From DATKZS01 sp035527835 [NCBI: bacterium] (lineage in GTDB: Bacteria; RBG-13-61-14): a stretch of 54,948 bases of DNA. Both the position numbers and the translations under genes were made by a program. The notes beneath the pieces were generated by a model that saw only the letters and a program-made list of their open reading frames with translations, was not told the DNA's origin and did no database searches. Positions 1-54,948 of this stretch are shown here, in pieces (the first letter of the stretch is position 1; each line of letters starts with the position of its first letter). The DNA is taken from positions 1 through 54,948 of the forward strand of contig DATKZS010000137.1 in assembly GCA_035527835.1 (NCBI GenBank), given 5' to 3'.

Positions 1-20
1 GTTCTTTGCGCCTTTGCGTG
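1..20. repeat. Half of a GCG-TTCTTTGCGCC hairpin repeat, cut by the window edge
   Basis: The first 20 bases match the right arm of the long hairpin at 8171-8210 (TTCTTTGCGCCTTTGCG). The matching left arm would lie outside the window. It belongs to the dispersed inverted-repeat family also seen at 23161, 26661, 31502 and 36447. Confidence 0.6.
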
Positions 21-109
21 CCAACCTGGAATTGTAAAGCATAACAATCTCTAAACTTGAGAGAAGGCCGGAGAGCGGATATGCTGGAAGGCCGGGAGGA
101 ACTTGGGCG

Positions 110-1384
110 ATGGACAAGCTGGTGATTCGGGGCGGGAAGCCGCTCTCTGGCCGGGTCAGGGTGAGCGGTGCCAAGAACGCGGCGCTGCCGGCGTTTTGCG
201 CGACCATTTTGGCGCCGGGCCGTCACGTTATCCGCAACGCGCCGAACCTGAAGGACGTCCAGACGACGATCGAGCTGCTGCGCCGTCTCGGGGTGGTGGT
301 GGACGACTCGCGGCTGGCCGCGGAGCACGTGGCCGAGATTGACACCAGCCGGATCAGCTCGGTGCGCGCGCCGTACGACCTGGTCAAGACGATGCGCGCT
401 TCCATCCTGGTGCTGGGTCCGCTGCTGGCGCGGGAGGGCAAGGCCGAGGTCTCGCTGCCGGGCGGGTGCGCCATCGGGGCCCGGCCGGTGAATTTGCACT
501 TGAAGGGCCTGGAGACGCTGGGGGCCTCGATCCGCCTCCAGCACGGCTACATCATCGCCCAGGCCGGGGGCTTGAAGGGCGCGGAGTTCGCGTTCGACGT
601 GAGCACCGTGACCGGCACCGAGAACCTGATGATGGCGGCGGCGCTGGCCCAGGGGACCACGGTGCTGACCGGCTCCGCCATGGAGCCGGAGGTGACGGCG
701 CTCGCTGAGATGCTGGTGGCCATGGGCGCGGACATTCACGGCCTGGGCACGACGCGGATCGAGATCAGGGGCGGGAAGCCCTTGCACCCGGTGGATTTCA
801 CGATCATGCCGGACCGGATCGAGGCCGGGACCTACATGGCGGCGGCGGCCTGCACCAGGGGCGAGGTGCTGGTGGAGGGCGCGAACGCGGGGCATATGGA
901 GGCGGTGATCGCGAAGTTCCGGGAGGCCGGGGTCACGGTGGAGGAGAGGCCGGAAGGCCTTTTGGTGAAGAGCGACGGGGTGCGGGCGGTGGACGTGAAG
1001 ACGCAGCCGTACCCGGGGTTCCCGACCGACATGCAGGCGCAGTTCATGGTGCTGATGTGCATGGCCAAGGACGGCATCTCCGTGATCGCCGAGACTGTGT
1101 TCGAGAACCGCTTCATGCACGTGCTCGAGCTCCAGCGCATGGGCGCCGACATCAGGATCGACGGCCACAGCGCCATCATCCACGGCAGGGGCCAGCTCTC
1201 CGGGACCTCCGTGATGGCCACCGACCTCCGGGCCTCCGCCTCGCTCGCCCTGGCCGGACTCGCCGCCGACGGCGAGACGGAAATCCTGCGCATCTATCAC
1301 CTCGACCGCGGCTACGAAAAGATGGAGGAAAAACTTAAAAACCTGGGCGCGGACATGGAGCGCGTCAAGGGGGCCGGGCTGTGA
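110..1384 (+). CDS. murA: UDP-N-acetylglucosamine 1-carboxyvinyltransferase
   Basis: First committed step of peptidoglycan synthesis: transfer of enolpyruvate from PEP to UDP-GlcNAc in the cytoplasm. The 424-residue length is normal for MurA. The N-terminus has the substrate-binding KN pair (SGAKNAALPAF). The catalytic loop reads PGGCAIGARPVNLHLKG with the active-site cysteine at residue 120, so the fosfomycin-sensitive Cys form is expected. The C-terminal half holds PGFPTDMQAQFM and ENRFMH, both family hallmarks. GGGAGGA at 94-100 lies 9 nt before the ATG, which fixes the start. The stop overlaps the GTG of hisD (GTGA), so the two are translationally coupled. Confidence 0.97.
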   Translation: MDKLVIRGGKPLSGRVRVSGAKNAALPAFCATILAPGRHVIRNAPNLKDVQTTIELLRRLGVVVDDSRLAAEHVAEIDTSRISSVRAPYDLVKTMRASILVLGPLLAREGKAEVSLPGGCAIGARPVNLHLKGLETLGASIRLQHGYIIAQAGGLKGAEFAFDVSTVTGTENLMMAAALAQGTTVLTGSAMEPEVTALAEMLVAMGADIHGLGTTRIEIRGGKPLHPVDFTIMPDRIEAGTYMAAAACTRGEVLVEGANAGHMEAVIAKFREAGVTVEERPEGLLVKSDGVRAVDVKTQPYPGFPTDMQAQFMVLMCMAKDGISVIAETVFENRFMHVLELQRMGADIRIDGHSAIIHGRGQLSGTSVMATDLRASASLALAGLAADGETEILRIYHLDRGYEKMEEKLKNLGADMERVKGAGL

Positions 1385-2661
1385 GGGTTAAGAGTTATAA
1401 GGACAAAGATTTTTTTTCATTCATTGCTCGTCGCATTACTCTGCATAAAATACCCACGAATGTCCAAAGAGCAGCGGACAAAATTTTCAATAGAGTGCTT
1501 GAACAAGGCCGCAAAGCTCTTATTGATTATACTATTCAGTTTGACCGTAACCCCATCACGGTAAAAACCATCAAGGTATCGCCTGAAGAATTCGAAAAAG
1601 CCAAGGGCTTGGTGCCTAAATCCGATCAAGAAATAATTAAGCTGGCGGCAAAACGCATTGCGGCATATCATTTAAAACAGTCATTGCCTCCAGTCAGGTT
1701 CGATGATGGCAAGGGCACGGTTATAGAAGAACGGGCGGTACCTATTGACAGTGTCGGCCTATGTATACCTGGAGGACGGGCGCCTCTGGCCTCCACCGTC
1801 CTCATGACGGCGATTCCGGCGCGGATCGCTGGCGTCAAAAGAATTATCATCATCAATCCCTGGCCCGACGGGCGGATGAACGCGCATGTTATTTTCGCGG
1901 CGCAGCTCGTAGGCGTAAAAGAAATTTATAAAGTGGGCGGAGCTCAAGCTGTGGCTGCACTCGCGAGAGGGATTGCACCGATCCCCCGCGTGGACAAGAT
2001 AGTTGGCCCCGGAAGCGCTTGGGTCACCGCGGCTAAGGCTATCGCCGCTTCGCAAGGATTGTGCGGCATTGATTCGCTGGCGGGGCCTTCGGAGGTTGTG
2101 GTGGTAGCTGACGCAAGGGCCTACCCCGGATGCGTGGCGGCCGATCTTCTTTCGCAGGCGGAGCACGGAGATGATTCGAGAGCTATCCTCGTCACCACCT
2201 CGCATCGATTGGCGGAAAAAGTTGATGCCGAGCTCGGTCGGATGATAAAAGGCGGACCATGGCCCCAAGCGGCGGGAAAACGGGTGGAGGCAGTGATTGT
2301 CAAAGATCTCAAGCAAGCCGCTTTTGTGGTGAACCAATTCGCGCCCGAGCACTTGGAGATCATCGTGAAAAATCCCCGGAGCTTTCTTAGTAAAGTGCGC
2401 AACGCCGCCAGCATTTTCATCGGCCCCTACTCGCCCGTGCCGGCGGGCGATTACATGGCCGGCGGCAACCACGTCCTGCCGACCGGCGGCACCGCGCGCT
2501 GGAGCTCTCCCCTTTCCGTTTACGACTTCGTGAAGCGGCAGACCGTCACCGAATTATCCAAGGAAGCGCTATGCTCGATCAAGGAGCCGACCGCGCGATT
2601 CGCCGAGATCGAGGGCCTTCACGCCCACGCCTTGTCGGTCCGGAAACGGTTCTCCCGATGA
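1381..2661 (+). CDS. hisD: histidinol dehydrogenase
   Basis: Catalyses the last two steps of histidine synthesis, histidinol to histidine with two NAD+. The GTG start overlaps the murA stop. Expected metal ligands and catalytic residues are visible: LLSQAEHGDDS (Gln and His ligands), FAPEHLEI (catalytic Glu-His), PVPAGDYMAGGNHVLPTGG (Asp ligand) and a C-terminal HAHALSVRKRF (His ligand). Length 426 is normal. The first two thirds (about 1381-2350) are clearly more AT-rich, with many AAA/ATT codons, than murA before it or the membrane gene after it, while the last 250 bases match the neighbours. This hints at acquisition or recombination of part of the gene. In many anaerobes hisG lies between murA and hisD; here it is absent. 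Confidence 0.95.
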   Translation: MRVKSYKDKDFFSFIARRITLHKIPTNVQRAADKIFNRVLEQGRKALIDYTIQFDRNPITVKTIKVSPEEFEKAKGLVPKSDQEIIKLAAKRIAAYHLKQSLPPVRFDDGKGTVIEERAVPIDSVGLCIPGGRAPLASTVLMTAIPARIAGVKRIIIINPWPDGRMNAHVIFAAQLVGVKEIYKVGGAQAVAALARGIAPIPRVDKIVGPGSAWVTAAKAIAASQGLCGIDSLAGPSEVVVVADARAYPGCVAADLLSQAEHGDDSRAILVTTSHRLAEKVDAELGRMIKGGPWPQAAGKRVEAVIVKDLKQAAFVVNQFAPEHLEIIVKNPRSFLSKVRNAASIFIGPYSPVPAGDYMAGGNHVLPTGGTARWSSPLSVYDFVKRQTVTELSKEALCSIKEPTARFAEIEGLHAHALSVRKRFSR

Positions 2662-5012
2662 GCGATCGCGAACGCCTGTCGTGGAGGGAGGCCGGGGTCG
2701 TCAGCTCGCAGTTGAACGGGTTCCTTCCGCTGTTTCTCGCGTCCTTTATCCTGCTCGCCCTGGCGCTGCTGGCCGCGCACTTCGATCCCGCGCTGCCCGC
2801 GGAGGCCCGGATCGCGCTCGGGTTCGGAGTGTTCCTGGTCCTGCCCGGCCTGTTCCTGGCGCTCATCTTTTTCCCCCATAAGCGCTTCTGGCTGCCGGAG
2901 CGGCTGCCGTTGTCCATCGCGCTGTCGCTCGGGGTATGGGCGTTTCCCGGGCTCATGGCTTTCATCTGGGAGTGGAGCCTGCACAAGGTGATCATGATCG
3001 AGATCACGGTGACGCTCGGCCTGTTCCTGGTGGCCCTGGTGCAGCATTTGTTTTTCGTGACCCACTTCGACCCCGACCCGCATGAGCCGGCGTCGCGGTG
3101 GAGCTACGCGGCGGTGCTCGCGGTGACGCTCGGGCTGGCGGCGTTCGCCTACTGGACGGGCGCGGAGCGGGGCGAGGTCATGGACTGGGACTATTTCAAT
3201 TACATCTCGGCGGTGGTGAAGCTGGTGGCGTGGAACCAGGCTTCGAACGCGCACGTTTTTTATCTGGACGCGCCGCCGGACCCGATCCATTCCTATAACA
3301 TCTGGGCCCTGCAATGGGCGCTGATGGCCAGGCTCTACCATCTCGACCCCATCGAGCTCTACCGCCGGAGCGCGTTCCTGACCGTTCCCGCGGCCGCGCT
3401 CGCTTTCTTCGCGCTCGGCCGCCGCATGTTTTCGGCCAACGTGGCCCGCACCGCGTTTTTCATCTACGTCCTCTATAACGTCATTTACGCGGGCCTGATC
3501 TTTTTCGGCCGCACCACCTTTTATCCGGACGACGGCATGTGGCTGATCGTGTTCCCCATGTGCCTCGTCTTGTTCCTGCGCATGTTCGAGACCAGGCACG
3601 ACGGGCTGCTCCTCGGGCTCACGCTCTCGGCGTTGGCGGCCTCCATCGTGCACGTCTTGTGGGGCCTGTCGTTTTACCTGGTGATCGGGAGCTACTTCAT
3701 CCTGTTCCTGCTCTACCGCTTCGGCGCGGCGCGGGCCGTGGTCATGACGGCCCGGGGCGGCAAGGCACCCCACCTCATCACCGCGCTGGCGCTGGCGTCG
3801 CTGCCCGTGGTCCTGGCCATGATTGACATGGCGGTGATGGCGGCGCGGGGAAGCTACGACGGGTTTACACCGCTCTTGGGCGGCGGGCTGGATTTTTCGG
3901 CCGGGGTGTACCTGGCGGCCTTCGTGGCGCTGCCGGCCCTGTATCTCATCTGGCTGGTCGCGCCTTTCCGGCCGCGGCCGGGCCCGGAGGGCGATCCTAA
4001 CATCAACTTCACGCTGCGGCGCACCGGCTACATCCTGGCCATGTGCCTGTTCGTGGCCATCCCTTACGCGTTTCTGCGTTACGGCGCGATCCAGAGCACC
4101 AACTGGTCGCAGTTCGGGCGCAACCCCTACCGCGCGTTCCTCACGGCGAACCTGTTTTTTTTGAACCCGTTCGAGCTCAGCCTCGGCAACCCGGGCATGA
4201 CCTTTTATCCGCTCTGGATCGCGGGCTATCTCTGCCTGCCCGCGCTGTTCGCGGCCGCGCGGCGGCAATACCAGCCCCGCGTCGCGCTGGTGGCGCTGAT
4301 CGCGGTCCCGCTCATCTGCTTTCACCCGGCGCTGGCCACGTTTTTCGCCGAGCACTTCAGCCTGGGCTACCTGCGCCGCCTGGAAAAGCTCGGCGCGCTC
4401 TTCTGCGTGTTCCCGCTGGCGCTCACGCTGCACCGCGTCGGCAACTGGATTCTTGACGAAGAGCGCAGGCCGCTTGCACACCTGGCGCTGGTGCTCGCGG
4501 CGGCGGCGCTGCTCAGCGCGGCGTGCATTCCGTGGCGGGTCCAGGAGCGGTATTACAACGGGATGCTCAAGAAAACGATAGCGATCGCGCGGGCGTATCC
4601 CCAGGATTCGCTGATCCACGACGACACGCCGTACCTGGCGATCCGGGAGCACGGCTGGTTCGGCGCGGACGCGGTGATCTTCTCGGACATCTGGACCAGC
4701 TACCGGCTGACCGCGTACCTTCCTCTGTTCGTGGCCTGCCAGGCCAAGCCGGGAACCGGAGTGCCGGACCAGGACGAGCGCAGGCTCCTGGAATTGGAAT
4801 TCTTCGACCCCGCCACCGGCATCGCCCGGATGGAACGGATCCTCACCCGCTTCCACGCCGCCGGCGTCATCGTCAACCGCAATCCCACCTACAAGCTCTA
4901 CGGCATCCCCTGCGGCCATCCCGAGGCCATCGGCAAGCTCAAAACCGCGCCGGAGAGCTTCGAGCCGCTCTATGACCAGGGCGACTGGGCCATCTTCCGG
5001 TTTAAAGGGTGA
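2658..5012 (+). CDS. large polytopic membrane protein, GT-C glycosyltransferase-like
   Basis: A 784-residue protein with about a dozen hydrophobic segments. The ATG at 2658 (MSDRERLSWREAG) overlaps the hisD stop as ATGA and is preferred over an in-frame ATG at 2571 buried in hisD. After the first transmembrane segments comes an acidic loop, VMDWDYFNYISAVVK, of the type that carries catalytic Asp residues in GT-C enzymes (PMT/ArnT-like). A soluble tail follows the last membrane helices (from about residue 620). I infer a polyprenyl-phosphate-sugar-dependent glycosyltransferase or an uncharacterised relative. No named family could be assigned with certainty. Coupling to murA-hisD may be positional rather than functional. 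Confidence 0.75.
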   Translation: MSDRERLSWREAGVVSSQLNGFLPLFLASFILLALALLAAHFDPALPAEARIALGFGVFLVLPGLFLALIFFPHKRFWLPERLPLSIALSLGVWAFPGLMAFIWEWSLHKVIMIEITVTLGLFLVALVQHLFFVTHFDPDPHEPASRWSYAAVLAVTLGLAAFAYWTGAERGEVMDWDYFNYISAVVKLVAWNQASNAHVFYLDAPPDPIHSYNIWALQWALMARLYHLDPIELYRRSAFLTVPAAALAFFALGRRMFSANVARTAFFIYVLYNVIYAGLIFFGRTTFYPDDGMWLIVFPMCLVLFLRMFETRHDGLLLGLTLSALAASIVHVLWGLSFYLVIGSYFILFLLYRFGAARAVVMTARGGKAPHLITALALASLPVVLAMIDMAVMAARGSYDGFTPLLGGGLDFSAGVYLAAFVALPALYLIWLVAPFRPRPGPEGDPNINFTLRRTGYILAMCLFVAIPYAFLRYGAIQSTNWSQFGRNPYRAFLTANLFFLNPFELSLGNPGMTFYPLWIAGYLCLPALFAAARRQYQPRVALVALIAVPLICFHPALATFFAEHFSLGYLRRLEKLGALFCVFPLALTLHRVGNWILDEERRPLAHLALVLAAAALLSAACIPWRVQERYYNGMLKKTIAIARAYPQDSLIHDDTPYLAIREHGWFGADAVIFSDIWTSYRLTAYLPLFVACQAKPGTGVPDQDERRLLELEFFDPATGIARMERILTRFHAAGVIVNRNPTYKLYGIPCGHPEAIGKLKTAPESFEPLYDQGDWAIFRFKG

Positions 5013-5052
5013 CGGCCGCGTTGGGAGGGAACGATCAGGCACTGATTGCCTT

Positions 5053-5263
5053 AAGCCCGATTCATCGGGCTTTCTTCCAGGGTGTAGGCCCGCCATTTAT
5101 GGCGGGTATCGAGGCGCGGCAAAGCCAGAGGGAGGGCGTTTTAACGTCCTTCTCTTGCCTCCGGGCTTTAGCCCCCGGATAAATCCTTTATTTCGAGAAC
5201 CCCGTTGAAACGGGGTCCAGAGCAGGTGCCCGTCGCCGCGTTAACCCGCGCTAAAGCACGGGC
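5053..5263. repeat. cluster of short GC hairpins with 1-3 nt loops
   Basis: The 309-base gap between the GT-C-like gene and valS contains no gene. It holds at least four tight hairpins: 5053-5072 (9-bp stem, TC loop, followed by TTTC, so it may also end the murA operon), 5089-5106 (8-bp stem, TT loop), 5199-5216 (8-bp stem, GA loop) and 5246-5263 (one mismatch, AA loop). 5161-5178 is a further imperfect one. The second is embedded in GTGTAGGCCCGCC and the last in ACGGGCCTACACC, so parts of the cluster are themselves inverted relative to each other. Confidence 0.8.
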
Positions 5264-5321
5264 CTACACCTGAAGCAAGGCCGGTGAACCGGCCTCCCCA
5301 GTCCCCCGGTGGCCGCGTGGG

Positions 5322-8021
5322 TCACGCCTTCCACACTATACCTGACTGTTGTTTTAAATCTTCCATCCGCTTCCGAGTCTCGAGAAGGGTGGCTTTCTTG
5401 GCGGTGAGCTCTTCCTGGATCTCCTTCTGTTTGGCGATGACTTCCGGCGGGGCCTTGGCGATGAAGCCCTGGTTTGCGAGCTTGGCCTCGACCTTTTTGA
5501 GCTCGGCGCCGAGCTTGGCGAGCTCCTTGTCAATGCGTTTGATCTCCTGGTCCGGGTTGACCAGCCCGGCGACGTGGACGGAGACCTGGACCGGCCCGCA
5601 GCGGCGGGTGACGGCCTTCTTGCTCACCGGAGCGCCGGGTTCGGCGATGACCAACTCGGCGATCTGCACTTGCGGCGGGCTCAAGATGTAGCCCTGGAGG
5701 GCATGCAAGACGTCCGCGGCCGGGGCGGTGTCGGGGGTCAGGGTGATCTTGGTCCTGGCGCCGGCCGGGACCAGGTTCTCGGAGCGGGTGTTGCGGATGG
5801 CGACCACGATGGACTGGACGAGCGCCATGTTGGCTTCCAGGTCCGCGTCCTCTTTCTCCTCGTCGCGGGCGGGGAATTCGGAGACCATGATGGACTCGGT
5901 GGCGCCGGGCAGCGACTGGTACACCTCCTCGGAGAAGAAGGGCATGATGGGGTGGAGGAGTTTGACGGCGGCGGTGAGGGTGGAGATGAGGGTCTCCTGG
6001 GCCGCGCGTTTTTCGCCGGGGCTTTGGGGGTTGTAGAGGGACGGCTTGGACCACTCGATGTACCAGTCGCAGAGCTCGTCCCAGATGAAGTGGTACACGG
6101 CGTCGGCCATCTCGTGGAAGCGGTAATGGTCGGCGTGGCCGCGGACGGCGGTGATGGCCTTTTGGAGGCGGCTCGTGATCCACTTGTCGGCGGCGGAAAA
6201 CTCGGGCGCCGGTCCGGATGCCGGGTCGAATTCTTCGAGGTTTCCCAGGGTGAAGCGGGCGGCGTTCCAGATTTTGTTGATGAACTTCTTGGTGTCGGTG
6301 ATGCGGGACTCGCCGAGGCGGATGTCGCGTCCGGTGTAGGTCTCGTAGGTGAGGGTGAAGCGCAGGGCGTCGGCGCCGAACTCCTCGATGATCTCGATGG
6401 GGTCCACGAAGTTGCCGAGCGTCTTTGATTTCTTGCGGCCGAGCTCATCGCGGACCAGGCCGTGCAGATAGATGTCGGTGAAGGGCACCTGGCCCAGGAG
6501 ATGGATCCCCATCATCATCATGCGGGCGACCCAGAACTTGAGGATGTCGAAGCCGGTGATCATGGCGGAGTTGGGATAGAAGCGCTCGAGCTCCGGGGTC
6601 TGGTCGGGCCAGCCCAGGGTGGAGAAGGGCCAGAGCGCGGACGAGAACCAGGTATCGAGCACGTCGGGGTCGCGCCGGATGTTGCTCTGGCCGCAGTGGG
6701 CGCACTTTTCGGGGTCGTCGCGGGAGACGGTGATCTGGCGGCATTCATCGCAGTGCCACGCGGGGATCTGGTGTCCCCACCAGAGCTGGCGGGAGATGCA
6801 CCAGTCGCGGAGGTTTTCCATCCAGTTGTAGTATTCCTTTTCCTGGGCCTCGGGGATGATGATGGACTTGCCGTCGCGCACGGCCTGGAGCGCGGGCCGG
6901 GCCAGCGGCTCGATCTTGACGAACCATTGCTCGCTGATCACGGGCTCAACCACGGTCTTGCAGCGGTAGCAGCGGCCGGCGAGGAGGTTGTAAGGCTCGG
7001 TCTTCTCGAGCAACCCCTGGGCTTTTAAGTCCCTGACCACGGTCTCGCGGGCCTCGAAGCGGTCGAGGCCGCGGTATTTTTCGGGCACGTAATCGGTCAT
7101 GCGGGCGCGGCGGTCAATGGCCTGGGGCGCGGCGAGCCCGTGTTTTTTTCCGATCTCGTAGTCGTTGAAGTCGTGGCCCGGCGTGATTTTGAGGGCGCCG
7201 GTGCCGAACTCCATGTCCACGTAGGGCTCGCCGATCACGGGGATCTCGTGGTCGGTGAGCGGGAGCCTGACCTTTTTGCCGATGAATGATTTGTAGCGCT
7301 CGTCTTCAGGGTTCACCGCCACCGCGGTATCGCCGAGCATGGTCTCGGGCCGGGTGGTGGCCACGGTGAGCTTGCCCGAGCCCGCGGCGAGCGGATAGCT
7401 GACGTAATAGAGCAGTCCCTTCTCCGCCTCGCTCACGTCGGGCATCACCACTTCGAGGTTACTGAGCGCGGTGTCGCAGCGGGGGCACCAGTTGACCATG
7501 TACTCGCCGCGGTAGATCAGTCCCTCGTCGTAGAGCTTGACAAAGGTCTCGCGCACGGCCCGGGACAGGCCCTCGTCCATGGTGAAGCGCTCGCGGGTCC
7601 AGTCGCAGGAAGCGCCCAGCCTTTTCAATTGGTTGATGATGTGGCCGCCCTTCTGCTCCTTCCACTTCCAGACCCGTTTCAGGAACTCTTCGCGGCCTAT
7701 CTCCTCCTTGGTCTTGTTCTCGGCCGCGAGCTCTTTCTCGACCATGTATTGCGTGCTGATGCCGGCGTGGTCGGTGCCGGGCTGCCACAGAACGTTTTCG
7801 CCCAACATGCGGTGATAGCGGATCAGGATGTCCTGCAGCGTGTTGTTCAGCGCGTGGCCCTCGTGGAGGATGCCGGTGACGTTGGGCGGAGGGATGACGA
7901 TGCAGTAGTTCTTCGCGTCGGCTTTTTGCGCGGGCCGGAAATATCCTTTTTCTTCCCAGAAGCGGTACCACCGTTCCTCCGCTTTCTGGTGGTCGAAAAA
8001 CTGGTCGAGTTTCTTAGTCAT
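5322..8021 (-). CDS. valS: valyl-tRNA synthetase
   Basis: Class I aminoacyl-tRNA synthetase charging tRNA-Val. The 899-residue protein has the HIGH-type motif PPPNVTGILHEGHA, the KMSKS-type motif RKKSKTLGN, a GTDHAGIS substrate motif and the editing-domain region TTRPETMLGDTAVAV. Zinc-type CxxC pairs appear in the inserted domains (NWCPRCD, GRCYRCK, HCDEC/CAHCG). The C-terminus is the coiled-coil tRNA-binding arm typical of ValRS (IKRIDKELAKLGAELKKVEAKL). It is a single gene on the minus strand with hairpin repeats on both sides. Confidence 0.97.
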   Translation of the reverse strand: MTKKLDQFFDHQKAEERWYRFWEEKGYFRPAQKADAKNYCIVIPPPNVTGILHEGHALNNTLQDILIRYHRMLGENVLWQPGTDHAGISTQYMVEKELAAENKTKEEIGREEFLKRVWKWKEQKGGHIINQLKRLGASCDWTRERFTMDEGLSRAVRETFVKLYDEGLIYRGEYMVNWCPRCDTALSNLEVVMPDVSEAEKGLLYYVSYPLAAGSGKLTVATTRPETMLGDTAVAVNPEDERYKSFIGKKVRLPLTDHEIPVIGEPYVDMEFGTGALKITPGHDFNDYEIGKKHGLAAPQAIDRRARMTDYVPEKYRGLDRFEARETVVRDLKAQGLLEKTEPYNLLAGRCYRCKTVVEPVISEQWFVKIEPLARPALQAVRDGKSIIIPEAQEKEYYNWMENLRDWCISRQLWWGHQIPAWHCDECRQITVSRDDPEKCAHCGQSNIRRDPDVLDTWFSSALWPFSTLGWPDQTPELERFYPNSAMITGFDILKFWVARMMMMGIHLLGQVPFTDIYLHGLVRDELGRKKSKTLGNFVDPIEIIEEFGADALRFTLTYETYTGRDIRLGESRITDTKKFINKIWNAARFTLGNLEEFDPASGPAPEFSAADKWITSRLQKAITAVRGHADHYRFHEMADAVYHFIWDELCDWYIEWSKPSLYNPQSPGEKRAAQETLISTLTAAVKLLHPIMPFFSEEVYQSLPGATESIMVSEFPARDEEKEDADLEANMALVQSIVVAIRNTRSENLVPAGARTKITLTPDTAPAADVLHALQGYILSPPQVQIAELVIAEPGAPVSKKAVTRRCGPVQVSVHVAGLVNPDQEIKRIDKELAKLGAELKKVEAKLANQGFIAKAPPEVIAKQKEIQEELTAKKATLLETRKRMEDLKQQSGIVWKA

Positions 8022-8072
8022 GGCGTCGTCAGCCTCCTTTAAACCGTCAGGGCGCGGTCAGGCCTTATTTTA

Positions 8073-8210
8073 TAAGCGCAAAGGCGCAAAGAACGCAAAG
8101 AAAATATTTGTTGGGCCTGGTTCCGCCTCGGACTCCAAGGCAAGGAGTTCATGAATCTCATGCCGTTATCAATTTTTTTCTCTGCGTTCTTTGCGCCTTT
8201 GCGCTTTAAA
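8073..8210. repeat. long inverted repeat (AAGCGCAAAGGCGCAAAGAACGC arms)
   Basis: The left arm at about 8073-8106 and right arm at about 8171-8210 pair over roughly 30 bp with few mismatches, ending in A/T-rich tracts, around a centre of about 60 bases. It lies between the start of valS and the end of the receiver gene, so it is upstream of valS on the minus strand. It is related to the hairpins at 23161, 26661 and 31502. Confidence 0.85.
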
Positions 8211-8243
8211 AATCTCGCGTGACCCGTTCCGTTCAAATAGGCA

Positions 8244-8266
8244 AAAGGGGACCGATGATCCCCTTT
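8244..8266 (-). terminator. probable terminator of the receiver gene
   Basis: AAAGGGG at 8244-8250 pairs with CCCCTTT at 8260-8266. On the minus strand the stem is followed by TTTTGCC, 28 bases past the stop of the receiver-domain gene. The T tract is short, so this is a moderate call. Confidence 0.5.
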
Positions 8267-8293
8267 GGCCGGCTGGATTCGAGAAATTTATGG

Positions 8294-10081
8294 TCAGGAA
8301 TTCTTGGACTTTTCCATCTGGAGAATGCGTTCCTCGATCAGGGCCTCGGCCAGGGCGGGTACTACCTCCCATACCACGGACTCGACGACCTCGCGGATGA
8401 TGGCGAACAGCTCTTCCTTGCTTACGCCGCTCATGGCGGCATCGCTGATGCGCTGGGCGGCCTCCTCGATGGCGGGCCCGGCTTCGGCGGGAGCGGCGGG
8501 CGCGGGTTCCGGCTCCGCGGGCGGAGCAAGCTCGGCAACGGGCTCGGCTTCCGGCTCGGCCAGCGCCTCCGCCGGAATCGGCTCGGCTTCCGGCTCGGCC
8601 AACGCCTCCGCCGGAATCGGCTCGGCTTCCGGCTCGGCCAGGGCCTCCAGCGGCACAGGCTCGGCTTCCGGCGCCGGCTCGAATACCTGCTCCTCCGGCA
8701 GCGGCGCCGCCAGCGGTTCTTCCATCTCCATCATCGGCTCGGCCGGCTCAACCTCCAGCGGCTCCGCTTCCGGTCCGGGCTCGGGCAATAGTTCTCCTTC
8801 CGCTTCCGGCACGAGCTCGGCGGCGGGCTCGGCGAAGAGGTCCGCGGGCTGGGTTTCCAGTTGGGCATAGGATTCGAGCGGCAGCTCGTCCTCCTCGGAA
8901 GCGATTTCGGGGGCGGGCTGCTCGTAGTCCGCCTGCTCGGTGATCCCGGTCGGCTCCAGGCCGGGCAAGGTCTCATAGGTCTCGGGAGACGCGCCCGGCT
9001 CCTCGGATCCCCAATAGTCCACGGGCGCCGCGGCAGGCTCGGGCTGGGCCGCCGGCTCCTGTCCCCATACTTCAGCTTCCGGAGCGGGTTCCGGTTCCGG
9101 CTCCGCGATCGGCTCGGCTTCCATCACCGGCCCGGCGGGAGCGGGCTCTCCCCACATGTCGCCGGCGGGGGCCGGCTCCGCTTCGGCGGCAGGCGCAACT
9201 CCCCAGATGTCGGCCTCCGGCTGGGCCGCGGGCTGCGCTCCCCATAAGTCATCGGCGGCGGGAGGAGCAGGCTCCGCGGCCGCAGAGCCGAACGACGCCT
9301 GCTTCCACAATTCCTCGTCGGAAGCCGCGGCCGCGGGCGGCTCGGCGGGTTCCGTCTCCAGCGCGGCGAAGAGGTCAGGCTCCGGCGCGGGCGGCTCGGC
9401 TGCCGGCAGCTCCACGGGCTGGGCCTCCGGGGCCGCGAACAGGTCCTGGTCCGCCGCGGCCGCGGGTTCCGTCTCCGGCACGGCGAACAGGTCGGCGGCG
9501 GACGTTTCCACCGGCGGGGCCTCCGGCGCGGCGAAGAGATCGTCCATGGGAGGAGGCTCCGCGGACGCTTCGGGCGCCGCGAACGCTTCGGGGGCCGCCT
9601 GGGCGGACGGGGCCTCCGGCGCGGCGAAGAGGTCAGGCTCCGGCGCGGGCGGCGCGGCGGGCGGCGCGGGCTCCGCGACGGGCGGCGGAGCGGGCGCCGC
9701 CGGGGCCACGGGCGCGCGGGAGAGCGCTTCCTCCACCTTGCTGATGAGGGTTGAGGATTCGAAGGGCTTGATGATGTAGCCGTCAGCGCCGATCTGCGCG
9801 CCTTTCATCTCATCGAATCCCTCGAAGCTGCCGGCGAGGAGGAGGACGGGGATCTGGCGGAGCTTGGGGTCGGCCTTGATGGCCTCGCACACCTGGTAGC
9901 CGTCCTTGCCCGGCATGACCACGTCCGCCAACACCAGGTCCGGCATCACCTGCTTGACCTTGGCCAGCGCGTCGTCGCCGTTGTCCACCGCGATCAGCTC
10001 ATAGTCTCCGTCGGCCAAGGTTATGCGCACCACTTTCTGGATGGTGATGCTGTCGTCCGCGAGCAAAATCTTTTTGGCCAT
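8294..10081 (-). CDS. response regulator with a 400-residue Pro/Ala/Glu-rich linker and a C-terminal helix
   Basis: A 595-residue protein. Residues 1-122 form a complete receiver domain: acidic pocket D9/D10, phospho-acceptor D53 (LVLADVVMPGKDG), Ser85 and K105 (YIIKPF). A linker of about 400 residues follows, made of Pro, Ala and Glu with recurring DLFAAPEAP units, several W-G motifs (DLWGAQP, DIWGVAP, DMWGEPA, VDYWGSE) and a 13-residue tandem repeat ALAEPEAEPIPAE. The last about 60 residues (GVSKEELFAIIREVVESVVW) look like a conserved amphipathic helix module, known from similar delta-proteobacterial receivers. No DNA-binding or enzymatic output domain is present. It is encoded directly downstream of a CheW-like gene, so a chemosensory or spatial-organising role is inferred. 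Confidence 0.85.
   Translation of the reverse strand: MAKKILLADDSITIQKVVRITLADGDYELIAVDNGDDALAKVKQVMPDLVLADVVMPGKDGYQVCEAIKADPKLRQIPVLLLAGSFEGFDEMKGAQIGADGYIIKPFESSTLISKVEEALSRAPVAPAAPAPPPVAEPAPPAAPPAPEPDLFAAPEAPSAQAAPEAFAAPEASAEPPPMDDLFAAPEAPPVETSAADLFAVPETEPAAAADQDLFAAPEAQPVELPAAEPPAPEPDLFAALETEPAEPPAAAASDEELWKQASFGSAAAEPAPPAADDLWGAQPAAQPEADIWGVAPAAEAEPAPAGDMWGEPAPAGPVMEAEPIAEPEPEPAPEAEVWGQEPAAQPEPAAAPVDYWGSEEPGASPETYETLPGLEPTGITEQADYEQPAPEIASEEDELPLESYAQLETQPADLFAEPAAELVPEAEGELLPEPGPEAEPLEVEPAEPMMEMEEPLAAPLPEEQVFEPAPEAEPVPLEALAEPEAEPIPAEALAEPEAEPIPAEALAEPEAEPVAELAPPAEPEPAPAAPAEAGPAIEEAAQRISDAAMSGVSKEELFAIIREVVESVVWEVVPALAEALIEERILQMEKSKNS
8541..8647 (-). repeat. 39-bp in-frame tandem repeat
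   Basis: A 39-base unit with exact spacing (8571 to 8610) is repeated about 2.7 times inside the receiver gene and encodes ALAEPEAEPIPAE. It is a likely site of length variation by slippage. Confidence 0.85.
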
Positions 10082-10148
10082 TAATCGTCCTCCTTACCTC
10101 GGCCTCGCAGCCTTACGACTGTCCGTGTCTCCTCATCAGCTTTCCGCG

Positions 10149-11099
10149 TCAAGTCAGAAACTTGAGAACCTTGTCCATCTTCAGCTCATGCGCGCGCGGG
10201 CCGGGCGAAACTTCTTCCCGACCCTCTGGCACCGGCCCACCGCCGGCGGCCGGCCTCAACACCCGCATCACGCGGTCGCACCCGAACCCGATGAGCCCGC
10301 GCGGCGTCTCCGCCACCAGCACGATGGAGAATTCCTCCCCATGCCCTCCCTTCACCCCCGACACGATCTCGTGCAAGGTGGAAGGCGCAATCACCGGGAC
10401 CGCCTGCTCCGCGTAATAGACCACTCCCGGGATCCCGCGGCCCGACGCCGGGATGGGGTGGACCTCATCCTTGTTGATGATCTGGACCACCAGCTCCAGG
10501 TCCAGGCTCCACAGCCCGCCGCCGCCTTCAAACAGCACCAGCGACCGCTCCCCGCCAGGGCCGGGCTCGGCTCCCTTTTTGCCGGGACCGGACGGCCCGC
10601 TTTTCTCCGGGAACGCGGCCGGGATCCATGCCTGCCCGGACCGGTCACCGCCCTCGCCGGTCTCGGCCATCTGTTCCGGATCCAGCTCCACGATCATCCG
10701 AAGCCCGTCAAAGAAAATGCCCCGGATGTACCCAAGCTCCGGACGACGCAACACCGGCGGATACGCCATCACGATGGCCAGGCTCAACTCCCGGATGCCC
10801 TCAACTTCCTCCACCGGCATCAGGTAACGATTAGACCCGGCCTCCATCTCGATCCAGTAACCATGACGCGCCACGAACTCCGCGCCCATCAGGTCATGCA
10901 GATCCAGCAGGCGAGTGCCCGGGGTCCGGGGCGGAAGGCTCTCCGCGTCGTAGAGCTTCTTGATCGCGGGGAGCCGGAGCGCCAGCGTAAATTTCCCCTC
11001 TTTGAAGACCAGGTACTGCTTGCCTTCCTCCGGCGCGAGCGACAGCCCTCCACGTTCGGGCAAACCGTCCGGTCTGTTCGTCTTCGCCTGCGTATGCAA
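10149..11099 (-). CDS. tandem CheW-like domain protein
   Basis: A 316-residue cytoplasmic protein with two CheW-like beta folds. The first spans about residues 25-165 (YLVFKEGKFTLALRL through YIRGIFFDGLRMIV) and the second about 190-305 (SLVLFEGGGGLWSLDLELV through FGCDRVMRVLRP). CheW domains couple chemoreceptors to the kinase CheA. Double-CheW proteins are known scaffolds, for example in Frz-type systems. The divergence is high, so the family call rests on fold-like pattern rather than strong motifs. The gene is followed 67 bases later by the receiver gene on the same strand. No CheA or MCP gene lies in the window. Confidence 0.65.
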   Translation of the reverse strand: MHTQAKTNRPDGLPERGGLSLAPEEGKQYLVFKEGKFTLALRLPAIKKLYDAESLPPRTPGTRLLDLHDLMGAEFVARHGYWIEMEAGSNRYLMPVEEVEGIRELSLAIVMAYPPVLRRPELGYIRGIFFDGLRMIVELDPEQMAETGEGGDRSGQAWIPAAFPEKSGPSGPGKKGAEPGPGGERSLVLFEGGGGLWSLDLELVVQIINKDEVHPIPASGRGIPGVVYYAEQAVPVIAPSTLHEIVSGVKGGHGEEFSIVLVAETPRGLIGFGCDRVMRVLRPAAGGGPVPEGREEVSPGPRAHELKMDKVLKFLT

Positions 11100-11189
11100 A
11101 AGTACCCCGCGGACACCGAGTCCGCCTTTTTTCCATTATTTAATATTCCCTTAGATAAGTCAAGCAAATAGGAATCGAAATAGGAATCG

Positions 11190-11388
11190 AGGGGCGGGAA
11201 TCGAGGAGCGAGGATCGAGTTTCGAGCAGCGGGCAACGTCATCACTCATACCGCAAATGCCCCGGCTATTTGTTTTGAATTTGCCAAAAGAATAGAATCT
11301 TGCTGTTTAAAAAGCGGCGGGAAAGATCGGTTGTCGCGGCCGAGGGGCAATGTCTTCCCCTCGCTCCCCGCTCCTCGATTCTCGCCCC
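11190..11388. repeat. long inverted repeat with widely spaced arms
   Basis: AGGGGCGGGAATCGAGGAGC at 11190-11209 pairs with 11369-11388 (20 of 21 bases when extended by one). About 157 bases separate the arms, and GAATCGA-type units also repeat just upstream. It fills the divergent gap between the CheW-like gene and the FAD oxidoreductase, so any promoters there would have to lie within or beside it. Confidence 0.75.
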
Positions 11389-11407
11389 TTTTGCAAGGAG
11401 GAACGCC

Positions 11408-12748
11408 ATGAAGGATTATCGCAAGATGAGTTTTTGGCTGGAGGGCGGGATCTATACGGAGAACGCTCCGCTCAAGGGAGAGATCGAGGCGGACGTGGCG
11501 ATCGTGGGCGGAGGGTTCACGGGCCTGTCGTCGGCATACTACTTGAAGGAGCAGTACCCGGACCTGAGGATCGCGCTTCTGGAGGCCGAGGTGGTGGGGT
11601 ACGGGGCGTCGGGCCGGAACGGCGGCTTTTCCATGCCGCTGCTGGGCTGGGACATCACGTACCTGATGCTGGTGTTCAAGGAGCGGGGCAAGCGCGCGCA
11701 CCATTTCATGCTCGATTGCGTGCGCCGCACCAAGGAGCTCGTGGAAAAGGAGAAGATGCAGTGCGATCTCGAGTACAACGGGCTCATGGTGCTGGCCCGG
11801 AACGACTTCCAGATGCGCCAGCTCGAGCGCAACCTCAAGGACTTCGCCGCCGCGGGCGTTACCGACGTGGAGCTGCTCACCGGGAAGTCGTTCGAGGAGC
11901 GGCTGAACTCGGCGTGGCACGTGGGCGCGCTATATGAGCCGGAGACGGCGATCCTGAACCCGGCCAAGCTCGCGCGCGAGTTCAAGAGGGTGATCGAGCA
12001 AAAGGGGGTGCAGGTGTTCGAGCGCTCGCCGGTAAGCAAGTTCACGCCCGGCGACACGGTAAAGATCGAGACCCTGGACGGCGGCGTGGTGAAGGCGAAG
12101 CACGCGGTGCTCGCGCTCAACGCCTTCGGCCAGCGCCTGCGCGTCCGGCCCTATACCTACGCGCCCATGTACACCTACATCATCCTGACCGAGCCGCTCT
12201 CCGACGAGCTCTATAAGGAAGTCGGCTGGACCCGCCGCGAGGGAATCGAGGACAAGCGTCAGCTCGTCCACTACATGCGGCCCACCGCCGACAACCGCAT
12301 CCTGCTCGGCGGACGCGACGCGCCCTATTACTTCGGCAACAAGGCCGAGGGCAAACAGTCGCACGAAAAAATCTTCCGCGGACTCGAAGCCGACCTCCGC
12401 GGAATGTTCCCCATGCTCAAGGACACGAAAATCACCCACCGCTGGGGAGGGCCCGTCGCCATCACGCTGCTCTTCGTCCCCTCCTTCGGCTATTTCCAGG
12501 GCCACAAGAACATCGCCTACGGAATGGGCTACTGCGGACACGGCGTCGCCCTCTCCTCCTCCGCCGGAATCCTCATCCGCGACCTGCTCTTCAAGCCCGA
12601 AGCCGACCAGCTCAAAGAGCTCCTCTTCGTCCACAACACCCCCGGACTCATCCCCCCGGAGCCTTTCCGCTACCTCGTGGCCAACGGCATCAAGGACGCA
12701 ATGCTGCTGTTCGACAAGATCACGGAGATGAGGGCGAAGGGGAGCTGA
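11408..12748 (+). CDS. FAD-dependent amine/amino-acid oxidoreductase (DAO family)
   Basis: A 446-residue flavoprotein. The dinucleotide-binding site is at the N-terminus (VAIVGGGFTGLSSAYYL), followed by YGASGRNGGF, typical of the glycine/D-amino-acid oxidase group including gamma-glutamylputrescine oxidase PuuB. It probably oxidises a primary or secondary amine. The start at 11408 follows CAAGGAGG with good spacing; an in-frame ATG at 11300 lies in the repeat region and has no ribosome site. GYCGHGVALSSSAG near the C-terminus fits the FAD-binding end of the fold. The substrate cannot be told from sequence. It is a single gene in its orientation. Confidence 0.88.
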   Translation: MKDYRKMSFWLEGGIYTENAPLKGEIEADVAIVGGGFTGLSSAYYLKEQYPDLRIALLEAEVVGYGASGRNGGFSMPLLGWDITYLMLVFKERGKRAHHFMLDCVRRTKELVEKEKMQCDLEYNGLMVLARNDFQMRQLERNLKDFAAAGVTDVELLTGKSFEERLNSAWHVGALYEPETAILNPAKLAREFKRVIEQKGVQVFERSPVSKFTPGDTVKIETLDGGVVKAKHAVLALNAFGQRLRVRPYTYAPMYTYIILTEPLSDELYKEVGWTRREGIEDKRQLVHYMRPTADNRILLGGRDAPYYFGNKAEGKQSHEKIFRGLEADLRGMFPMLKDTKITHRWGGPVAITLLFVPSFGYFQGHKNIAYGMGYCGHGVALSSSAGILIRDLLFKPEADQLKELLFVHNTPGLIPPEPFRYLVANGIKDAMLLFDKITEMRAKGS

Positions 12749-12840
12749 CGCGATCGGGCCGGACGATTTTGCCCGGCTCGATGCAAAGCGAAGAAAGACC
12801 AGCGCCGCGCCGCGATGTGAACGATCTCCGGGCCGCCGCC

Positions 12841-13878
12841 CTAGGGGACCAGGTCATGGGCGGACAGATGATCGGATACGACCTGGGCCACCAGGTCGTA
12901 TCCGGCGGCATTCAAGTGACCGTCGCGGGCGTGGTAAAGGGTCCGCGTTGGGGCTTCCTGGCGGACTGCTTCCTGGGCGGAAATGAAAACAACCGACTCG
13001 TTCCGGCAAAATGACGACAGCCGTCTCTGGGGATAGTCGCGGTCCGGCTTGTCAAAGTCAATCTCCGGCACATAAAGCAAAGCGAAAGCCGCGCCGTTGT
13101 CTTGGGCCGTTTGCTTCATCAGGCGGACCTGGTCTTCGAGCGCCCTCCAGCCGGCTTCATAGCTGCCGTTGCCTTCGAAGAGATCTTCACGTTTGTGCGG
13201 GTGCACCTTGCGGAAGATCTTTTTGCGGCGACGCTTCAGGGGCTTTTCCAGGACGACTTGCAGGAATCGGGAGCGGGCGTGAAGCCAGTTTCCGATGCGG
13301 CCGATGGTGGGGACCTCGTTCCAGAGGAGGAAACCGTCGGAGCCGATGGTCAAACTCTGCATGCCCATGGACGCGGTCACCACCTGGAGGGGCAGGACCG
13401 CCGCAATTACCAGGTCCGGCCGGCAGCGCGGGGCCATTCGATCCAGGAGCAGCCGCATCTGACGGATGGAATAGCCCTGCACGCCCAGGTTTATAACCTC
13501 GACCGGGGCGCGTGCTCCCGGCCGGTGCTGCAGGCGGGCTTCCAGGCGGGTCGGGTAGGTCTCCTCGTCCTTGACCCCGCCTCCATAAGTATAGCTGTCG
13601 CCGATGCAGATGATCCGGAACACGCCTTCAGGCTTGGTCTCCGTAAATTCACCGCCGCGGTAGCCTTCCGAATTATGGGTGCAGCCAACCTCAAATTCCC
13701 CCGTCCAGGAACTGCTCAAAGTCGAAATTCCGGGAGCGCCGCGCCAGCCCAGCTCCTGATCGGGGACCACCAACCGATGTCCCATTAATTTGGGGCCCCT
13801 CCCGGTTTTCCGCCAGAAAATTTCCAAAACCACCGGAACAAGCCCCAGCACGGCAATGACCGCTACCGTCCATGCCAT
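12841..13878 (-). CDS. membrane-anchored SGNH/GDSL-type hydrolase
   Basis: A 345-residue protein with one N-terminal membrane helix (about residues 3-20) followed by an SGNH domain. Block I reads IICIGDSYTYGGG with the nucleophile Ser. The catalytic Asp-His pair lies in ARDGHLNAAGY near the C-terminus. The VINLGVQGYS segment resembles block II with the oxyanion Gly. Such anchored SGNH proteins act as esterases or O-acetyl transfer enzymes on polysaccharides. The substrate is unknown. The gene stands alone between the amine oxidase and the DUF2283 island. Confidence 0.82.
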   Translation of the reverse strand: MAWTVAVIAVLGLVPVVLEIFWRKTGRGPKLMGHRLVVPDQELGWRGAPGISTLSSSWTGEFEVGCTHNSEGYRGGEFTETKPEGVFRIICIGDSYTYGGGVKDEETYPTRLEARLQHRPGARAPVEVINLGVQGYSIRQMRLLLDRMAPRCRPDLVIAAVLPLQVVTASMGMQSLTIGSDGFLLWNEVPTIGRIGNWLHARSRFLQVVLEKPLKRRRKKIFRKVHPHKREDLFEGNGSYEAGWRALEDQVRLMKQTAQDNGAAFALLYVPEIDFDKPDRDYPQRRLSSFCRNESVVFISAQEAVRQEAPTRTLYHARDGHLNAAGYDLVAQVVSDHLSAHDLVP

Positions 13879-13981
13879 AATATTTAGTTATAATTTTAAT
13901 CGGAGGGTGAGTCAACCCGGTTAAGCCCGAGCGCGCTTTATGTTTCGGGCGCGTCCGTCAGCCTCGCAAAATTTTTTCCGC

Positions 13982-14069
13982 GGAGCCGTCGCTCCGGGAC
14001 TGTTAATGAAAATGACCGCCGACCCAGCGATGAATCGCCGGGCCATTCTCTTCCGCCCCGGACGGGGCT
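13982..14069. repeat. hairpin cluster downstream of the DUF2283 gene
   Basis: Three hairpins follow one another: 13982-13995 (GGAGC/GCTCC), 14023-14042 (9-bp stem with one mismatch, GA loop) and 14056-14069 (GCCCC-GGA-CGGGG-type). The last two have the same design as the cluster at 14335-14404 on the other side of the small DUF2283 gene. The stretch 13879-14077 holds no gene. Confidence 0.75.
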
Positions 14070-14077
14070 GATGAAGA

Positions 14078-14296
14078 TTAGGCGGATCGCTTCAGATACT
14101 CCTTCAGCCTTCCGCCCACCCCCACGATCGTCAATCCCACCAGTTCCCGCGCCTTCTCGTCATAACGCAGGATGACGCCATCGCCCGCGTCAATCCCGAG
14201 GGCAGGCCGCGGCGGTCCGAAGCTCAGGTAGAGGGTGTCCGCTTCATCGTCGTAGTCCCAATCGAGGGGCTGGTTCTTATCTTTAAAAAGGTTCAT
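14078..14296 (-). CDS. DUF2283 family small protein
   Basis: A 72-residue protein matching the DUF2283 pattern: DWDYDDEADTLYLSFG, then a central DAGDGVILRYDEKARELVGLTIV and a short tail. The function of the family is unknown, though members often lie beside small DUF4258-type genes. The ATG at 14296 is preceded by GGAG with 9-nt spacing. An upstream in-frame ATG (14515) would add residues translated from repeat DNA and is rejected. No partner gene is visible. It is bracketed on both sides by repeat clusters and may have moved with them. Confidence 0.8.
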   Translation of the reverse strand: MNLFKDKNQPLDWDYDDEADTLYLSFGPPRPALGIDAGDGVILRYDEKARELVGLTIVGVGGRLKEYLKRSA

Positions 14297-14334
14297 CGCT
14301 TCAATCTCCACGATCAACGGATGTCGCAGATCTT

Positions 14335-14404
14335 GTCCCGGAGGGACATTACGATAATAGCCCAGGAATTCATTCCTGGGAACACTTTCAAGTCCCGGAG
14401 GGAC
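14335..14404. repeat. GTCCCGGAGGGAC hairpin pair around a CCCAGGAAT hairpin
   Basis: The identical 13-mer GTCCCGGAGGGAC (5-bp stem, 3-nt loop) occurs at 14335-14347 and 14392-14404. Between them lies a 9-bp stem with a 2-nt loop at 14361-14380. This is the ordered unit seen downstream at 14023-14069. It lies upstream of the DUF2283 gene. Confidence 0.85.
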
Positions 14405-14468
14405 GACCGAGATTCCTTGAAAGATTACAAGAACCGTATGAGAAAGGCAAGCATTCGCGATGACATCG

Positions 14469-14505
14469 GCGCCAATGAAAGCGCGGTCGTGCCCGCGCAC
14501 TCCAA
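14469..14505. repeat. 37-bp dispersed repeat, copy 1
   Basis: Identical over 37 bases to 23253-23289 (begins GCGCCAATGAAAGCGCGG, ends GCGCACTCCAA). It contains a short self-complementary core GCGCGGTCGTGCCCGCGC. The rest of 14406-14747 shows no gene that I can support. Confidence 0.9.
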
Positions 14506-14747
14506 GGTTTGACAACGCCCTTACGCCCGTATAGGATTAGGGTGTTGTTGCCCGGTTGAATGCAGTATTTCCAAGCGGCGGAGCGGATGGTCCGGGACGG
14601 GCGGATGCTCCGGTTAAGTCTGAATGATCCTGACCTGGAATCGAACGCTGATGATACGGCTTTTTCTTTGAGCTTGACGGCCCGCGCCAAAGATGGCGCG
14701 ACGCACCGCTCCCTCCGCGCTGCCCGCTGCTCGATGCCAACAAGGTC

Positions 14748-14762
14748 GCGGCTTTAAGCCGC
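14748..14762. repeat. GCGGCTT hairpin element
   Basis: GCGGCTT-T-AAGCCGC, flanked by GTC and TCCTATGG. It resembles the short GGTCGCGGCTT/AGCCGCTCCTA palindromes that are dispersed in several bacterial genomes. It lies about 45 bases upstream of the HADH/ECH start. Confidence 0.55.
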
Positions 14763-14807
14763 TCCTATGGATACAGGCTTCCCACAGACAAGGAGGTAGA
14801 CTAAGGG

Positions 14808-17222
14808 ATGAAAAGAGTGATCAAGAAGGCGGCGGTATTGGGGTCCGGAGTGATGGGGATGGGGATTGCCGCGCACCTGGCGGGCGCGGGGATCGAGGTG
14901 GCGCTCCTCGACATCGTGCCCCCCAAGCTCTCGGACGATGACGCGAAGAAGGGGGTAACGCGGGAGAACAAGGAGTTCCGCAACCGCTTCGCGGTGAACG
15001 CCATGGCGAAGGCGCTCAAGGACAGGCAGAGCCCGTTCTTTATAAAGGACGACGCGGAGCTGATCACGCCGGGCAACTTCGAGGACGACGCGGGCCTGCT
15101 CAAGGACTGCGACTGGATCATCGAGGTGGTGGTGGAGGACCTGAAGATCAAGCAGAGCGTGATGAAGATGGTGGAGAAGAACTGGAACGGGTCCGCGATC
15201 ATAACCACCAACACGTCCGGGCTTCCGCTCCACGAGATCTCGGCCAAGATGCAGCCGGAGATGAAGAAGCACTTCCTGGGCACGCACTTTTTCAACCCCG
15301 TCCGCTTCATGTACCTGCTCGAGATCATCCCGATGAAGGAGACCAAGAAGGAGATCGTCAAGTTCATGGCCGAGTTCTGCGAGAAGGAGCTGGGCAAGGG
15401 CATCGTTTACGGCAAGGACACGCCGAATTTCGTGGCCAACCGCATCGGGGTCGCCGGCATGATCGGCGCCATGAACATGATGCAGGAGCTGGGGATCAAG
15501 ATTGACGAGGCCGACCAGATTTTCGGCCTTCCCATGGGCCGGCCCAAGTCGGCCATGTTCCGCACCGCCGACATGGTGGGCCTGGACACCCTGGTCCACA
15601 TCGCGCACAACACCGCCGGCCGCGTGGACAAGGAAGAGGCCAAACGCTACTTCACGCTGCCTTCGTACATCGAGGAGATGGTGAAGAAGGGGCTCTTGGG
15701 CAACAAGACTGGGAGCGGCTTTTACAAAAGAGTGGACAAGAGGAAATCGCTGGTCATAGATCCTGAGACGCTGGACTACAAGGAGCCGGACGGCGAGAAG
15801 TTCCAGAACCTCGGGATGGCGCTGTTCATCGCGGACCTGGGGAGCCGGATCAAGGCCGTGATCAACGGCGAGGGCCGCGCGGCCGAGTTCGCCAAGAAGG
15901 CCACCATCGAGCAGCTCATCTACGCGGCCGAGCGCGTGCCCGAGATCGCCGACACCGTGGCCGAGATAGACAACGCCATGAAGTGGGGCTTCAACTTCGA
16001 CTTGGGCCCGTTCGAGGCCTGGGACGGAGTGGGCCTCAAGGAAAGCGTGGCCGACATGGAGGCCCGCGGCGTCAAGGTCCCCAAAAAGATCAAGGACATG
16101 ATCGCCGCCAAGAAGACCTCCTTCTACCAGAGCAAGGCCGGAGAGCGGCTCTGCTACGACTTCAAGAAAAAGGACTACGTGAAGATCGCGTCCGACCCCA
16201 AGGCCATCGTGCTCGCCGAGGTCAAGAAGGACAAGAAGAAGGTGATCGAGTCCAGAAACACCGCGACCCTCCTCGACATCGGCGACGGCGTGTACCTGGT
16301 CGAGTTCCACAGCCCCATGAACTCCCTGGACATGGACATGTGGCAGCTCATGCGCAAGGCCGTGGACCTGGCCTATGAAAAGGGAGTGGGCGTGGTCATC
16401 GGCAACCAGGCCCCCGGCATCCCCGGCGCCTTTTCCGCCGGCGCCAACATCTCCGTGGTGCTGCAGGGCGCCAAGGAAAAGCAGTGGGACATGATCAAGG
16501 ACGCGGTCAAGTACTTCCAGGAAACCAACATGTACATGCTCTACTCGCCGGTGCCCGTGGTGGCCGCTCCCTTCGGCATGACCCTCGGCGGCGGCGCGGA
16601 AGTCGCCATGAACTGCAACAAGATGGTGTGCCACCACGACCTGTTCATGGGCTTCGTCGAGGTCGGCGTGGGCCTGATCCCCGCCGGCGGAGGATGCATG
16701 ACCATCCTCAAGCACTACCAGAACTTCGTGCCCAGAAACGCGGAGATGAACAACCTCCAGCCCTTCGTGGCCCCGCTCCTCCAGATGATCGGCACCGCGA
16801 CCGTGTCCAACTCCGCGGCCAACGCGCGGGAGCTGGGGTTCCTCCGGCCCTGGGACAAAATCGTGTTCAACAAGGGGCATCTCATCGGCGAGGCCAAGAA
16901 AGAGGTCCTGCTCATGGCGGAGGCCGGGTTCAAGCCGCCAAGGCCGCAGAAGATCCAGGTCATGGGCGACCAGCTCCGCGGCGTGGCCAACGCGTTCGTC
17001 CAGGACATGGTCCTCGGCGGGTACGCCTCCGAGTACGACGCCTTCATCCTGAAGAGGCTCGCCCACATCCTGGGCGGCGGCTTCGTGGCCGAGAACTCGT
17101 GGGTCCCGGAAGAGCACATCCTCGAGCTCGAGCGCGAGGTTTTCACCGAGCTCTGCGCGCAGGAGAAGACGCAGGCGCGGCTCGAGGCCATGCTCAAGAC
17201 CGGCAGGCCGCTGCGTAATTAA
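14808..17222 (+). CDS. fadN: 3-hydroxyacyl-CoA dehydrogenase / enoyl-CoA hydratase (FadN type)
   Basis: An 804-residue bifunctional beta-oxidation enzyme. The dehydrogenase half comes first: NAD site AAVLGSGVMGMGIAAHLAGAG at residues 5-25 and active-site HFFNP near residue 163. The hydratase half is at the C-terminus: FSAGANI oxyanion region, GGGAEVAMNC and FVEVGVGLIPAGGG, which carry both crotonase Glu positions. The order is the reverse of E. coli FadB/FadJ and matches Bacillus FadN. AAGGAGG lies just before the ATG. The thiolase follows after 37 bases with its own AAGGAGG, so the pair forms an operon converting enoyl-CoA to acetyl-CoA. Confidence 0.93.
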   Translation: MKRVIKKAAVLGSGVMGMGIAAHLAGAGIEVALLDIVPPKLSDDDAKKGVTRENKEFRNRFAVNAMAKALKDRQSPFFIKDDAELITPGNFEDDAGLLKDCDWIIEVVVEDLKIKQSVMKMVEKNWNGSAIITTNTSGLPLHEISAKMQPEMKKHFLGTHFFNPVRFMYLLEIIPMKETKKEIVKFMAEFCEKELGKGIVYGKDTPNFVANRIGVAGMIGAMNMMQELGIKIDEADQIFGLPMGRPKSAMFRTADMVGLDTLVHIAHNTAGRVDKEEAKRYFTLPSYIEEMVKKGLLGNKTGSGFYKRVDKRKSLVIDPETLDYKEPDGEKFQNLGMALFIADLGSRIKAVINGEGRAAEFAKKATIEQLIYAAERVPEIADTVAEIDNAMKWGFNFDLGPFEAWDGVGLKESVADMEARGVKVPKKIKDMIAAKKTSFYQSKAGERLCYDFKKKDYVKIASDPKAIVLAEVKKDKKKVIESRNTATLLDIGDGVYLVEFHSPMNSLDMDMWQLMRKAVDLAYEKGVGVVIGNQAPGIPGAFSAGANISVVLQGAKEKQWDMIKDAVKYFQETNMYMLYSPVPVVAAPFGMTLGGGAEVAMNCNKMVCHHDLFMGFVEVGVGLIPAGGGCMTILKHYQNFVPRNAEMNNLQPFVAPLLQMIGTATVSNSAANARELGFLRPWDKIVFNKGHLIGEAKKEVLLMAEAGFKPPRPQKIQVMGDQLRGVANAFVQDMVLGGYASEYDAFILKRLAHILGGGFVAENSWVPEEHILELEREVFTELCAQEKTQARLEAMLKTGRPLRN

Positions 17223-17259
17223 TAAGAAACTGATGCCTTGAGACAAGGAGGGAAATACA

Positions 17260-18453
<1,194 letters not shown>

Positions 18454-18471
18454 AACAGGTAGGACAGGCGT

Positions 18472-18493
18472 TCCTGCCTGTCCGCTTTCTTCA
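18472..18493. repeat. GGACAGGC hairpin
   Basis: GGACAGGC at 18472-18479 pairs with GCCTGTCC at 18486-18493 across a 6-nt loop, 19 bases past the thiolase stop. It precedes a second, stronger hairpin. Confidence 0.7.
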
Positions 18494-18502
18494 CGATCAA
18501 TC

Positions 18503-18533
18503 AAGAGGGGCAGGCGTTTGGCCTGCCCCTCTT
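18503..18533 (+). terminator. terminator between thiolase and DUF2007 genes
   Basis: A perfect 13-bp stem (AAGAGGGGCAGGC with GCCTGCCCCTCTT, loop GTTTG), with T residues at the 3' end of the stem and A residues at the 5' end. It can therefore act on transcripts from both convergent genes. Confidence 0.75.
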
Positions 18534-18550
18534 TGCGTAAAAAATTCCGT

Positions 18551-18796
18551 CTACTCTTCTTCAGCCTCGTACGACTTCATCAGCTCCTCCGCCCTCTCCA
18601 CGTCCTGTTCAGAAACCAGCAGCACGTGGTCGGTGTACCGGCTCCGGATGGTGTGCGCTCCGGGCGACTGGAGCGGCTCGCTGGTGACGTCGGGGGCCAT
18701 GGTGACGGCGAGGCCGTCGCTTTCGAGGAAGCTTTTAAGGAGCGTGGCGTCCGCGATCGGGCCGCGATAGATAGGGACCAATTTGGCTTGCGTCAT
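18551..18796 (-). CDS. DUF2007 family putative signal-transducing protein
   Basis: An 81-residue protein: MTQAKLVPIYRGPIADATLL, then LKSFLESDGLAVTMAPD and a C-terminal DHVLLVSEQDVERAEELM. This is the ferredoxin-like layout of DUF2007, where residues near the N-terminus read (A/P)xxx-A-xxLxSxLexxGI. The function is unknown. An upstream in-frame ATG (18943) would run through the preceding glycosyltransferase gene and is rejected. It follows that gene by 56 bases on the same strand. Confidence 0.78.
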   Translation of the reverse strand: MTQAKLVPIYRGPIADATLLKSFLESDGLAVTMAPDVTSEPLQSPGAHTIRSRYTDHVLLVSEQDVERAEELMKSYEAEEE

Positions 18797-18852
18797 GGCG
18801 GGGATTGTAGCATGGCGCGGCCGGAGCACAAAGGCCGGGAGCGCACAAGCGG

Positions 18853-20556
18853 CTAGATCCTGAAGCCGTCGGGCCTGGGGTCGCCCTGCTCCATCCTGCG
18901 CTTGACCTCGCGCCGGGTGGAGGCGATCAGGTCGGCGATCCATCCGGGCGCGGGCTCCGCCGCGGCCTTCCTGAGCTCATCCTCGGCCCGTTCCAGCGGC
19001 GCGCCTTCCACGAACAGAAGCTGCGCCAGCCACAGGCGCTGCTTGGCATCGTCACATCTCGCGACGGCGCGCTCCGCCTTCTCCCGCCCTTCCTCGATCA
19101 CGGCGCGCGCCTTGCCCGGCTCCTTCTTGAGAAGATGGTAATGGGCCAGGAAGCGATAGTCGTTCACGCGCAGCGGGTCCGGCACCCGCGGCCACGCCGC
19201 CGCCGCGAGCGCCACCGCCGCGCTCAGCAACAAAGCCGCCCGCCGGCGGCGCCCGCCGGCCGGCGACATGATGATCTCGCTAAGCCCAGCCCCCGCGAAC
19301 ACGCACATGGCCGGCACGAGCGGGATGCGGAAGCGGTCAATGAAATAGAAGCCCACGGTGGCGATGCTGAAGAGCAGGACGTAAGCGTAAAGCTCGAACG
19401 CGCGGCGCCACTCCCGGAGCGTGGCCGCGATGCCCGCCACCGCCAGCCCGAAGACCACCGGCCACGTGAGCCAGGGCAGCGCCATGATGCCCACGTATTG
19501 CTTCTCAACATAGTAGTTCATGTTGTTCGGCGCCTCGTATCCGGACAAGAACCACAGCGTCTTCACCGCCTCCCGCTTCACCAGGTCCGGCCAGCGCCCG
19601 CGATAGCTCCGGATAATGAGCCATGCGGCGCGGAACATGCTGCCCTTGCTTTGCTCGTACATCTCCATCGCGGCCTGGTCGCGGAGCCAGCCATAGGGCG
19701 GGCCGGCCGGGACGTTCCCGGAAATCAGCTCCAGCGCCCCCTGCTGGTTCAGCGCCAGCGCGGGCGCGCCGGCTTCCAGGTTCCTCGCCACCAGAACGCT
19801 GAAGACCATGATCAGGCCCGCGGCCGCGCCGGCAAGATAACGGAGCCGGGCGTAACGAGGAGCCCGGGGATTTTGGCCGGAGCGCTCCGATGCCGCGGCG
19901 GCGTCCGCGGGTTGCTCCCATCCCCGCCGCGCCGCGATGATGCTGAACGCCAGCGCCGGCAGCATGACCGCGATGTTCGGCTTGCCGATGACGGCGAGGG
20001 CGAGGACCAGGCCGACGGTGAGTCCGCGGCCGAGTCCGGGCCTTTCCCGGGCGCGCAGCATGGCCAGGACGAGGGCGGTGTTCAGGAAGGCGAGCAGGCC
20101 GTCGCGCAGCAGGGCCGCCTCGTAAAAGATGAGGGGGCCGTAGAGGGCGGTCATGAGCCCGGCCAGCAGTCCGGCCAGGTCGCCCTTCAGCCGCCGTCCC
20201 AGGAAGAAGGCGATGACGGCGCCGGCCGCGCCCAGGCAAAGCTGGACAAAGCGGGGCGTCAGCAGGTTGGGGCCGGTCACGGAGAAGACCAGGGCCAGAA
20301 AATACGGGTAGAGCGGCGACTGCCAGAACGTGCCGTTGCCGAGGAGGTCGCCGTTATGGATGCGGAGCGCCCAGGCGCAGAAGTTGAACTGGTCCGAGCT
20401 GCGGTCGAACGCCACGTCATAATAGGGGCTGTCCTGGATCTGGGCGAGGTATGCGAGACGCGCCGCGAGCGCCACCATCAACACGAGCGCGGCGTAGAGC
20501 CTGGCCCGGCGGGCGTTCCCGGCGGGCGCGGGCCCGCGCTGATTCAGTTCATCCAT
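18853..20556 (-). CDS. GT-C family glycosyltransferase (PMT/ArnT-like)
   Basis: A 567-residue polytopic membrane protein with about 10-12 hydrophobic segments. A first periplasmic loop with FDRSSDQFNFCAWALRIHNG and WQSPLYPYFLALVF resembles the acidic catalytic loop of dolichyl-phosphate-mannose-type transferases. A soluble helical tail of about 100 residues (PGKARAVIEEGREKAERAV) looks TPR-like. It probably moves a sugar from a polyprenyl carrier to a lipid or protein on the outer face of the inner membrane. It lies 11 bases behind a GT4 gene, so the two likely act together in glycan or glycolipid assembly. Confidence 0.82.
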   Translation of the reverse strand: MDELNQRGPAPAGNARRARLYAALVLMVALAARLAYLAQIQDSPYYDVAFDRSSDQFNFCAWALRIHNGDLLGNGTFWQSPLYPYFLALVFSVTGPNLLTPRFVQLCLGAAGAVIAFFLGRRLKGDLAGLLAGLMTALYGPLIFYEAALLRDGLLAFLNTALVLAMLRARERPGLGRGLTVGLVLALAVIGKPNIAVMLPALAFSIIAARRGWEQPADAAAASERSGQNPRAPRYARLRYLAGAAAGLIMVFSVLVARNLEAGAPALALNQQGALELISGNVPAGPPYGWLRDQAAMEMYEQSKGSMFRAAWLIIRSYRGRWPDLVKREAVKTLWFLSGYEAPNNMNYYVEKQYVGIMALPWLTWPVVFGLAVAGIAATLREWRRAFELYAYVLLFSIATVGFYFIDRFRIPLVPAMCVFAGAGLSEIIMSPAGGRRRRAALLLSAAVALAAAAWPRVPDPLRVNDYRFLAHYHLLKKEPGKARAVIEEGREKAERAVARCDDAKQRLWLAQLLFVEGAPLERAEDELRKAAAEPAPGWIADLIASTRREVKRRMEQGDPRPDGFRI

Positions 20557-20567
20557 TGATTGAGCCC

Positions 20568-21872
20568 CTATAGCCTGAGCGCCGCAAGGTATGAATGGGC
20601 CTGACGCGCCGGGCGCGAGCGGCGGCCGTCCGCGATGGCCATCCGGTATTGCTCTTCCACCATTTCCGCGGCCCGGTCCCAGGAGAAGGATTCGAGCGCC
20701 CGTTGCCTCGCGGCCTGGCCCATGCGTTCCCTGGCGGCGGGGTCGGCGTCGAGACGCAGCACCGCCTCGCGGATGGCCCCGCTGCTGCGCGGCCGGATGA
20801 GCAGCGCCGAAGACGGATCGGCCACCTCCGGCAGCGCCCCCGCCGTCGTGCAGATCAGCGGCACTGCGCAGGCCATGGCCTCCAGCGCCGGCAGGCCGAA
20901 GCCCTCGAACAACGACGGGACCACCGCCAGGGCCGCCCGGTTATACTCGATCACCAGCTCGTCGTTGGTGATCCTGTCCCTGAACTCGACCCGCGGCCCG
21001 AGCCCGAGCGCGGCCACCGCGTCCCGCGCGTACACCCGGCCCGGATACCGCCGGCCGTCAACGATCACCAGCTTGAAGCGATCCGGAAGCTCCGCGAGCG
21101 CGCGCAGCAGATAGATGATCCCCTTCTTCCGGTCCTCGGTGCTGCCCACGAACAGCAAGCGCCCGGGCTCGCGCTTGACGCCGGCGACCGGCCGAAACAG
21201 CCCCGCGTCCACGCCGTTCGGGACCACGCTCATGCGGCCGCGGTCCAGCCCGTAGGCCGCCCAGACCAGGTCGCGCGAAAAGGCGCTCACGGTCATGACA
21301 CGGTCGAGCCTTCGCGCCACCAGCTTCTGCATCACCACCGGGTAATAGAGCGAGCGCCTGATCCTGGCCGTGAGCCCGTGCATCTGCCTGATGTCCTCGG
21401 CCCGGTCAATCCGCAGGGGATGGTGAATGGTGGCCGCCACCGGCACGCCGAGCGCCTTCATCAGCAGGAGTCCGTAGCCCAGGCCCTGGTTGTCGTGGAC
21501 CACGTCCACCGGATCACGCGCATGAAGCGCCCGGAGCCGCGCGAACGAGCGCAGGCTGAAGGCGAGCATCTCCGGGTTTATGCCGGCGCGGGCCAGCCCG
21601 TACTCCAGGAAATTGAGCGGCGCGAACACGGAGAGAGGGCGCGCGGGCAGGGCCGCCGCGGGCCGGTTAATGAAGTTCTCGCCGGGGATGAGGTCCATCT
21701 CGGCGCCGGCGACCGGATCGGGATACGGCGGCCCGGCCATGACGCGCACCCGGTGGCCGCGGGCCACGAGCGCGCGCGCGATGTTGGTGAGGTACACCCC
21801 CTGCCCGCCGCAGAACATGTTGCCGCGGTAGGAGAGGAGGGCGACGTGGAGGCTCTTGCCGGACGCGGGCAT
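20568..21872 (-). CDS. glycosyltransferase family 4 protein
   Basis: A 434-residue GT-B fold enzyme using a nucleotide sugar. The N-terminal domain starts HVALLSYRGNMFCGGQGVYL with the glycine-rich loop of GT4. The C-terminal domain has LLFVGSTEDRKKGIIYLLRA and the EX7E motif in PSLFEGFGLPALEAMA. It is the first gene of the pair with the GT-C enzyme downstream. The acceptor and donor cannot be told from sequence. Confidence 0.92.
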   Translation of the reverse strand: MPASGKSLHVALLSYRGNMFCGGQGVYLTNIARALVARGHRVRVMAGPPYPDPVAGAEMDLIPGENFINRPAAALPARPLSVFAPLNFLEYGLARAGINPEMLAFSLRSFARLRALHARDPVDVVHDNQGLGYGLLLMKALGVPVAATIHHPLRIDRAEDIRQMHGLTARIRRSLYYPVVMQKLVARRLDRVMTVSAFSRDLVWAAYGLDRGRMSVVPNGVDAGLFRPVAGVKREPGRLLFVGSTEDRKKGIIYLLRALAELPDRFKLVIVDGRRYPGRVYARDAVAALGLGPRVEFRDRITNDELVIEYNRAALAVVPSLFEGFGLPALEAMACAVPLICTTAGALPEVADPSSALLIRPRSSGAIREAVLRLDADPAARERMGQAARQRALESFSWDRAAEMVEEQYRMAIADGRRSRPARQAHSYLAALRL

Positions 21873-21962
21873 GGTGCTAATTTATCACGGGAGCGGGGAA
21901 GGCGGAAAAAGGGAAGTGACCGCGCCGCAAGCCCGGCCGCATTGGTTAAAGTCCGCCGCGTC

Positions 21963-22931
21963 CTACAGCGTCTTGCCCAGCGCGTTGTTCACGGTGTTGA
22001 GCAGGACGGATGGCCCGTCCACCTTGCAGGCGTAGCCGTCGGCGCTGGTTTTTTTGACGAGCTCGCGCAGGTCCTGCGGCGACTTGTTGGAGTAGAAGAT
22101 GATCTTGGGGCGGGGATCGAGAGGGGTAATGAGGCCGGCCAGGTGGTCTCCGGATAGTCCGGGCATCTGCACGTCGAGCAGGACGAGGTCGGGCTTGAAG
22201 GACTTGATGGCGACGGAGGAACCCAGGGCCTGGGTCCGGGTCTGGACCTCGTAGCCGGCCTTGGAAAGGATGATCTGGGCGATGCGGCAGGTGTTGGCGT
22301 CATCGTCAATGACCATGATCCGAAGCGGGCTTTTCTTGCCGGCCGCCCGCTCGGCCCGCCGGTCCGGGTCCTCGGCATGGTCCCATTTCAGCTCGATCAC
22401 GGTCTTGCCCGCGCCTTCCCAGGAGCGATTGCGGAACTCGGCCTTGAGCCCGGCCGCGCCCGCGAGCTCGAACAGGCGCTCGAACGAGCCGAGCATCTGC
22501 GTGCTGTAGCCCTCGACCTCGTACGGCCCGAACTCCGGCTCCACGATCACGTAGATGTGGTTATCGCCCACCACGTCTATGTCAAAGCCCTCGAAGTCGA
22601 AGAAGCGGCGGTGGATGGCCTTGAAGTTTTCCAGGGTCTCGCGCGGGCTGCCTTTCTTGATGAGGTGGCCGACGTAGAGCGACGCCAGCTCCTCCATGCC
22701 GGCCCGGCCCCAGGCCCGCGCCGTGCCCGGATCGCCGTGCGCCACCTCCCGGTAGATGGCCGCGCCCATCCGCTGATAACTCTCCATCGGGTACCACGAC
22801 GCCGGCAAGATGAGCTGGGAAAGCAGCTCCCGGTCATCATCCGTCAGGTGGGGACCCCAGTCCACGTCCTTGCGCTTCCGGATCATCCGCACGTAATCAC
22901 GGAACAGCACGCCTTTGACTTGTCCGGACAT
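21963..22931 (-). CDS. TIGR02265/DUF2378-like domain fused to a C-terminal receiver
   Basis: A 322-residue protein. Residues 1-185 resemble the myxobacterial TIGR02265 (DUF2378) family: VKGVLFRDYVRMI at the start, LILPASWYPMESYQRMGAAI in the middle and a beta-rich end. Residues 203-322 form a receiver with MVIDDD (D209-D211), phospho-acceptor D253 (LVLLDVQMPGLSG) and a Lys in GYACKVDG, where the usual KP is replaced by KV. The receiver is therefore at the C-terminus, the reverse of most response regulators. The start at 22931 follows GGAGG; the longer frame from 23015 lacks a site. The output is unknown. Confidence 0.78.
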   Translation of the reverse strand: MSGQVKGVLFRDYVRMIRKRKDVDWGPHLTDDDRELLSQLILPASWYPMESYQRMGAAIYREVAHGDPGTARAWGRAGMEELASLYVGHLIKKGSPRETLENFKAIHRRFFDFEGFDIDVVGDNHIYVIVEPEFGPYEVEGYSTQMLGSFERLFELAGAAGLKAEFRNRSWEGAGKTVIELKWDHAEDPDRRAERAAGKKSPLRIMVIDDDANTCRIAQIILSKAGYEVQTRTQALGSSVAIKSFKPDLVLLDVQMPGLSGDHLAGLITPLDPRPKIIFYSNKSPQDLRELVKKTSADGYACKVDGPSVLLNTVNNALGKTL

Positions 22932-23074
22932 TGCCTTTCCCTCCTCTCTTTGGCCCTTCTCGTGGCGCGGCGCGGAGATAAAATCAGGATAACAGCGATG
23001 CGGCCATGAAGTCAAAGGCGCATCGCGCCGGCCGGATCCGCCCGCCCCGATTCCCGGTTAAGCGCGGCCGCTAT

Positions 23075-23289
23075 TTTGGAGTGCGGACTTCGACGAGCTC
23101 AGTCGAGTCGCGGCACGACGCCGCTTTCATTGGCCTTGTCATCCCCATGATGGGCTTCTAACCGCGGAGGCGCAGAGAACGCAAAGTCAGAAATATTTTT
23201 TCTCCGCGTTCTCTGCGTCTCTGCGGTGAATTGAAAGGCGCTTAAGCTTGCAGCGCCAATGAAAGCGCGGTCGTGCCCGCGCACTCCAA
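23075..23289. repeat. composite repeat: inverted 37-bp elements flanking a long hairpin
   Basis: 23253-23289 is copy 2 of the 37-bp element (identical to 14469-14505). 23075-23134 is an inverted, interrupted copy (TTTGGAGTGCG, about 23 extra bases, then CGCGGCACGACGCCGCTTTC). Between them lies a hairpin of the GCGCAGAGAACGC family, arms 23161-23186 and 23202-23227, pairing over 26 bp with few mismatches. The unit fills most of the 471-base gap 22932-23402, which has no gene. Confidence 0.85.
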
Positions 23290-23342
23290 AGTGCTTGACC
23301 GGGAATCGAGGGCTTGCCAACGGATTCAAGAAAAATTAGCCG

Positions 23343-23371
23343 TTGAAGCGCGAGCCGGATGAGAATAGAAT
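23343..23371 (+). promoter_or_regulatory. probable sigma70 promoter of the sbcD-like operon
   Basis: TTGAAG at 23343-23348 and TAGAAT at 23366-23371, separated by 17 bases. The predicted transcript would start near 23378, about 25 bases before the ATG at 23403. Confidence 0.5.
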
Positions 23372-23402
23372 ATGTCCCAGTGAACGCGCAAGGTAGACAT
23401 CC

Positions 23403-24545
23403 ATGCCCAAGAAACTCTCGCTGATCCATACCGCCGACCTCCATCTGGGAAAAAGTTTTCAAGAGCTCGGCACCCGCGGCGTCCAGCTCCGTCGCCGCAT
23501 TATATCGGCCTTCAGGCGCACCGTGGACCTTGCGCTCGACCGCCGGGCCGACTTGTTCCTCATTGCCGGCGACCTGTTCGATTCGAACACACCCTCGCGG
23601 GAGGCGCAGAGCGTGCTTGAGGCGGAGTTCGCGCGGCTGGCCGGGGCCGGCATCCGCGTTGCCGTCATGCCGGGGACCCACGACCCTCCCGGCTCACGCC
23701 CGTTCGCGTCGCCGGTGTTCTCCTCCCGGCCCCGCCACGTGTTCGTTCTCACCCCGGAAGCCCCCTCGCTGGTCCTCGATGACCTTGACCTCGCGATCGG
23801 CGCATATTTCCCCTGCCGCGACCGGGCCGGGGAGTGGACCGGGCCGGATGAATCACTCGGCCGCGGCCGGACCTTTTGCGTGGCCATGGCCCACGGCAGC
23901 GCCATGTCCGGGCTTTCCGAGGGAGGGCCCGAGGACCGCATCCCGGATTCCATCCTGCGCGCGGCGGGCGTGCATTACCTGGCGCTCGGGCACCACCACG
24001 GCGCGCGGGTGGTCGCGGACGCCGCCATGCCCGCTTATTACTCCGGCTCGCCCGAGATGCTGGCGATTGACCAGAAGGAGGCCGGGCACGCGCTCCACGT
24101 CATCCTGGAGGAGCGCGGCGGCCGGGTGGAGGTGACGGTGGACAAGGCGCGGGTGGGGACGCTTCGCTACCAGCGGCTCAAGGTCGGAATGGACGAGGCG
24201 CGGGCCGGGCGGGACCTGGCCCAGGAGCTTACGCGGCTGGCCGATCCCGAGCTCTTCCTCGACCTCATCCTGGAAGGCGCGGCCGCACTCGATGCCGAGC
24301 TTCCCGACCTGGCCGGCCTGGAGAGCACGTATGCTGATGCCTTCTTCAAGCTGCGCCTCATTGACCGGACCACCCGCACCCGGGAGCTGAATTCCCTGGC
24401 CGAGGTCCCGCCGGCCTCGGTGCTGGCGGAGTTCATGCGGAGGATGCAGGAGAGGATCAAGGAAGCGAAAAGCCCGGAGCGGGAGGAATGGGAGGAAGCG
24501 CTCCGCCTGGGCATCCATTTCCTGAGCGGGGGCGGAGTGCCATGA
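23403..24545 (+). CDS. SbcD/YhaO-like DNA repair metallophosphoesterase
   Basis: A 380-residue calcineurin-fold nuclease subunit. Metal-binding motifs in order: HTADLHLGKSF (D-x-H), IAGDLFDSN (GD), PGTHDPPGS (GNHD with N replaced by T), MAHGS and LGHHHGARVV (GHxH). These match the exonuclease subunit of the Mre11/SbcD group. The stop overlaps the ATG of the next gene (ATGA), whose product is the ATPase partner. Together they would process DNA ends or hairpins. Confidence 0.88.
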   Translation: MPKKLSLIHTADLHLGKSFQELGTRGVQLRRRIISAFRRTVDLALDRRADLFLIAGDLFDSNTPSREAQSVLEAEFARLAGAGIRVAVMPGTHDPPGSRPFASPVFSSRPRHVFVLTPEAPSLVLDDLDLAIGAYFPCRDRAGEWTGPDESLGRGRTFCVAMAHGSAMSGLSEGGPEDRIPDSILRAAGVHYLALGHHHGARVVADAAMPAYYSGSPEMLAIDQKEAGHALHVILEERGGRVEVTVDKARVGTLRYQRLKVGMDEARAGRDLAQELTRLADPELFLDLILEGAAALDAELPDLAGLESTYADAFFKLRLIDRTTRTRELNSLAEVPPASVLAEFMRRMQERIKEAKSPEREEWEEALRLGIHFLSGGGVP

Positions 24546-26650
24546 TCATCGAGCGGATCAGGATGGAGCGGTTCCGGCTCTTCCGCAAATTCTCGGCCGA
24601 GCTGGGGCCCGGCCTGGTCGTGGTGCGCGGAGCGAACGAGTCGGGCAAGAGCACGCTCATGGACGCGCTGGTCACGGCCCTCTACGTCAAGCCCGGGAGC
24701 GCCGGCGCCGAGCTTAAGAGCAATACCTCGTGGGGGGAGGAGACGCTTCCCGCGGTCGTTCTGGACCTGACGCTGGACGGCGTGCCGGCCCGGCTGGAAA
24801 AAGACTTTGCCAGGAAGAAGGTCAGGATCACGCACGCGGACCATGAAATAACCGCGGCCAGGGCGGCGGAGGAATGGATCATCTCGCGGCTCGGCTGTCC
24901 GACCCAGGCCATGTTCAAGGCCACCGCGTGCGCCGCGGAGATGGAAATAGAGATTCCCCGGATGCAGATGAGCAACTCCTGCTCCCGCGAGATCGTGGCC
25001 CGGCTCCAGGCCATGCTCACGGGCGGGCCGGGCGGGAGCCCGGCGCAGGTGATCCAGAAATTGGAGAAGAGGGCCAGGGAGATCCGCAAAAATCCCGGCG
25101 CCGGCGACCCGGAAGGAGGGCCCGCGGTCTCGTTTCGGCGCCGGCTCGAGGAAACGCGGCGGAAGCTGCACGAGCTGAGAAAGGACCTGAACGCCTCAGA
25201 CCTGGCCTCCGCCGGCCTGGAAAAGGCGCGGTCACGGGAGGCCGAGCTGGCGCGCGAGCTCAGCGCCGTGCGCGCGGCGGTCGGGAACCACCGCCTGTGC
25301 CGGGAGGCCGAAAAAAATATGGAGATCATCGCGGAGCGCCTTAACCGCCTGGCCCGGGCCGAGGAGCGCATGGCCGAGCTCAGGGAACTCGAAAAGTCCC
25401 TGTCCGCATACCCGGGATATGAAAATCTCGGCGGGGAGGCCGAGCGGCTGCAGGGCGTCAAGAACGAACGCGAGGCCCTGGACCAGCGACTCACCGAGAT
25501 CTCCCGCCGCAAATACGACAGCGAGCTCAAGATGCCGCGCAGCTTCGCCGCGCTACTGGTGTCCGCCGCGCTGGCCGTGATTGCGGGGAGCATGGCCGCC
25601 GCCGTTTTCCGGAACATCTGGCCGGCGGGACTCGGGGCCTTGGCCGCCGCGGGCCTGGCCGCGGCCGGCTTTGCCGTGCGCTCGCGGGCCGTTAAGCGGG
25701 AGCGGGCGCGCATGGCCGCGTTCGATTCCGAGATCAAAGCGGCGGAGGCCGACGTCGCCCGCATCGAGGCTGAGACCAACGGGATCGTGAAAAAGTTCGG
25801 CAAGGTCTCGGTGGATGACTGCCTCCGGGCCTACCAGGAGTTCCTGGCCCTGGCCCCCAAAGCCGGTACCGTGAAGCAGGCGGTGGCCGACCTCGCCGGC
25901 CCGACCCCGCTTCGCGAGCTCTCCGCCAGGATCGCCGCCCTGACCCTGGAGCTGCGCGTGGAAAAGGACCGCGTCCGCGAGCTCGAGCCTTATAAGATCA
26001 GCGATCCGGTCCGCTTCGCCGGCCTGGAGCAGGAAGCGGCGCGCAAGGAGGACGAGCTGATGGAGCTGGCGGCCAAGAAGAGCGAGGCCGAGGCCCGGCT
26101 GCTCGCCGCGGACTTTGATCCCGGCGAGCTGGCGGCGCTCGAGGAGGAGGAGGCCGAGCTGAGGAAATGGACCGACTACTGGGAGCGGCAACTCCGGGTG
26201 CATGACAAGTCCCTGTCCGTGCTCCGGGAGTCGGTCCAGGCGGTGATGGAGAAAGCGGGCCTGGTGATCCAGGAGGAGATCGCGCCGATCGTCAAGCGGA
26301 TCACCGCGGCCAGATACGACGAGGTGCGGGCGGATGATGACTTGTCGCTTTCCCTTTTTTCCCGGGAGCGCGGCGACTGGGTTTGCGAGGACGAGTTGAG
26401 CCTGGCCACGCGCGAGCAGTTGCATCTCGCCGCCCGGCTCGCGCTGGTGCGCCTGATCACGGAGGAGAGGCGGCCGCCCATCCTGCTCGACGACCCGTTC
26501 GCCCACTTCGACGACGAGCGCCTGGCCGCGTCCATGGCCGTGCTCAAGGAATTCTCCAGCACTTACCAGATTATCATCTTTTCGCCCACCGGCCGCTACG
26601 ACGCGCACGCGGACCGGGTGGTCCGGCTGGACGACTCCGATGGGTATTAA
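24542..26650 (+). CDS. YhaN-like SMC/Rad50-type ATPase with central membrane helices
   Basis: A 702-residue protein. The N-terminal P-loop is GANESGKSTLMDALV at about residue 33. The C-terminal signature region is SLATREQLHLAARLAL and the Walker B is ILLDDPFAHFDDERL. Between them are long coiled coils, but with two hydrophobic segments at about residues 335-383 instead of a CxxC zinc hook. This layout is that of B. subtilis YhaN (COG4717), partner of YhaO, rather than SbcC. The start at 24542 (MIIERIRMERFRLF) overlaps the nuclease stop. A membrane-tethered nuclease-ATPase complex is inferred. Confidence 0.85.
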   Translation: MIIERIRMERFRLFRKFSAELGPGLVVVRGANESGKSTLMDALVTALYVKPGSAGAELKSNTSWGEETLPAVVLDLTLDGVPARLEKDFARKKVRITHADHEITAARAAEEWIISRLGCPTQAMFKATACAAEMEIEIPRMQMSNSCSREIVARLQAMLTGGPGGSPAQVIQKLEKRAREIRKNPGAGDPEGGPAVSFRRRLEETRRKLHELRKDLNASDLASAGLEKARSREAELARELSAVRAAVGNHRLCREAEKNMEIIAERLNRLARAEERMAELRELEKSLSAYPGYENLGGEAERLQGVKNEREALDQRLTEISRRKYDSELKMPRSFAALLVSAALAVIAGSMAAAVFRNIWPAGLGALAAAGLAAAGFAVRSRAVKRERARMAAFDSEIKAAEADVARIEAETNGIVKKFGKVSVDDCLRAYQEFLALAPKAGTVKQAVADLAGPTPLRELSARIAALTLELRVEKDRVRELEPYKISDPVRFAGLEQEAARKEDELMELAAKKSEAEARLLAADFDPGELAALEEEEAELRKWTDYWERQLRVHDKSLSVLRESVQAVMEKAGLVIQEEIAPIVKRITAARYDEVRADDDLSLSLFSRERGDWVCEDELSLATREQLHLAARLALVRLITEERRPPILLDDPFAHFDDERLAASMAVLKEFSSTYQIIIFSPTGRYDAHADRVVRLDDSDGY

Positions 26651-26660
26651 GGGTGGATTG

Positions 26661-26735
26661 TTAACCGCAGAGGCGCAGAGAACGCAGGGTTATTTTTTAA
26701 ATATTTCTCTGCGTTCTCTGCGCCTCTGCGGTTAA
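26661..26735. repeat. perfect 27-bp inverted repeat between convergent genes
   Basis: 26661-26687 and 26709-26735 are exact reverse complements over 27 bases (TTAACCGCAGAGGCGCAGAG...), with an AT-rich centre of 21 bases. It lies 10 bases past the ATPase stop and 20 bases past the EnvC-like stop. It could end both transcripts although it lacks a classic T tract. Confidence 0.95.
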
Positions 26736-26755
26736 TTAAAACTCACTGAATTGAT

Positions 26756-27964
26756 TCAGCCGGAACAGTTGCCCAGCCACAGGGCCGGGTCCAGCGGCTT
26801 TTCGTGGCGGCGGACCTCGAAGTAGAGGGAGGGGCCGGAGAGCGAGCCGGTGTCGCCCACGGTCCCGACCACGCTGCCCTTCCGTACGCTCGCTCCCACC
26901 GAGGCGCGGATCTCGGCCAGGTGCGCGTAGATCGTGTAATAGCCCTGGCCGTGATCAATGATGACGAGGTTGCCGTAGCCCCGGAACCATTCGGCGAACC
27001 TGACCACCCCCGGGGCCACCGCGCGCACCCTGGCCCCGGCGGCCGCTCCGATCTCGATGCCGTTTTGCATGACCTCCGTGTTGAACTTGGGATGGACCTG
27101 GATGCCGAAGCCGCTCCGCACCGGCCCGGGCGCCGGTTGGCACAGCTTGCCGCGCAACTGGGCGAACGGCGCCCCGGTCCCGCCCTCCACGGAATCGCCG
27201 TCCTCCACCGCCCCCGCGCCGCGGTCCAGGCTCGCAATCACGCCGGAGAGCCTGGCCGCCGCGGCCTGCAATTCCTCGAGCATGGCCTCGTGCGCCGACT
27301 TTTCCTCCCGGATCGCGCTGAGCAGGCGGGTCTGGGCCTGCTTCTCGTCAGCGAGCTGTTCGCGCTGCTCCCGGGCCACGGCCTCCAGCGACTTGAGCGA
27401 TTCCTGCCGCGCCAGGAGCCGCTCCTCCGCGGCGCGCCAGTCGGAGAGGAGCGCGTTATAATCCGAGATCCGGGCGCGGTCCACGCGGAAGATGACGTCC
27501 AGGTACCGGGCCCGCCGCGACAGGTCGGAGAGGCTCTGGGCGCTCAGCAAAACGGAAATGGCCCCGGCGCGGCCGAAGCGGTAGCGGGCGCGGAGCCTCC
27601 GGCCCATGTCCCGGCGCTGCTTCTCGACTTTCCCGGCGAGGTCCTTCATGCCCGCGGCGAGCTCCCGCGAGTCAGCGGCCAGGATCTCCCGCTCCCGCTC
27701 CAGCTTGAAGAGCCTCTGCTCCGAGCGCCGGAGCTGGTTCTTCAAGGCCTCGAGCTTTTCCAGCACGCTCCCCTGCTTTTTCATGATCCCGGCGAGCGCC
27801 TTTTTTTCCTGGTCCATGCGGGCGCGGACGCCTTCAAGCTCGCGGGCCGCCTGGTCCTGGCCGGCGGCGTCGAGGGGAGCGGGAGTTGACGGGCTCGGGC
27901 TGAAGAGGATGATGGCGGCGGCCAGGATGGCCGGTGCGAGCCGCCAATTTTTCCGGGCGCTCAT
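26756..27964 (-). CDS. envC: EnvC-like murein hydrolase activator
   Basis: A 402-residue periplasmic protein. A signal peptide (about residues 1-28) is followed by a long coiled coil (about 35-270) and a LytM/M23 domain at the C-terminus. The M23 metal ligands are mostly lost: the first H-x-x-x-D region reads QNGIEIGAA and the last HxH reads GPSLYFEVR, while YAHL is kept. This degenerate form is known for EnvC, which activates amidases instead of cutting itself. The gene lies 1 base after ftsX, matching the known FtsEX-EnvC complex that controls septal murein splitting. Confidence 0.88.
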   Translation of the reverse strand: MSARKNWRLAPAILAAAIILFSPSPSTPAPLDAAGQDQAARELEGVRARMDQEKKALAGIMKKQGSVLEKLEALKNQLRRSEQRLFKLEREREILAADSRELAAGMKDLAGKVEKQRRDMGRRLRARYRFGRAGAISVLLSAQSLSDLSRRARYLDVIFRVDRARISDYNALLSDWRAAEERLLARQESLKSLEAVAREQREQLADEKQAQTRLLSAIREEKSAHEAMLEELQAAAARLSGVIASLDRGAGAVEDGDSVEGGTGAPFAQLRGKLCQPAPGPVRSGFGIQVHPKFNTEVMQNGIEIGAAAGARVRAVAPGVVRFAEWFRGYGNLVIIDHGQGYYTIYAHLAEIRASVGASVRKGSVVGTVGDTGSLSGPSLYFEVRRHEKPLDPALWLGNCSG

Positions 27965-27965
27965 C

Positions 27966-28856
27966 TCACGCCCTCAGGAAGTCGGAGAAGCGGCTCATGC
28001 TGCCGGCCGCGCCGAGGCCGGCGCCGGCGGCGACCAGGCCGGCGAGCACGGGGCCGGAGATGAACACGGGGTTGAAGCCGGCGAACACTCCGGGCCAGGC
28101 GAGTCCGGCCAGGCCCAGGCGGAAGAGCGCCCAAAGCAGGCCCACTCCCACGGCGGCGGCCAGGGTGCCCTGCACCATTCCTTCCAGGACAAAGGGGAGG
28201 CGAACCAGGAGGTTGGAAGCGCCGACCAGCTTCATGATCCCGATCTCTTCCTTGCGCGAATACATGGTGAGGCGGATGGTATTGGAGATGATGAAGACCA
28301 CGGCGATGACGATGAGGGCGCCGAGCAGGAAGACCGCGGCCTGGACGACCCTGGCGGCGGAGGTGAAGCTCTCGATCCAGGTCCCTCCGTAGTCCACGCT
28401 CTCCACTCCGGGCAGGGCCGAGAGCTCGGCGGCGAGGCGCTTGACCTCCTCGTAACCCCTGGCTTCCTCTTTAAGGCTCAGGGTGAAGCTCGCGGGCAGG
28501 GGGTTTTGGTCGAGTCCGTCGAGCAGGTCCGCGTCCTGTCCCAGCATGGTCTTGAAATCGGCGAGGGCCTGGTCGCGGCTGGTGAAGGCGACGGAGAGGA
28601 CGCCGGGCGCGGCCTCGAGCTTCGCCTTCAGGTCCTTTTGCGCCTGCCCGCCGGCATCGTCCTGGAGGTAAACGCACACCCGGATTTTTTCCTGCCAGTG
28701 GCCGGAGAGGGCGCGCAGGTTCACGCCGATCAGGATGAAGATGCCCACGGTGAGGAAGGCCGCGGAGATGATGGCGGCGGCCACCAGGTTGACGGCGAGG
28801 TTGCCTTTCAGGTCCTGGCCGGCGAGCCGGAACACAAACGCGGCCTTGCGGATCAC
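27966..28856 (-). CDS. ftsX: cell division protein FtsX
   Basis: A 296-residue permease-like protein with one N-terminal membrane helix (about 20-45), a large extracytoplasmic domain (about 45-165) and three further helices, the FtsX topology. IRLTMYSRKEEIGIMKLVGASN is the conserved cytoplasmic loop of the MacB/FtsX group (quoted in part). It overlaps ftsE by 4 bases (ATGA). It transmits FtsE ATPase activity to the EnvC-like protein. Confidence 0.93.
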   Translation of the reverse strand: MIRKAAFVFRLAGQDLKGNLAVNLVAAAIISAAFLTVGIFILIGVNLRALSGHWQEKIRVCVYLQDDAGGQAQKDLKAKLEAAPGVLSVAFTSRDQALADFKTMLGQDADLLDGLDQNPLPASFTLSLKEEARGYEEVKRLAAELSALPGVESVDYGGTWIESFTSAARVVQAAVFLLGALIVIAVVFIISNTIRLTMYSRKEEIGIMKLVGASNLLVRLPFVLEGMVQGTLAAAVGVGLLWALFRLGLAGLAWPGVFAGFNPVFISGPVLAGLVAAGAGLGAAGSMSRFSDFLRA

Positions 28857-29575
28857 AGCGGTCCCCCCACTCCGGCGCGGGCCAGGCGTCCGGCGCGGAT
28901 CAGCGACGACTCGTCGTGCTCGTCGGAGATGACGCGTCCCTGACTCAGGATGACCACGCGCTTGTTCATGTATTCGAGGAGGACGCGGTCGTGGGTGGCG
29001 ATGACCACGGTGGCGCCGCGGGCGTTGATGTCGGAGAAGAGGCGCATGATTTCGAGGGTGATCTCGGGGTCGAGGTTTCCGGTGGGCTCGTCGGCGAGCA
29101 GGATGATGGGGTTGGTGATGAGGGCGCGGGCGATGGCGACGCGCTGCTGCTCACCGCCGGAGAGCTTCAAGGGATAGGCATCGAGCTTGTGATGCAGCCG
29201 CACGGTCTTGAGGGCCCACCAGACGCGGCGCTTGATCTCGCGGCCGGGCAGTCCCATGAGCTCGAGCACGAACGCCACGTTCTGGAACACGGTCCAGTGG
29301 GTGATGAGCTTGAAGTCCTGGAAGACCACGCCGATCTTGCTGCGCAGCGCCGGCACGTCGCGCTCCCTGATGCGGCTCACGTTCTTTCCGTCAATGATGA
29401 TCTGTCCGGCGGTCGGCCGCTCGGCGGCGAAGAGGAGCTTGAGGAGGGTGGTTTTGCCGGCGCCGGATGCGCCGGTGATGAAGACGAACTCGCCCTTGTC
29501 AATCTTCAAGTTGACGTCGGTGATGGCCGGGGAATCGCCCGAGTATCGCTTGGTGACGTGATAAAGCTCGATCAT
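28853..29575 (-). CDS. ftsE: cell division ATP-binding protein FtsE
   Basis: A 240-residue ABC ATPase. Walker A is ITGASGAGKTTLLKL, Q-loop VFQDFKLI, signature LSGGEQQRVAIARAL, Walker B IILLADEPTGNLDPE and switch His IATHDR. The start MIELYHVTKRYSG is typical of FtsE. It is the first gene of ftsE-ftsX-envC. An inverted repeat, not an obvious promoter, lies directly upstream. Confidence 0.95.
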   Translation of the reverse strand: MIELYHVTKRYSGDSPAITDVNLKIDKGEFVFITGASGAGKTTLLKLLFAAERPTAGQIIIDGKNVSRIRERDVPALRSKIGVVFQDFKLITHWTVFQNVAFVLELMGLPGREIKRRVWWALKTVRLHHKLDAYPLKLSGGEQQRVAIARALITNPIILLADEPTGNLDPEITLEIMRLFSDINARGATVVIATHDRVLLEYMNKRVVILSQGRVISDEHDESSLIRAGRLARAGVGGPL

Positions 29576-29620
29576 TTCCGCATCCGCATCCGCTAATCGA
29601 ATCGGTCAGCTTCATCTTCA

Positions 29621-29747
29621 GAAACCACAGATGAACACAGATCAACACGGATCAAAAGGAATCAAGAATTAAGAAGTCGGAATCAAGAAGCCGGAGGAAA
29701 GGACCCGGAATTCGGGACCTTGCTTCTTGCTTCTTAATTCTTGATTC
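29621..29747. repeat. ACCACAGATGAACACAG repeat and perfect 18-bp inverted repeat
   Basis: ACCACAGATGAACACAGATC at about 29624-29643 is a run of ACA-CAGAT-like units. 29659-29676 (GAATCAAGAATTAAGAAG) and 29730-29747 are exact reverse complements, with similar AAGAAG/CTTCTT units continuing inward. The element sits between the stop of the upstream unknown gene and the start of ftsE on the same strand. Confidence 0.9.
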
Positions 29748-29763
29748 TCGCTTCTTCCCTCCA

Positions 29764-30303
29764 TCAGCCATCGTCCTCGTCCATTTGCTTGGAGAGGAAT
29801 GAGAGGATGACCTCGTCCAGGCTCTTGTCCGAGATAAGGTCAGCCCCGAAGATGTCCTCGTCCTTGATCTCCTGGTCCTCGGAGATGGTGATGGTCTTGG
29901 CCGCGGGCTTTTCCACGAAATCTTCGGCCCGGAGTGCCCGGGCGGGCGGAGGCGGGGGCGCCGGCACTCCCGGCCGGGGCGCCGCCGGTTTCGCCGGGGC
30001 TTCCGGCGCCGCGCAGACGGCTTCTTCTTCCTTGCCGGGGGCCCCGCCCAGGAAGCGGTCATGGACCCCGGACTTGAGCTCGCGCAGCATATCCTTGTGC
30101 TGGTCCTGCATCAGCTCGCGGACCACTTCCTCCATCCGCTCGAATCCCACGGCCTCGGTATAGTCCTTTTTCTTGCGGGCCACGATGTTGCCCTTGACAA
30201 AGAGCAGGGTGATGACGTGTGGATACTTGACGCCGCTGTCCTCGGTCTGGATGTGGAATATCTGACCCTTGTAGCAGATGTTATGGTTATAACCTGGGAG
30301 CAT
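29764..30303 (-). CDS. conserved protein of unknown function ('QTEDSG' family)
   Basis: A 179-residue soluble protein. The N-terminal 90 residues are well ordered: GYNHNICYKGQIFHIQTEDS, HVITLLFVKGNIVARKKKDY and a helix VVRELMQDQHKDMLRELKSG. I recognise the first block from uncharacterised delta-proteobacterial and myxobacterial proteins. A Pro/Ala linker (PRPGVPAPPPPPAR) and an acidic helical tail LDEVILSFLSKQM follow. The function is unknown. The linker-plus-terminal-helix plan resembles the receiver protein at 8294, suggesting a scaffold or adaptor. Confidence 0.75.
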   Translation of the reverse strand: MLPGYNHNICYKGQIFHIQTEDSGVKYPHVITLLFVKGNIVARKKKDYTEAVGFERMEEVVRELMQDQHKDMLRELKSGVHDRFLGGAPGKEEEAVCAAPEAPAKPAAPRPGVPAPPPPPARALRAEDFVEKPAAKTITISEDQEIKDEDIFGADLISDKSLDEVILSFLSKQMDEDDG

Positions 30304-30402
30304 GTCGCCGGCTTATAACACTCCTTGAAAACGCCCTTTTTCTAGCACCATTATTCTAAAGCACGCGCCAAGCGTTGTCAAAGTTTTTTATAGTGTCAAG
30401 CA

Positions 30403-31446
30403 TCAAGGCCCCGCGGGGACCGGGGGCGCGGGCGTCCCGAAGGCCAGATAGGCGATGATGGCCACGGCGGCGGCGATGGCGATCGCGGAGAGCACGCCAA
30501 GGGCGTTCCAGGCCCTGCCTTCCCGCACGGTAAGGTTGGTCGGGATCAGGAGCGCGAGCAGTCCCCCCGCAATCCATCCGCCGGCGTGGGCGGCGTTGTC
30601 GGCGCCGATAAAGAAGCCGAAGCCCGCGGTATAGAGGACCCAGCGGGCCATGTTGTTGCGGATGGAGATGCCGGCGGCGGTGCCGTCGCGATGGCCCCAG
30701 ACCAGCAACAGCCCGATCAGGCCGCTGATCGCGCCGGAGGCCCCGATGGAGACCCGGAGGCCAAGATACTGTGGAAACGCGCCGTAACGGTAAAGGGCCC
30801 AGCCGAGTGACGCGAGCCCCGCCGCAATCCCGGTGATGAAGAAGACGAACAGGGCCTTGGCGCCCCCGTAAACCTCGCGCACGAACGGCATGACATAGAC
30901 GAGGGCATAGGCGTTGAACCCGATGTGGATGAGCCCGCCGTGGAGGAACGCGCAGGTCCAGAGCCGCCACCACTGGCCGGCGAGCACGGCGGCAGGCTGG
31001 AGCCCGCCCAGCCAGATCAGGTCGCGGGCGCTTGCGCTCAACACGCTCGAGCCGCTGCCGCGCGCCACGGTGATGACGTAGCCGGCGATCATGGCGGCGG
31101 CGATGAAGGTCTCGGGGGACATGCCCAGCGAGAAGTGGCGGAGGAAGCGGTCGGCCATCTCGACGGGCCGGGAGTGGAGCCGGGATTTGCACTTGATGCA
31201 GACCTTGCCGTCGCCCGGGTTGAGCGCGTGGCAGCGGGGGCAGATTTTGTGCTCGCGGGTGATGGCGGCGGCCTTGCCGGCCACCGCCGCTTTCCGGGCC
31301 TTCACCCGGTCCTGCCAGGCCCGGAGCTTCCAGCGCGTGCGCACCGGGTTCAGGCCCAGGAGCTGACCGGCCTTCACCACCAGCTCGACCCAGTCGTACT
31401 CGGTTTTATTTTTCCCGGGCATTTTCGGGGAGTCATGATATTGCAT
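30403..31446 (-). CDS. rhomboid intramembrane serine protease with N-terminal zinc ribbon
   Basis: A 347-residue membrane protein. A cytoplasmic zinc ribbon with Cys69, 72, 83 and 86 (ICPRCH...CIKCK) precedes about seven helices. The rhomboid core shows the oxyanion motif FLHGGLIHIGFN, the nucleophile Ser237 in IGASGAISG and the catalytic His287 in NAAHAGGWIAGG. It cleaves transmembrane substrates inside the bilayer. It lies downstream of the histidine kinase but is separated from it by a long hairpin. The start at 31446 is the first ATG of the frame; a start at 31422 (MPGKNKTEYDW) is also possible. Confidence 0.92.
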   Translation of the reverse strand: MQYHDSPKMPGKNKTEYDWVELVVKAGQLLGLNPVRTRWKLRAWQDRVKARKAAVAGKAAAITREHKICPRCHALNPGDGKVCIKCKSRLHSRPVEMADRFLRHFSLGMSPETFIAAAMIAGYVITVARGSGSSVLSASARDLIWLGGLQPAAVLAGQWWRLWTCAFLHGGLIHIGFNAYALVYVMPFVREVYGGAKALFVFFITGIAAGLASLGWALYRYGAFPQYLGLRVSIGASGAISGLIGLLLVWGHRDGTAAGISIRNNMARWVLYTAGFGFFIGADNAAHAGGWIAGGLLALLIPTNLTVREGRAWNALGVLSAIAIAAAVAIIAYLAFGTPAPPVPAGP

Positions 31447-31501
31447 CTTGAACCTGGCCGCAACCGGATTGCCCGCGTTCCGGTAAGGGAAGGAGTCTTT
31501 T

Positions 31502-31572
31502 CACGCAAAGGCGCAAAGATCGCCAAGAAGAGAATATTAATAAAAACTTTGCGGTCTTTGCGCCTTGGCGTG
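31502..31572. repeat. long inverted repeat between kinase and rhomboid genes
   Basis: Arms 31502-31527 and 31547-31572 pair at 23 of 26 positions (CACGCAAAGGCGCAAAGATC type) around an AT-rich 19-base centre. It lies 9 bases past the kinase stop and may attenuate read-through into the rhomboid gene. Confidence 0.9.
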
Positions 31573-31581
31573 GGGAAAATC

Positions 31582-33042
31582 TTATCCGTTTCCTTCCTGG
31601 ATCGGGAGTCTCACGGTAAAGGTCGAGCCTGTCCCGGGCTTGGATTCCACGGAGATGGTCCCGCCGTGCTCGGTGGCGACCTTGTGGGCGACGATGAGGC
31701 CGAGGCCAGTGCCGAACGTGCCCTTGGTGGAGAAGAAGAGGTTGAAGAGCTTGGACTGGGTTTCCGGGTCCATGCCGATGCCGTTGTCGGAGACGCTGAT
31801 GATCACGTGGCCGTCTTCCTGTTTCATGTCGAGCGCAACTCGATGCTTCTTGCCTGGGTCCTCGTCCGAGCAGCAGGCGTCAATGGCGTTGGTCACCAGG
31901 TTGGCGAGCAGGGCATGGATGTCCTTGGGGTCCGCGAGGATCTGGCCGACGCCGTCGCTCCCGCCCAGCACCAGCTCCACTCCGGAGTCCCCGGCCCGCT
32001 CCCGGAACAGCTCGACGACCTCGGCCGCCAGCTCGGTCATGGCCACGGGCAGGCGGCGCGGCGTGCGGTCCTTGGCGCAGTAGAGCATGTCCATGATCAT
32101 GTTGGAGACGCGGGTCACGTTGCGCTCGACCATCTCCCATCCGGTCTTGACGCCCTCCTGGTTATCGTCGCGGAAGCCTCGGTTCACGATGTAAACGCCG
32201 CCCCTGAGCCCCTCCAGCACGTTCTTGATGGAGTGGGCGATGCCGGCCACGAGCTGGCCCAGGTTCACCAGCCGGTCCTGCAACTGCCGCACCACCGTGA
32301 TGTCGGTCGAGACCTCCATCACCTGGACGACGTCTCCCCGCGAGTCCCGGAGCGGAGACGTGTACACGATCACGTTGATCCAGTTGCCCCGGTCGTCGAA
32401 CACCACCTCCTCGCTGCAGTGCACCTGGCCGTCCTCGAAAGTCTGCGCCACCGGGCAGGTCTCGCAGCGGGTGTCGCGGCGCTTGTAGATCTCGTAGCAA
32501 TGGCCGCCGAGCTTGCCCGAGAAGTTTTCCTTGAACTGCTCGTTGGCCTCGATGATGTTGAATTCTCGGTCCTGGACCGAGATGAAGCAGGGGACCTGGT
32601 CGAAGAGGGTGTTGAAGCGGGTCAGGCTGTCGTTGAGCCGGTTCAGCAGCTCCTTTTTGACCGTGATGTCGGTGAAGACCTCCATCACCGCGACGATCCT
32701 GCCGTTGCGGTCCTTCAAGGTCCTGGTGTTCACCATCATGTCGTGGGGAAGCCCCCGCTTATCGAACACGGTCTGCTCGCTGGTGTGCGACTTGCCGTCG
32801 GCGAAGGTGAGGAGCACGGGACATTCCGGGCACGGCTCGCTCCGGCCCTTGTACACCACGTAACAATAATCCCCGACGCGGCCGCCGAACTCGTCGCGGA
32901 ACTTCTGGTTGGCGTCAATGATGCGCAGCTCGCGGTCCTGCACCGAGACCAGGCAGGGGACCTCGTCGAAGAGCCGGGCGCAAGCCAGCTCGCGCACGTC
33001 AAGCAGCTCGGTCTGATCCGCTTGCTCTGACCTTTCCGCCAT
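31582..33042 (-). CDS. dual-PAS sensor histidine kinase with Cys triads
   Basis: A 486-residue soluble kinase without membrane helices. PAS1 (about 22-130) and PAS2 (about 143-252) are close copies, each with C-x10-C-x2-C-P (Cys60/71/74 and Cys182/193/196). The kinase core has H270 in VAGIAHSIKN, N-box LVTNAIDAC, G1 DNGIGMD and G2 GTGLGL. The Cys triads suggest binding of a metal, heme or Fe-S cluster, or thiol redox sensing. ATG at 33042 follows GGGAGGGAGC; GTG at 33045 is the alternative. It lies 71 bases downstream of the DsrK-like/receiver fusion, which is a plausible phosphorylation partner. Confidence 0.9.
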   Translation of the reverse strand: MAERSEQADQTELLDVRELACARLFDEVPCLVSVQDRELRIIDANQKFRDEFGGRVGDYCYVVYKGRSEPCPECPVLLTFADGKSHTSEQTVFDKRGLPHDMMVNTRTLKDRNGRIVAVMEVFTDITVKKELLNRLNDSLTRFNTLFDQVPCFISVQDREFNIIEANEQFKENFSGKLGGHCYEIYKRRDTRCETCPVAQTFEDGQVHCSEEVVFDDRGNWINVIVYTSPLRDSRGDVVQVMEVSTDITVVRQLQDRLVNLGQLVAGIAHSIKNVLEGLRGGVYIVNRGFRDDNQEGVKTGWEMVERNVTRVSNMIMDMLYCAKDRTPRRLPVAMTELAAEVVELFRERAGDSGVELVLGGSDGVGQILADPKDIHALLANLVTNAIDACCSDEDPGKKHRVALDMKQEDGHVIISVSDNGIGMDPETQSKLFNLFFSTKGTFGTGLGLIVAHKVATEHGGTISVESKPGTGSTFTVRLPIQEGNG

Positions 33043-33113
33043 CACGCTCCCTCCCTGTTGTTGTGCATGCGGCCACCATCGCTGGCGGCGCCGGTTTGCA
33101 ACCGGCGCTCGAA

Positions 33114-34886
33114 TTAATGCGCCGTCTTGGCCGCGCCTCCGTTCAGCGCTCCGCGCACGGTATCCAGGACCCGGTCCGGATCAATGGGTTTCTCGATGAA
33201 GCCTTCCGGCAGGGGCAGTTGCTTTTCCGCGACGAACTGCTCGAAGGTCACGCCGCCCGCGCTCTGGTCCCGGGCGTATCCGGTGATGATCACGATCGGG
33301 ACCCTGGCGAATTCCTTCATGTCCTGCTCCTTCTTGAGCTCCCAGTACAGCTTCATGCCGGTCTTGTGGGGCATGACGAGGTCGAGGGTGACGAGGTCCG
33401 GCTTCTGGTCGCGCATGAGGCGCATGCCCTGGTTGGCGTCGGGCGCTTCCAGCACGTCGTAGCCGCGCTCCTGGAAGATGTTCTTGAGGAAGGTCCGGAT
33501 GTCGCGCTCGTCGTCAATGACCAGGATCCTTTTGCCCACTCCCTCGGGGGCCTTTTTCTCGACCGTCTCCGCGAGCACGGCGGGCACTTCCATAGCGTTG
33601 CAAACCAGGTTCACGAGCTGGCGGACCTCCAGGTCGAGCTTGTAGTGCTTGATCAGGTCGGTGAGCCCGTCCACGCAGTTATGGCAGGAGGTGACCACGA
33701 TCTTGGCGCCGGTGGCCTTGAGCTGCTCGGCCTTGACGATGCCCGATTTAAGGCGCCGGGGCGCGTACTCGGACATGGACATGGCGCCGCCGCCGCCGGT
33801 GCAGCAGAAGTTCTCCGCCCGGTTCGGGTACATCTCGCGGAAGTCGGTGCACACGAGGCGCAGGAGCTCGCGCGGCTCCTCGGTGAGCCCGCAGCTCCGG
33901 GCGTTGTTGCAGGAGTCGTGGAAGGTCACCGGCAGGCTGTTCCTGCTCTTTTCCACCTTGATCTTGCCTTCCTTGATGTAGCGGAGCATGGTGATGACCG
34001 AGCTCTCCATCTCGAAGCTCACGTCGCGCTGGCCCCAGTTCTGGCCCTCGCAGCGCGTGGAACGGTAGCCGTGCCCGCACTCCGAGATCACCACCTTCTT
34101 CACATGAAGCGCCTCCGCCGCGTCATAGAGCCGCTTGGCCACGGCGCCGCCCAGCTCGTCGTCGCCGTTGAACAGCCCGAAGTTGGTCATGTCCCAGCCC
34201 TCGCTCGGCATGGTCCAGCTCGCGCCGGCGAAGTGGAAAATGGCCGCGGCCTCCGCGATGGTCCGCGGGTCGTACTTGGCCTCCCGCGGGTTGATCGTGT
34301 ACATGATGTCCGCGCCCATCCGGTCCACCGGGATCTTGATTGACGGGTCCTTGTACTCGTTCTGCAGCTCCTCTTCCATCCACTGCAGCGTGTCCAGGTA
34401 GTCCTCCTTGAGCACCCCCATCTGGTTGCCGATCTCCCACTGGTCCTTCGCCACCACCGCCACGCCCTCCGGCATCACCCCCACCGACACCAAGAGGCCC
34501 CGCGCCATCCGGTTGAAGGTCGCCATGTCCACGCCCATGGGGCAGTTCACCGAGCAGCGCCGGCAGTTGGTGCACTTGCCGAACACCACGTCCTTCAGCT
34601 CCTCCAGCTCCTCGTCGCTGTACAGGTCGCGCGCGCCCACCCACCAGGGGAAGACCTTGCCGGTCCAGTCAATGTGCGCCTTGAAGAGCTTTCTTAGCTT
34701 GTCCGCCTTGTACGACGGCATGTAGGTAACGTCGCCCGGGTTGGCCAGCACGTAATGGCACTGGTCGGTGCACATCCCGCAATGCACGCACGCCTCCAGC
34801 GACCCCAGAATCTGCCGGTTCACCTTCTGGTGCAGCCGCTCCACGACTTTCTGGCACTTGTACGATCTCTCGATTGCTTTACCCAT
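33114..34886 (-). CDS. DsrK/HdrD-like Fe-S oxidoreductase fused to a receiver domain
   Basis: A 590-residue protein. Two [4Fe-4S] motifs come first: C33/36/39/43 (CVHCGMCTDQC) and C105/108/111/115 (CTNCRRCSVNC). Next is an ECGHGYRSTRCEG segment resembling DsrK/TmcB, then one CCG-type motif: SCNNARSCG, FCCTGGGGAMSM and SCHNCVDGL, which binds the special cluster of heterodisulfide-reductase-like enzymes. Residues 452-590 are a full receiver with D458/D459, phospho-acceptor D502 (LVTLDLVMP), T535 and K566 (FIEKPID). It follows the cytochrome b gene, so it likely takes electrons from the quinone pool. The receiver fusion is unusual. Confidence 0.9.
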   Translation of the reverse strand: MGKAIERSYKCQKVVERLHQKVNRQILGSLEACVHCGMCTDQCHYVLANPGDVTYMPSYKADKLRKLFKAHIDWTGKVFPWWVGARDLYSDEELEELKDVVFGKCTNCRRCSVNCPMGVDMATFNRMARGLLVSVGVMPEGVAVVAKDQWEIGNQMGVLKEDYLDTLQWMEEELQNEYKDPSIKIPVDRMGADIMYTINPREAKYDPRTIAEAAAIFHFAGASWTMPSEGWDMTNFGLFNGDDELGGAVAKRLYDAAEALHVKKVVISECGHGYRSTRCEGQNWGQRDVSFEMESSVITMLRYIKEGKIKVEKSRNSLPVTFHDSCNNARSCGLTEEPRELLRLVCTDFREMYPNRAENFCCTGGGGAMSMSEYAPRRLKSGIVKAEQLKATGAKIVVTSCHNCVDGLTDLIKHYKLDLEVRQLVNLVCNAMEVPAVLAETVEKKAPEGVGKRILVIDDERDIRTFLKNIFQERGYDVLEAPDANQGMRLMRDQKPDLVTLDLVMPHKTGMKLYWELKKEQDMKEFARVPIVIITGYARDQSAGGVTFEQFVAEKQLPLPEGFIEKPIDPDRVLDTVRGALNGGAAKTAH

Positions 34887-34909
34887 GACTTTCTCCTCGC
34901 TTCCTTTTT

Positions 34910-35659
34910 TTACTTCGCTTCCTTGACCGCGGCCGGATGCCGGGGGTTTTGAGCAAACAGCCGGGTCAGCGGCTCATGGCCGGGATTGAAGGGGATCGGA
35001 TACACGCCCCGGTGGCCGAGCGTCTTGCCCAGGTACCAGCGCGTAAACGGGTAAAAGATGTAGTGCGAGATCTTGGAGAAAGGCACGTAGAACAGGAATA
35101 AGGCGGTGAGCAGGAAGTAGCCGGTGAGCCAGAGCTCCGTGAGCTCCGGCCGATTGGGCGCGGCCATGAACGCGAACGCGAACCAGACCGTGAGGAGCCA
35201 GAGCGAGAAATAATCGTCGGGCGAGCTGATGGCCCTCATGTAGGGGCTTGCGATGCGGCGGATGAGCCGGCCGAGCCCGATCAGGAAGGCCGCGCCGAAC
35301 AGGGCCTGCATCAGGAGCACGAGGTAGTGGTTCGCGATCAGGCCCGGGAAGTAGGGCATGGCCACCGACATGGCGATGGACACGGCCACCGCCGTGTGGA
35401 AGACGCCGAACTGGAGGTAGAAGAGCGGGTGCTGGCGGTAGCTGGACATGGTCCAGGGCATGAAGATGTTGAACAGCGAGTAATACGCGCCCTTCCTGGC
35501 GTCGGTGCGGCCGGTGCTGGTGGTCTTTTGGCGCTCCTTGCCGGCGGTGAATTTAAGGATCCACTTGACCTTGATCACGTAAACCGCGGCCATGAACAAC
35601 AGCGCGATGATCTGGAGCTTGTCCTCCGAAAACCGCAGCAGCGGACTGATTTCGTGCAT
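34910..35659 (-). CDS. cytochrome b-type membrane subunit (DsrM/TmcC/NarI-like)
   Basis: A 249-residue protein with five to six hydrophobic segments (about 14-30, 85-105, 112-132, 150-168, 178-200). Membrane-embedded histidines in FGVFHTAVAV and elsewhere could bind b hemes. The tail (GHRGVYPIPFNPGHEP) is cytoplasmic. Together with the Fe-S protein directly downstream it forms the two-subunit quinone-linked module known from DsrMK, HmeCD and TmcBC. The start follows the macro-domain stop by 11 bases. Confidence 0.82.
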   Translation of the reverse strand: MHEISPLLRFSEDKLQIIALLFMAAVYVIKVKWILKFTAGKERQKTTSTGRTDARKGAYYSLFNIFMPWTMSSYRQHPLFYLQFGVFHTAVAVSIAMSVAMPYFPGLIANHYLVLLMQALFGAAFLIGLGRLIRRIASPYMRAISSPDDYFSLWLLTVWFAFAFMAAPNRPELTELWLTGYFLLTALFLFYVPFSKISHYIFYPFTRWYLGKTLGHRGVYPIPFNPGHEPLTRLFAQNPRHPAAVKEAK

Positions 35660-35670
35660 GACACTCCTCC

Positions 35671-36234
35671 TTATAAGGTCTCGAACGCTTTCGCGAAGGG
35701 CGCGTAGTCGCGGTAGTCGTTAACGCAGATGATGACATCGGTGAGCGACGTCCGGCCGGCCAGGTGCTGCTTGATCGCCGCGAGCATCACCTTGGCCGAC
35801 AAGTCCAGCGGCACGCCGTAAAAGCCGGCGCCCATGGGCGGAAAGGCCAGGGTCTTGAGGCCGTTGTCGGCCGCGAGCTTGAGCGCCGATTCCATGCAGT
35901 CCGCGAGTTTCCTCTCCAGCTCCGCCTCCTGGAACTTGGGCCCGCAGGCATGGATGATGCGCCTGGCCGTCATCGCGCCCGCGCCCGTGATCACCGCCTC
36001 CCCCATCTTGATCGCGCCGATCTTGGCGAGCTCGTTCTTCACCGCCACCCCGCCCCGCATCTGGATGGCCGTGCCGTAGCCGGAGCCCAGCGCCAGGTCC
36101 TCCCGCGCGTAAAACACGAACGCGTCAACCGGGAGCGCGCACAGGTCGCCGTGCTGCAGCCGGACCGTAGAGCCGCCGATCTTCTTCTCGACCGGCGTTG
36201 ACTTCGCCCCGGTTGGATTGAATGCCGCCGACAT
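35671..36234 (-). CDS. macro domain protein
   Basis: A 187-residue protein of the macro (ADP-ribose-binding) fold. Near the start is VRLQHGDLCALPVDAFVFYA, in the place of the family's GDIT motif. Then comes LGSGYGTAIQMRGG, matching the usual N-x-x-LxxGGGxAxAIxxxGG region with changes, a VITGAGAMTARRIIHACGP strand, and LAFPPMGAGFYGVPLD as the phosphate loop. Members bind ADP-ribose or related nucleotides and some remove ADP-ribosyl groups. AAAGGAGGAGG precedes the ATG. It is the first gene of the redox operon with the cytochrome b and DsrK-like genes. Confidence 0.85.
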   Translation of the reverse strand: MSAAFNPTGAKSTPVEKKIGGSTVRLQHGDLCALPVDAFVFYAREDLALGSGYGTAIQMRGGVAVKNELAKIGAIKMGEAVITGAGAMTARRIIHACGPKFQEAELERKLADCMESALKLAADNGLKTLAFPPMGAGFYGVPLDLSAKVMLAAIKQHLAGRTSLTDVIICVNDYRDYAPFAKAFETL

Positions 36235-36299
36235 TTACGTCCTCCTCCTTTTTTTAAAAATTCACGTTCCCGAGCGGATCCGAAAAATATCATGGGAGC

Positions 36300-36470
36300 A
36301 GCGGGGAGGCGTACAGGGTAGAGCGCGGGGCGTAGAGCGTGAAAGACCACTGCTTTGGCGCTGATTTAATTTACGCCCTTCGCCCTTCGCTCTCCGCGAT
36401 CCGCGCCGCACCTATTATCCATTCTCCCTTGCGAAGAACCTCTATTCTTGGCGTCTCTGCGCCTTGGCGT
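36300..36470. repeat. degenerate inverted repeats between macro and Rrf2 genes
   Basis: GTAGAGCGCGGGGCGTAGAG near 36319-36338 is loosely complementary to CGCCCTTCGCCCTTCGCTC near 36375-36393. At 36447-36470 lies a solitary half (CTTGGCGTCTCTGCGCCTTG) of the GCGCAGAGAACGC hairpin family. The gap 36235-36503 has no gene that I can support. Confidence 0.6.
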
Positions 36471-36503
36471 TCAATCCGCCCGTTGCTGGTCCCGCCCGGC
36501 CGG

Positions 36504-36962
36504 TCAGCGGTGGGCCTCCAACGCCGTGCCGGTCATCTGCTTCACCATTCCCGCCACCCGGCGCTCGGCCAGGTCGGCCAGGGTGAACGCGTTGAACGCG
36601 TCGCGGATGCTCGTGTTGATCATGGAATAAAGGCTCCGGCACTCGCAGCCTTCAACCAGCATGCAGGCTTCGGTGTCCGCGAGGCACTCCACGATGTTGA
36701 TCGGACCGATCGTCGCCTCCACGATCTCGCCCAACTTGATGTCCTTCGCCGGACGGGTGAGGAGGTGGCCGCCGTTCTTCCCGGCCACCGCCCGCAAGAG
36801 CCCCGCGTTCTTCAGCGAGATCGCAACCTGCTCCAGGTAGCGCCGCGGCAGGTGCGTCCGGTCCGCGACCTCGGCCAGGTTGATCGGAACCCCGTCATGG
36901 GTGTCCCGAGCAACCACCATCATGGCCCGCAAAGCATATCTCGCGCGCGTGGATAATTTCAT
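36504..36962 (-). CDS. Rrf2 family transcriptional regulator
   Basis: A 152-residue winged-helix regulator. It starts with the Rrf2 hallmark MKLSTRARYALRAMMVVARD. The recognition region is LPRRYLEQVAISLKNAGLLRAVAGKNGG. The sensor region has four cysteines, VECLADTEACMLVEGCEC, whose C-x6-C-x5-C pattern is like the [2Fe-2S] ligands of NsrR/IscR types. It probably senses redox state, NO or Fe-S supply and controls the operon downstream and/or itself. An inverted repeat overlaps the promoter upstream. Confidence 0.92.
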   Translation of the reverse strand: MKLSTRARYALRAMMVVARDTHDGVPINLAEVADRTHLPRRYLEQVAISLKNAGLLRAVAGKNGGHLLTRPAKDIKLGEIVEATIGPINIVECLADTEACMLVEGCECRSLYSMINTSIRDAFNAFTLADLAERRVAGMVKQMTGTALEAHR

Positions 36963-37051
36963 TTGGCGTGGCTCTCCTCAATCGCGTCAGCATGGCGCGT
37001 GAACGTCGTCTTTTCTTTAAAGCATGAATGCATGTGCGATTCCGTTCTCTT

Positions 37052-37092
37052 AATACTACTAACATGATCGTATTTGTTTGTCAAGTAGTATT
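37052..37092 (-). promoter_or_regulatory. probable Rrf2 promoter with overlapping inverted-repeat operator
   Basis: On the minus strand TTGACA (37079-37084) is followed after 17 bases by a weak -10 TAGTAG (37056-37061), with TATTAA just beyond. AATACTACT at 37052-37060 and AGTAGTATT at 37084-37092 are exact reverse complements. They flank and partly overlap both promoter boxes, as expected for autoregulation. Confidence 0.5.
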
Positions 37093-37129
37093 TTGATAAT
37101 TTTTCATCTATCATTAAAATTTTTAATGA

Positions 37130-37157
37130 GGCCTTAGCGTTATATAACGCTAAGGCC
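37130..37157. repeat. perfect 28-bp palindrome
   Basis: A palindrome with outer arms GGCCTTAGCGT/ACGCTAAGGCC and centre TATATA is exact over all 28 bases. It lies in the 436-base divergent gap between the Rrf2 and aminotransferase genes. It could be an operator or a cruciform/hairpin. No T tract follows on either strand. The rest of the gap (37158-37338) shows nothing I can name. Confidence 0.9.
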
Positions 37158-37338
37158 GGATAATCGTTTCCGCCAAAACGACAGTTAAGACCGGGTCCAA
37201 CTTGAAAATTCCGGAAAATCGGTCGCTGGCACCCTAAATACTGACTGGGGTCGCTCTCCTTGCACTACGGCCGGTCGGTCTTGGAAAAATAACGGCGCAC
37301 TATGTCCGCGCCGCATTTTATAAAACCGAAGACGGCGT

Positions 37339-37344
37339 TATAAT
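37339..37344 (+). promoter_or_regulatory. possible -10 box of the aminotransferase promoter
   Basis: A perfect TATAAT lies 54 bases before the ATG at 37399. The -35 at the expected distance (TTTTAT, 37316-37321) is poor. AAGGGGAAGG precedes the start codon. Confidence 0.4.
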
Positions 37345-37398
37345 GATGTTCCGCCGCGGTCGGGGCCGGGCGATGTAGTTTTAAAGGGGAAGGTCAGC

Positions 37399-38559
37399 AT
37401 GGAGTGGTCCAGGGTGTCAAAGCGGGCTCGGGAGATACCGCCGTTTCTGGTGATGGACGTGATTGACCGGATGGCGGTGCTGAAGAAACAGGGCGCGGAC
37501 GTGATCTCGCTGGCGGTGGGCGAGCCGGATTTCGACACGCCGGAATGCATCACGGAGGCCGCGCTATGCGCTCTCCGGGAGTGTAAGACGCATTACACTC
37601 ATTCGCTGGGCGTGATCGAGCTTCGGGAGGCCATCGCCGCGGACTACGAAAAGCGCTACGGGGTCAAGGTGCATCCGGACCAGGTGATCGTAACGCCGGG
37701 AACCTCGCCCGCCATGTTCCTGGTCTTTTCGGGCATCCTGGACCCGGGCGACGAGGTGATCCTTTCCGACCCCTCATACGCCTGTTATCCGAACATGATC
37801 GAGTACCTGGGCGGCCGGGCCGTGCCCGTGCCGGTGTACGAGGAAGACGCGTTCCAGTACCGGCCGGAGATGATCCGGGAGCGGCTCACGGACCGGACCC
37901 GCGCCATCCTCATCAACTCGCCCGGTAACCCGACCGGCAACCTGCTCTCGCCCGGGCGAATGCAAGAGGTCGCCGGCCTGGGGCCGCTCATCATTTCCGA
38001 CGAGATTTACCACGGCCTGGTTTACGAGGGCCGCGAGCGTTCGATATTGGAGTTCACCGACAACGCCATCGTTTTGAACGGCTTCTCCAAGCGCTACGCC
38101 ATGACGGGCTGGCGAGTGGGCTATTGCATTTTGCCACGGGGCATGGTGCGCCCGATGCAGAAAGTCGCACAGAACTTCTTCATCTCCACCGGCGACTTCG
38201 TGCAGTGGGCCGCCCTGGCCGCGCTCGAACGCGCGGAGCCGGACGTGGAGCGCATGCGGGCCATCTACAACCGCCGCCGGCTGGCCATGCTCCAGGGCCT
38301 GAAAAAACTCGGCTTCGGCGTAACCCACGAGCCCACCGGCGCCTTCTACGTCCTCGCCAACGCCCGCCACTACACCGACGACTCCTTGAAGTTCGTCATG
38401 GAAATGCTCGAACACACCCACGTCGGCGTGGCCCCCGGCATAGACTTCGGCCAGAACGCCGAGGGCTACCTCCGCTTCTCCTACGCCACCCGCGAGCAAA
38501 GGATCGAGGAAGGGCTGGCGCGGATCGGGAAATACCTGGAGAGAATTAAAGAGGGATGA
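37399..38559 (+). CDS. PLP-dependent aminotransferase, class I/II (AspC-like)
   Basis: A 386-residue fold-type I aminotransferase. It shows VISLAVGEPDFDTPE at the substrate arm, NSPGNPTG at 173-180, the Asp in SDEIYHGLVYEG, and the PLP-binding Lys231 in NGFSKRYAMTGWRVGY. A C-terminal Arg for the substrate carboxylate is in YLRFSYATRE. It most resembles aspartate/aromatic/alanine aminotransferases of the Igamma group. The substrate is unresolved. The Cys-cluster gene follows after about 100 bases on the same strand. Confidence 0.93.
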   Translation: MEWSRVSKRAREIPPFLVMDVIDRMAVLKKQGADVISLAVGEPDFDTPECITEAALCALRECKTHYTHSLGVIELREAIAADYEKRYGVKVHPDQVIVTPGTSPAMFLVFSGILDPGDEVILSDPSYACYPNMIEYLGGRAVPVPVYEEDAFQYRPEMIRERLTDRTRAILINSPGNPTGNLLSPGRMQEVAGLGPLIISDEIYHGLVYEGRERSILEFTDNAIVLNGFSKRYAMTGWRVGYCILPRGMVRPMQKVAQNFFISTGDFVQWAALAALERAEPDVERMRAIYNRRRLAMLQGLKKLGFGVTHEPTGAFYVLANARHYTDDSLKFVMEMLEHTHVGVAPGIDFGQNAEGYLRFSYATREQRIEEGLARIGKYLERIKEG

Positions 38560-38661
38560 AATAGTCGGAGTGAGCCATTATTATCCACGTATGCTTCAAT
38601 CGTGCCCGGCGCCTCGCGCCGGGACTCCGCGAAGAAACAAAATAAGGGAGCCGCGCAATTC

Positions 38662-39348
38662 ATGACTAAAAACCTGCGCCAGGATTTCAGCGCCATCCTG
38701 GATGATCTGGGCCGCGACACCGAGGACAGGTATCTGGAGTACTTGAAACAGAAGCCGCGCGTCTTCATGCGCGAGAACCTGATCTTCGACGGCGGCAGCC
38801 TGGACAGCTATTACAACTGCGGCGCCTGCCGCAGGCGGGACCCGAAGGCGTTCTGCTGTTCCGGCTATGACCTGGAGCTTACGAGCAGGGACGTTGCGGC
38901 GGTGAGCAAGGTCCTGCCCGCGCTCTTGCGCGCGTATCCGGCGCTCAAGCGCACGCTCGACGGGGGCGACTTCTGGTGGTGGAGCGATGAGTTCGAGAAG
39001 GTGATGCGCCGGAAAAAGAATGACGACTGCCTGTTCCTGATGCCGGGCGGCCGGGGCTGCATGATCCACGCGTGGGCCCTCGATAACGGGGTTGATCCGC
39101 TGGAGGCGAAGCCGTACATTTGCTCGCTTTATCCGGTGGTGGTGGTGGTGATCCGCGGCGAGGTCGTGATTTCGACGCTGAACCGGGAAACCAAGATCAT
39201 CCTCGACGCCGGCGATAAAGCAAGGCCCTGCGTCTCCCGGCGCGGCGCCCCGGAGAGCCACATCCTGGTCCGCTCGCGCGAGATCCTCACCCGCATGTTC
39301 GGCAGGAAGATTTATAACGAGCTCACGCGGCGGGTCCTGGGCCGATAA
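38662..39348 (+). CDS. YkgJ-like cysteine-cluster protein
   Basis: A 228-residue protein with spaced cysteines: NCGACRRRD, FCCSGYDLEL, DDCLFL, RGCMIHAW, YICSLYPV and RPCVSR. This is the pattern of the YkgJ/UPF0153 group (C-x2-C...CC...C...C-x-LYP), thought to bind zinc or an Fe-S cluster. The biochemical role is unknown. ATG at 38662 follows AAGGGAG; an in-frame ATG at 38602 has no such site. It ends at a bidirectional terminator. Confidence 0.8.
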   Translation: MTKNLRQDFSAILDDLGRDTEDRYLEYLKQKPRVFMRENLIFDGGSLDSYYNCGACRRRDPKAFCCSGYDLELTSRDVAAVSKVLPALLRAYPALKRTLDGGDFWWWSDEFEKVMRRKKNDDCLFLMPGGRGCMIHAWALDNGVDPLEAKPYICSLYPVVVVVIRGEVVISTLNRETKIILDAGDKARPCVSRRGAPESHILVRSREILTRMFGRKIYNELTRRVLGR

Positions 39349-39358
39349 GGGGCGCGGG

Positions 39359-39390
39359 AAAAAAAGGGCGTGAATTACACGCCCCTTTTT
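39359..39390. terminator. bidirectional terminator
   Basis: Stem GGGCGTG (39366-39372) with CACGCCC (39378-39384), loop AATTA, flanked by seven A residues before and CTTTTT after. It therefore serves both the Cys-cluster gene (+) and the PpiC-type gene (-). Confidence 0.85.
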
Positions 39391-39416
39391 CGTTGCACCG
39401 CGATATTATAACGCGC

Positions 39417-40628
39417 TCATTCCGGGCCGGGCGCCGCGGGGGCTGGTGAGGGCGGCGCTGGAGCGGGAGCGGCCGCGGGCGCCGGGGCCTCAGCCGGCGG
39501 GGCCGGGGCCGTTTCCGGCTGCATTTCCTCGGGCGTTACCGGCTCAGGCGTGCTTCCTTCCTCAGGCTCTGCTCCCATCATCATGGGTCCGCCCATGCCA
39601 TGCGGCGTTTCCTCGGGCAGGGGCTCGAGGTACTGGACGTCCGCGTTCTTGGTCAGGCCTTCGATGTAGTTATCAAAGGCCTTTTTCTGCTGGTCTTCCT
39701 TGAGATAGGCAATGATCTTTTCCCGCACCTCTTCGAGCGGGGTGGAGGTCTCCGGAATCAGCTCCTGCATCCGCACTATGTGATAGCCCACCGGCGTCTC
39801 GATGACCCGGGAGAGCTCGCCGGGCTTGAGCGCGAACACGGCGGTGTCAAAGGCCTCCGGCATCTGGCCCTTGGGGAAGGTCTCAATGCCCTTGTCCGCT
39901 TTGTTGGGGGAATCCGAGTACTTCTCGGCCAGGGCCGCCATGTCCTCGCCGGCCAGGATTTTCTTGCGGATGGTCTCGGCCAGGCCCTTTTTCTGCTTCT
40001 TGGTTTCCTCGGATGCGGAGGAAGGGACCATGAGCACGATGTGGGTGACCTTGACCTGCTCCGGCTCCTTCAGCCGATCCTTGGCCCGGTCGTAAACCTG
40101 CTGGATCTCCTCATCGGACGGGTCCGGCACCGGGGCGTTTTTCTCGAACAACTGCTGGTAAGCCAGGTTCTTCGCGATCTCCTGCTTGAGGCTGTCCTCG
40201 GTCATATTGAATTCCGCGAGCTTCTGCTCAAGCATGTTCGGGTCGGGGAACCGCTCCTTGATCTTGGCCATCTCTTCATCAACCTTGGCCGCGTCGGCTA
40301 TGATCCCGTCCTTGGCCACCATCTGGTCCAACAGCGCCCGCTGCACCGCCCGCTTCATGGTCTCACGCTTGATCGTCGGCTCCATCATGGCCATCTGTTC
40401 GGGCGGCATCTGTCCCCCCATCTTCTTCTTGATGTCCGCGATGTCATTCTCGATTTCCGAGCGCAGGATGTCCTGTCCGTTGACCTTGATCCAGACGGAA
40501 TCGTCGCCGGCGACCGGAGCGCCAGTGGTCCCGCCGGCCGGGGTGCTTTCAGTCTTCTTGCAGCCGAACGACGCCAGAACCATCGCCGCCAGCAACAGAC
40601 CGGCCCATGTAATCTTCAATGATTTCAT
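39417..40628 (-). CDS. PpiC/SurA-type peptidyl-prolyl isomerase lipoprotein
   Basis: A 403-residue periplasmic folding factor. A lipoprotein signal peptide ends at LASFGC with Cys23. A SurA-like N-terminal helical chaperone region (about 45-185) is followed by a parvulin domain (about 190-290; VTHIVLMV, AEKYSDSPN, KGQMPEAFDTAVFALKPGEL, GYHIVRM). A last about 70 residues rich in Pro and Ala (APAPPAEAPAPAA) forms a flexible tail. It should assist folding of secreted or outer-membrane proteins. The large secreted proteins upstream could be clients, but nothing shows this directly. Confidence 0.92.
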   Translation of the reverse strand: MKSLKITWAGLLLAAMVLASFGCKKTESTPAGGTTGAPVAGDDSVWIKVNGQDILRSEIENDIADIKKKMGGQMPPEQMAMMEPTIKRETMKRAVQRALLDQMVAKDGIIADAAKVDEEMAKIKERFPDPNMLEQKLAEFNMTEDSLKQEIAKNLAYQQLFEKNAPVPDPSDEEIQQVYDRAKDRLKEPEQVKVTHIVLMVPSSASEETKKQKKGLAETIRKKILAGEDMAALAEKYSDSPNKADKGIETFPKGQMPEAFDTAVFALKPGELSRVIETPVGYHIVRMQELIPETSTPLEEVREKIIAYLKEDQQKKAFDNYIEGLTKNADVQYLEPLPEETPHGMGGPMMMGAEPEEGSTPEPVTPEEMQPETAPAPPAEAPAPAAAPAPAPPSPAPAAPGPE

Positions 40629-40723
40629 TTTCTACTCCTTTAAAAAATAAAAAAATGCCGGTTCGCTCCCCGGCCCAGACGATTGAAAGTTCCCGCCCGA
40701 GACAGCCTTTGCCTACATCCTAA

Positions 40724-40753
40724 ATGGTACTGCCTATCATACCGGTTTGTCAA
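40724..40753 (-). promoter_or_regulatory. probable sigma70 promoter of the PpiC-type gene
   Basis: On the minus strand TTGACA (40748-40753) and TACCAT (40724-40729) are 18 bases apart. A TATGAT also lies within the spacer. The leader would be about 90 bases. The rest of 40754-40908 shows no clear feature. Confidence 0.5.
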
Positions 40754-40908
40754 TACCCGTTAAAACGGCGCGGCCCCGCGGGTCAGGGCCGGCGGAAGGG
40801 TGAATAGGGCAAGGGTATCCCGCGGGAAACCGGATTGCGGCGATGCCGGAAATGATACGGCTTTTCCGGCGCCGGTAAAAACGCCCATAGGGGATTGTCA
40901 CGCCGCGG

Positions 40909-43900
40909 TCATGGGAGAGTCACCGCGTTCAGGGTGAATGCCGGCAACAGGTCAACGTCAGTCATCCATCGGCCTTTTTCTTCGGCGAGCAAAAGACCGC
41001 AATGGGGGATTTGAGCGTTCACGATGATGGCGCCGGGGCCGGTGATGGCGAGGACGATGGTGGCGTGGCCGCCGTCAAGTTTGCCGTTGACGCCGGACAC
41101 GTCGAAGCGGTTGCCCGCCGGGCCCGCGCTGTAACTGCCGTCGCCGCCGAGCAGGACGGCGGTGCCGTCGGAGGCGGGATCAATGGAGAAGACCACGGAG
41201 AAGCCGCCCTGGTACAGCACGTTGGCGAGGTTGGAGTTGCGCACCCGGACCGTGACGTGAGTGGTGCTTCCCACCAGCACGTCCGCGGCCGGCTCGTAAA
41301 CCTTTTCCAGATCGGCGGCCCGGCTGTTGACCGTGCCCACCGGCGCGCTCAGGACGAAGCCCCGGATGGTGACCAGGTCGCTGCCCAGGATGTAGCCGTC
41401 GGCGTCGAGGTCCTGAACGTCGGGTATGCCGCGCGGGATGACCTTGTCGTAGCTCTGGTGGATTGACAGGACCTCGGCCTGGAGGATGGCTTGGTCGGAA
41501 CCCAGCACGTAGCCGTCGCCGTCGCCCTCGCCCCAGTAGTAGCAGCCCGGGGTGTCCGGGAAGGCGGCAAGGTTGGGGCTCGGGTCAAAGCTCCAGGGGT
41601 CGGTCCCGTTCCAGTACTCGTGGAAGTTGGGGTTGGTGTCTTTTTGGAAAGACGGCTCGAAATTCGTATGGCCGTCGAGCGGGTCAAGGGGATCGAGGGG
41701 AGGCGCGTCGGCCATGTGCTCCACCTCGTAAAGGTCGGGCAGATAATCGCCGTCGGTGTCCCAGTAATCGGGGGCGGTGCCGTAGGCGTGGACTTCCGCG
41801 CCGTCGGTGAGGCCGTCGTCGTCGGAGTCGGAATCGGAATCGCTGGTGCCCCAGATTAGTTCATCGCAATAGCTGAGCCCATCGCCGTCGGCGTCGCCGT
41901 CGTCGGGCGTGCCGGCGTCGCAGTCGTTGTTTTTACCGTCGCACATGACCTCGATCTCGCCGGGGTTCACGGTGGAGTCGCCGTCATCGCAGTCGGGCCC
42001 GAGGGCGCAGTTCGGGCCGTAGCCGTCGCCGTCGCCATCAATGCAGGGCATGACCACGGCCAGGACCACGTCGTCGCGGTCATTTTTATTCCCCGCGGCG
42101 CAGGCTTCCGGCCCCGAGCTGCGGGTGAAGGCCACGCGGATGGCCTGGTCGCCGGTCACGGGGCCCAGGTTGAAGGTTACGCTGATGGTCCTCTGGCCCA
42201 GTCCGGGGCAGGAAGCGCCGCCCACGTAATTCCAGACCGGCGCCGAGGCGGCATCGGCCTGGAACACCTGGAGCGCATCTCGGGATTGGGAGCGGCACCA
42301 TACCGTGGCGTCGAGGCGGACGGGAGCTCCGGGGAAAAAGCGATCCCCGGCCAAGATGGTAATGACATAGGAGTCAAGCGATTCATCAACGTGGTAAATG
42401 CCGTTGTTTCCGTCCGGGCAAGGGCTGGAGAGCAGGGTGTTGGGCCGGTTGGGTTCCGCTCTTCCGGATATGGAGCCGCGGCTGTTAATCAGGAGGGAGG
42501 GGACAATGCACGGACTGGAGGATGAGCACCGCGGTGCTCCCCAGGCCGGGTCGAATACCGCGGTCTCCACGTCGTCCCCCGGATCGAGCGGGTCGCGACC
42601 GTAAATTACCTCGGAGCCATCCAGTTCCCTTCCCCCATCGGTGTCCGGGTCGCAGGGATCGGTCGAGTTGAGGTATTCATCGTAGTTATCCAGGAAATCG
42701 GCATCATAATCCTGAGTTTGATCCTGGGTGTAGGCTATCATGCAGGGATAACCATATTCCCAGGAGTCGGGCATTCCGTCGCCGTCGGTGTCGGGGTTGC
42801 AGGGATCGGTCTCGCCCGGGTCCTGGACGCCGTCACCGTTTTTATCCTCTCCTGCACTGGTGCCGTCGAGAATTTGGTCTCCGTCGGTGTCGGGAGAGAG
42901 GGGATCGAGGCAGGGCCTGGTCACGGCCTCGATGTAGTCGTTGATGCCGTCCGCGTCAGAGTCAGACAAGGCCGGATCGGTCCCATAGCCGTACGCCTCC
43001 TCGCCGTCGGTGAGTCCGTCGCCGTCGGTGTCGGGCAGAAGCGGATCAGTAAGATAAACGATCAGCTCCGCGCCGTCATCAAGGCCGTCGCCGTCAGTGT
43101 CGGGGTTGCAGGGGTCGGTCTCGCCGGGGTCGAGCGCACCGTTGCCGTTTTTGTCCTCCCCCGCGCTGCCGCCGTCCAGGAGCAGGTCGCCGTCGGTGTC
43201 GGCGGATAAAGGATCGAGGCAGGGCGCGGCCACGGCCTCCACGTAGTCGCCGATGCCGTCGCCGTCGGTGTCCGGCGATTTAGGGTCAGTGCCAAAAATC
43301 ATGACCTCGTCGCCGTCGGGCAGCCCGTCCGCGTCCACGTCGGGATTGCACGGGTCGAGATCGAAGACGAACTCATCATAATTGTCGAGCCCGTCCAGGT
43401 CGGCGTCGCCCGGGCCCTCCGGCTGGTCCGGGTCCAGGCAGGTCTGCCGCTCTTCCCACCAATCCGGCATGCCGTCGCCGTCGGCGTCGTTGTGGGTCAC
43501 GCGGATGCGCCAGGCCATGTCGTATGAGTAGGGGGAAAAGGTCACTCCACCGTTGTAGCTCCGATAACTCCTCCCGGCCTGCGGCTGGCCGCCTCCCAAA
43601 GGCAACGAGTATAACTCGCCGGGCACGTTAAACCCGATGGCCACGAACACGTCGTCGCCGGCCATCACCAGGGGAGGGTCGGAAAGGGCCACCGAATAAT
43701 AGCCCTTGCGATCGGCCACGCCGTCCACGGAGGCCATCAGGTCCTGAGGCACGGTGCCCGCCAGGTCCCGGTAGACCCGGATGCTGTAGGAGGCGTTGAG
43801 CCCCACGGTCCAGAAATCAACCCGCTCCAGGAGGCCGCTCATCTCGGGAGTGAAGCGGACCATGCCCCAGTCCCAGTCTTGCCCCGTCAGCCCGGTCTTG

Positions 43901-44835
43901 GCCGTTTGCCCGAACTCGTCATAGAAATACAGGTCCTCTTCCGGGTTGGCCGGCTGGTAGTCCGTATAGACCGAGGCATTGCTGCCGATCCCCGCCACCC
44001 CATACGCCACCCAGCCGTACCCGCCGTCCGCCCACCACGTGCCCCACGAGTTCTTCACCAGCCACGCCCCCTGGCCGCCGGCGTGGGGCTTGGTGTCGTC
44101 ATAGCCGACAATGGACACCGCGTGGGTCACGTTGTGGTCGGTGGTCGAATAATAGACCTCGTCCGGCCCCAGATAGATGAACGCCGGGTCCTGGTGATAG
44201 ATCGTCGTATAGACCGGACCGATATTGTAAACGGCGTCCCTGATCTCCGTAACGTCGTTGGCCAGGTAGCGCCAGCCCAGCGGCTCCACCGCCGCCGGGC
44301 ACGACGTGTCGCACTGAACGGGGAGCCCGCAGTTGGTCAGCGGCTGGCACGACTCCAGCACCGCTCCCTTCCCGAGCAGGACCAGGGCGGAATAGTAATC
44401 GCTCCCGCCCCCGTTGTAGCAAGTCCGGTTGTTCGGGCTGCACGCCACCAGGTTGTACTCCGAGAAGTCGTACTCAATCCCCTCCCGGACCTTGACCAGG
44501 GACTCCAGCCCGGCCAAGGATGCGTGCGCCCAGCAGGTGGCCGTCGGACGCTGGTCCTTGACCGGGGTCAAGCCCCCCACCGAGCGCCAGTCCCACGAGC
44601 CAGGCGCGCTGGCGGCGATGCCCGGACGCGTGGCCCCAAGCGGCAAAAGGCCGCTCTCGTCGCTGGGACGCTCGCCCAGGCCCATGTCGCCTTCGTAGAA
44701 AGACGGCGCCGGGGCCGGCGGGGCCGGTGCGGGGGATGGGCTTGAGCTAAGACAGCCCAGGACCAATGCCGTGGCCGGCAACAGCGCCAGCCAGGCGAGG
44801 GACAACGTCAGCGGACGCAAACGACGCGCTCGCAT
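40909..44835 (-). CDS. secreted papain-like (C1A) peptidase with TSP3 calcium repeats and dockerin-like/beta C-terminal cassette
   Basis: About 1308 residues. A probable lipoprotein signal (MRARRLRPLTLSLAWLALLP, ending LVLGC) is followed by a papain-type domain: CWAH nucleophile region, HAVSIVGYDD catalytic His and KNSWGTWWADGGYGW catalytic Asn. After a beta region come about ten thrombospondin-type-3 calcium repeats (DTDGDGLTDGEE type) and a Cys-rich CIDGDGDGYGPNC...CDDGDSTVNPGE motif. Last are two dockerin-like EF loops (GDGDGYVLGSD, LDADGYILGSD) and a beta domain. An ATG at 44901 extends the frame, but a -10 box (TACAAT, 44903-44908) abuts it and would put the RNA start inside, so 44835 is preferred. 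Confidence 0.85.
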   Translation of the reverse strand: MRARRLRPLTLSLAWLALLPATALVLGCLSSSPSPAPAPPAPAPSFYEGDMGLGERPSDESGLLPLGATRPGIAASAPGSWDWRSVGGLTPVKDQRPTATCWAHASLAGLESLVKVREGIEYDFSEYNLVACSPNNRTCYNGGGSDYYSALVLLGKGAVLESCQPLTNCGLPVQCDTSCPAAVEPLGWRYLANDVTEIRDAVYNIGPVYTTIYHQDPAFIYLGPDEVYYSTTDHNVTHAVSIVGYDDTKPHAGGQGAWLVKNSWGTWWADGGYGWVAYGVAGIGSNASVYTDYQPANPEEDLYFYDEFGQTAKTGLTGQDWDWGMVRFTPEMSGLLERVDFWTVGLNASYSIRVYRDLAGTVPQDLMASVDGVADRKGYYSVALSDPPLVMAGDDVFVAIGFNVPGELYSLPLGGGQPQAGRSYRSYNGGVTFSPYSYDMAWRIRVTHNDADGDGMPDWWEERQTCLDPDQPEGPGDADLDGLDNYDEFVFDLDPCNPDVDADGLPDGDEVMIFGTDPKSPDTDGDGIGDYVEAVAAPCLDPLSADTDGDLLLDGGSAGEDKNGNGALDPGETDPCNPDTDGDGLDDGAELIVYLTDPLLPDTDGDGLTDGEEAYGYGTDPALSDSDADGINDYIEAVTRPCLDPLSPDTDGDQILDGTSAGEDKNGDGVQDPGETDPCNPDTDGDGMPDSWEYGYPCMIAYTQDQTQDYDADFLDNYDEYLNSTDPCDPDTDGGRELDGSEVIYGRDPLDPGDDVETAVFDPAWGAPRCSSSSPCIVPSLLINSRGSISGRAEPNRPNTLLSSPCPDGNNGIYHVDESLDSYVITILAGDRFFPGAPVRLDATVWCRSQSRDALQVFQADAASAPVWNYVGGASCPGLGQRTISVTFNLGPVTGDQAIRVAFTRSSGPEACAAGNKNDRDDVVLAVVMPCIDGDGDGYGPNCALGPDCDDGDSTVNPGEIEVMCDGKNNDCDAGTPDDGDADGDGLSYCDELIWGTSDSDSDSDDDGLTDGAEVHAYGTAPDYWDTDGDYLPDLYEVEHMADAPPLDPLDPLDGHTNFEPSFQKDTNPNFHEYWNGTDPWSFDPSPNLAAFPDTPGCYYWGEGDGDGYVLGSDQAILQAEVLSIHQSYDKVIPRGIPDVQDLDADGYILGSDLVTIRGFVLSAPVGTVNSRAADLEKVYEPAADVLVGSTTHVTVRVRNSNLANVLYQGGFSVVFSIDPASDGTAVLLGGDGSYSAGPAGNRFDVSGVNGKLDGGHATIVLAITGPGAIIVNAQIPHCGLLLAEEKGRWMTDVDLLPAFTLNAVTLP
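40913..41640. repeat. C-terminal cassette, direct-repeat copy 1
   Basis: Aligns without gaps to 45046-45773 (constant offset 4133). By hand I count about 37 differences in the 700 bases 40941-41640, close to 95% identity. Similarity drops at both ends. It encodes the dockerin-like loops and the terminal beta domain. Confidence 0.9.
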
Positions 44836-44902
44836 TTTCCAAACGGTAAAAAAGGTCCCGGTGCGGGGAGAGATCATGTTGATGCGGTAAGCCATTTTCA
44901 TG

Positions 44903-44932
44903 ATTGTAGATGATCCGGGGCAGCAAAAGCAA
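44903..44932 (-). promoter_or_regulatory. possible promoter of the papain-like gene
   Basis: On the minus strand TTGCTT (44927-44932) and TACAAT (44903-44908) are 18 bases apart. Transcription would begin near 44896, downstream of the first in-frame ATG, which bears on the choice of start. Confidence 0.4.
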
Positions 44933-44983
44933 GGGCCTTGTTTAATTTGCTCCGGTCTCTGCGCCCGGCCGGCGCATAAAAAG

Positions 44984-45022
44984 AAAATCGGGAGCGGGTT
45001 TAGATGCCCGCTCCCGATTTTT
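44984..45022 (-). terminator. strong terminator of the upstream TSP3 protein gene
   Basis: A perfect 15-bp stem (44984-44998 with 45007-45021), loop of 8. On the minus strand it is followed by CTTTTTATG. It lies 17 bases past the stop of the gene at 45039 and separates the two secreted-protein genes. Confidence 0.88.
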
Positions 45023-45038
45023 CATTATCAGGCAGGAA

Positions 45039-46505
45039 TCAAGGTGGCAGTGTCACGGCATTTAAGGTGAACGCCGGCAACAGGTCAACGTCATTCATCC
45101 ATCGGCCTTTTTCTTCGGCGAGCAAGAGACCGCAATGGGGGATTTGAGCGTTCACGATGATGAGGCCGGGGCCGGTGATGGAGAGGACGATGGTGGCGTG
45201 GCCGCCGTCGAGTTTGCCGTTGACGCCGGACACGTCGAAGCGGTTGCCCGCGGGGCCTCCGCTGTAACTGCCGTCGCCGCCGAGCAGCACGGCCTTGCCG
45301 TCGGAGGCGGGGTCAATGGAGAAGACCACGGAGAAGCCGCCCTGGTACAGCACGTTGATGAGGTTGGAGTTGCGCACCCGGACCGTCACGTGAGTGGTGC
45401 TACCCACCAGCACGTCCGTGAGCGGCTCGTAAACCTTTTCCAGATCGGCGGCCCGGCTGTTGACCGCGCCCACCGGCATGCTCAGGATGAAGCCGCGGAT
45501 GGTGACCAGGTCGCTGCCCAGGATGTAGCCGTCGGCGTCGAGGTCCTGCACGTCGGGGATGCCGCGCGGGATGACCTTGTCGTAGCTCTGATGTAATGAC
45601 AGGACCTCGGCCTGGAGGATGGCTTGGTCGGAACCCAGCACGTAGCCGTCGCCGTCGCCCTCGCCCCAGTAGTAGCAGCCCGGGGTGTCCGGGAAGGCGA
45701 CAAGGTTGGGGCTCGGGTCAAAGCTCCAGAGGTCGGTCTGGTTCCAGTACTCGTGGAAGTTGAAGTTGTTGTCCCTTCCCACGAGCGTCTCGAAGTTGGT
45801 GTCTCCGTCGCTCGGGTCGAGCGGGTCCAAAGGCGTCGCCCCGCTCATATGCTCCACCTCGTAATTATCCGGGATATAGTCCCCATCACTGTCCCAGCTC
45901 AGCGGATCGGTAAAATGCGTGGTAACCTCATCGCCGTCACTCAAGCCGTCACCGTCAGTGTCGGGATTGTCGGGATCGGTGCCGTAGATATTGGTCTCGT
46001 CATCGTCGGACAGCCCGTCGCCGTCGGTGTCAACATTACAGCCTTCGTCCACGGTACCATAACCGGGGTCGCCCGGGCACTGGTTGTCAATACTGTCGCA
46101 GAGCTCGGGAGCGCCCGGATATACGGTGATGGCGCCGTCGTCGCAGTCGGTGTTGTCAACGACATAGCCCACGGGCTGGGTGCAGGCCTGAGTGCTGACC
46201 AGCGGGTTGCCATAGCTGTCGCCGTCGGAATCCTGGTAGTAGGTCTTAAACACGCATCCGAAGGCCGCCTGCCAGAACCCGGGATAATTGGTATAGCCGG
46301 CGCTGGTGGCCGTGCCGAGGGGGCTGGACTGGCCCAGCGTGCTCGAATTGGTGTAGCCGGCGGACGACATGGTATTGCCGCCGCCGCCGATCACGTCGTT
46401 GGGTATCGAGTAACTGGCGCTGGACATGCCCGCAAGGCCGGCGGCGGGAAGAGCGACGGCCGCGACCGCCATTGCGATTAAAACCGTTTTAAGAGTTTTC
46501 TTCAT
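45039..46505 (-). CDS. secreted TSP3-repeat protein with the same C-terminal cassette
   Basis: A 488-residue protein. A Sec signal peptide (MKKTLKTVLIAMAVAAVALP) is followed by a short module SASYSIPNDVIGGGGNTMSS ... YPGFWQAAFGC, seen in many secreted proteins of metagenomic delta-proteobacteria. Next is a Cys-rich metal-binding motif (YYQDSDGDSYGNP ... DCDDGAITVYPGAPE), three or four TSP3 repeats, two dockerin-like loops and the beta domain. From about HEYWNQTDLWSFDPSPN to the end it is nearly identical to the papain-like protein. There is no catalytic domain, so a structural or adhesive surface protein is likely. Confidence 0.85.
   Translation of the reverse strand: MKKTLKTVLIAMAVAAVALPAAGLAGMSSASYSIPNDVIGGGGNTMSSAGYTNSSTLGQSSPLGTATSAGYTNYPGFWQAAFGCVFKTYYQDSDGDSYGNPLVSTQACTQPVGYVVDNTDCDDGAITVYPGAPELCDSIDNQCPGDPGYGTVDEGCNVDTDGDGLSDDDETNIYGTDPDNPDTDGDGLSDGDEVTTHFTDPLSWDSDGDYIPDNYEVEHMSGATPLDPLDPSDGDTNFETLVGRDNNFNFHEYWNQTDLWSFDPSPNLVAFPDTPGCYYWGEGDGDGYVLGSDQAILQAEVLSLHQSYDKVIPRGIPDVQDLDADGYILGSDLVTIRGFILSMPVGAVNSRAADLEKVYEPLTDVLVGSTTHVTVRVRNSNLINVLYQGGFSVVFSIDPASDGKAVLLGGDGSYSGGPAGNRFDVSGVNGKLDGGHATIVLSITGPGLIIVNAQIPHCGLLLAEEKGRWMNDVDLLPAFTLNAVTLPP
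45046..45773. repeat. C-terminal cassette, direct-repeat copy 2
   Basis: Partner of 40913-41640, gap-free. The TSP3 and N-terminal parts of the two genes differ, so the cassette behaves as a separate unit. Confidence 0.9.
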
Positions 46506-46595
46506 GGCCTAAGCCCCCTTTTTACTCATTGCTTGCAAACCCCATGTTTCCGGCCTCGAAACCCCCGTCAGGTCCCTGGCCTTTCAGTTGCAGTA

Positions 46596-46624
46596 ATGTT
46601 ACCCATTTTAAAAAGCTTAGTCAA
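46596..46624 (-). promoter_or_regulatory. probable sigma70 promoter of the TSP3 protein gene
   Basis: On the minus strand TTGACT (46619-46624) and TAACAT (46596-46601) are exactly 17 bases apart, about 90 bases before the ATG at 46505. The remainder of the gap 46625-46826 shows no gene. A TTGACA on the plus strand near 46710 has no gene behind it. Confidence 0.55.
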
Positions 46625-46826
46625 GTGGGAAATTATATTTTTCTTTACGCCTGGCGCGGCCCCGGGCCGCGGGCAAAAATGGCTGATTCCAGAGGGCTTT
46701 CTTTTACTTGACATCTTTCCATCCCTCCTTCTGAAACAGTGACTCGTTGACCATGCCGTCATGGGCCCGCGCGACTGCTGATGCATCATCTCGTGGAATT
46801 ACAGAGAGGCGTAAAAAATGATCGGC

Positions 46827-47972
46827 TCAATATTTGCCGGAGATGAGCTTGCGCGCGACCTCGATCTTGTGGATGTGGTTGGGACCCAGGATTAGGCGGG
46901 CGGAGCGGGCGTCGCGGGAGAGCCGCTCCAGGTACGAGCCGCGCAGCGAAGCTTCGAGCCCGAACATGGCCATGGCTTGGTCAATGCCGCTCACCGCGGC
47001 CTCTCCGGCCACCCACTTGCTCTCGCGCGCCAGGCGCTCGGCGCCGGGAGCGTTTTCCTCGACGGCCCCGGCCGCGGCCCAGGTGAGCGCCAGCGACGAG
47101 TCGAGCCCGGCCATGGCGTCGGCCAGGGCGAGCTCGAGCGGCTGGAACTCGGAGAGCGGCGCCGCGTTGCGTCCGCGTCCGCGCGCCAGCGCGATGGTGT
47201 GCTCCAAAGCCTCGGCCAGCAGGCCGCAGGACAGGGCCGCGGCCAGCGGCGCCGCGGTGATGATGGCCTTTTGCGCGACAGCGTAGCCTGCGCCGGCTGC
47301 GCCCAGCCTGGTGCTCGCCGCTACGCGGCAGCCGGAGAACACCAGCTCGACCGCGGGCGCCCCGCGCAGTCCGGACTTGGGGTCTTCCGCGCCGGGCATC
47401 ATGCCGGTGGTCCCGGCCGGGATGACGAAGGCGGACAGCGCTTTCTTGAGCCTGGCCTTGGGCGACGTCACGGCGAATACGACCACCAGGTCGGCGTCGC
47501 GCGCGCCGGTGACGAACGTTTTCCGGCCGGTGATCACGTAGCCGCCCTTCACCTTGCGGGCCACGGTCAGCTTGGCTTTCTCGGAAGGCCCGGGCTCGGG
47601 CTCGGAAAGCGCGAAGGACGAGATGAAGCGGTTGGTCACGATCTTGTCGAACCACTCCGCGGCCTGTTTCTCGGATGCGAACCCGCGGATGGCCTCGGCG
47701 GCCAGCGCCTGCAGCAGGACGATGAGGGCCGCGGCGGCGCTGCCGCGCGCCAACTCCTCCACCACCACCGCGGCCTCCGGCAGCGTCGCGTCCATGCCGC
47801 CCTGCTCCCTGGGCGCGCGCAGGGCCATGAAGCCGGAATCCCAGAGCAGCCCCAGGTGGGACGCCGGGAACGTGCATTGCGCGTCAACCTTGTCCGCGTC
47901 CTTCCGGAGCTCGTCCGCCACTTCGCGCGCCCGGTCGCGAACCTTCGCCGTCTTCTTGGAAAACATCCTCAT
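46827..47972 (-). CDS. acyl-CoA dehydrogenase homologue, catalytic Glu apparently missing
   Basis: A 381-residue protein with the acyl-CoA dehydrogenase plan: helical N-terminus, central beta region (FALSEPEPGPS, VITGRKTFVTGA) and C-terminal helical bundle. In the segment aligned to the usual IYEGTNEIQR it reads LILGPNHIHK, so the standard catalytic Glu is Leu. The alternative helix-G Glu of isovaleryl/long-chain enzymes aligns to Ala (AIITAAPLAAALSCG). It may therefore be a non-dehydrogenase or regulatory member. FAD-binding segments look kept. The gene stands alone. Confidence 0.82.
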   Translation of the reverse strand: MRMFSKKTAKVRDRAREVADELRKDADKVDAQCTFPASHLGLLWDSGFMALRAPREQGGMDATLPEAAVVVEELARGSAAAALIVLLQALAAEAIRGFASEKQAAEWFDKIVTNRFISSFALSEPEPGPSEKAKLTVARKVKGGYVITGRKTFVTGARDADLVVVFAVTSPKARLKKALSAFVIPAGTTGMMPGAEDPKSGLRGAPAVELVFSGCRVAASTRLGAAGAGYAVAQKAIITAAPLAAALSCGLLAEALEHTIALARGRGRNAAPLSEFQPLELALADAMAGLDSSLALTWAAAGAVEENAPGAERLARESKWVAGEAAVSGIDQAMAMFGLEASLRGSYLERLSRDARSARLILGPNHIHKIEVARKLISGKY

Positions 47973-48050
47973 CCTTTACCCTCCCCATGATCTCTCGTAT
48001 CAAGGATTATACCGGCAAGCCCGTGTCCTGCCAAGAGGGGAATGATGCGT

Positions 48051-48056
48051 TATAAT
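48051..48056 (+). promoter_or_regulatory. possible -10 box of the phosphoesterase gene
   Basis: TATAAT, with CTGCCA 17 bases upstream (48028-48033). It lies only 8 bases before the ATG at 48065, so translation would be leaderless or begin at a later ATG (48116). Confidence 0.4.
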
Positions 48057-48064
48057 AAAAGGCC

Positions 48065-49048
48065 ATGCCTGACGCAACGACACGGAAACCGGCGCGGGCC
48101 GCGCTCCGGGCGGCGATGGAGGCGGCGCTGATGCTGGGGCCGCTCGCGGTGTGGCTGTTCATCTCGACCGGCGCGCTGATGCCGGAGTGCCCGCGCCGCA
48201 ATTTTTCGGGCGCGGTCACGGACCGGATCGCACTGGCGCGTCCGGATGTTTTTCGGCTCGCGGTGCTCTCGGACGCGCACAATAATTTCCGGGTGATGGA
48301 CGCGGTGATGAGGGACGCCCAGAGCAGGGCGGACGCGGCCCTCGAGCTCGGCGATTTCAGCCAGCGCGGACTGATCATCGAGTACCGTCTTTACCTGGAG
48401 CACATGCTCGGCGCGGGCTGGAAAATTCCGGTGTACACCGCGCTCGGGAACCATGACCTCGGCTTCTGGGACGACACGGGTAACCTCTTCCGCGAGACCT
48501 TCGGGCCGGACCACTTTTCATGGAGCTGCGGTGACAACCTGATCGTGGTCAGCAACAACGTGGAAAAGGAACGCTGGCCGGCCGAGATCGAATGGCTCAA
48601 GGACACGCTCAAGGGCCGGGTCCCGGGCAAGGGCACGGTGCTGCTGCTCCAGCACAAGCCGCCTTACCTGGACGCGGAGTTCCCGGGCATGACGCTCGGC
48701 AGCTCGGACAAGCTCGCAAAGGTCGTGCGCGGCAGGGTGGACGCGATCGTGGCCGGCCACGCCCACGAGCACAGGGAGTTCAAGTGGAGCGGCGCTCCGG
48801 TCACGGTGCTGGCCTCCGCCGGCGGCTGGCAGGAGGCGGACCCGCCACAATACGGCTATCTGCTCATCGAGTGCGGCGAGCGCGAGTGCAAGAGCGCGTA
48901 TCACGAGGTTGGCTATGTCGCGCCTGGTCCGCAAATTGCGAAGATACTGCTGGTGGACTGTTACTGGGGATGGCTCATCCTGTCCCTGGCGGCGGCTTCT
49001 ATGATCGTTGTCTTCTATCTCAGGAAGCGGCGGTCCATTTCCTCGTGA
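48065..49048 (+). CDS. membrane-anchored metallophosphoesterase
   Basis: A 327-residue calcineurin-like phosphoesterase. Metal motifs in order: LSDAHNN (D-x-H), LGDFSQRG (GD), LGNHDLGFWD (GNHD), LLQHKPPY (H) and AGHAHEHREF (GHxH). One hydrophobic segment is near the N-terminus (about 20-36) and another at the C-terminus (about 300-320), so the enzyme domain is held at the membrane by both ends. The substrate is unknown. Its last 29 bases overlap the end of the opposite-strand gene at 49020. Confidence 0.88.
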   Translation: MPDATTRKPARAALRAAMEAALMLGPLAVWLFISTGALMPECPRRNFSGAVTDRIALARPDVFRLAVLSDAHNNFRVMDAVMRDAQSRADAALELGDFSQRGLIIEYRLYLEHMLGAGWKIPVYTALGNHDLGFWDDTGNLFRETFGPDHFSWSCGDNLIVVSNNVEKERWPAEIEWLKDTLKGRVPGKGTVLLLQHKPPYLDAEFPGMTLGSSDKLAKVVRGRVDAIVAGHAHEHREFKWSGAPVTVLASAGGWQEADPPQYGYLLIECGERECKSAYHEVGYVAPGPQIAKILLVDCYWGWLILSLAAASMIVVFYLRKRRSISS

Positions 49049-50930
49049 CCATCCAAAATATTCCCGACAAAAACAACAGAATGAGATAGGCCGGAGCGCT
49101 GGCGCGGCTGATCTTTTGCCCCAGCTCGGACCAGGGATCACGATAACTGAGTGTGACCTCTGGGCCGATGTCCCCATCACAGATTAGGAGTCCCAAGTTC
49201 CCGCTACCCGTCTCGTAGGTCTCGCAGGATGAAGCTGACCAGTAGCGATAATAGTTCTGGTTCAGGACCACGGTGATCATGCCTCCGTATCCGGGCGGGG
49301 GCAGGTCAGCGAGCGGCGGAAAGGAAATCCTGATGTCGTTAAAGGTGAGCCAGCGCGCCTGGAATTTCCTCGTTAATTCTTCCGAAGCCCGCTCCGCTCC
49401 GATCACGGCCTGGACCAGTTCAGCTCCCGGCTCGATCCTGCCCTGCGGGTACTCCATGTTCTGATAGCAGTTGATGATGCCGGAGTCGGGCGCGATGGTC
49501 GCGGTCATGCGGAATTTTTTGCCGTACTCGATGTCAATGGCCACGCCGGGGGCATCCGGATTTTTGCTGGTGCGGAAAAGATAGGATGAGAGGTCAAAAC
49601 GGCGGAGCGTGGTTGAGCCGTAAAGCCACTGGCTTAGCGCGCCGATCTGGAAGGCGAACTGGAACAGGAAAAAGAGGACGATGAGCGCGGCCCGGAAGTT
49701 TTTCGTGAACGCCTCGCGCTCGTTCAGGAACCACCACACGGTCTGGGCCGAGAGCAGCGACAGGGGCAGGACCATGAAGCCCCAGTAGCGCGAGGTGTTC
49801 TTGATGGAGCGGAAGCCGGGGGCCAGCGCGAGCAGATCGAACGGCGAGTAGAGCCAGGAGATGCCGGACGAGCGCAAGCTGCCGAGCCCGATCACGAAGA
49901 ACGCGGCCGAGAGCCATAGAAAGCGGCGGCTATCGGGCGCGGGCAGGAATTCTCTCAGCCTCGCGCGATAGCGGTAGAGCAGGTAGAGGAGCACGGGACC
50001 GATGTAAAGGCTGTACTCCTGGGCGGAGTCGGGGAAGCCGAAGAGCGGGCCGGGCGAGCCCTGCATAGGGACGATGAGGTAGAGGGGCAGGGCCAGCGGG
50101 TTGTGGAAGGCGGCCTGGCCGGCGCGGGGGAAATCGAAGCTGTAGCCGGCGACGGGCAGGGCATAGATGGCGTCGAGGCAGAGCGCGGCACAGAGCGAGA
50201 GGCCGAGGACGATGACGGGCCAGAGCGTGCGTTGCTGAACGGCGAGGAACGCGGCGTAGGCCAGGAGCCAGGGGAAGAAATAAAGGGGGAAGATGGGCGA
50301 GCCGTCCATGCAGATGACGCCGAGTGGCGCCAGGGCCAGGCCGCAGAAAAGCGCGAGGCCGATTTTTCTTGCCCATCCCTCGCTCGCGCGCAGGGACCCA
50401 TCCGTCTTGTGCAGGTACCACAGATAAAAGGGCATGCCGAACGCGGGCAGGTGCTCGATGTGTCCGTTCGAGATGTGGGTGATGAAAAAGCCGTTGCCCA
50501 CGAACAGCCCGGCCGCGAGCCAGCGGAGCGGCCTTTCCTTGAAGAAAAGGCCGGAGAACAGGTAAGCGCCGATGAACCCGAACACGGACCAGAGCATGAC
50601 GGAGACGCGGATGCCGGTGACGGGGCCCAACAGATAGGCGATGAGCATGGAGAGCGAGAACACCGGGACCTGGGGGTCTCCGCCCAGGCTCATGCCGCCT
50701 CCCATCAGCGGGTTCCAGTGCTTGGCGAATCCGAAGTAATGGTGGTTCCACTGCTGGATCAGGTGGAGGGTGGCGAACTGGTCCCAGTCGGCGCGGCCGA
50801 CCTTGTTGATGAAGACGATCTGGACCAGGACGTTGACGGCGGCCATGCCGAAGGCGAAGGCGTAGGCGATCAGGCGGATGCGGCGCGCGCGGGCGCCGGC
50901 GGGGTCGTGGTTCAACTCGGGGCCTGTCAT
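49020..50930 (-). CDS. large polytopic membrane protein, GT-C/YfhO-like
   Basis: A 636-residue membrane protein with 11-13 hydrophobic segments. The first outer loop has GRADWDQFATLHLIQQ and HWNPLMGGGMSLGGDP. The acidic WDQF pair and the following region resemble GT-C fold transferases and YfhO-type proteins. A soluble region of about 170 residues lies near the end before a final helix. It is the last gene of the coupled operon behind GH2 (4-base overlap). I infer a role in surface glycan modification. Confidence 0.78.
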   Translation of the reverse strand: MTGPELNHDPAGARARRIRLIAYAFAFGMAAVNVLVQIVFINKVGRADWDQFATLHLIQQWNHHYFGFAKHWNPLMGGGMSLGGDPQVPVFSLSMLIAYLLGPVTGIRVSVMLWSVFGFIGAYLFSGLFFKERPLRWLAAGLFVGNGFFITHISNGHIEHLPAFGMPFYLWYLHKTDGSLRASEGWARKIGLALFCGLALAPLGVICMDGSPIFPLYFFPWLLAYAAFLAVQQRTLWPVIVLGLSLCAALCLDAIYALPVAGYSFDFPRAGQAAFHNPLALPLYLIVPMQGSPGPLFGFPDSAQEYSLYIGPVLLYLLYRYRARLREFLPAPDSRRFLWLSAAFFVIGLGSLRSSGISWLYSPFDLLALAPGFRSIKNTSRYWGFMVLPLSLLSAQTVWWFLNEREAFTKNFRAALIVLFFLFQFAFQIGALSQWLYGSTTLRRFDLSSYLFRTSKNPDAPGVAIDIEYGKKFRMTATIAPDSGIINCYQNMEYPQGRIEPGAELVQAVIGAERASEELTRKFQARWLTFNDIRISFPPLADLPPPGYGGMITVVLNQNYYRYWSASSCETYETGSGNLGLLICDGDIGPEVTLSYRDPWSELGQKISRASAPAYLILLFLSGIFWMVTRKWTAAS

Positions 50931-53056
50931 TTCACGCGCAGCTCGTATTCATTTTCGAGCGCCCCGGCGCCGCCCGCGAGCTCGATCTTGATTTTATAGG
51001 TCCCGGCCCAGCGGAGCTTGAGCTCAGGGTTGGCGAGCGCGAGAGCCTCGCTATCCGGGGGCAGCGCCCGGGAGAAGCGCTCCTCGATCACGGTGTCTCC
51101 TACAGGGGAAATCACCTTGAGCGATGCCTCGACCTTGACCTCTTCCCAGGTGTCGTTCACGGCGTAGAGGGGGATGGAGATGATGCCGTTCCTTTTGTAA
51201 ACGGGCTGGTCCAGGATGGTGAAGGCGTAGACCGGGCTCATGGCCTTCTTGAGCGCGTGATATGACGACTTGGGCACGCGCCAGTAATCAATGACGGACC
51301 ACTGCACGGCGGGGTTGGAGTCGAGGAGGAGGAAGGGCACGCACCCGCCGTTTGGCTTGTACTTGAGCGCGCGGACGCGGTCAATGTGGAAGCGGTTGAG
51401 CTCGCTCTGATATTGCTGGGTGGCCGCGATGAAGGATTCGAGGGTCCGGTGCTTTTCCGGGTCCACGAATTTTTTCATGAAGTAGGGCTGGTAATGGTGG
51501 CGTTTCTCCAGTTTTTTCCAGTCCACTTCGCGGAGGTTCGCGGCCATGAATTTTTTCGCGCTTTCCGGGTTGGGGAAGGACTGCGCTCCGAACTCGGTGA
51601 TGAAGCGGAGGCTCCGTGGGCTTTTCTTGTATTTTTTATGGAACCATTGCATGGGCCCCAGGTACCAGCCGTAATAATAATGGACGTCGCCGGGCTCGCG
51701 GAAGAGGCCGCGCTCGCCGGAGAACTCGGTGGTGAAGCGGGAGGGATCGAGGAAACGGGTCTGACGCGCGAGCTCGGGGTCCATGCGGTTACGGTTGCGG
51801 TTCCAGAAGAAGAAGGTGAAGAGCGCGCGGGACAGCGAGCCGAGCTTATAGTGGTCGCGCAGGTCAAAGGCGGCGAAAGGCTCGTTGTGCATGCACCAGA
51901 CTCCGATTGAGGGGTGCGAGCCGAGATGGAAGATCATGCGCCGGACCTGGCGCTGGGCCTGGGCCTCGACCTCCGGCCGGTAGGACCACTGCATGGGGAA
52001 GTCCTGCCACAAGAGCACGCCCTGCTCGTCGCAGGCCTCGTAGAACGCGGGCGTGTCCACGTGGGCGTGCACGCGCAGGAAGTTGAGGTTAGCTTCGCGG
52101 GCGAGCTTCACGTCGGCCCGGCAGCGCTCGCGGGTCATGGTGGCGAGGCGGGTGTCGCCGGGCGGGTAGTTGTTGCCGCGCAAGTAGACGCTCTTTCCGT
52201 TGAGGTAGGCCAGGTAGTTGCGCATCTCGAAGGTGCGGACGCCGAAGGGCGTTTCCCATGAGTCCGATGGCTGGTCCCGGCCTTGGATAAAGACCTCGAG
52301 GCGCAGGGTGTAGAGGTCGGGCCGGCCGTGATCGTGGGTCCACCAGAGCGCGGGCTGTTTGAGGTCGAGGTTGTAATGATAGGTGTTGGCGCCCGCGGCC
52401 TTGAACCGGCTCTTCTCGAAGACCTGGGTCTCTCCGGTGAAAGTGCGGGGGATGAAGGAGATGCGCACGGTGAGGCTCGCGGGCTCGCGGGTCTCGATGG
52501 TGGCTTGGCCCATGATGCGGGCGGTGGCGTTGTCCTTGCCCAGATAGATGGTGGTGAAAAGCGGGTCAATAATGCGGGCGGCGCCGGTGGAGATTATCTC
52601 GACGGGGAGCCAGACGCCGCCCGGATTGGTCATGGGGTCAATGCAGTCCCAGTGATGGAACACGCCGGTAAGCTGGCGCTTTCTGGTCTTGTCCTCCTCT
52701 CGGGGGCAGTCCACTTCGACGAGGAGCTTGTTCTCCTTGTGCAACATGCCGGTGATCTCGTAGTCCACGGGGAAGAAGTAGCCCTCGTTGGCGCCCAGGC
52801 GCATGTCGTTCAAGTAGGCGGTTGCCCAGTAGAAGATGCCGTGCAGGCGGAGGAAGAAGCGCTTGTCGTCCTCCGGCTTGAACTTGAAGGCGCGGCGGTA
52901 CACGGCCTTGCCGGTGTAGGATTCGAGTCCCGGGGTCTGCTGCCAGTGTCCGGGCACCTGGGTCTCGCGCCAAATGCTGATGGAGTCGTACTTGCCGTCG
53001 AACCTGGTCACGGGCAGGATTTCCCAGGCGCCGTTTAAATCCATCTCCTTGCCCAT
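50927..53056 (-). CDS. glycoside hydrolase family 2 protein (beta-mannosidase-like)
   Basis: A 709-residue enzyme with the GH2 layout: N-terminal jelly roll (about 1-170; VPGHWQQTPGLESYTGKAVYR), immunoglobulin-like domain, and TIM barrel. The acid/base Glu is in GVWCMHNEPFAAF and the nucleophile Glu in RFITEFGAQSFPN. There is no signal peptide, so it acts in the cytoplasm unless exported another way. The specificity (mannosidase, galactosidase or glucuronidase) is open. ATG at 53056 shares one base with the upstream stop (TGATG); ATG at 53044 (MDLNGAW) is a second option. Confidence 0.9.
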   Translation of the reverse strand: MGKEMDLNGAWEILPVTRFDGKYDSISIWRETQVPGHWQQTPGLESYTGKAVYRRAFKFKPEDDKRFFLRLHGIFYWATAYLNDMRLGANEGYFFPVDYEITGMLHKENKLLVEVDCPREEDKTRKRQLTGVFHHWDCIDPMTNPGGVWLPVEIISTGAARIIDPLFTTIYLGKDNATARIMGQATIETREPASLTVRISFIPRTFTGETQVFEKSRFKAAGANTYHYNLDLKQPALWWTHDHGRPDLYTLRLEVFIQGRDQPSDSWETPFGVRTFEMRNYLAYLNGKSVYLRGNNYPPGDTRLATMTRERCRADVKLAREANLNFLRVHAHVDTPAFYEACDEQGVLLWQDFPMQWSYRPEVEAQAQRQVRRMIFHLGSHPSIGVWCMHNEPFAAFDLRDHYKLGSLSRALFTFFFWNRNRNRMDPELARQTRFLDPSRFTTEFSGERGLFREPGDVHYYYGWYLGPMQWFHKKYKKSPRSLRFITEFGAQSFPNPESAKKFMAANLREVDWKKLEKRHHYQPYFMKKFVDPEKHRTLESFIAATQQYQSELNRFHIDRVRALKYKPNGGCVPFLLLDSNPAVQWSVIDYWRVPKSSYHALKKAMSPVYAFTILDQPVYKRNGIISIPLYAVNDTWEEVKVEASLKVISPVGDTVIEERFSRALPPDSEALALANPELKLRWAGTYKIKIELAGGAGALENEYELRVK

Positions 53057-53553
53057 CACTTGTCCCCGAGGTTGAAAAAATACACCTGGTCGCCGGCCTG
53101 GAGCCCGTGCGCCTTGGCCTGGCCTCCGGCCACTTCGAGCACCCACTGGCTGGGCGCATCCACGAAGCGGGAGGTGTCGGTATAAGGCTCGGCGTTCTCG
53201 ACGATGCCGGCGATTTTTTGGTCGGGGCCGATGAAGATCATGTCGAGCGGGATGCGGGTGTTCCTCATCCAGAAGACGTGCTCGGCGGGTTTTTGGTAGA
53301 TGAAGAGCATGCCGTGGCCGGGTTCGAGCGACCAGCGCCACATCAGGCCCTTCTGCTGCTGTTCCGGCGTGATTGCCAGCTCCAGGGTCACGGTCCACTG
53401 CCGGCCCGCCTGGTTCTTGAGCACGGCCGCCGGCCCCAGCGCCGGGTCAGGTGCGGTGACGTTCTTGCAGCAGGGGGAGGTGAGCGCCGTGAGCATGAGC
53501 AGAAGCGCGAGCGGTGGCCGCGGGATGCGCCGCGTCCGTTGTAGTGGGATCAA
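53056..53553 (-). CDS. DUF192 family exported protein
   Basis: About 165 residues. An N-terminal hydrophobic signal (PPLALLLMLTALTSPCC) with a possible lipidated Cys precedes the DUF192 domain: VTLELAITPEQQQKGLMWR, GMLFIYQKPAEHVFWMRNTR, PLDMIFI and VLEVAGGQA. The function of the family is unknown. A TTG start at 53553 is favoured because GAGGAG lies 8 bases upstream and it overlaps the lipase stop; an ATG at 53574 lacks a site. It is the second gene of the coupled operon. Confidence 0.82.
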   Translation of the reverse strand: MIPLQRTRRIPRPPLALLLMLTALTSPCCKNVTAPDPALGPAAVLKNQAGRQWTVTLELAITPEQQQKGLMWRWSLEPGHGMLFIYQKPAEHVFWMRNTRIPLDMIFIGPDQKIAGIVENAEPYTDTSRFVDAPSQWVLEVAGGQAKAHGLQAGDQVYFFNLGDK

Positions 53554-54383
53554 CGCAGGTGCTCCTCGATCCATTCGAGCATCAAGGCGGCCGGCTTTGC
53601 GCGCTCGACCTCGTTGAACATCTCGTGATAGAAGCCGTCCCAGACCTGGAGCTTCTTGTCTTTCACGGTGAGCCGCTCGAAAAATTCCGGGGCGCCGCGG
53701 GGCGCCACCAGCTTGTCGTCGCCGGACTGCATGCAAAGGACCGGGATGGTGATCTTGCCCGCCTCCTTCTGGACCGCCTCGATGGCGGCGGTGAACTCGG
53801 TGAACCAGCGCGCGGACACGCGGTCGTGGACCAGGGGATCGGCGATGTACGCGTCAACGACTTTTTTATCGTGGGAGATCATCTGGGGGTCGAGCCCATT
53901 GCCCATGGTGAGGCCCGGCAGGTACTTGCTGAAGAAACGGCCGGCGGCGAGCTTGATGGCGGGCGCGTCCACGTCCACCCGCAGGGCGGCGGAGGAGAGA
54001 ACGAGGCCGCGCAGCCCGGCGCCGCTTTGCTCGGCGTAGCGGGCGGCGATTAGTCCGCCCATGCTGTGGCCGATGAGGAAGACGGGCTTGCCGGCGGCGC
54101 GTGCTTCCACCAGGCGGCGGAAGGAGTCGAGGTCATCGAGGAATTCGGAGAAGGCGAGCACGTGTCCGCGCTTGCCCCCGGAGCGGCCGTGGCCGCGGTG
54201 ATCCAGCGCGAAGGAGGCCAGCCCCTTTTGAGCCAGGTCCGCGGCCACCTCCGCATAGCGGCCGGAGTGTTCGCCCAGGCCGTGGCAGATCATGCATACG
54301 GCCCGGACCGGGTCCGGGAGCCAGGCGCGCCAGAAGATCTCGAGGCCGCCGGCGCCGGAGAATTTTCCTTCTTCTTCCTTCAC
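53550..54383 (-). CDS. alpha/beta hydrolase, monoacylglycerol lipase-like
   Basis: A 277-residue hydrolase. The oxyanion region is HGLGEHSGRYAEVAADL and the strand motif ALDHRGHGRSGGKRG. The nucleophile Ser is in LIGHSMGGLIAARY, the Asp in QSGDDKLV and the His in GFYHEMFNE. This is the PldB/monoglyceride lipase group. It is the first gene of a four-gene unit in which every junction overlaps. Confidence 0.92.
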   Translation of the reverse strand: MKEEEGKFSGAGGLEIFWRAWLPDPVRAVCMICHGLGEHSGRYAEVAADLAQKGLASFALDHRGHGRSGGKRGHVLAFSEFLDDLDSFRRLVEARAAGKPVFLIGHSMGGLIAARYAEQSGAGLRGLVLSSAALRVDVDAPAIKLAAGRFFSKYLPGLTMGNGLDPQMISHDKKVVDAYIADPLVHDRVSARWFTEFTAAIEAVQKEAGKITIPVLCMQSGDDKLVAPRGAPEFFERLTVKDKKLQVWDGFYHEMFNEVERAKPAALMLEWIEEHLR

Positions 54384-54397
54384 TTTTCCCTCCGACA

Positions 54398-54486
54398 GAA
54401 AGTAGAGAGTAGATAATAGGTAGTAGATAGGGCAAGAGTCCTGACCCTATATTCTATCTACTACCTACTATCTACTATCTACTTTC
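54398..54486. repeat. long GTAGATA-type inverted repeat
   Basis: 54398-54432 (GAAAGTAGAGAGTAGATAAT...) is largely complementary to 54445-54486, both built from GTAGATA/TAGATAG units, around 12 bases. It has the same architecture as the other long hairpins but unrelated sequence. It lies between the MoaD-like stop and the lipase start on the same strand. Confidence 0.88.
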
Positions 54487-54493
54487 CTTCTTC

Positions 54494-54799
54494 TCACCCT
54501 CCGGCCAGCGGCGTCATGACCGCGACCTCGTCGCCGTCGGCGAGCGCAAGGCCGAGCTCATCGGGCAGGTCGAGGCCGGAGCCGTTCACGAGGACCGTGG
54601 GCGGGCGGGGCAGGGCCAGGATTTTTTTCATGACGTTGCCCTTGACCCGGCCGGACTTGTCCACGAGCTTGAAAAGCTCCTTGACGGTCACGCCCGCGGG
54701 CGCCTCCAGGTCGAACTCGGCGGTGAGCACCTTGCCGTCAATGAAGCCGGCCACCTTGACGTGGATGCTGATCTTCGGCTTTTTGCCGGAACCGAACAT
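54494..54799 (-). CDS. MoaD/ThiS-like sulfur carrier protein
   Basis: A 101-residue beta-grasp protein ending in PLAGG, whose terminal Gly-Gly is the thiocarboxylation site of MoaD/ThiS carriers. The core shows VTVKELFKLVDKSGRVKGNV, TVLVNGSGLDLPDE and LALADGDEVAVMTP. It lies 6 bases after an aldehyde:ferredoxin oxidoreductase gene. It probably supplies dithiolene sulfur for that enzyme's pterin cofactor. Confidence 0.87.
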   Translation of the reverse strand: MFGSGKKPKISIHVKVAGFIDGKVLTAEFDLEAPAGVTVKELFKLVDKSGRVKGNVMKKILALPRPPTVLVNGSGLDLPDELGLALADGDEVAVMTPLAGG

Positions 54800-54805
54800 G
54801 ATCCT

Positions 54806-54948
54806 TTACCCGTAGATGTCCTTGAGCACCTCGTCCAGGCCGAGCTGCTCCAGCCGCTCCTTCAGCGGCTTGCCGCTCTCGAAGTCCCATCCCATCTCGT
54901 GGTAGAAGTCGCGGGCCAGGGCCTCGGTGTCAATGGTGAATCCCTTGT
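54806..54948 (-). CDS. aor: aldehyde:ferredoxin oxidoreductase, C-terminal end (partial)
   Basis: The last 46 codons of a gene that begins outside the window. The peptide contains ARDFYHEMGWDFESGKPLKE and RLEQLGLDEVLKDIYG, matching the AOR C-terminal pattern (YY-x-GWD...TG-x-P...L-x-x-LGL). AOR family enzymes hold a tungsten bis-pterin and a [4Fe-4S] cluster and interconvert aldehydes and acids with ferredoxin. The adjacent MoaD-like gene supports the call. The exact AOR subfamily cannot be told from this fragment. Confidence 0.8.
   Translation of the reverse strand, partial: KGFTIDTEALARDFYHEMGWDFESGKPLKERLEQLGLDEVLKDIYG

Follow-up and report, generated by a model that had tools for sequence, protein, structure and literature searches.

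The families that score best against the Fe-S core and cytochrome b described here are TmcB/TmcC and HmcF/HmcE of sulfate reducers, and the hmc operon has its own Rrf1 receiver and Rrf2 regulator. In the available part of PMC5109826, response-regulator and kinase genes adjoin the tmc and hmc genes. The two-subunit plan of the present module is also that of DsrMK (of DsrMKJOP) and DsrM2K2, with which it shares, in some genomes, a site in the dsr cluster; the available part of PMC6018796 has DsrMK reducing the DsrC trisulfide and dsrM2K2 lying upstream of dsrAB. The DsrK model has a length of 453 and no receiver, whereas here a receiver is attached. Among solved structures the top structural and sequence match, on the Fe-S core, is EtfD of Mycobacterium smegmatis (PDB 9ojn), which we take to be a quinone-linked Fe-S reductase of the membrane that belongs to the CCG group and has a different electron donor; the sequence match ends before the receiver and the query TM-score is only 0.37. 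In the open-licence literature we found no description of a receiver fused to a DsrK-type or heterodisulfide reductase subunit, and PMC10504309 mentions no regulator, kinase or receiver. Partners of Tmc and Hmc in trans were already known; what appears to be new is the fusion of a receiver to the Fe-S subunit.

Architecture of the module

The window (the whole stretch of DNA that was analysed, 54,948 nucleotides) carries five module genes, all on the minus strand and transcribed in the order Rrf2 regulator, macro protein, cytochrome b, Fe-S–receiver fusion (FeS-REC) and kinase:

36504..36962, minus strand, Rrf2-family regulator, accessory (Pfam Rrf2 E=2.2e-31)
35671..36234, minus strand, macro-domain protein, a constant of the module, encoded upstream (Pfam Macro E=5.8e-24)
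34910..35659, minus strand, membrane cytochrome b-like subunit, HmcE/TmcC-like (model scores; H88 and H199 invariant)
33549..34886, minus strand, Fe-S core of FeS-REC, residues 1-446 (family profile scores)
33144..33533, minus strand, C-terminal receiver, residues 452-581 (Pfam Response_reg E=8e-19, residues 454-577)
31582..33045, minus strand, histidine kinase gene with two PAS domains and a HATPase domain (Pfam, alignment)

The FeS-REC protein (590 aa, 33114-34886, minus strand) is a single open frame with no internal stop. The initial annotation had reported this fusion, with a complete phosphorylation pocket, and both the gene positions and the residues D458/D459, D502, T535 and K566 are as it described; they are the DD, D, T/S and K pocket by which PF00072 two-component receivers are recognised. 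The best receiver model for the fused domain is NF045717 (DVU0259 family; 84.6 bits, short of its cut-off of 160), but that family comprises single-domain response regulators, whereas here the domain is the C-terminus of a redox subunit. The statement that known modules lack a receiver agrees with how long the family models are, but not with the operons, since NF045717 is also the best model for three free or trans receivers scanned, and the available part of PMC5109826 places genes of this kind beside tmc and hmc.

The core has two ferredoxin-type four-cysteine motifs (C33/36/39/43 and C105/108/111/115) and a CCG domain (C326, C361-C362 and C401/C404), with further cysteines at C270, C279 and C332, and it belongs by score to the CCG-type Fe-S oxidoreductase superfamily (PF02754, 41.7 bits, threshold 20.6; PF13183, 39.2 bits, threshold 27). 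We aligned it with the best 80 by score of 151 relatives found, and in all 81 sequences the cluster cysteines are kept wherever aligned; one of the 81 has a gap at the N-terminal eight cysteines. Scores against the HmcF (NF045711, 338 bits), TmcB (NF045724, 331 bits) and DsrK (NF045796, 270 bits) models all fall below the curated cut-offs (750, 735 and 400, respectively), and we rejected filing the core under any of the three. The earlier label was "DsrK/HdrD-like"; by score, HmcF and TmcB are nearer than DsrK. The linker between core and receiver is variable (16-61 residues) and rich in Val, Ala, Glu and Pro. An AlphaFold model from a 13-row alignment (mean pLDDT 75, pTM 0.57, low pLDDT at 438-447) is not strong enough to position the receiver relative to the core, and we base nothing about docking on it.

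The cytochrome b scores 55 bits against HmcE and 42 bits against TmcC, both below those models' cut-offs. CxxCH is absent from every module protein, so the cluster lacks the multihaem periplasmic cytochrome c gene that defines Tmc and Hmc; in the whole window the motif occurs in just two frames of at least 100 aa, once each. The present module thus differs from Tmc and Hmc in its fused receiver, in having no multihaem cytochrome c and in the presence of a macro protein. A Pfam scan of 28 window ORFs found neither DsrJ, DsrO and DsrP nor any other dsr gene product.

The kinase gene begins 71 bases after FeS-REC, as the initial annotation had it, if counted from the ATG at 33042, and 68 bases after it if counted from the in-frame GTG at 33045. 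Each PAS domain contains C-x10-C-x2-C (C61/72/75 and C183/194/197), followed directly by P in both cases in the window. The phosphoacceptor-type H271, in HSIKN, is invariant among the kinases aligned, and the HATPase domain (PF02518, 96.6 bits) has N, DxG and GxGxG ATP-site residues that are invariant wherever aligned. In HisKA kinases an acidic residue follows the phosphoacceptor His. Here 68 of 71 kinases have G or S directly after H271 and 3 have D, and Pfam found no HisKA domain in the window kinase, so kinase activity is not assured.

Distribution, gene order and co-divergence

The best 80 of the 151 relatives span at least a dozen phylum-level names and have their genes arranged as macro, cytochrome b, FeS-REC and kinase; most also have a second receiver that stands free. 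In 79 of these 80 separate records the fused receiver continues the reading frame of Fe-S core sequence, and we therefore rejected an assembly or frame artefact. The valyl-tRNA synthetase of the window's organism shares 45-59% identity with its matches in 26 of 28 genomes compared. In L080 the frame stops at undetermined bases where the receiver begins, and in L004 a frame break lies within the core, the receiver being in frame with the larger part.

The kinase neighbour on which the proposed phosphorelay depended is a regular one: among loci with enough flank it adjoins the fusion in 71 of 74, while the macro gene is upstream in 71 of 71, the cytochrome b gene is present in 75 of 76 and a free receiver follows the kinase in 56 of 66. 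L055 (kinase) and L027 (cytochrome b) were scored absent only from overlapping frames, and both genes are listed there; in L067 the kinase is further away on the other strand, and in L078 none was seen. The Rrf2 regulator, which the initial annotation had included, is present in the window, but just 16 of 66 loci have one within 4 kb, and we rejected it as a core part of the module; its cysteines are IscR-like as judged by eye. Regulators that recur near the module (Rrf2, MerR-like with cysteines, sigma-54) differ from group to group.

The pocket is likewise conserved, all five residues being present in 78 of the 81 fused receivers (window plus best 80 of 151 relatives). Of the exceptions, L056 is ended by a contig end and L080 is broken as above; only L076, whose fused receiver is without its first part, truly has no acidic pair. 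All five residues are also present in 56 of 56 free receivers behind the kinase and, apart from one gap, in 13 receivers from unfused regions. A degenerate structural domain beside an unrelated kinase, which the unusual phosphoacceptor motif and L076 might have suggested, is therefore very improbable and largely refuted by this conservation, the kinase adjacency and the co-divergence below, and we rejected a passive degenerate receiver.

Because two of the six search patterns lie in the receiver, the best-80 set favours fused proteins. Phylum searches were made without this bias, with only a few candidates scored per genome, in groups named from their centre genomes (Desulfobacterota from Syntrophus, Acidobacteriota from Bryobacteraceae and Zixibacteria from Zixiibacteriota); matches that reach the receiver (model position ≥542) were counted if they lay in a single frame or were split at contig ends. 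Among the matches listed, the receiver was reached in 10 of 119 Desulfobacterota genomes with a match (E up to 1e-60), 12 of 20 Acidobacteriota (1e-150; in one of these a contig end truncates the match at 542) and 30 of 32 in the Zixibacteria group (1e-150; the other two end at 465 and 471). Three further end-reaching Desulfobacterota matches have internal stops and are separate genes. Unfused equivalents occur in other lineages: one cluster in each of L111-L116, L118 and L119 contains separate genes for the cytochrome b, core, receiver and kinase.

Pairwise distances were compared in the window plus the 47 of 80 loci that have all six segments nearly full length. The receiver–kinase partial correlation is 0.78 (0.45 without the window-type group; reached in 0 of 999 permutations), that of core and kinase is -0.12 and that of receiver and core is 0.34 (0.26-0.29 in subsets). 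By these distances the receiver tracks the kinase in divergence more closely than the core tracks either of them; the receiver–core value and a macro–kinase value of 0.25-0.34 mean that the pairing is not exclusive. In trees, the window's core (support 0.986) and cytochrome b (0.999) group with L006/L007/L010, and its receiver (1.0) and kinase (0.976) group with L001-L005, L008 and L009. The trees imply that receiver and kinase were exchanged as one block, which, as they are contiguous DNA, is possible without selection.

Association with DsrA and DsrC

The strongest functional clue from sequence, missing from the initial annotation, is a link to dsr. DsrA scores above its curated cut-off in 67 of the 80 genomes (best 80 of 151 relatives), and a convincing DsrA is absent from 8, including three whose core is nearest the window's. 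In the phylum searches (E up to 1e-60, among the matches listed; Fisher tests on these counts treat related genomes as independent), DsrA is present in 12 of 12 Acidobacteriota fusion genomes vs 20 of 384 others, in 27 of 32 vs 20 of 100 in the Zixibacteria group and in 9 of 10 vs 135 of 287 Desulfobacterota. Ten of the 12 Acidobacteriota have DsrA above the curated cut-off and two (G056 and G608) have fragments; it was not found in the eight Acidobacteriota with an unfused core.

Six loci lie within a dsr cluster, with dsrA-dsrB-dsrN-dsrC upstream in L030, L065, L066, L074 and L080, and with dsrA cut in L054. In L078 the next frame after the fused gene is of the DsrC family, in L058 such a frame lies immediately before the macro gene, and in L140 a two-Cys DsrC comes after an unfused core. 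In L002 a separate DsrK-like protein (329.6 bits, below cut-off) comes after the module, and similar pairs recur, so the module looks additional to them. In a figure of PMC6018796, dsr genes have as neighbours four syntenic genes of unknown function, and these could include parts of the module.

Possible roles of the fused receiver

We give about an even chance to the reading that the module is a DsrMK/TmcCB-like quinol:DsrC-type oxidoreductase that its kinase gates via the fused receiver. In this membrane-bound enzyme the cytochrome b would exchange electrons with quinones and the CCG-type Fe-S subunit with a thiol partner in the cytoplasm, for which a DsrC-family protein is the likeliest candidate, while a dedicated two-component system would set enzyme activity or partner access post-translationally. 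The PAS kinase, with its conserved cysteines, would sense a cytoplasmic redox or metabolite cue and phosphorylate, or dephosphorylate, the receiver tethered by the linker; by docking on or leaving the Fe-S subunit, the receiver would gate the passage of electrons between quinol and the pathway of sulfite reduction. The second, free receiver may be a competing phosphate sink or an onward signal carrier. The fusion, the intact cluster cysteines and pocket, the nearly constant gene order, the unfused equivalents, the co-divergence and the DsrA/DsrC association are seen in the sequences; we infer the phosphotransfer, the cue, DsrC as partner and the gating. The long variable linker argues against a rigid switch. 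This mechanism also does not account for the constant macro domain. The earlier interpretation (a phosphorelay link by which the kinase may tune electron flow, or redox state may feed back on the kinase) is partly supported: the kinase adjacency, pocket and co-divergence favour the link, and the core family, the "no receiver" statement and the Rrf2 regulator needed correction.

The oxidoreductase could instead be the sensor, its redox or partner-bound state altering the tethered receiver and so titrating or tethering the kinase, with output through the free receiver or nearby transcription regulators. The variable linker, the second receiver with intact pocket in 56 of 66 loci and the recurrence of Rrf2, MerR-like and sigma-54 regulators fit this, but the kinase has cysteine-bearing PAS sensors of its own, the neighbouring regulators vary by group, and no output domain was found in the L001 free receiver (the sole one scanned with Pfam); we consider it unlikely, at perhaps one chance in a few. 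Still less probable is a passive phosphate sink, or a localisation tag that recruits the kinase to the complex in the membrane, with electron flow unaffected and the free receiver as the real effector. Two receivers per kinase in most loci, the apparently flexible linker and the partial loss of the receiver in L076 would accord with such a role. Against it, a receiver gene stays near the unfused core, and in 6 of 6 segments conservation among 73 majority-type fused receivers equals or exceeds that among 56 free ones, the fused set having been picked by similarity to the fused query.

Discussion of how sulfite and sulfate respiration is controlled usually centres on gene expression and substrate supply. 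Under the gating reading, two-component control would act on the electron-transfer enzyme itself rather than on its gene, and a kinase–receiver pair built into a DsrMK-like subunit would allow a late step of electron transfer to be switched quickly. It would also offer a reason for the receiver and kinase genes in Tmc and Hmc operons, the Fe-S subunit being the target that the fusion suggests for them. Bearers of the module include uncultured Acidobacteria, Zixibacteria, Calditrichaeota, Planctomycetes and Desulfobacterota, and it is possible, at somewhat less than even odds in our judgement, that the built-in receiver gates catalysis directly, so that sulfite/sulfate respiration in at least a dozen bacterial phyla may be switched within seconds by a redox-sensing kinase. 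The occurrence of FeS-REC and an adjoining kinase in many unrelated bacteria suggests that a part of respiration may be switched by phosphorylation.

The Fe-S/receiver module and its spread

The five genes of the feature lie head to tail, and the fourth joins an Fe-S core to a receiver (FeS.REC).

Genes of the feature, in head-to-tail order
36962–36504, minus strand: Rrf2 regulator, the first gene
36234–35671, minus strand: macro-domain protein, the second gene
35659–34910, minus strand: cytochrome b-like membrane protein with weak matches to HmcE and TmcC
34886–33114, minus strand: Fe-S/receiver fusion, a single unbroken frame of 590 codons
33045–31582, minus strand: histidine kinase, the last gene

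Residues 1–446 of the fusion score 338, 331 and 270 bits against the HmcF, TmcB and DsrK models of CCG-type Fe-S subunits, respectively, all below the curated cut-off of each model, and residues 452–581 form a receiver domain that scores best, at 84.6 bits, against the DVU0259 family model (cut-off 160). The pocket residues named in the initial annotation (D458/D459, D502, T535 and K566) were found to be correct. A scan of the genome collection yielded 151 relatives, and the best 80 were retained as loci L001–L080. By their record titles these best 80 belong to Acidobacteria, Zixibacteria, Planctomycetota, Poribacteria, Abyssobacteria, Calditrichaeota, Deltaproteobacteria, Ignavibacteria/Kapaibacterium, Gemmatimonadota, LCP-89, Electryonea, Riflebacteria, Elusimicrobia and other groups. 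In 79 of them the receiver shares its reading frame with core sequence, and the genes run macro – cytochrome b – FeS.REC – kinase almost without exception. Where there is enough flank, the cytochrome b, macro and kinase genes are present in 75/76, 71/71 and 71/74 loci, respectively, so the fusion adjoins a kinase in nearly all of these homologues, as the proposed phospho-link supposed. The FeS.REC module is thus a real, conserved and widespread system.

The surroundings are more variable. A second, free receiver follows the kinase in 56 of 66 loci; none lies directly behind the kinase in the window or in the other 10. An Rrf2 gene lies within 4 kb in only 16 of 66 loci. L061 (2174–2941) and 19 other loci have a MerR/HTH_17-type regulator, mostly upstream of the macro gene (several cysteine pairs were seen in that of L061), and in other groups 17 loci have a PAS-bearing sigma-54 activator at that place. 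The gene directly behind the window's kinase (30403–31446) encodes a Rhomboid protease whose rhombosortase-like score is below cut-off and whose N-terminus has a weakly L40e-like stretch. A repeated motif of the type gccaaggcgcaaagacgc, identified by eye in the window at about 31500–31575 and about 36430–36480, flanks the kinase-to-macro genes. Elsewhere in the window, a 595-aa protein at 8294–10081 has an N-terminal receiver as its sole Pfam match (E up to 1e-5).

Conservation and co-divergence of receiver and kinase

The cysteines of both ferredoxin motifs and of the CCG domain are all kept in 81 sequences wherever aligned, and H88 and H199 of cytochrome b are invariant. The receiver pocket, whose conservation the phosphorelay proposal depended upon, is kept in 78 of 81 fused receivers (window included), with D-D, D, T or S, and K. 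The other three are L056, cut by a contig end before the K; L080, broken at undetermined bases; and L076 (1993–3651), with an in-frame loss of the receiver's first part, acidic pair included, and no undetermined bases. All five pocket residues are present in 56 of 56 free receivers behind the kinase and, apart from one gap, in the receivers from unfused regions (n = 13, second receivers included). In the 73 majority-type fused receivers b4-a4 (0.81) and b5-a5 (0.77) are among the better conserved segments, and in the eight window-type ones (0.72 and 0.73) they are slightly below the other segments.

The kinase has C-x10-C-x2-C in its first PAS domain (71/71 aligned) and its second (72/72), and its ATP site is intact wherever aligned. 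The initial annotation had asked whether a CxxCP-PAS kinase and the macro protein co-occur; the two genes do so at the frequencies reported here. A Pro after the cysteine motif is common in the first PAS only (65/72, versus 30/72 in the second). In the window's kinase Pfam finds no HisKA or dimerisation domain. Across the kinases the phosphoacceptor helix has the unusual pattern H-[GSD]-x-K-[GN], with an acidic residue next to the His in only 3 of 71, a motif that we take to resemble those of CheA and HPt proteins.

Pairwise distances were compared for the window and 47 loci with 999 permutations. The receiver–kinase correlation is 0.83, and 0.78 once the distances of core, cytochrome b and macro are held constant (0/999 permutations); core–kinase gives −0.12 and core–cytochrome b 0.65. 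Removal of the window-type group lowers the receiver–kinase partial value to 0.45, again with 0/999. The pairing is blurred by receiver–core (0.34; 0.29 and 0.26 in subsets), macro–kinase (0.25 to 0.34) and cytochrome b–kinase (0.13 to 0.25) values. In trees the core of the window (support 0.986) and its cytochrome b (0.999) join L006, L007 and L010, while its receiver (1.0) and kinase (0.976) join L001–L005, L008 and L009. This discordance implies that a block was exchanged, either in the line of the window or in that of its neighbours, and the switch of history falls inside one gene, between core and receiver; since receiver and kinase are contiguous, a single DNA exchange would suffice.

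Unfused equivalents and the link to dissimilatory sulfite reductase

Among 297 Desulfobacterota genomes the fusion occurs in 10 and an unfused core in others. In eight of ten regions examined (L111–L116, L118 and L119) one cluster holds cytochrome b, core, receiver and kinase each as a gene of its own; five of these regions (L111–L115) keep UspA-like and HEAT-like genes (names by eye) between the Fe-S and receiver genes. L117 is also a cluster of separate genes, but its receiver frame overlaps the core, as in L099, and L120 carries an unfused cluster in addition to a fusion. The receivers of L114 and L118 and the free receiver of L001 match the DVU0259 family best. Regulators and kinases adjoin the tmc/hmc genes of Desulfococcus multivorans and, through a citation, of D. 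vulgaris (PMC5109826), so that wiring in trans is already known as gene neighbourhood. The statement that known modules have no receiver therefore does not extend to receivers and kinases in trans; for the fusion itself and its wide distribution, the open-licence literature searched gave no description.

DsrA exceeds its curated cut-off in 67 of 80 fusion genomes, and DsrA- or DsrB-type fragments occur in five more (G012, G013, G038, G054 and G056). The remaining eight (G005, G006, G007, G010, G025, G037, G050 and G060) have no or a weak DsrA match; DsrC exceeds its cut-off in four of them. G010, the genome of L010, has eight DsrC-family matches on contigs C50 and C124 and no strong DsrA match; several of the eight stand as two matches in one open frame of 225–239 aa. 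In phylum controls, which count DsrA at E up to 1e-60 and treat related genomes as independent, DsrA is present in 12/12 fusion genomes of Acidobacteriota (10 above cut-off, two fragments) versus 20/384 others (P = 8.6e-15), 27/32 versus 20/100 in the Zixibacteria group (P = 7e-11) and 9/10 versus 135/287 in Desulfobacterota (P = 0.007); Acidobacteriota with an unfused core have DsrA in 0/8.

DsrA and the module share a contig within 25 kb in 9 of the 54 module-bearing genomes of these controls (G003, G030, G047, G074, G080, G608, G823, G841 and G871). The genes run dsrA – dsrB – dsrN – dsrC – macro – cytochrome b – FeS.REC – kinase in L030, L065, L066, L074 and L080 (the locus with the broken receiver), and in L054, where a contig end cuts dsrA; L030 and L080 leave space for further genes between dsrN and dsrC. 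In L078 the fused gene is immediately followed by a DsrC-family frame, and in L058 such a frame immediately precedes the macro gene. In L140 the unfused core is followed after 16 bases by a DsrC-family gene that has both of its C-terminal cysteines. The fetched stretches contain a DsrC match in 9/80 loci and full DsrA in 5/80, so most loci are not within a dsr cluster. A second membrane plus DsrK-like pair recurs behind the module in 19 loci (in L002 the DsrK-like protein, 12402–14012, scores 329.6 bits; cut-off 400), and the module therefore looks additional to DsrMK. The module is tied to sulfur respiration; for the window itself this is uncertain, since its core is nearest three genomes without DsrA and no dsr genes were found among 28 window ORFs scanned.

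Possible role of the receiver

DsrMK and the module share a common plan, in which an Fe-S core is paired with a cytochrome b on the quinone side, and Tmc is the module's other near relative. DsrMK of sulfate reducers acts on DsrC trisulfide (PMC6018796), and Tmc has been proposed to pass electrons to the sulfite pathway, with DsrC as a possible acceptor (PMC4215793), which would make DsrC the module's likeliest partner. The linker between core and receiver, 16 to 61 residues with much V, A, E and P, suits a docking switch better than a rigid lever.

Kinase-driven gating of electron transfer has, in our estimate, about an even chance of being correct. The reverse direction, in which the enzyme reports to the kinase, is unlikely, and a receiver that serves as a tether or sink is more improbable still. 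The comparison of genomes makes a strong case that the module would be under the regulation of its kinase.
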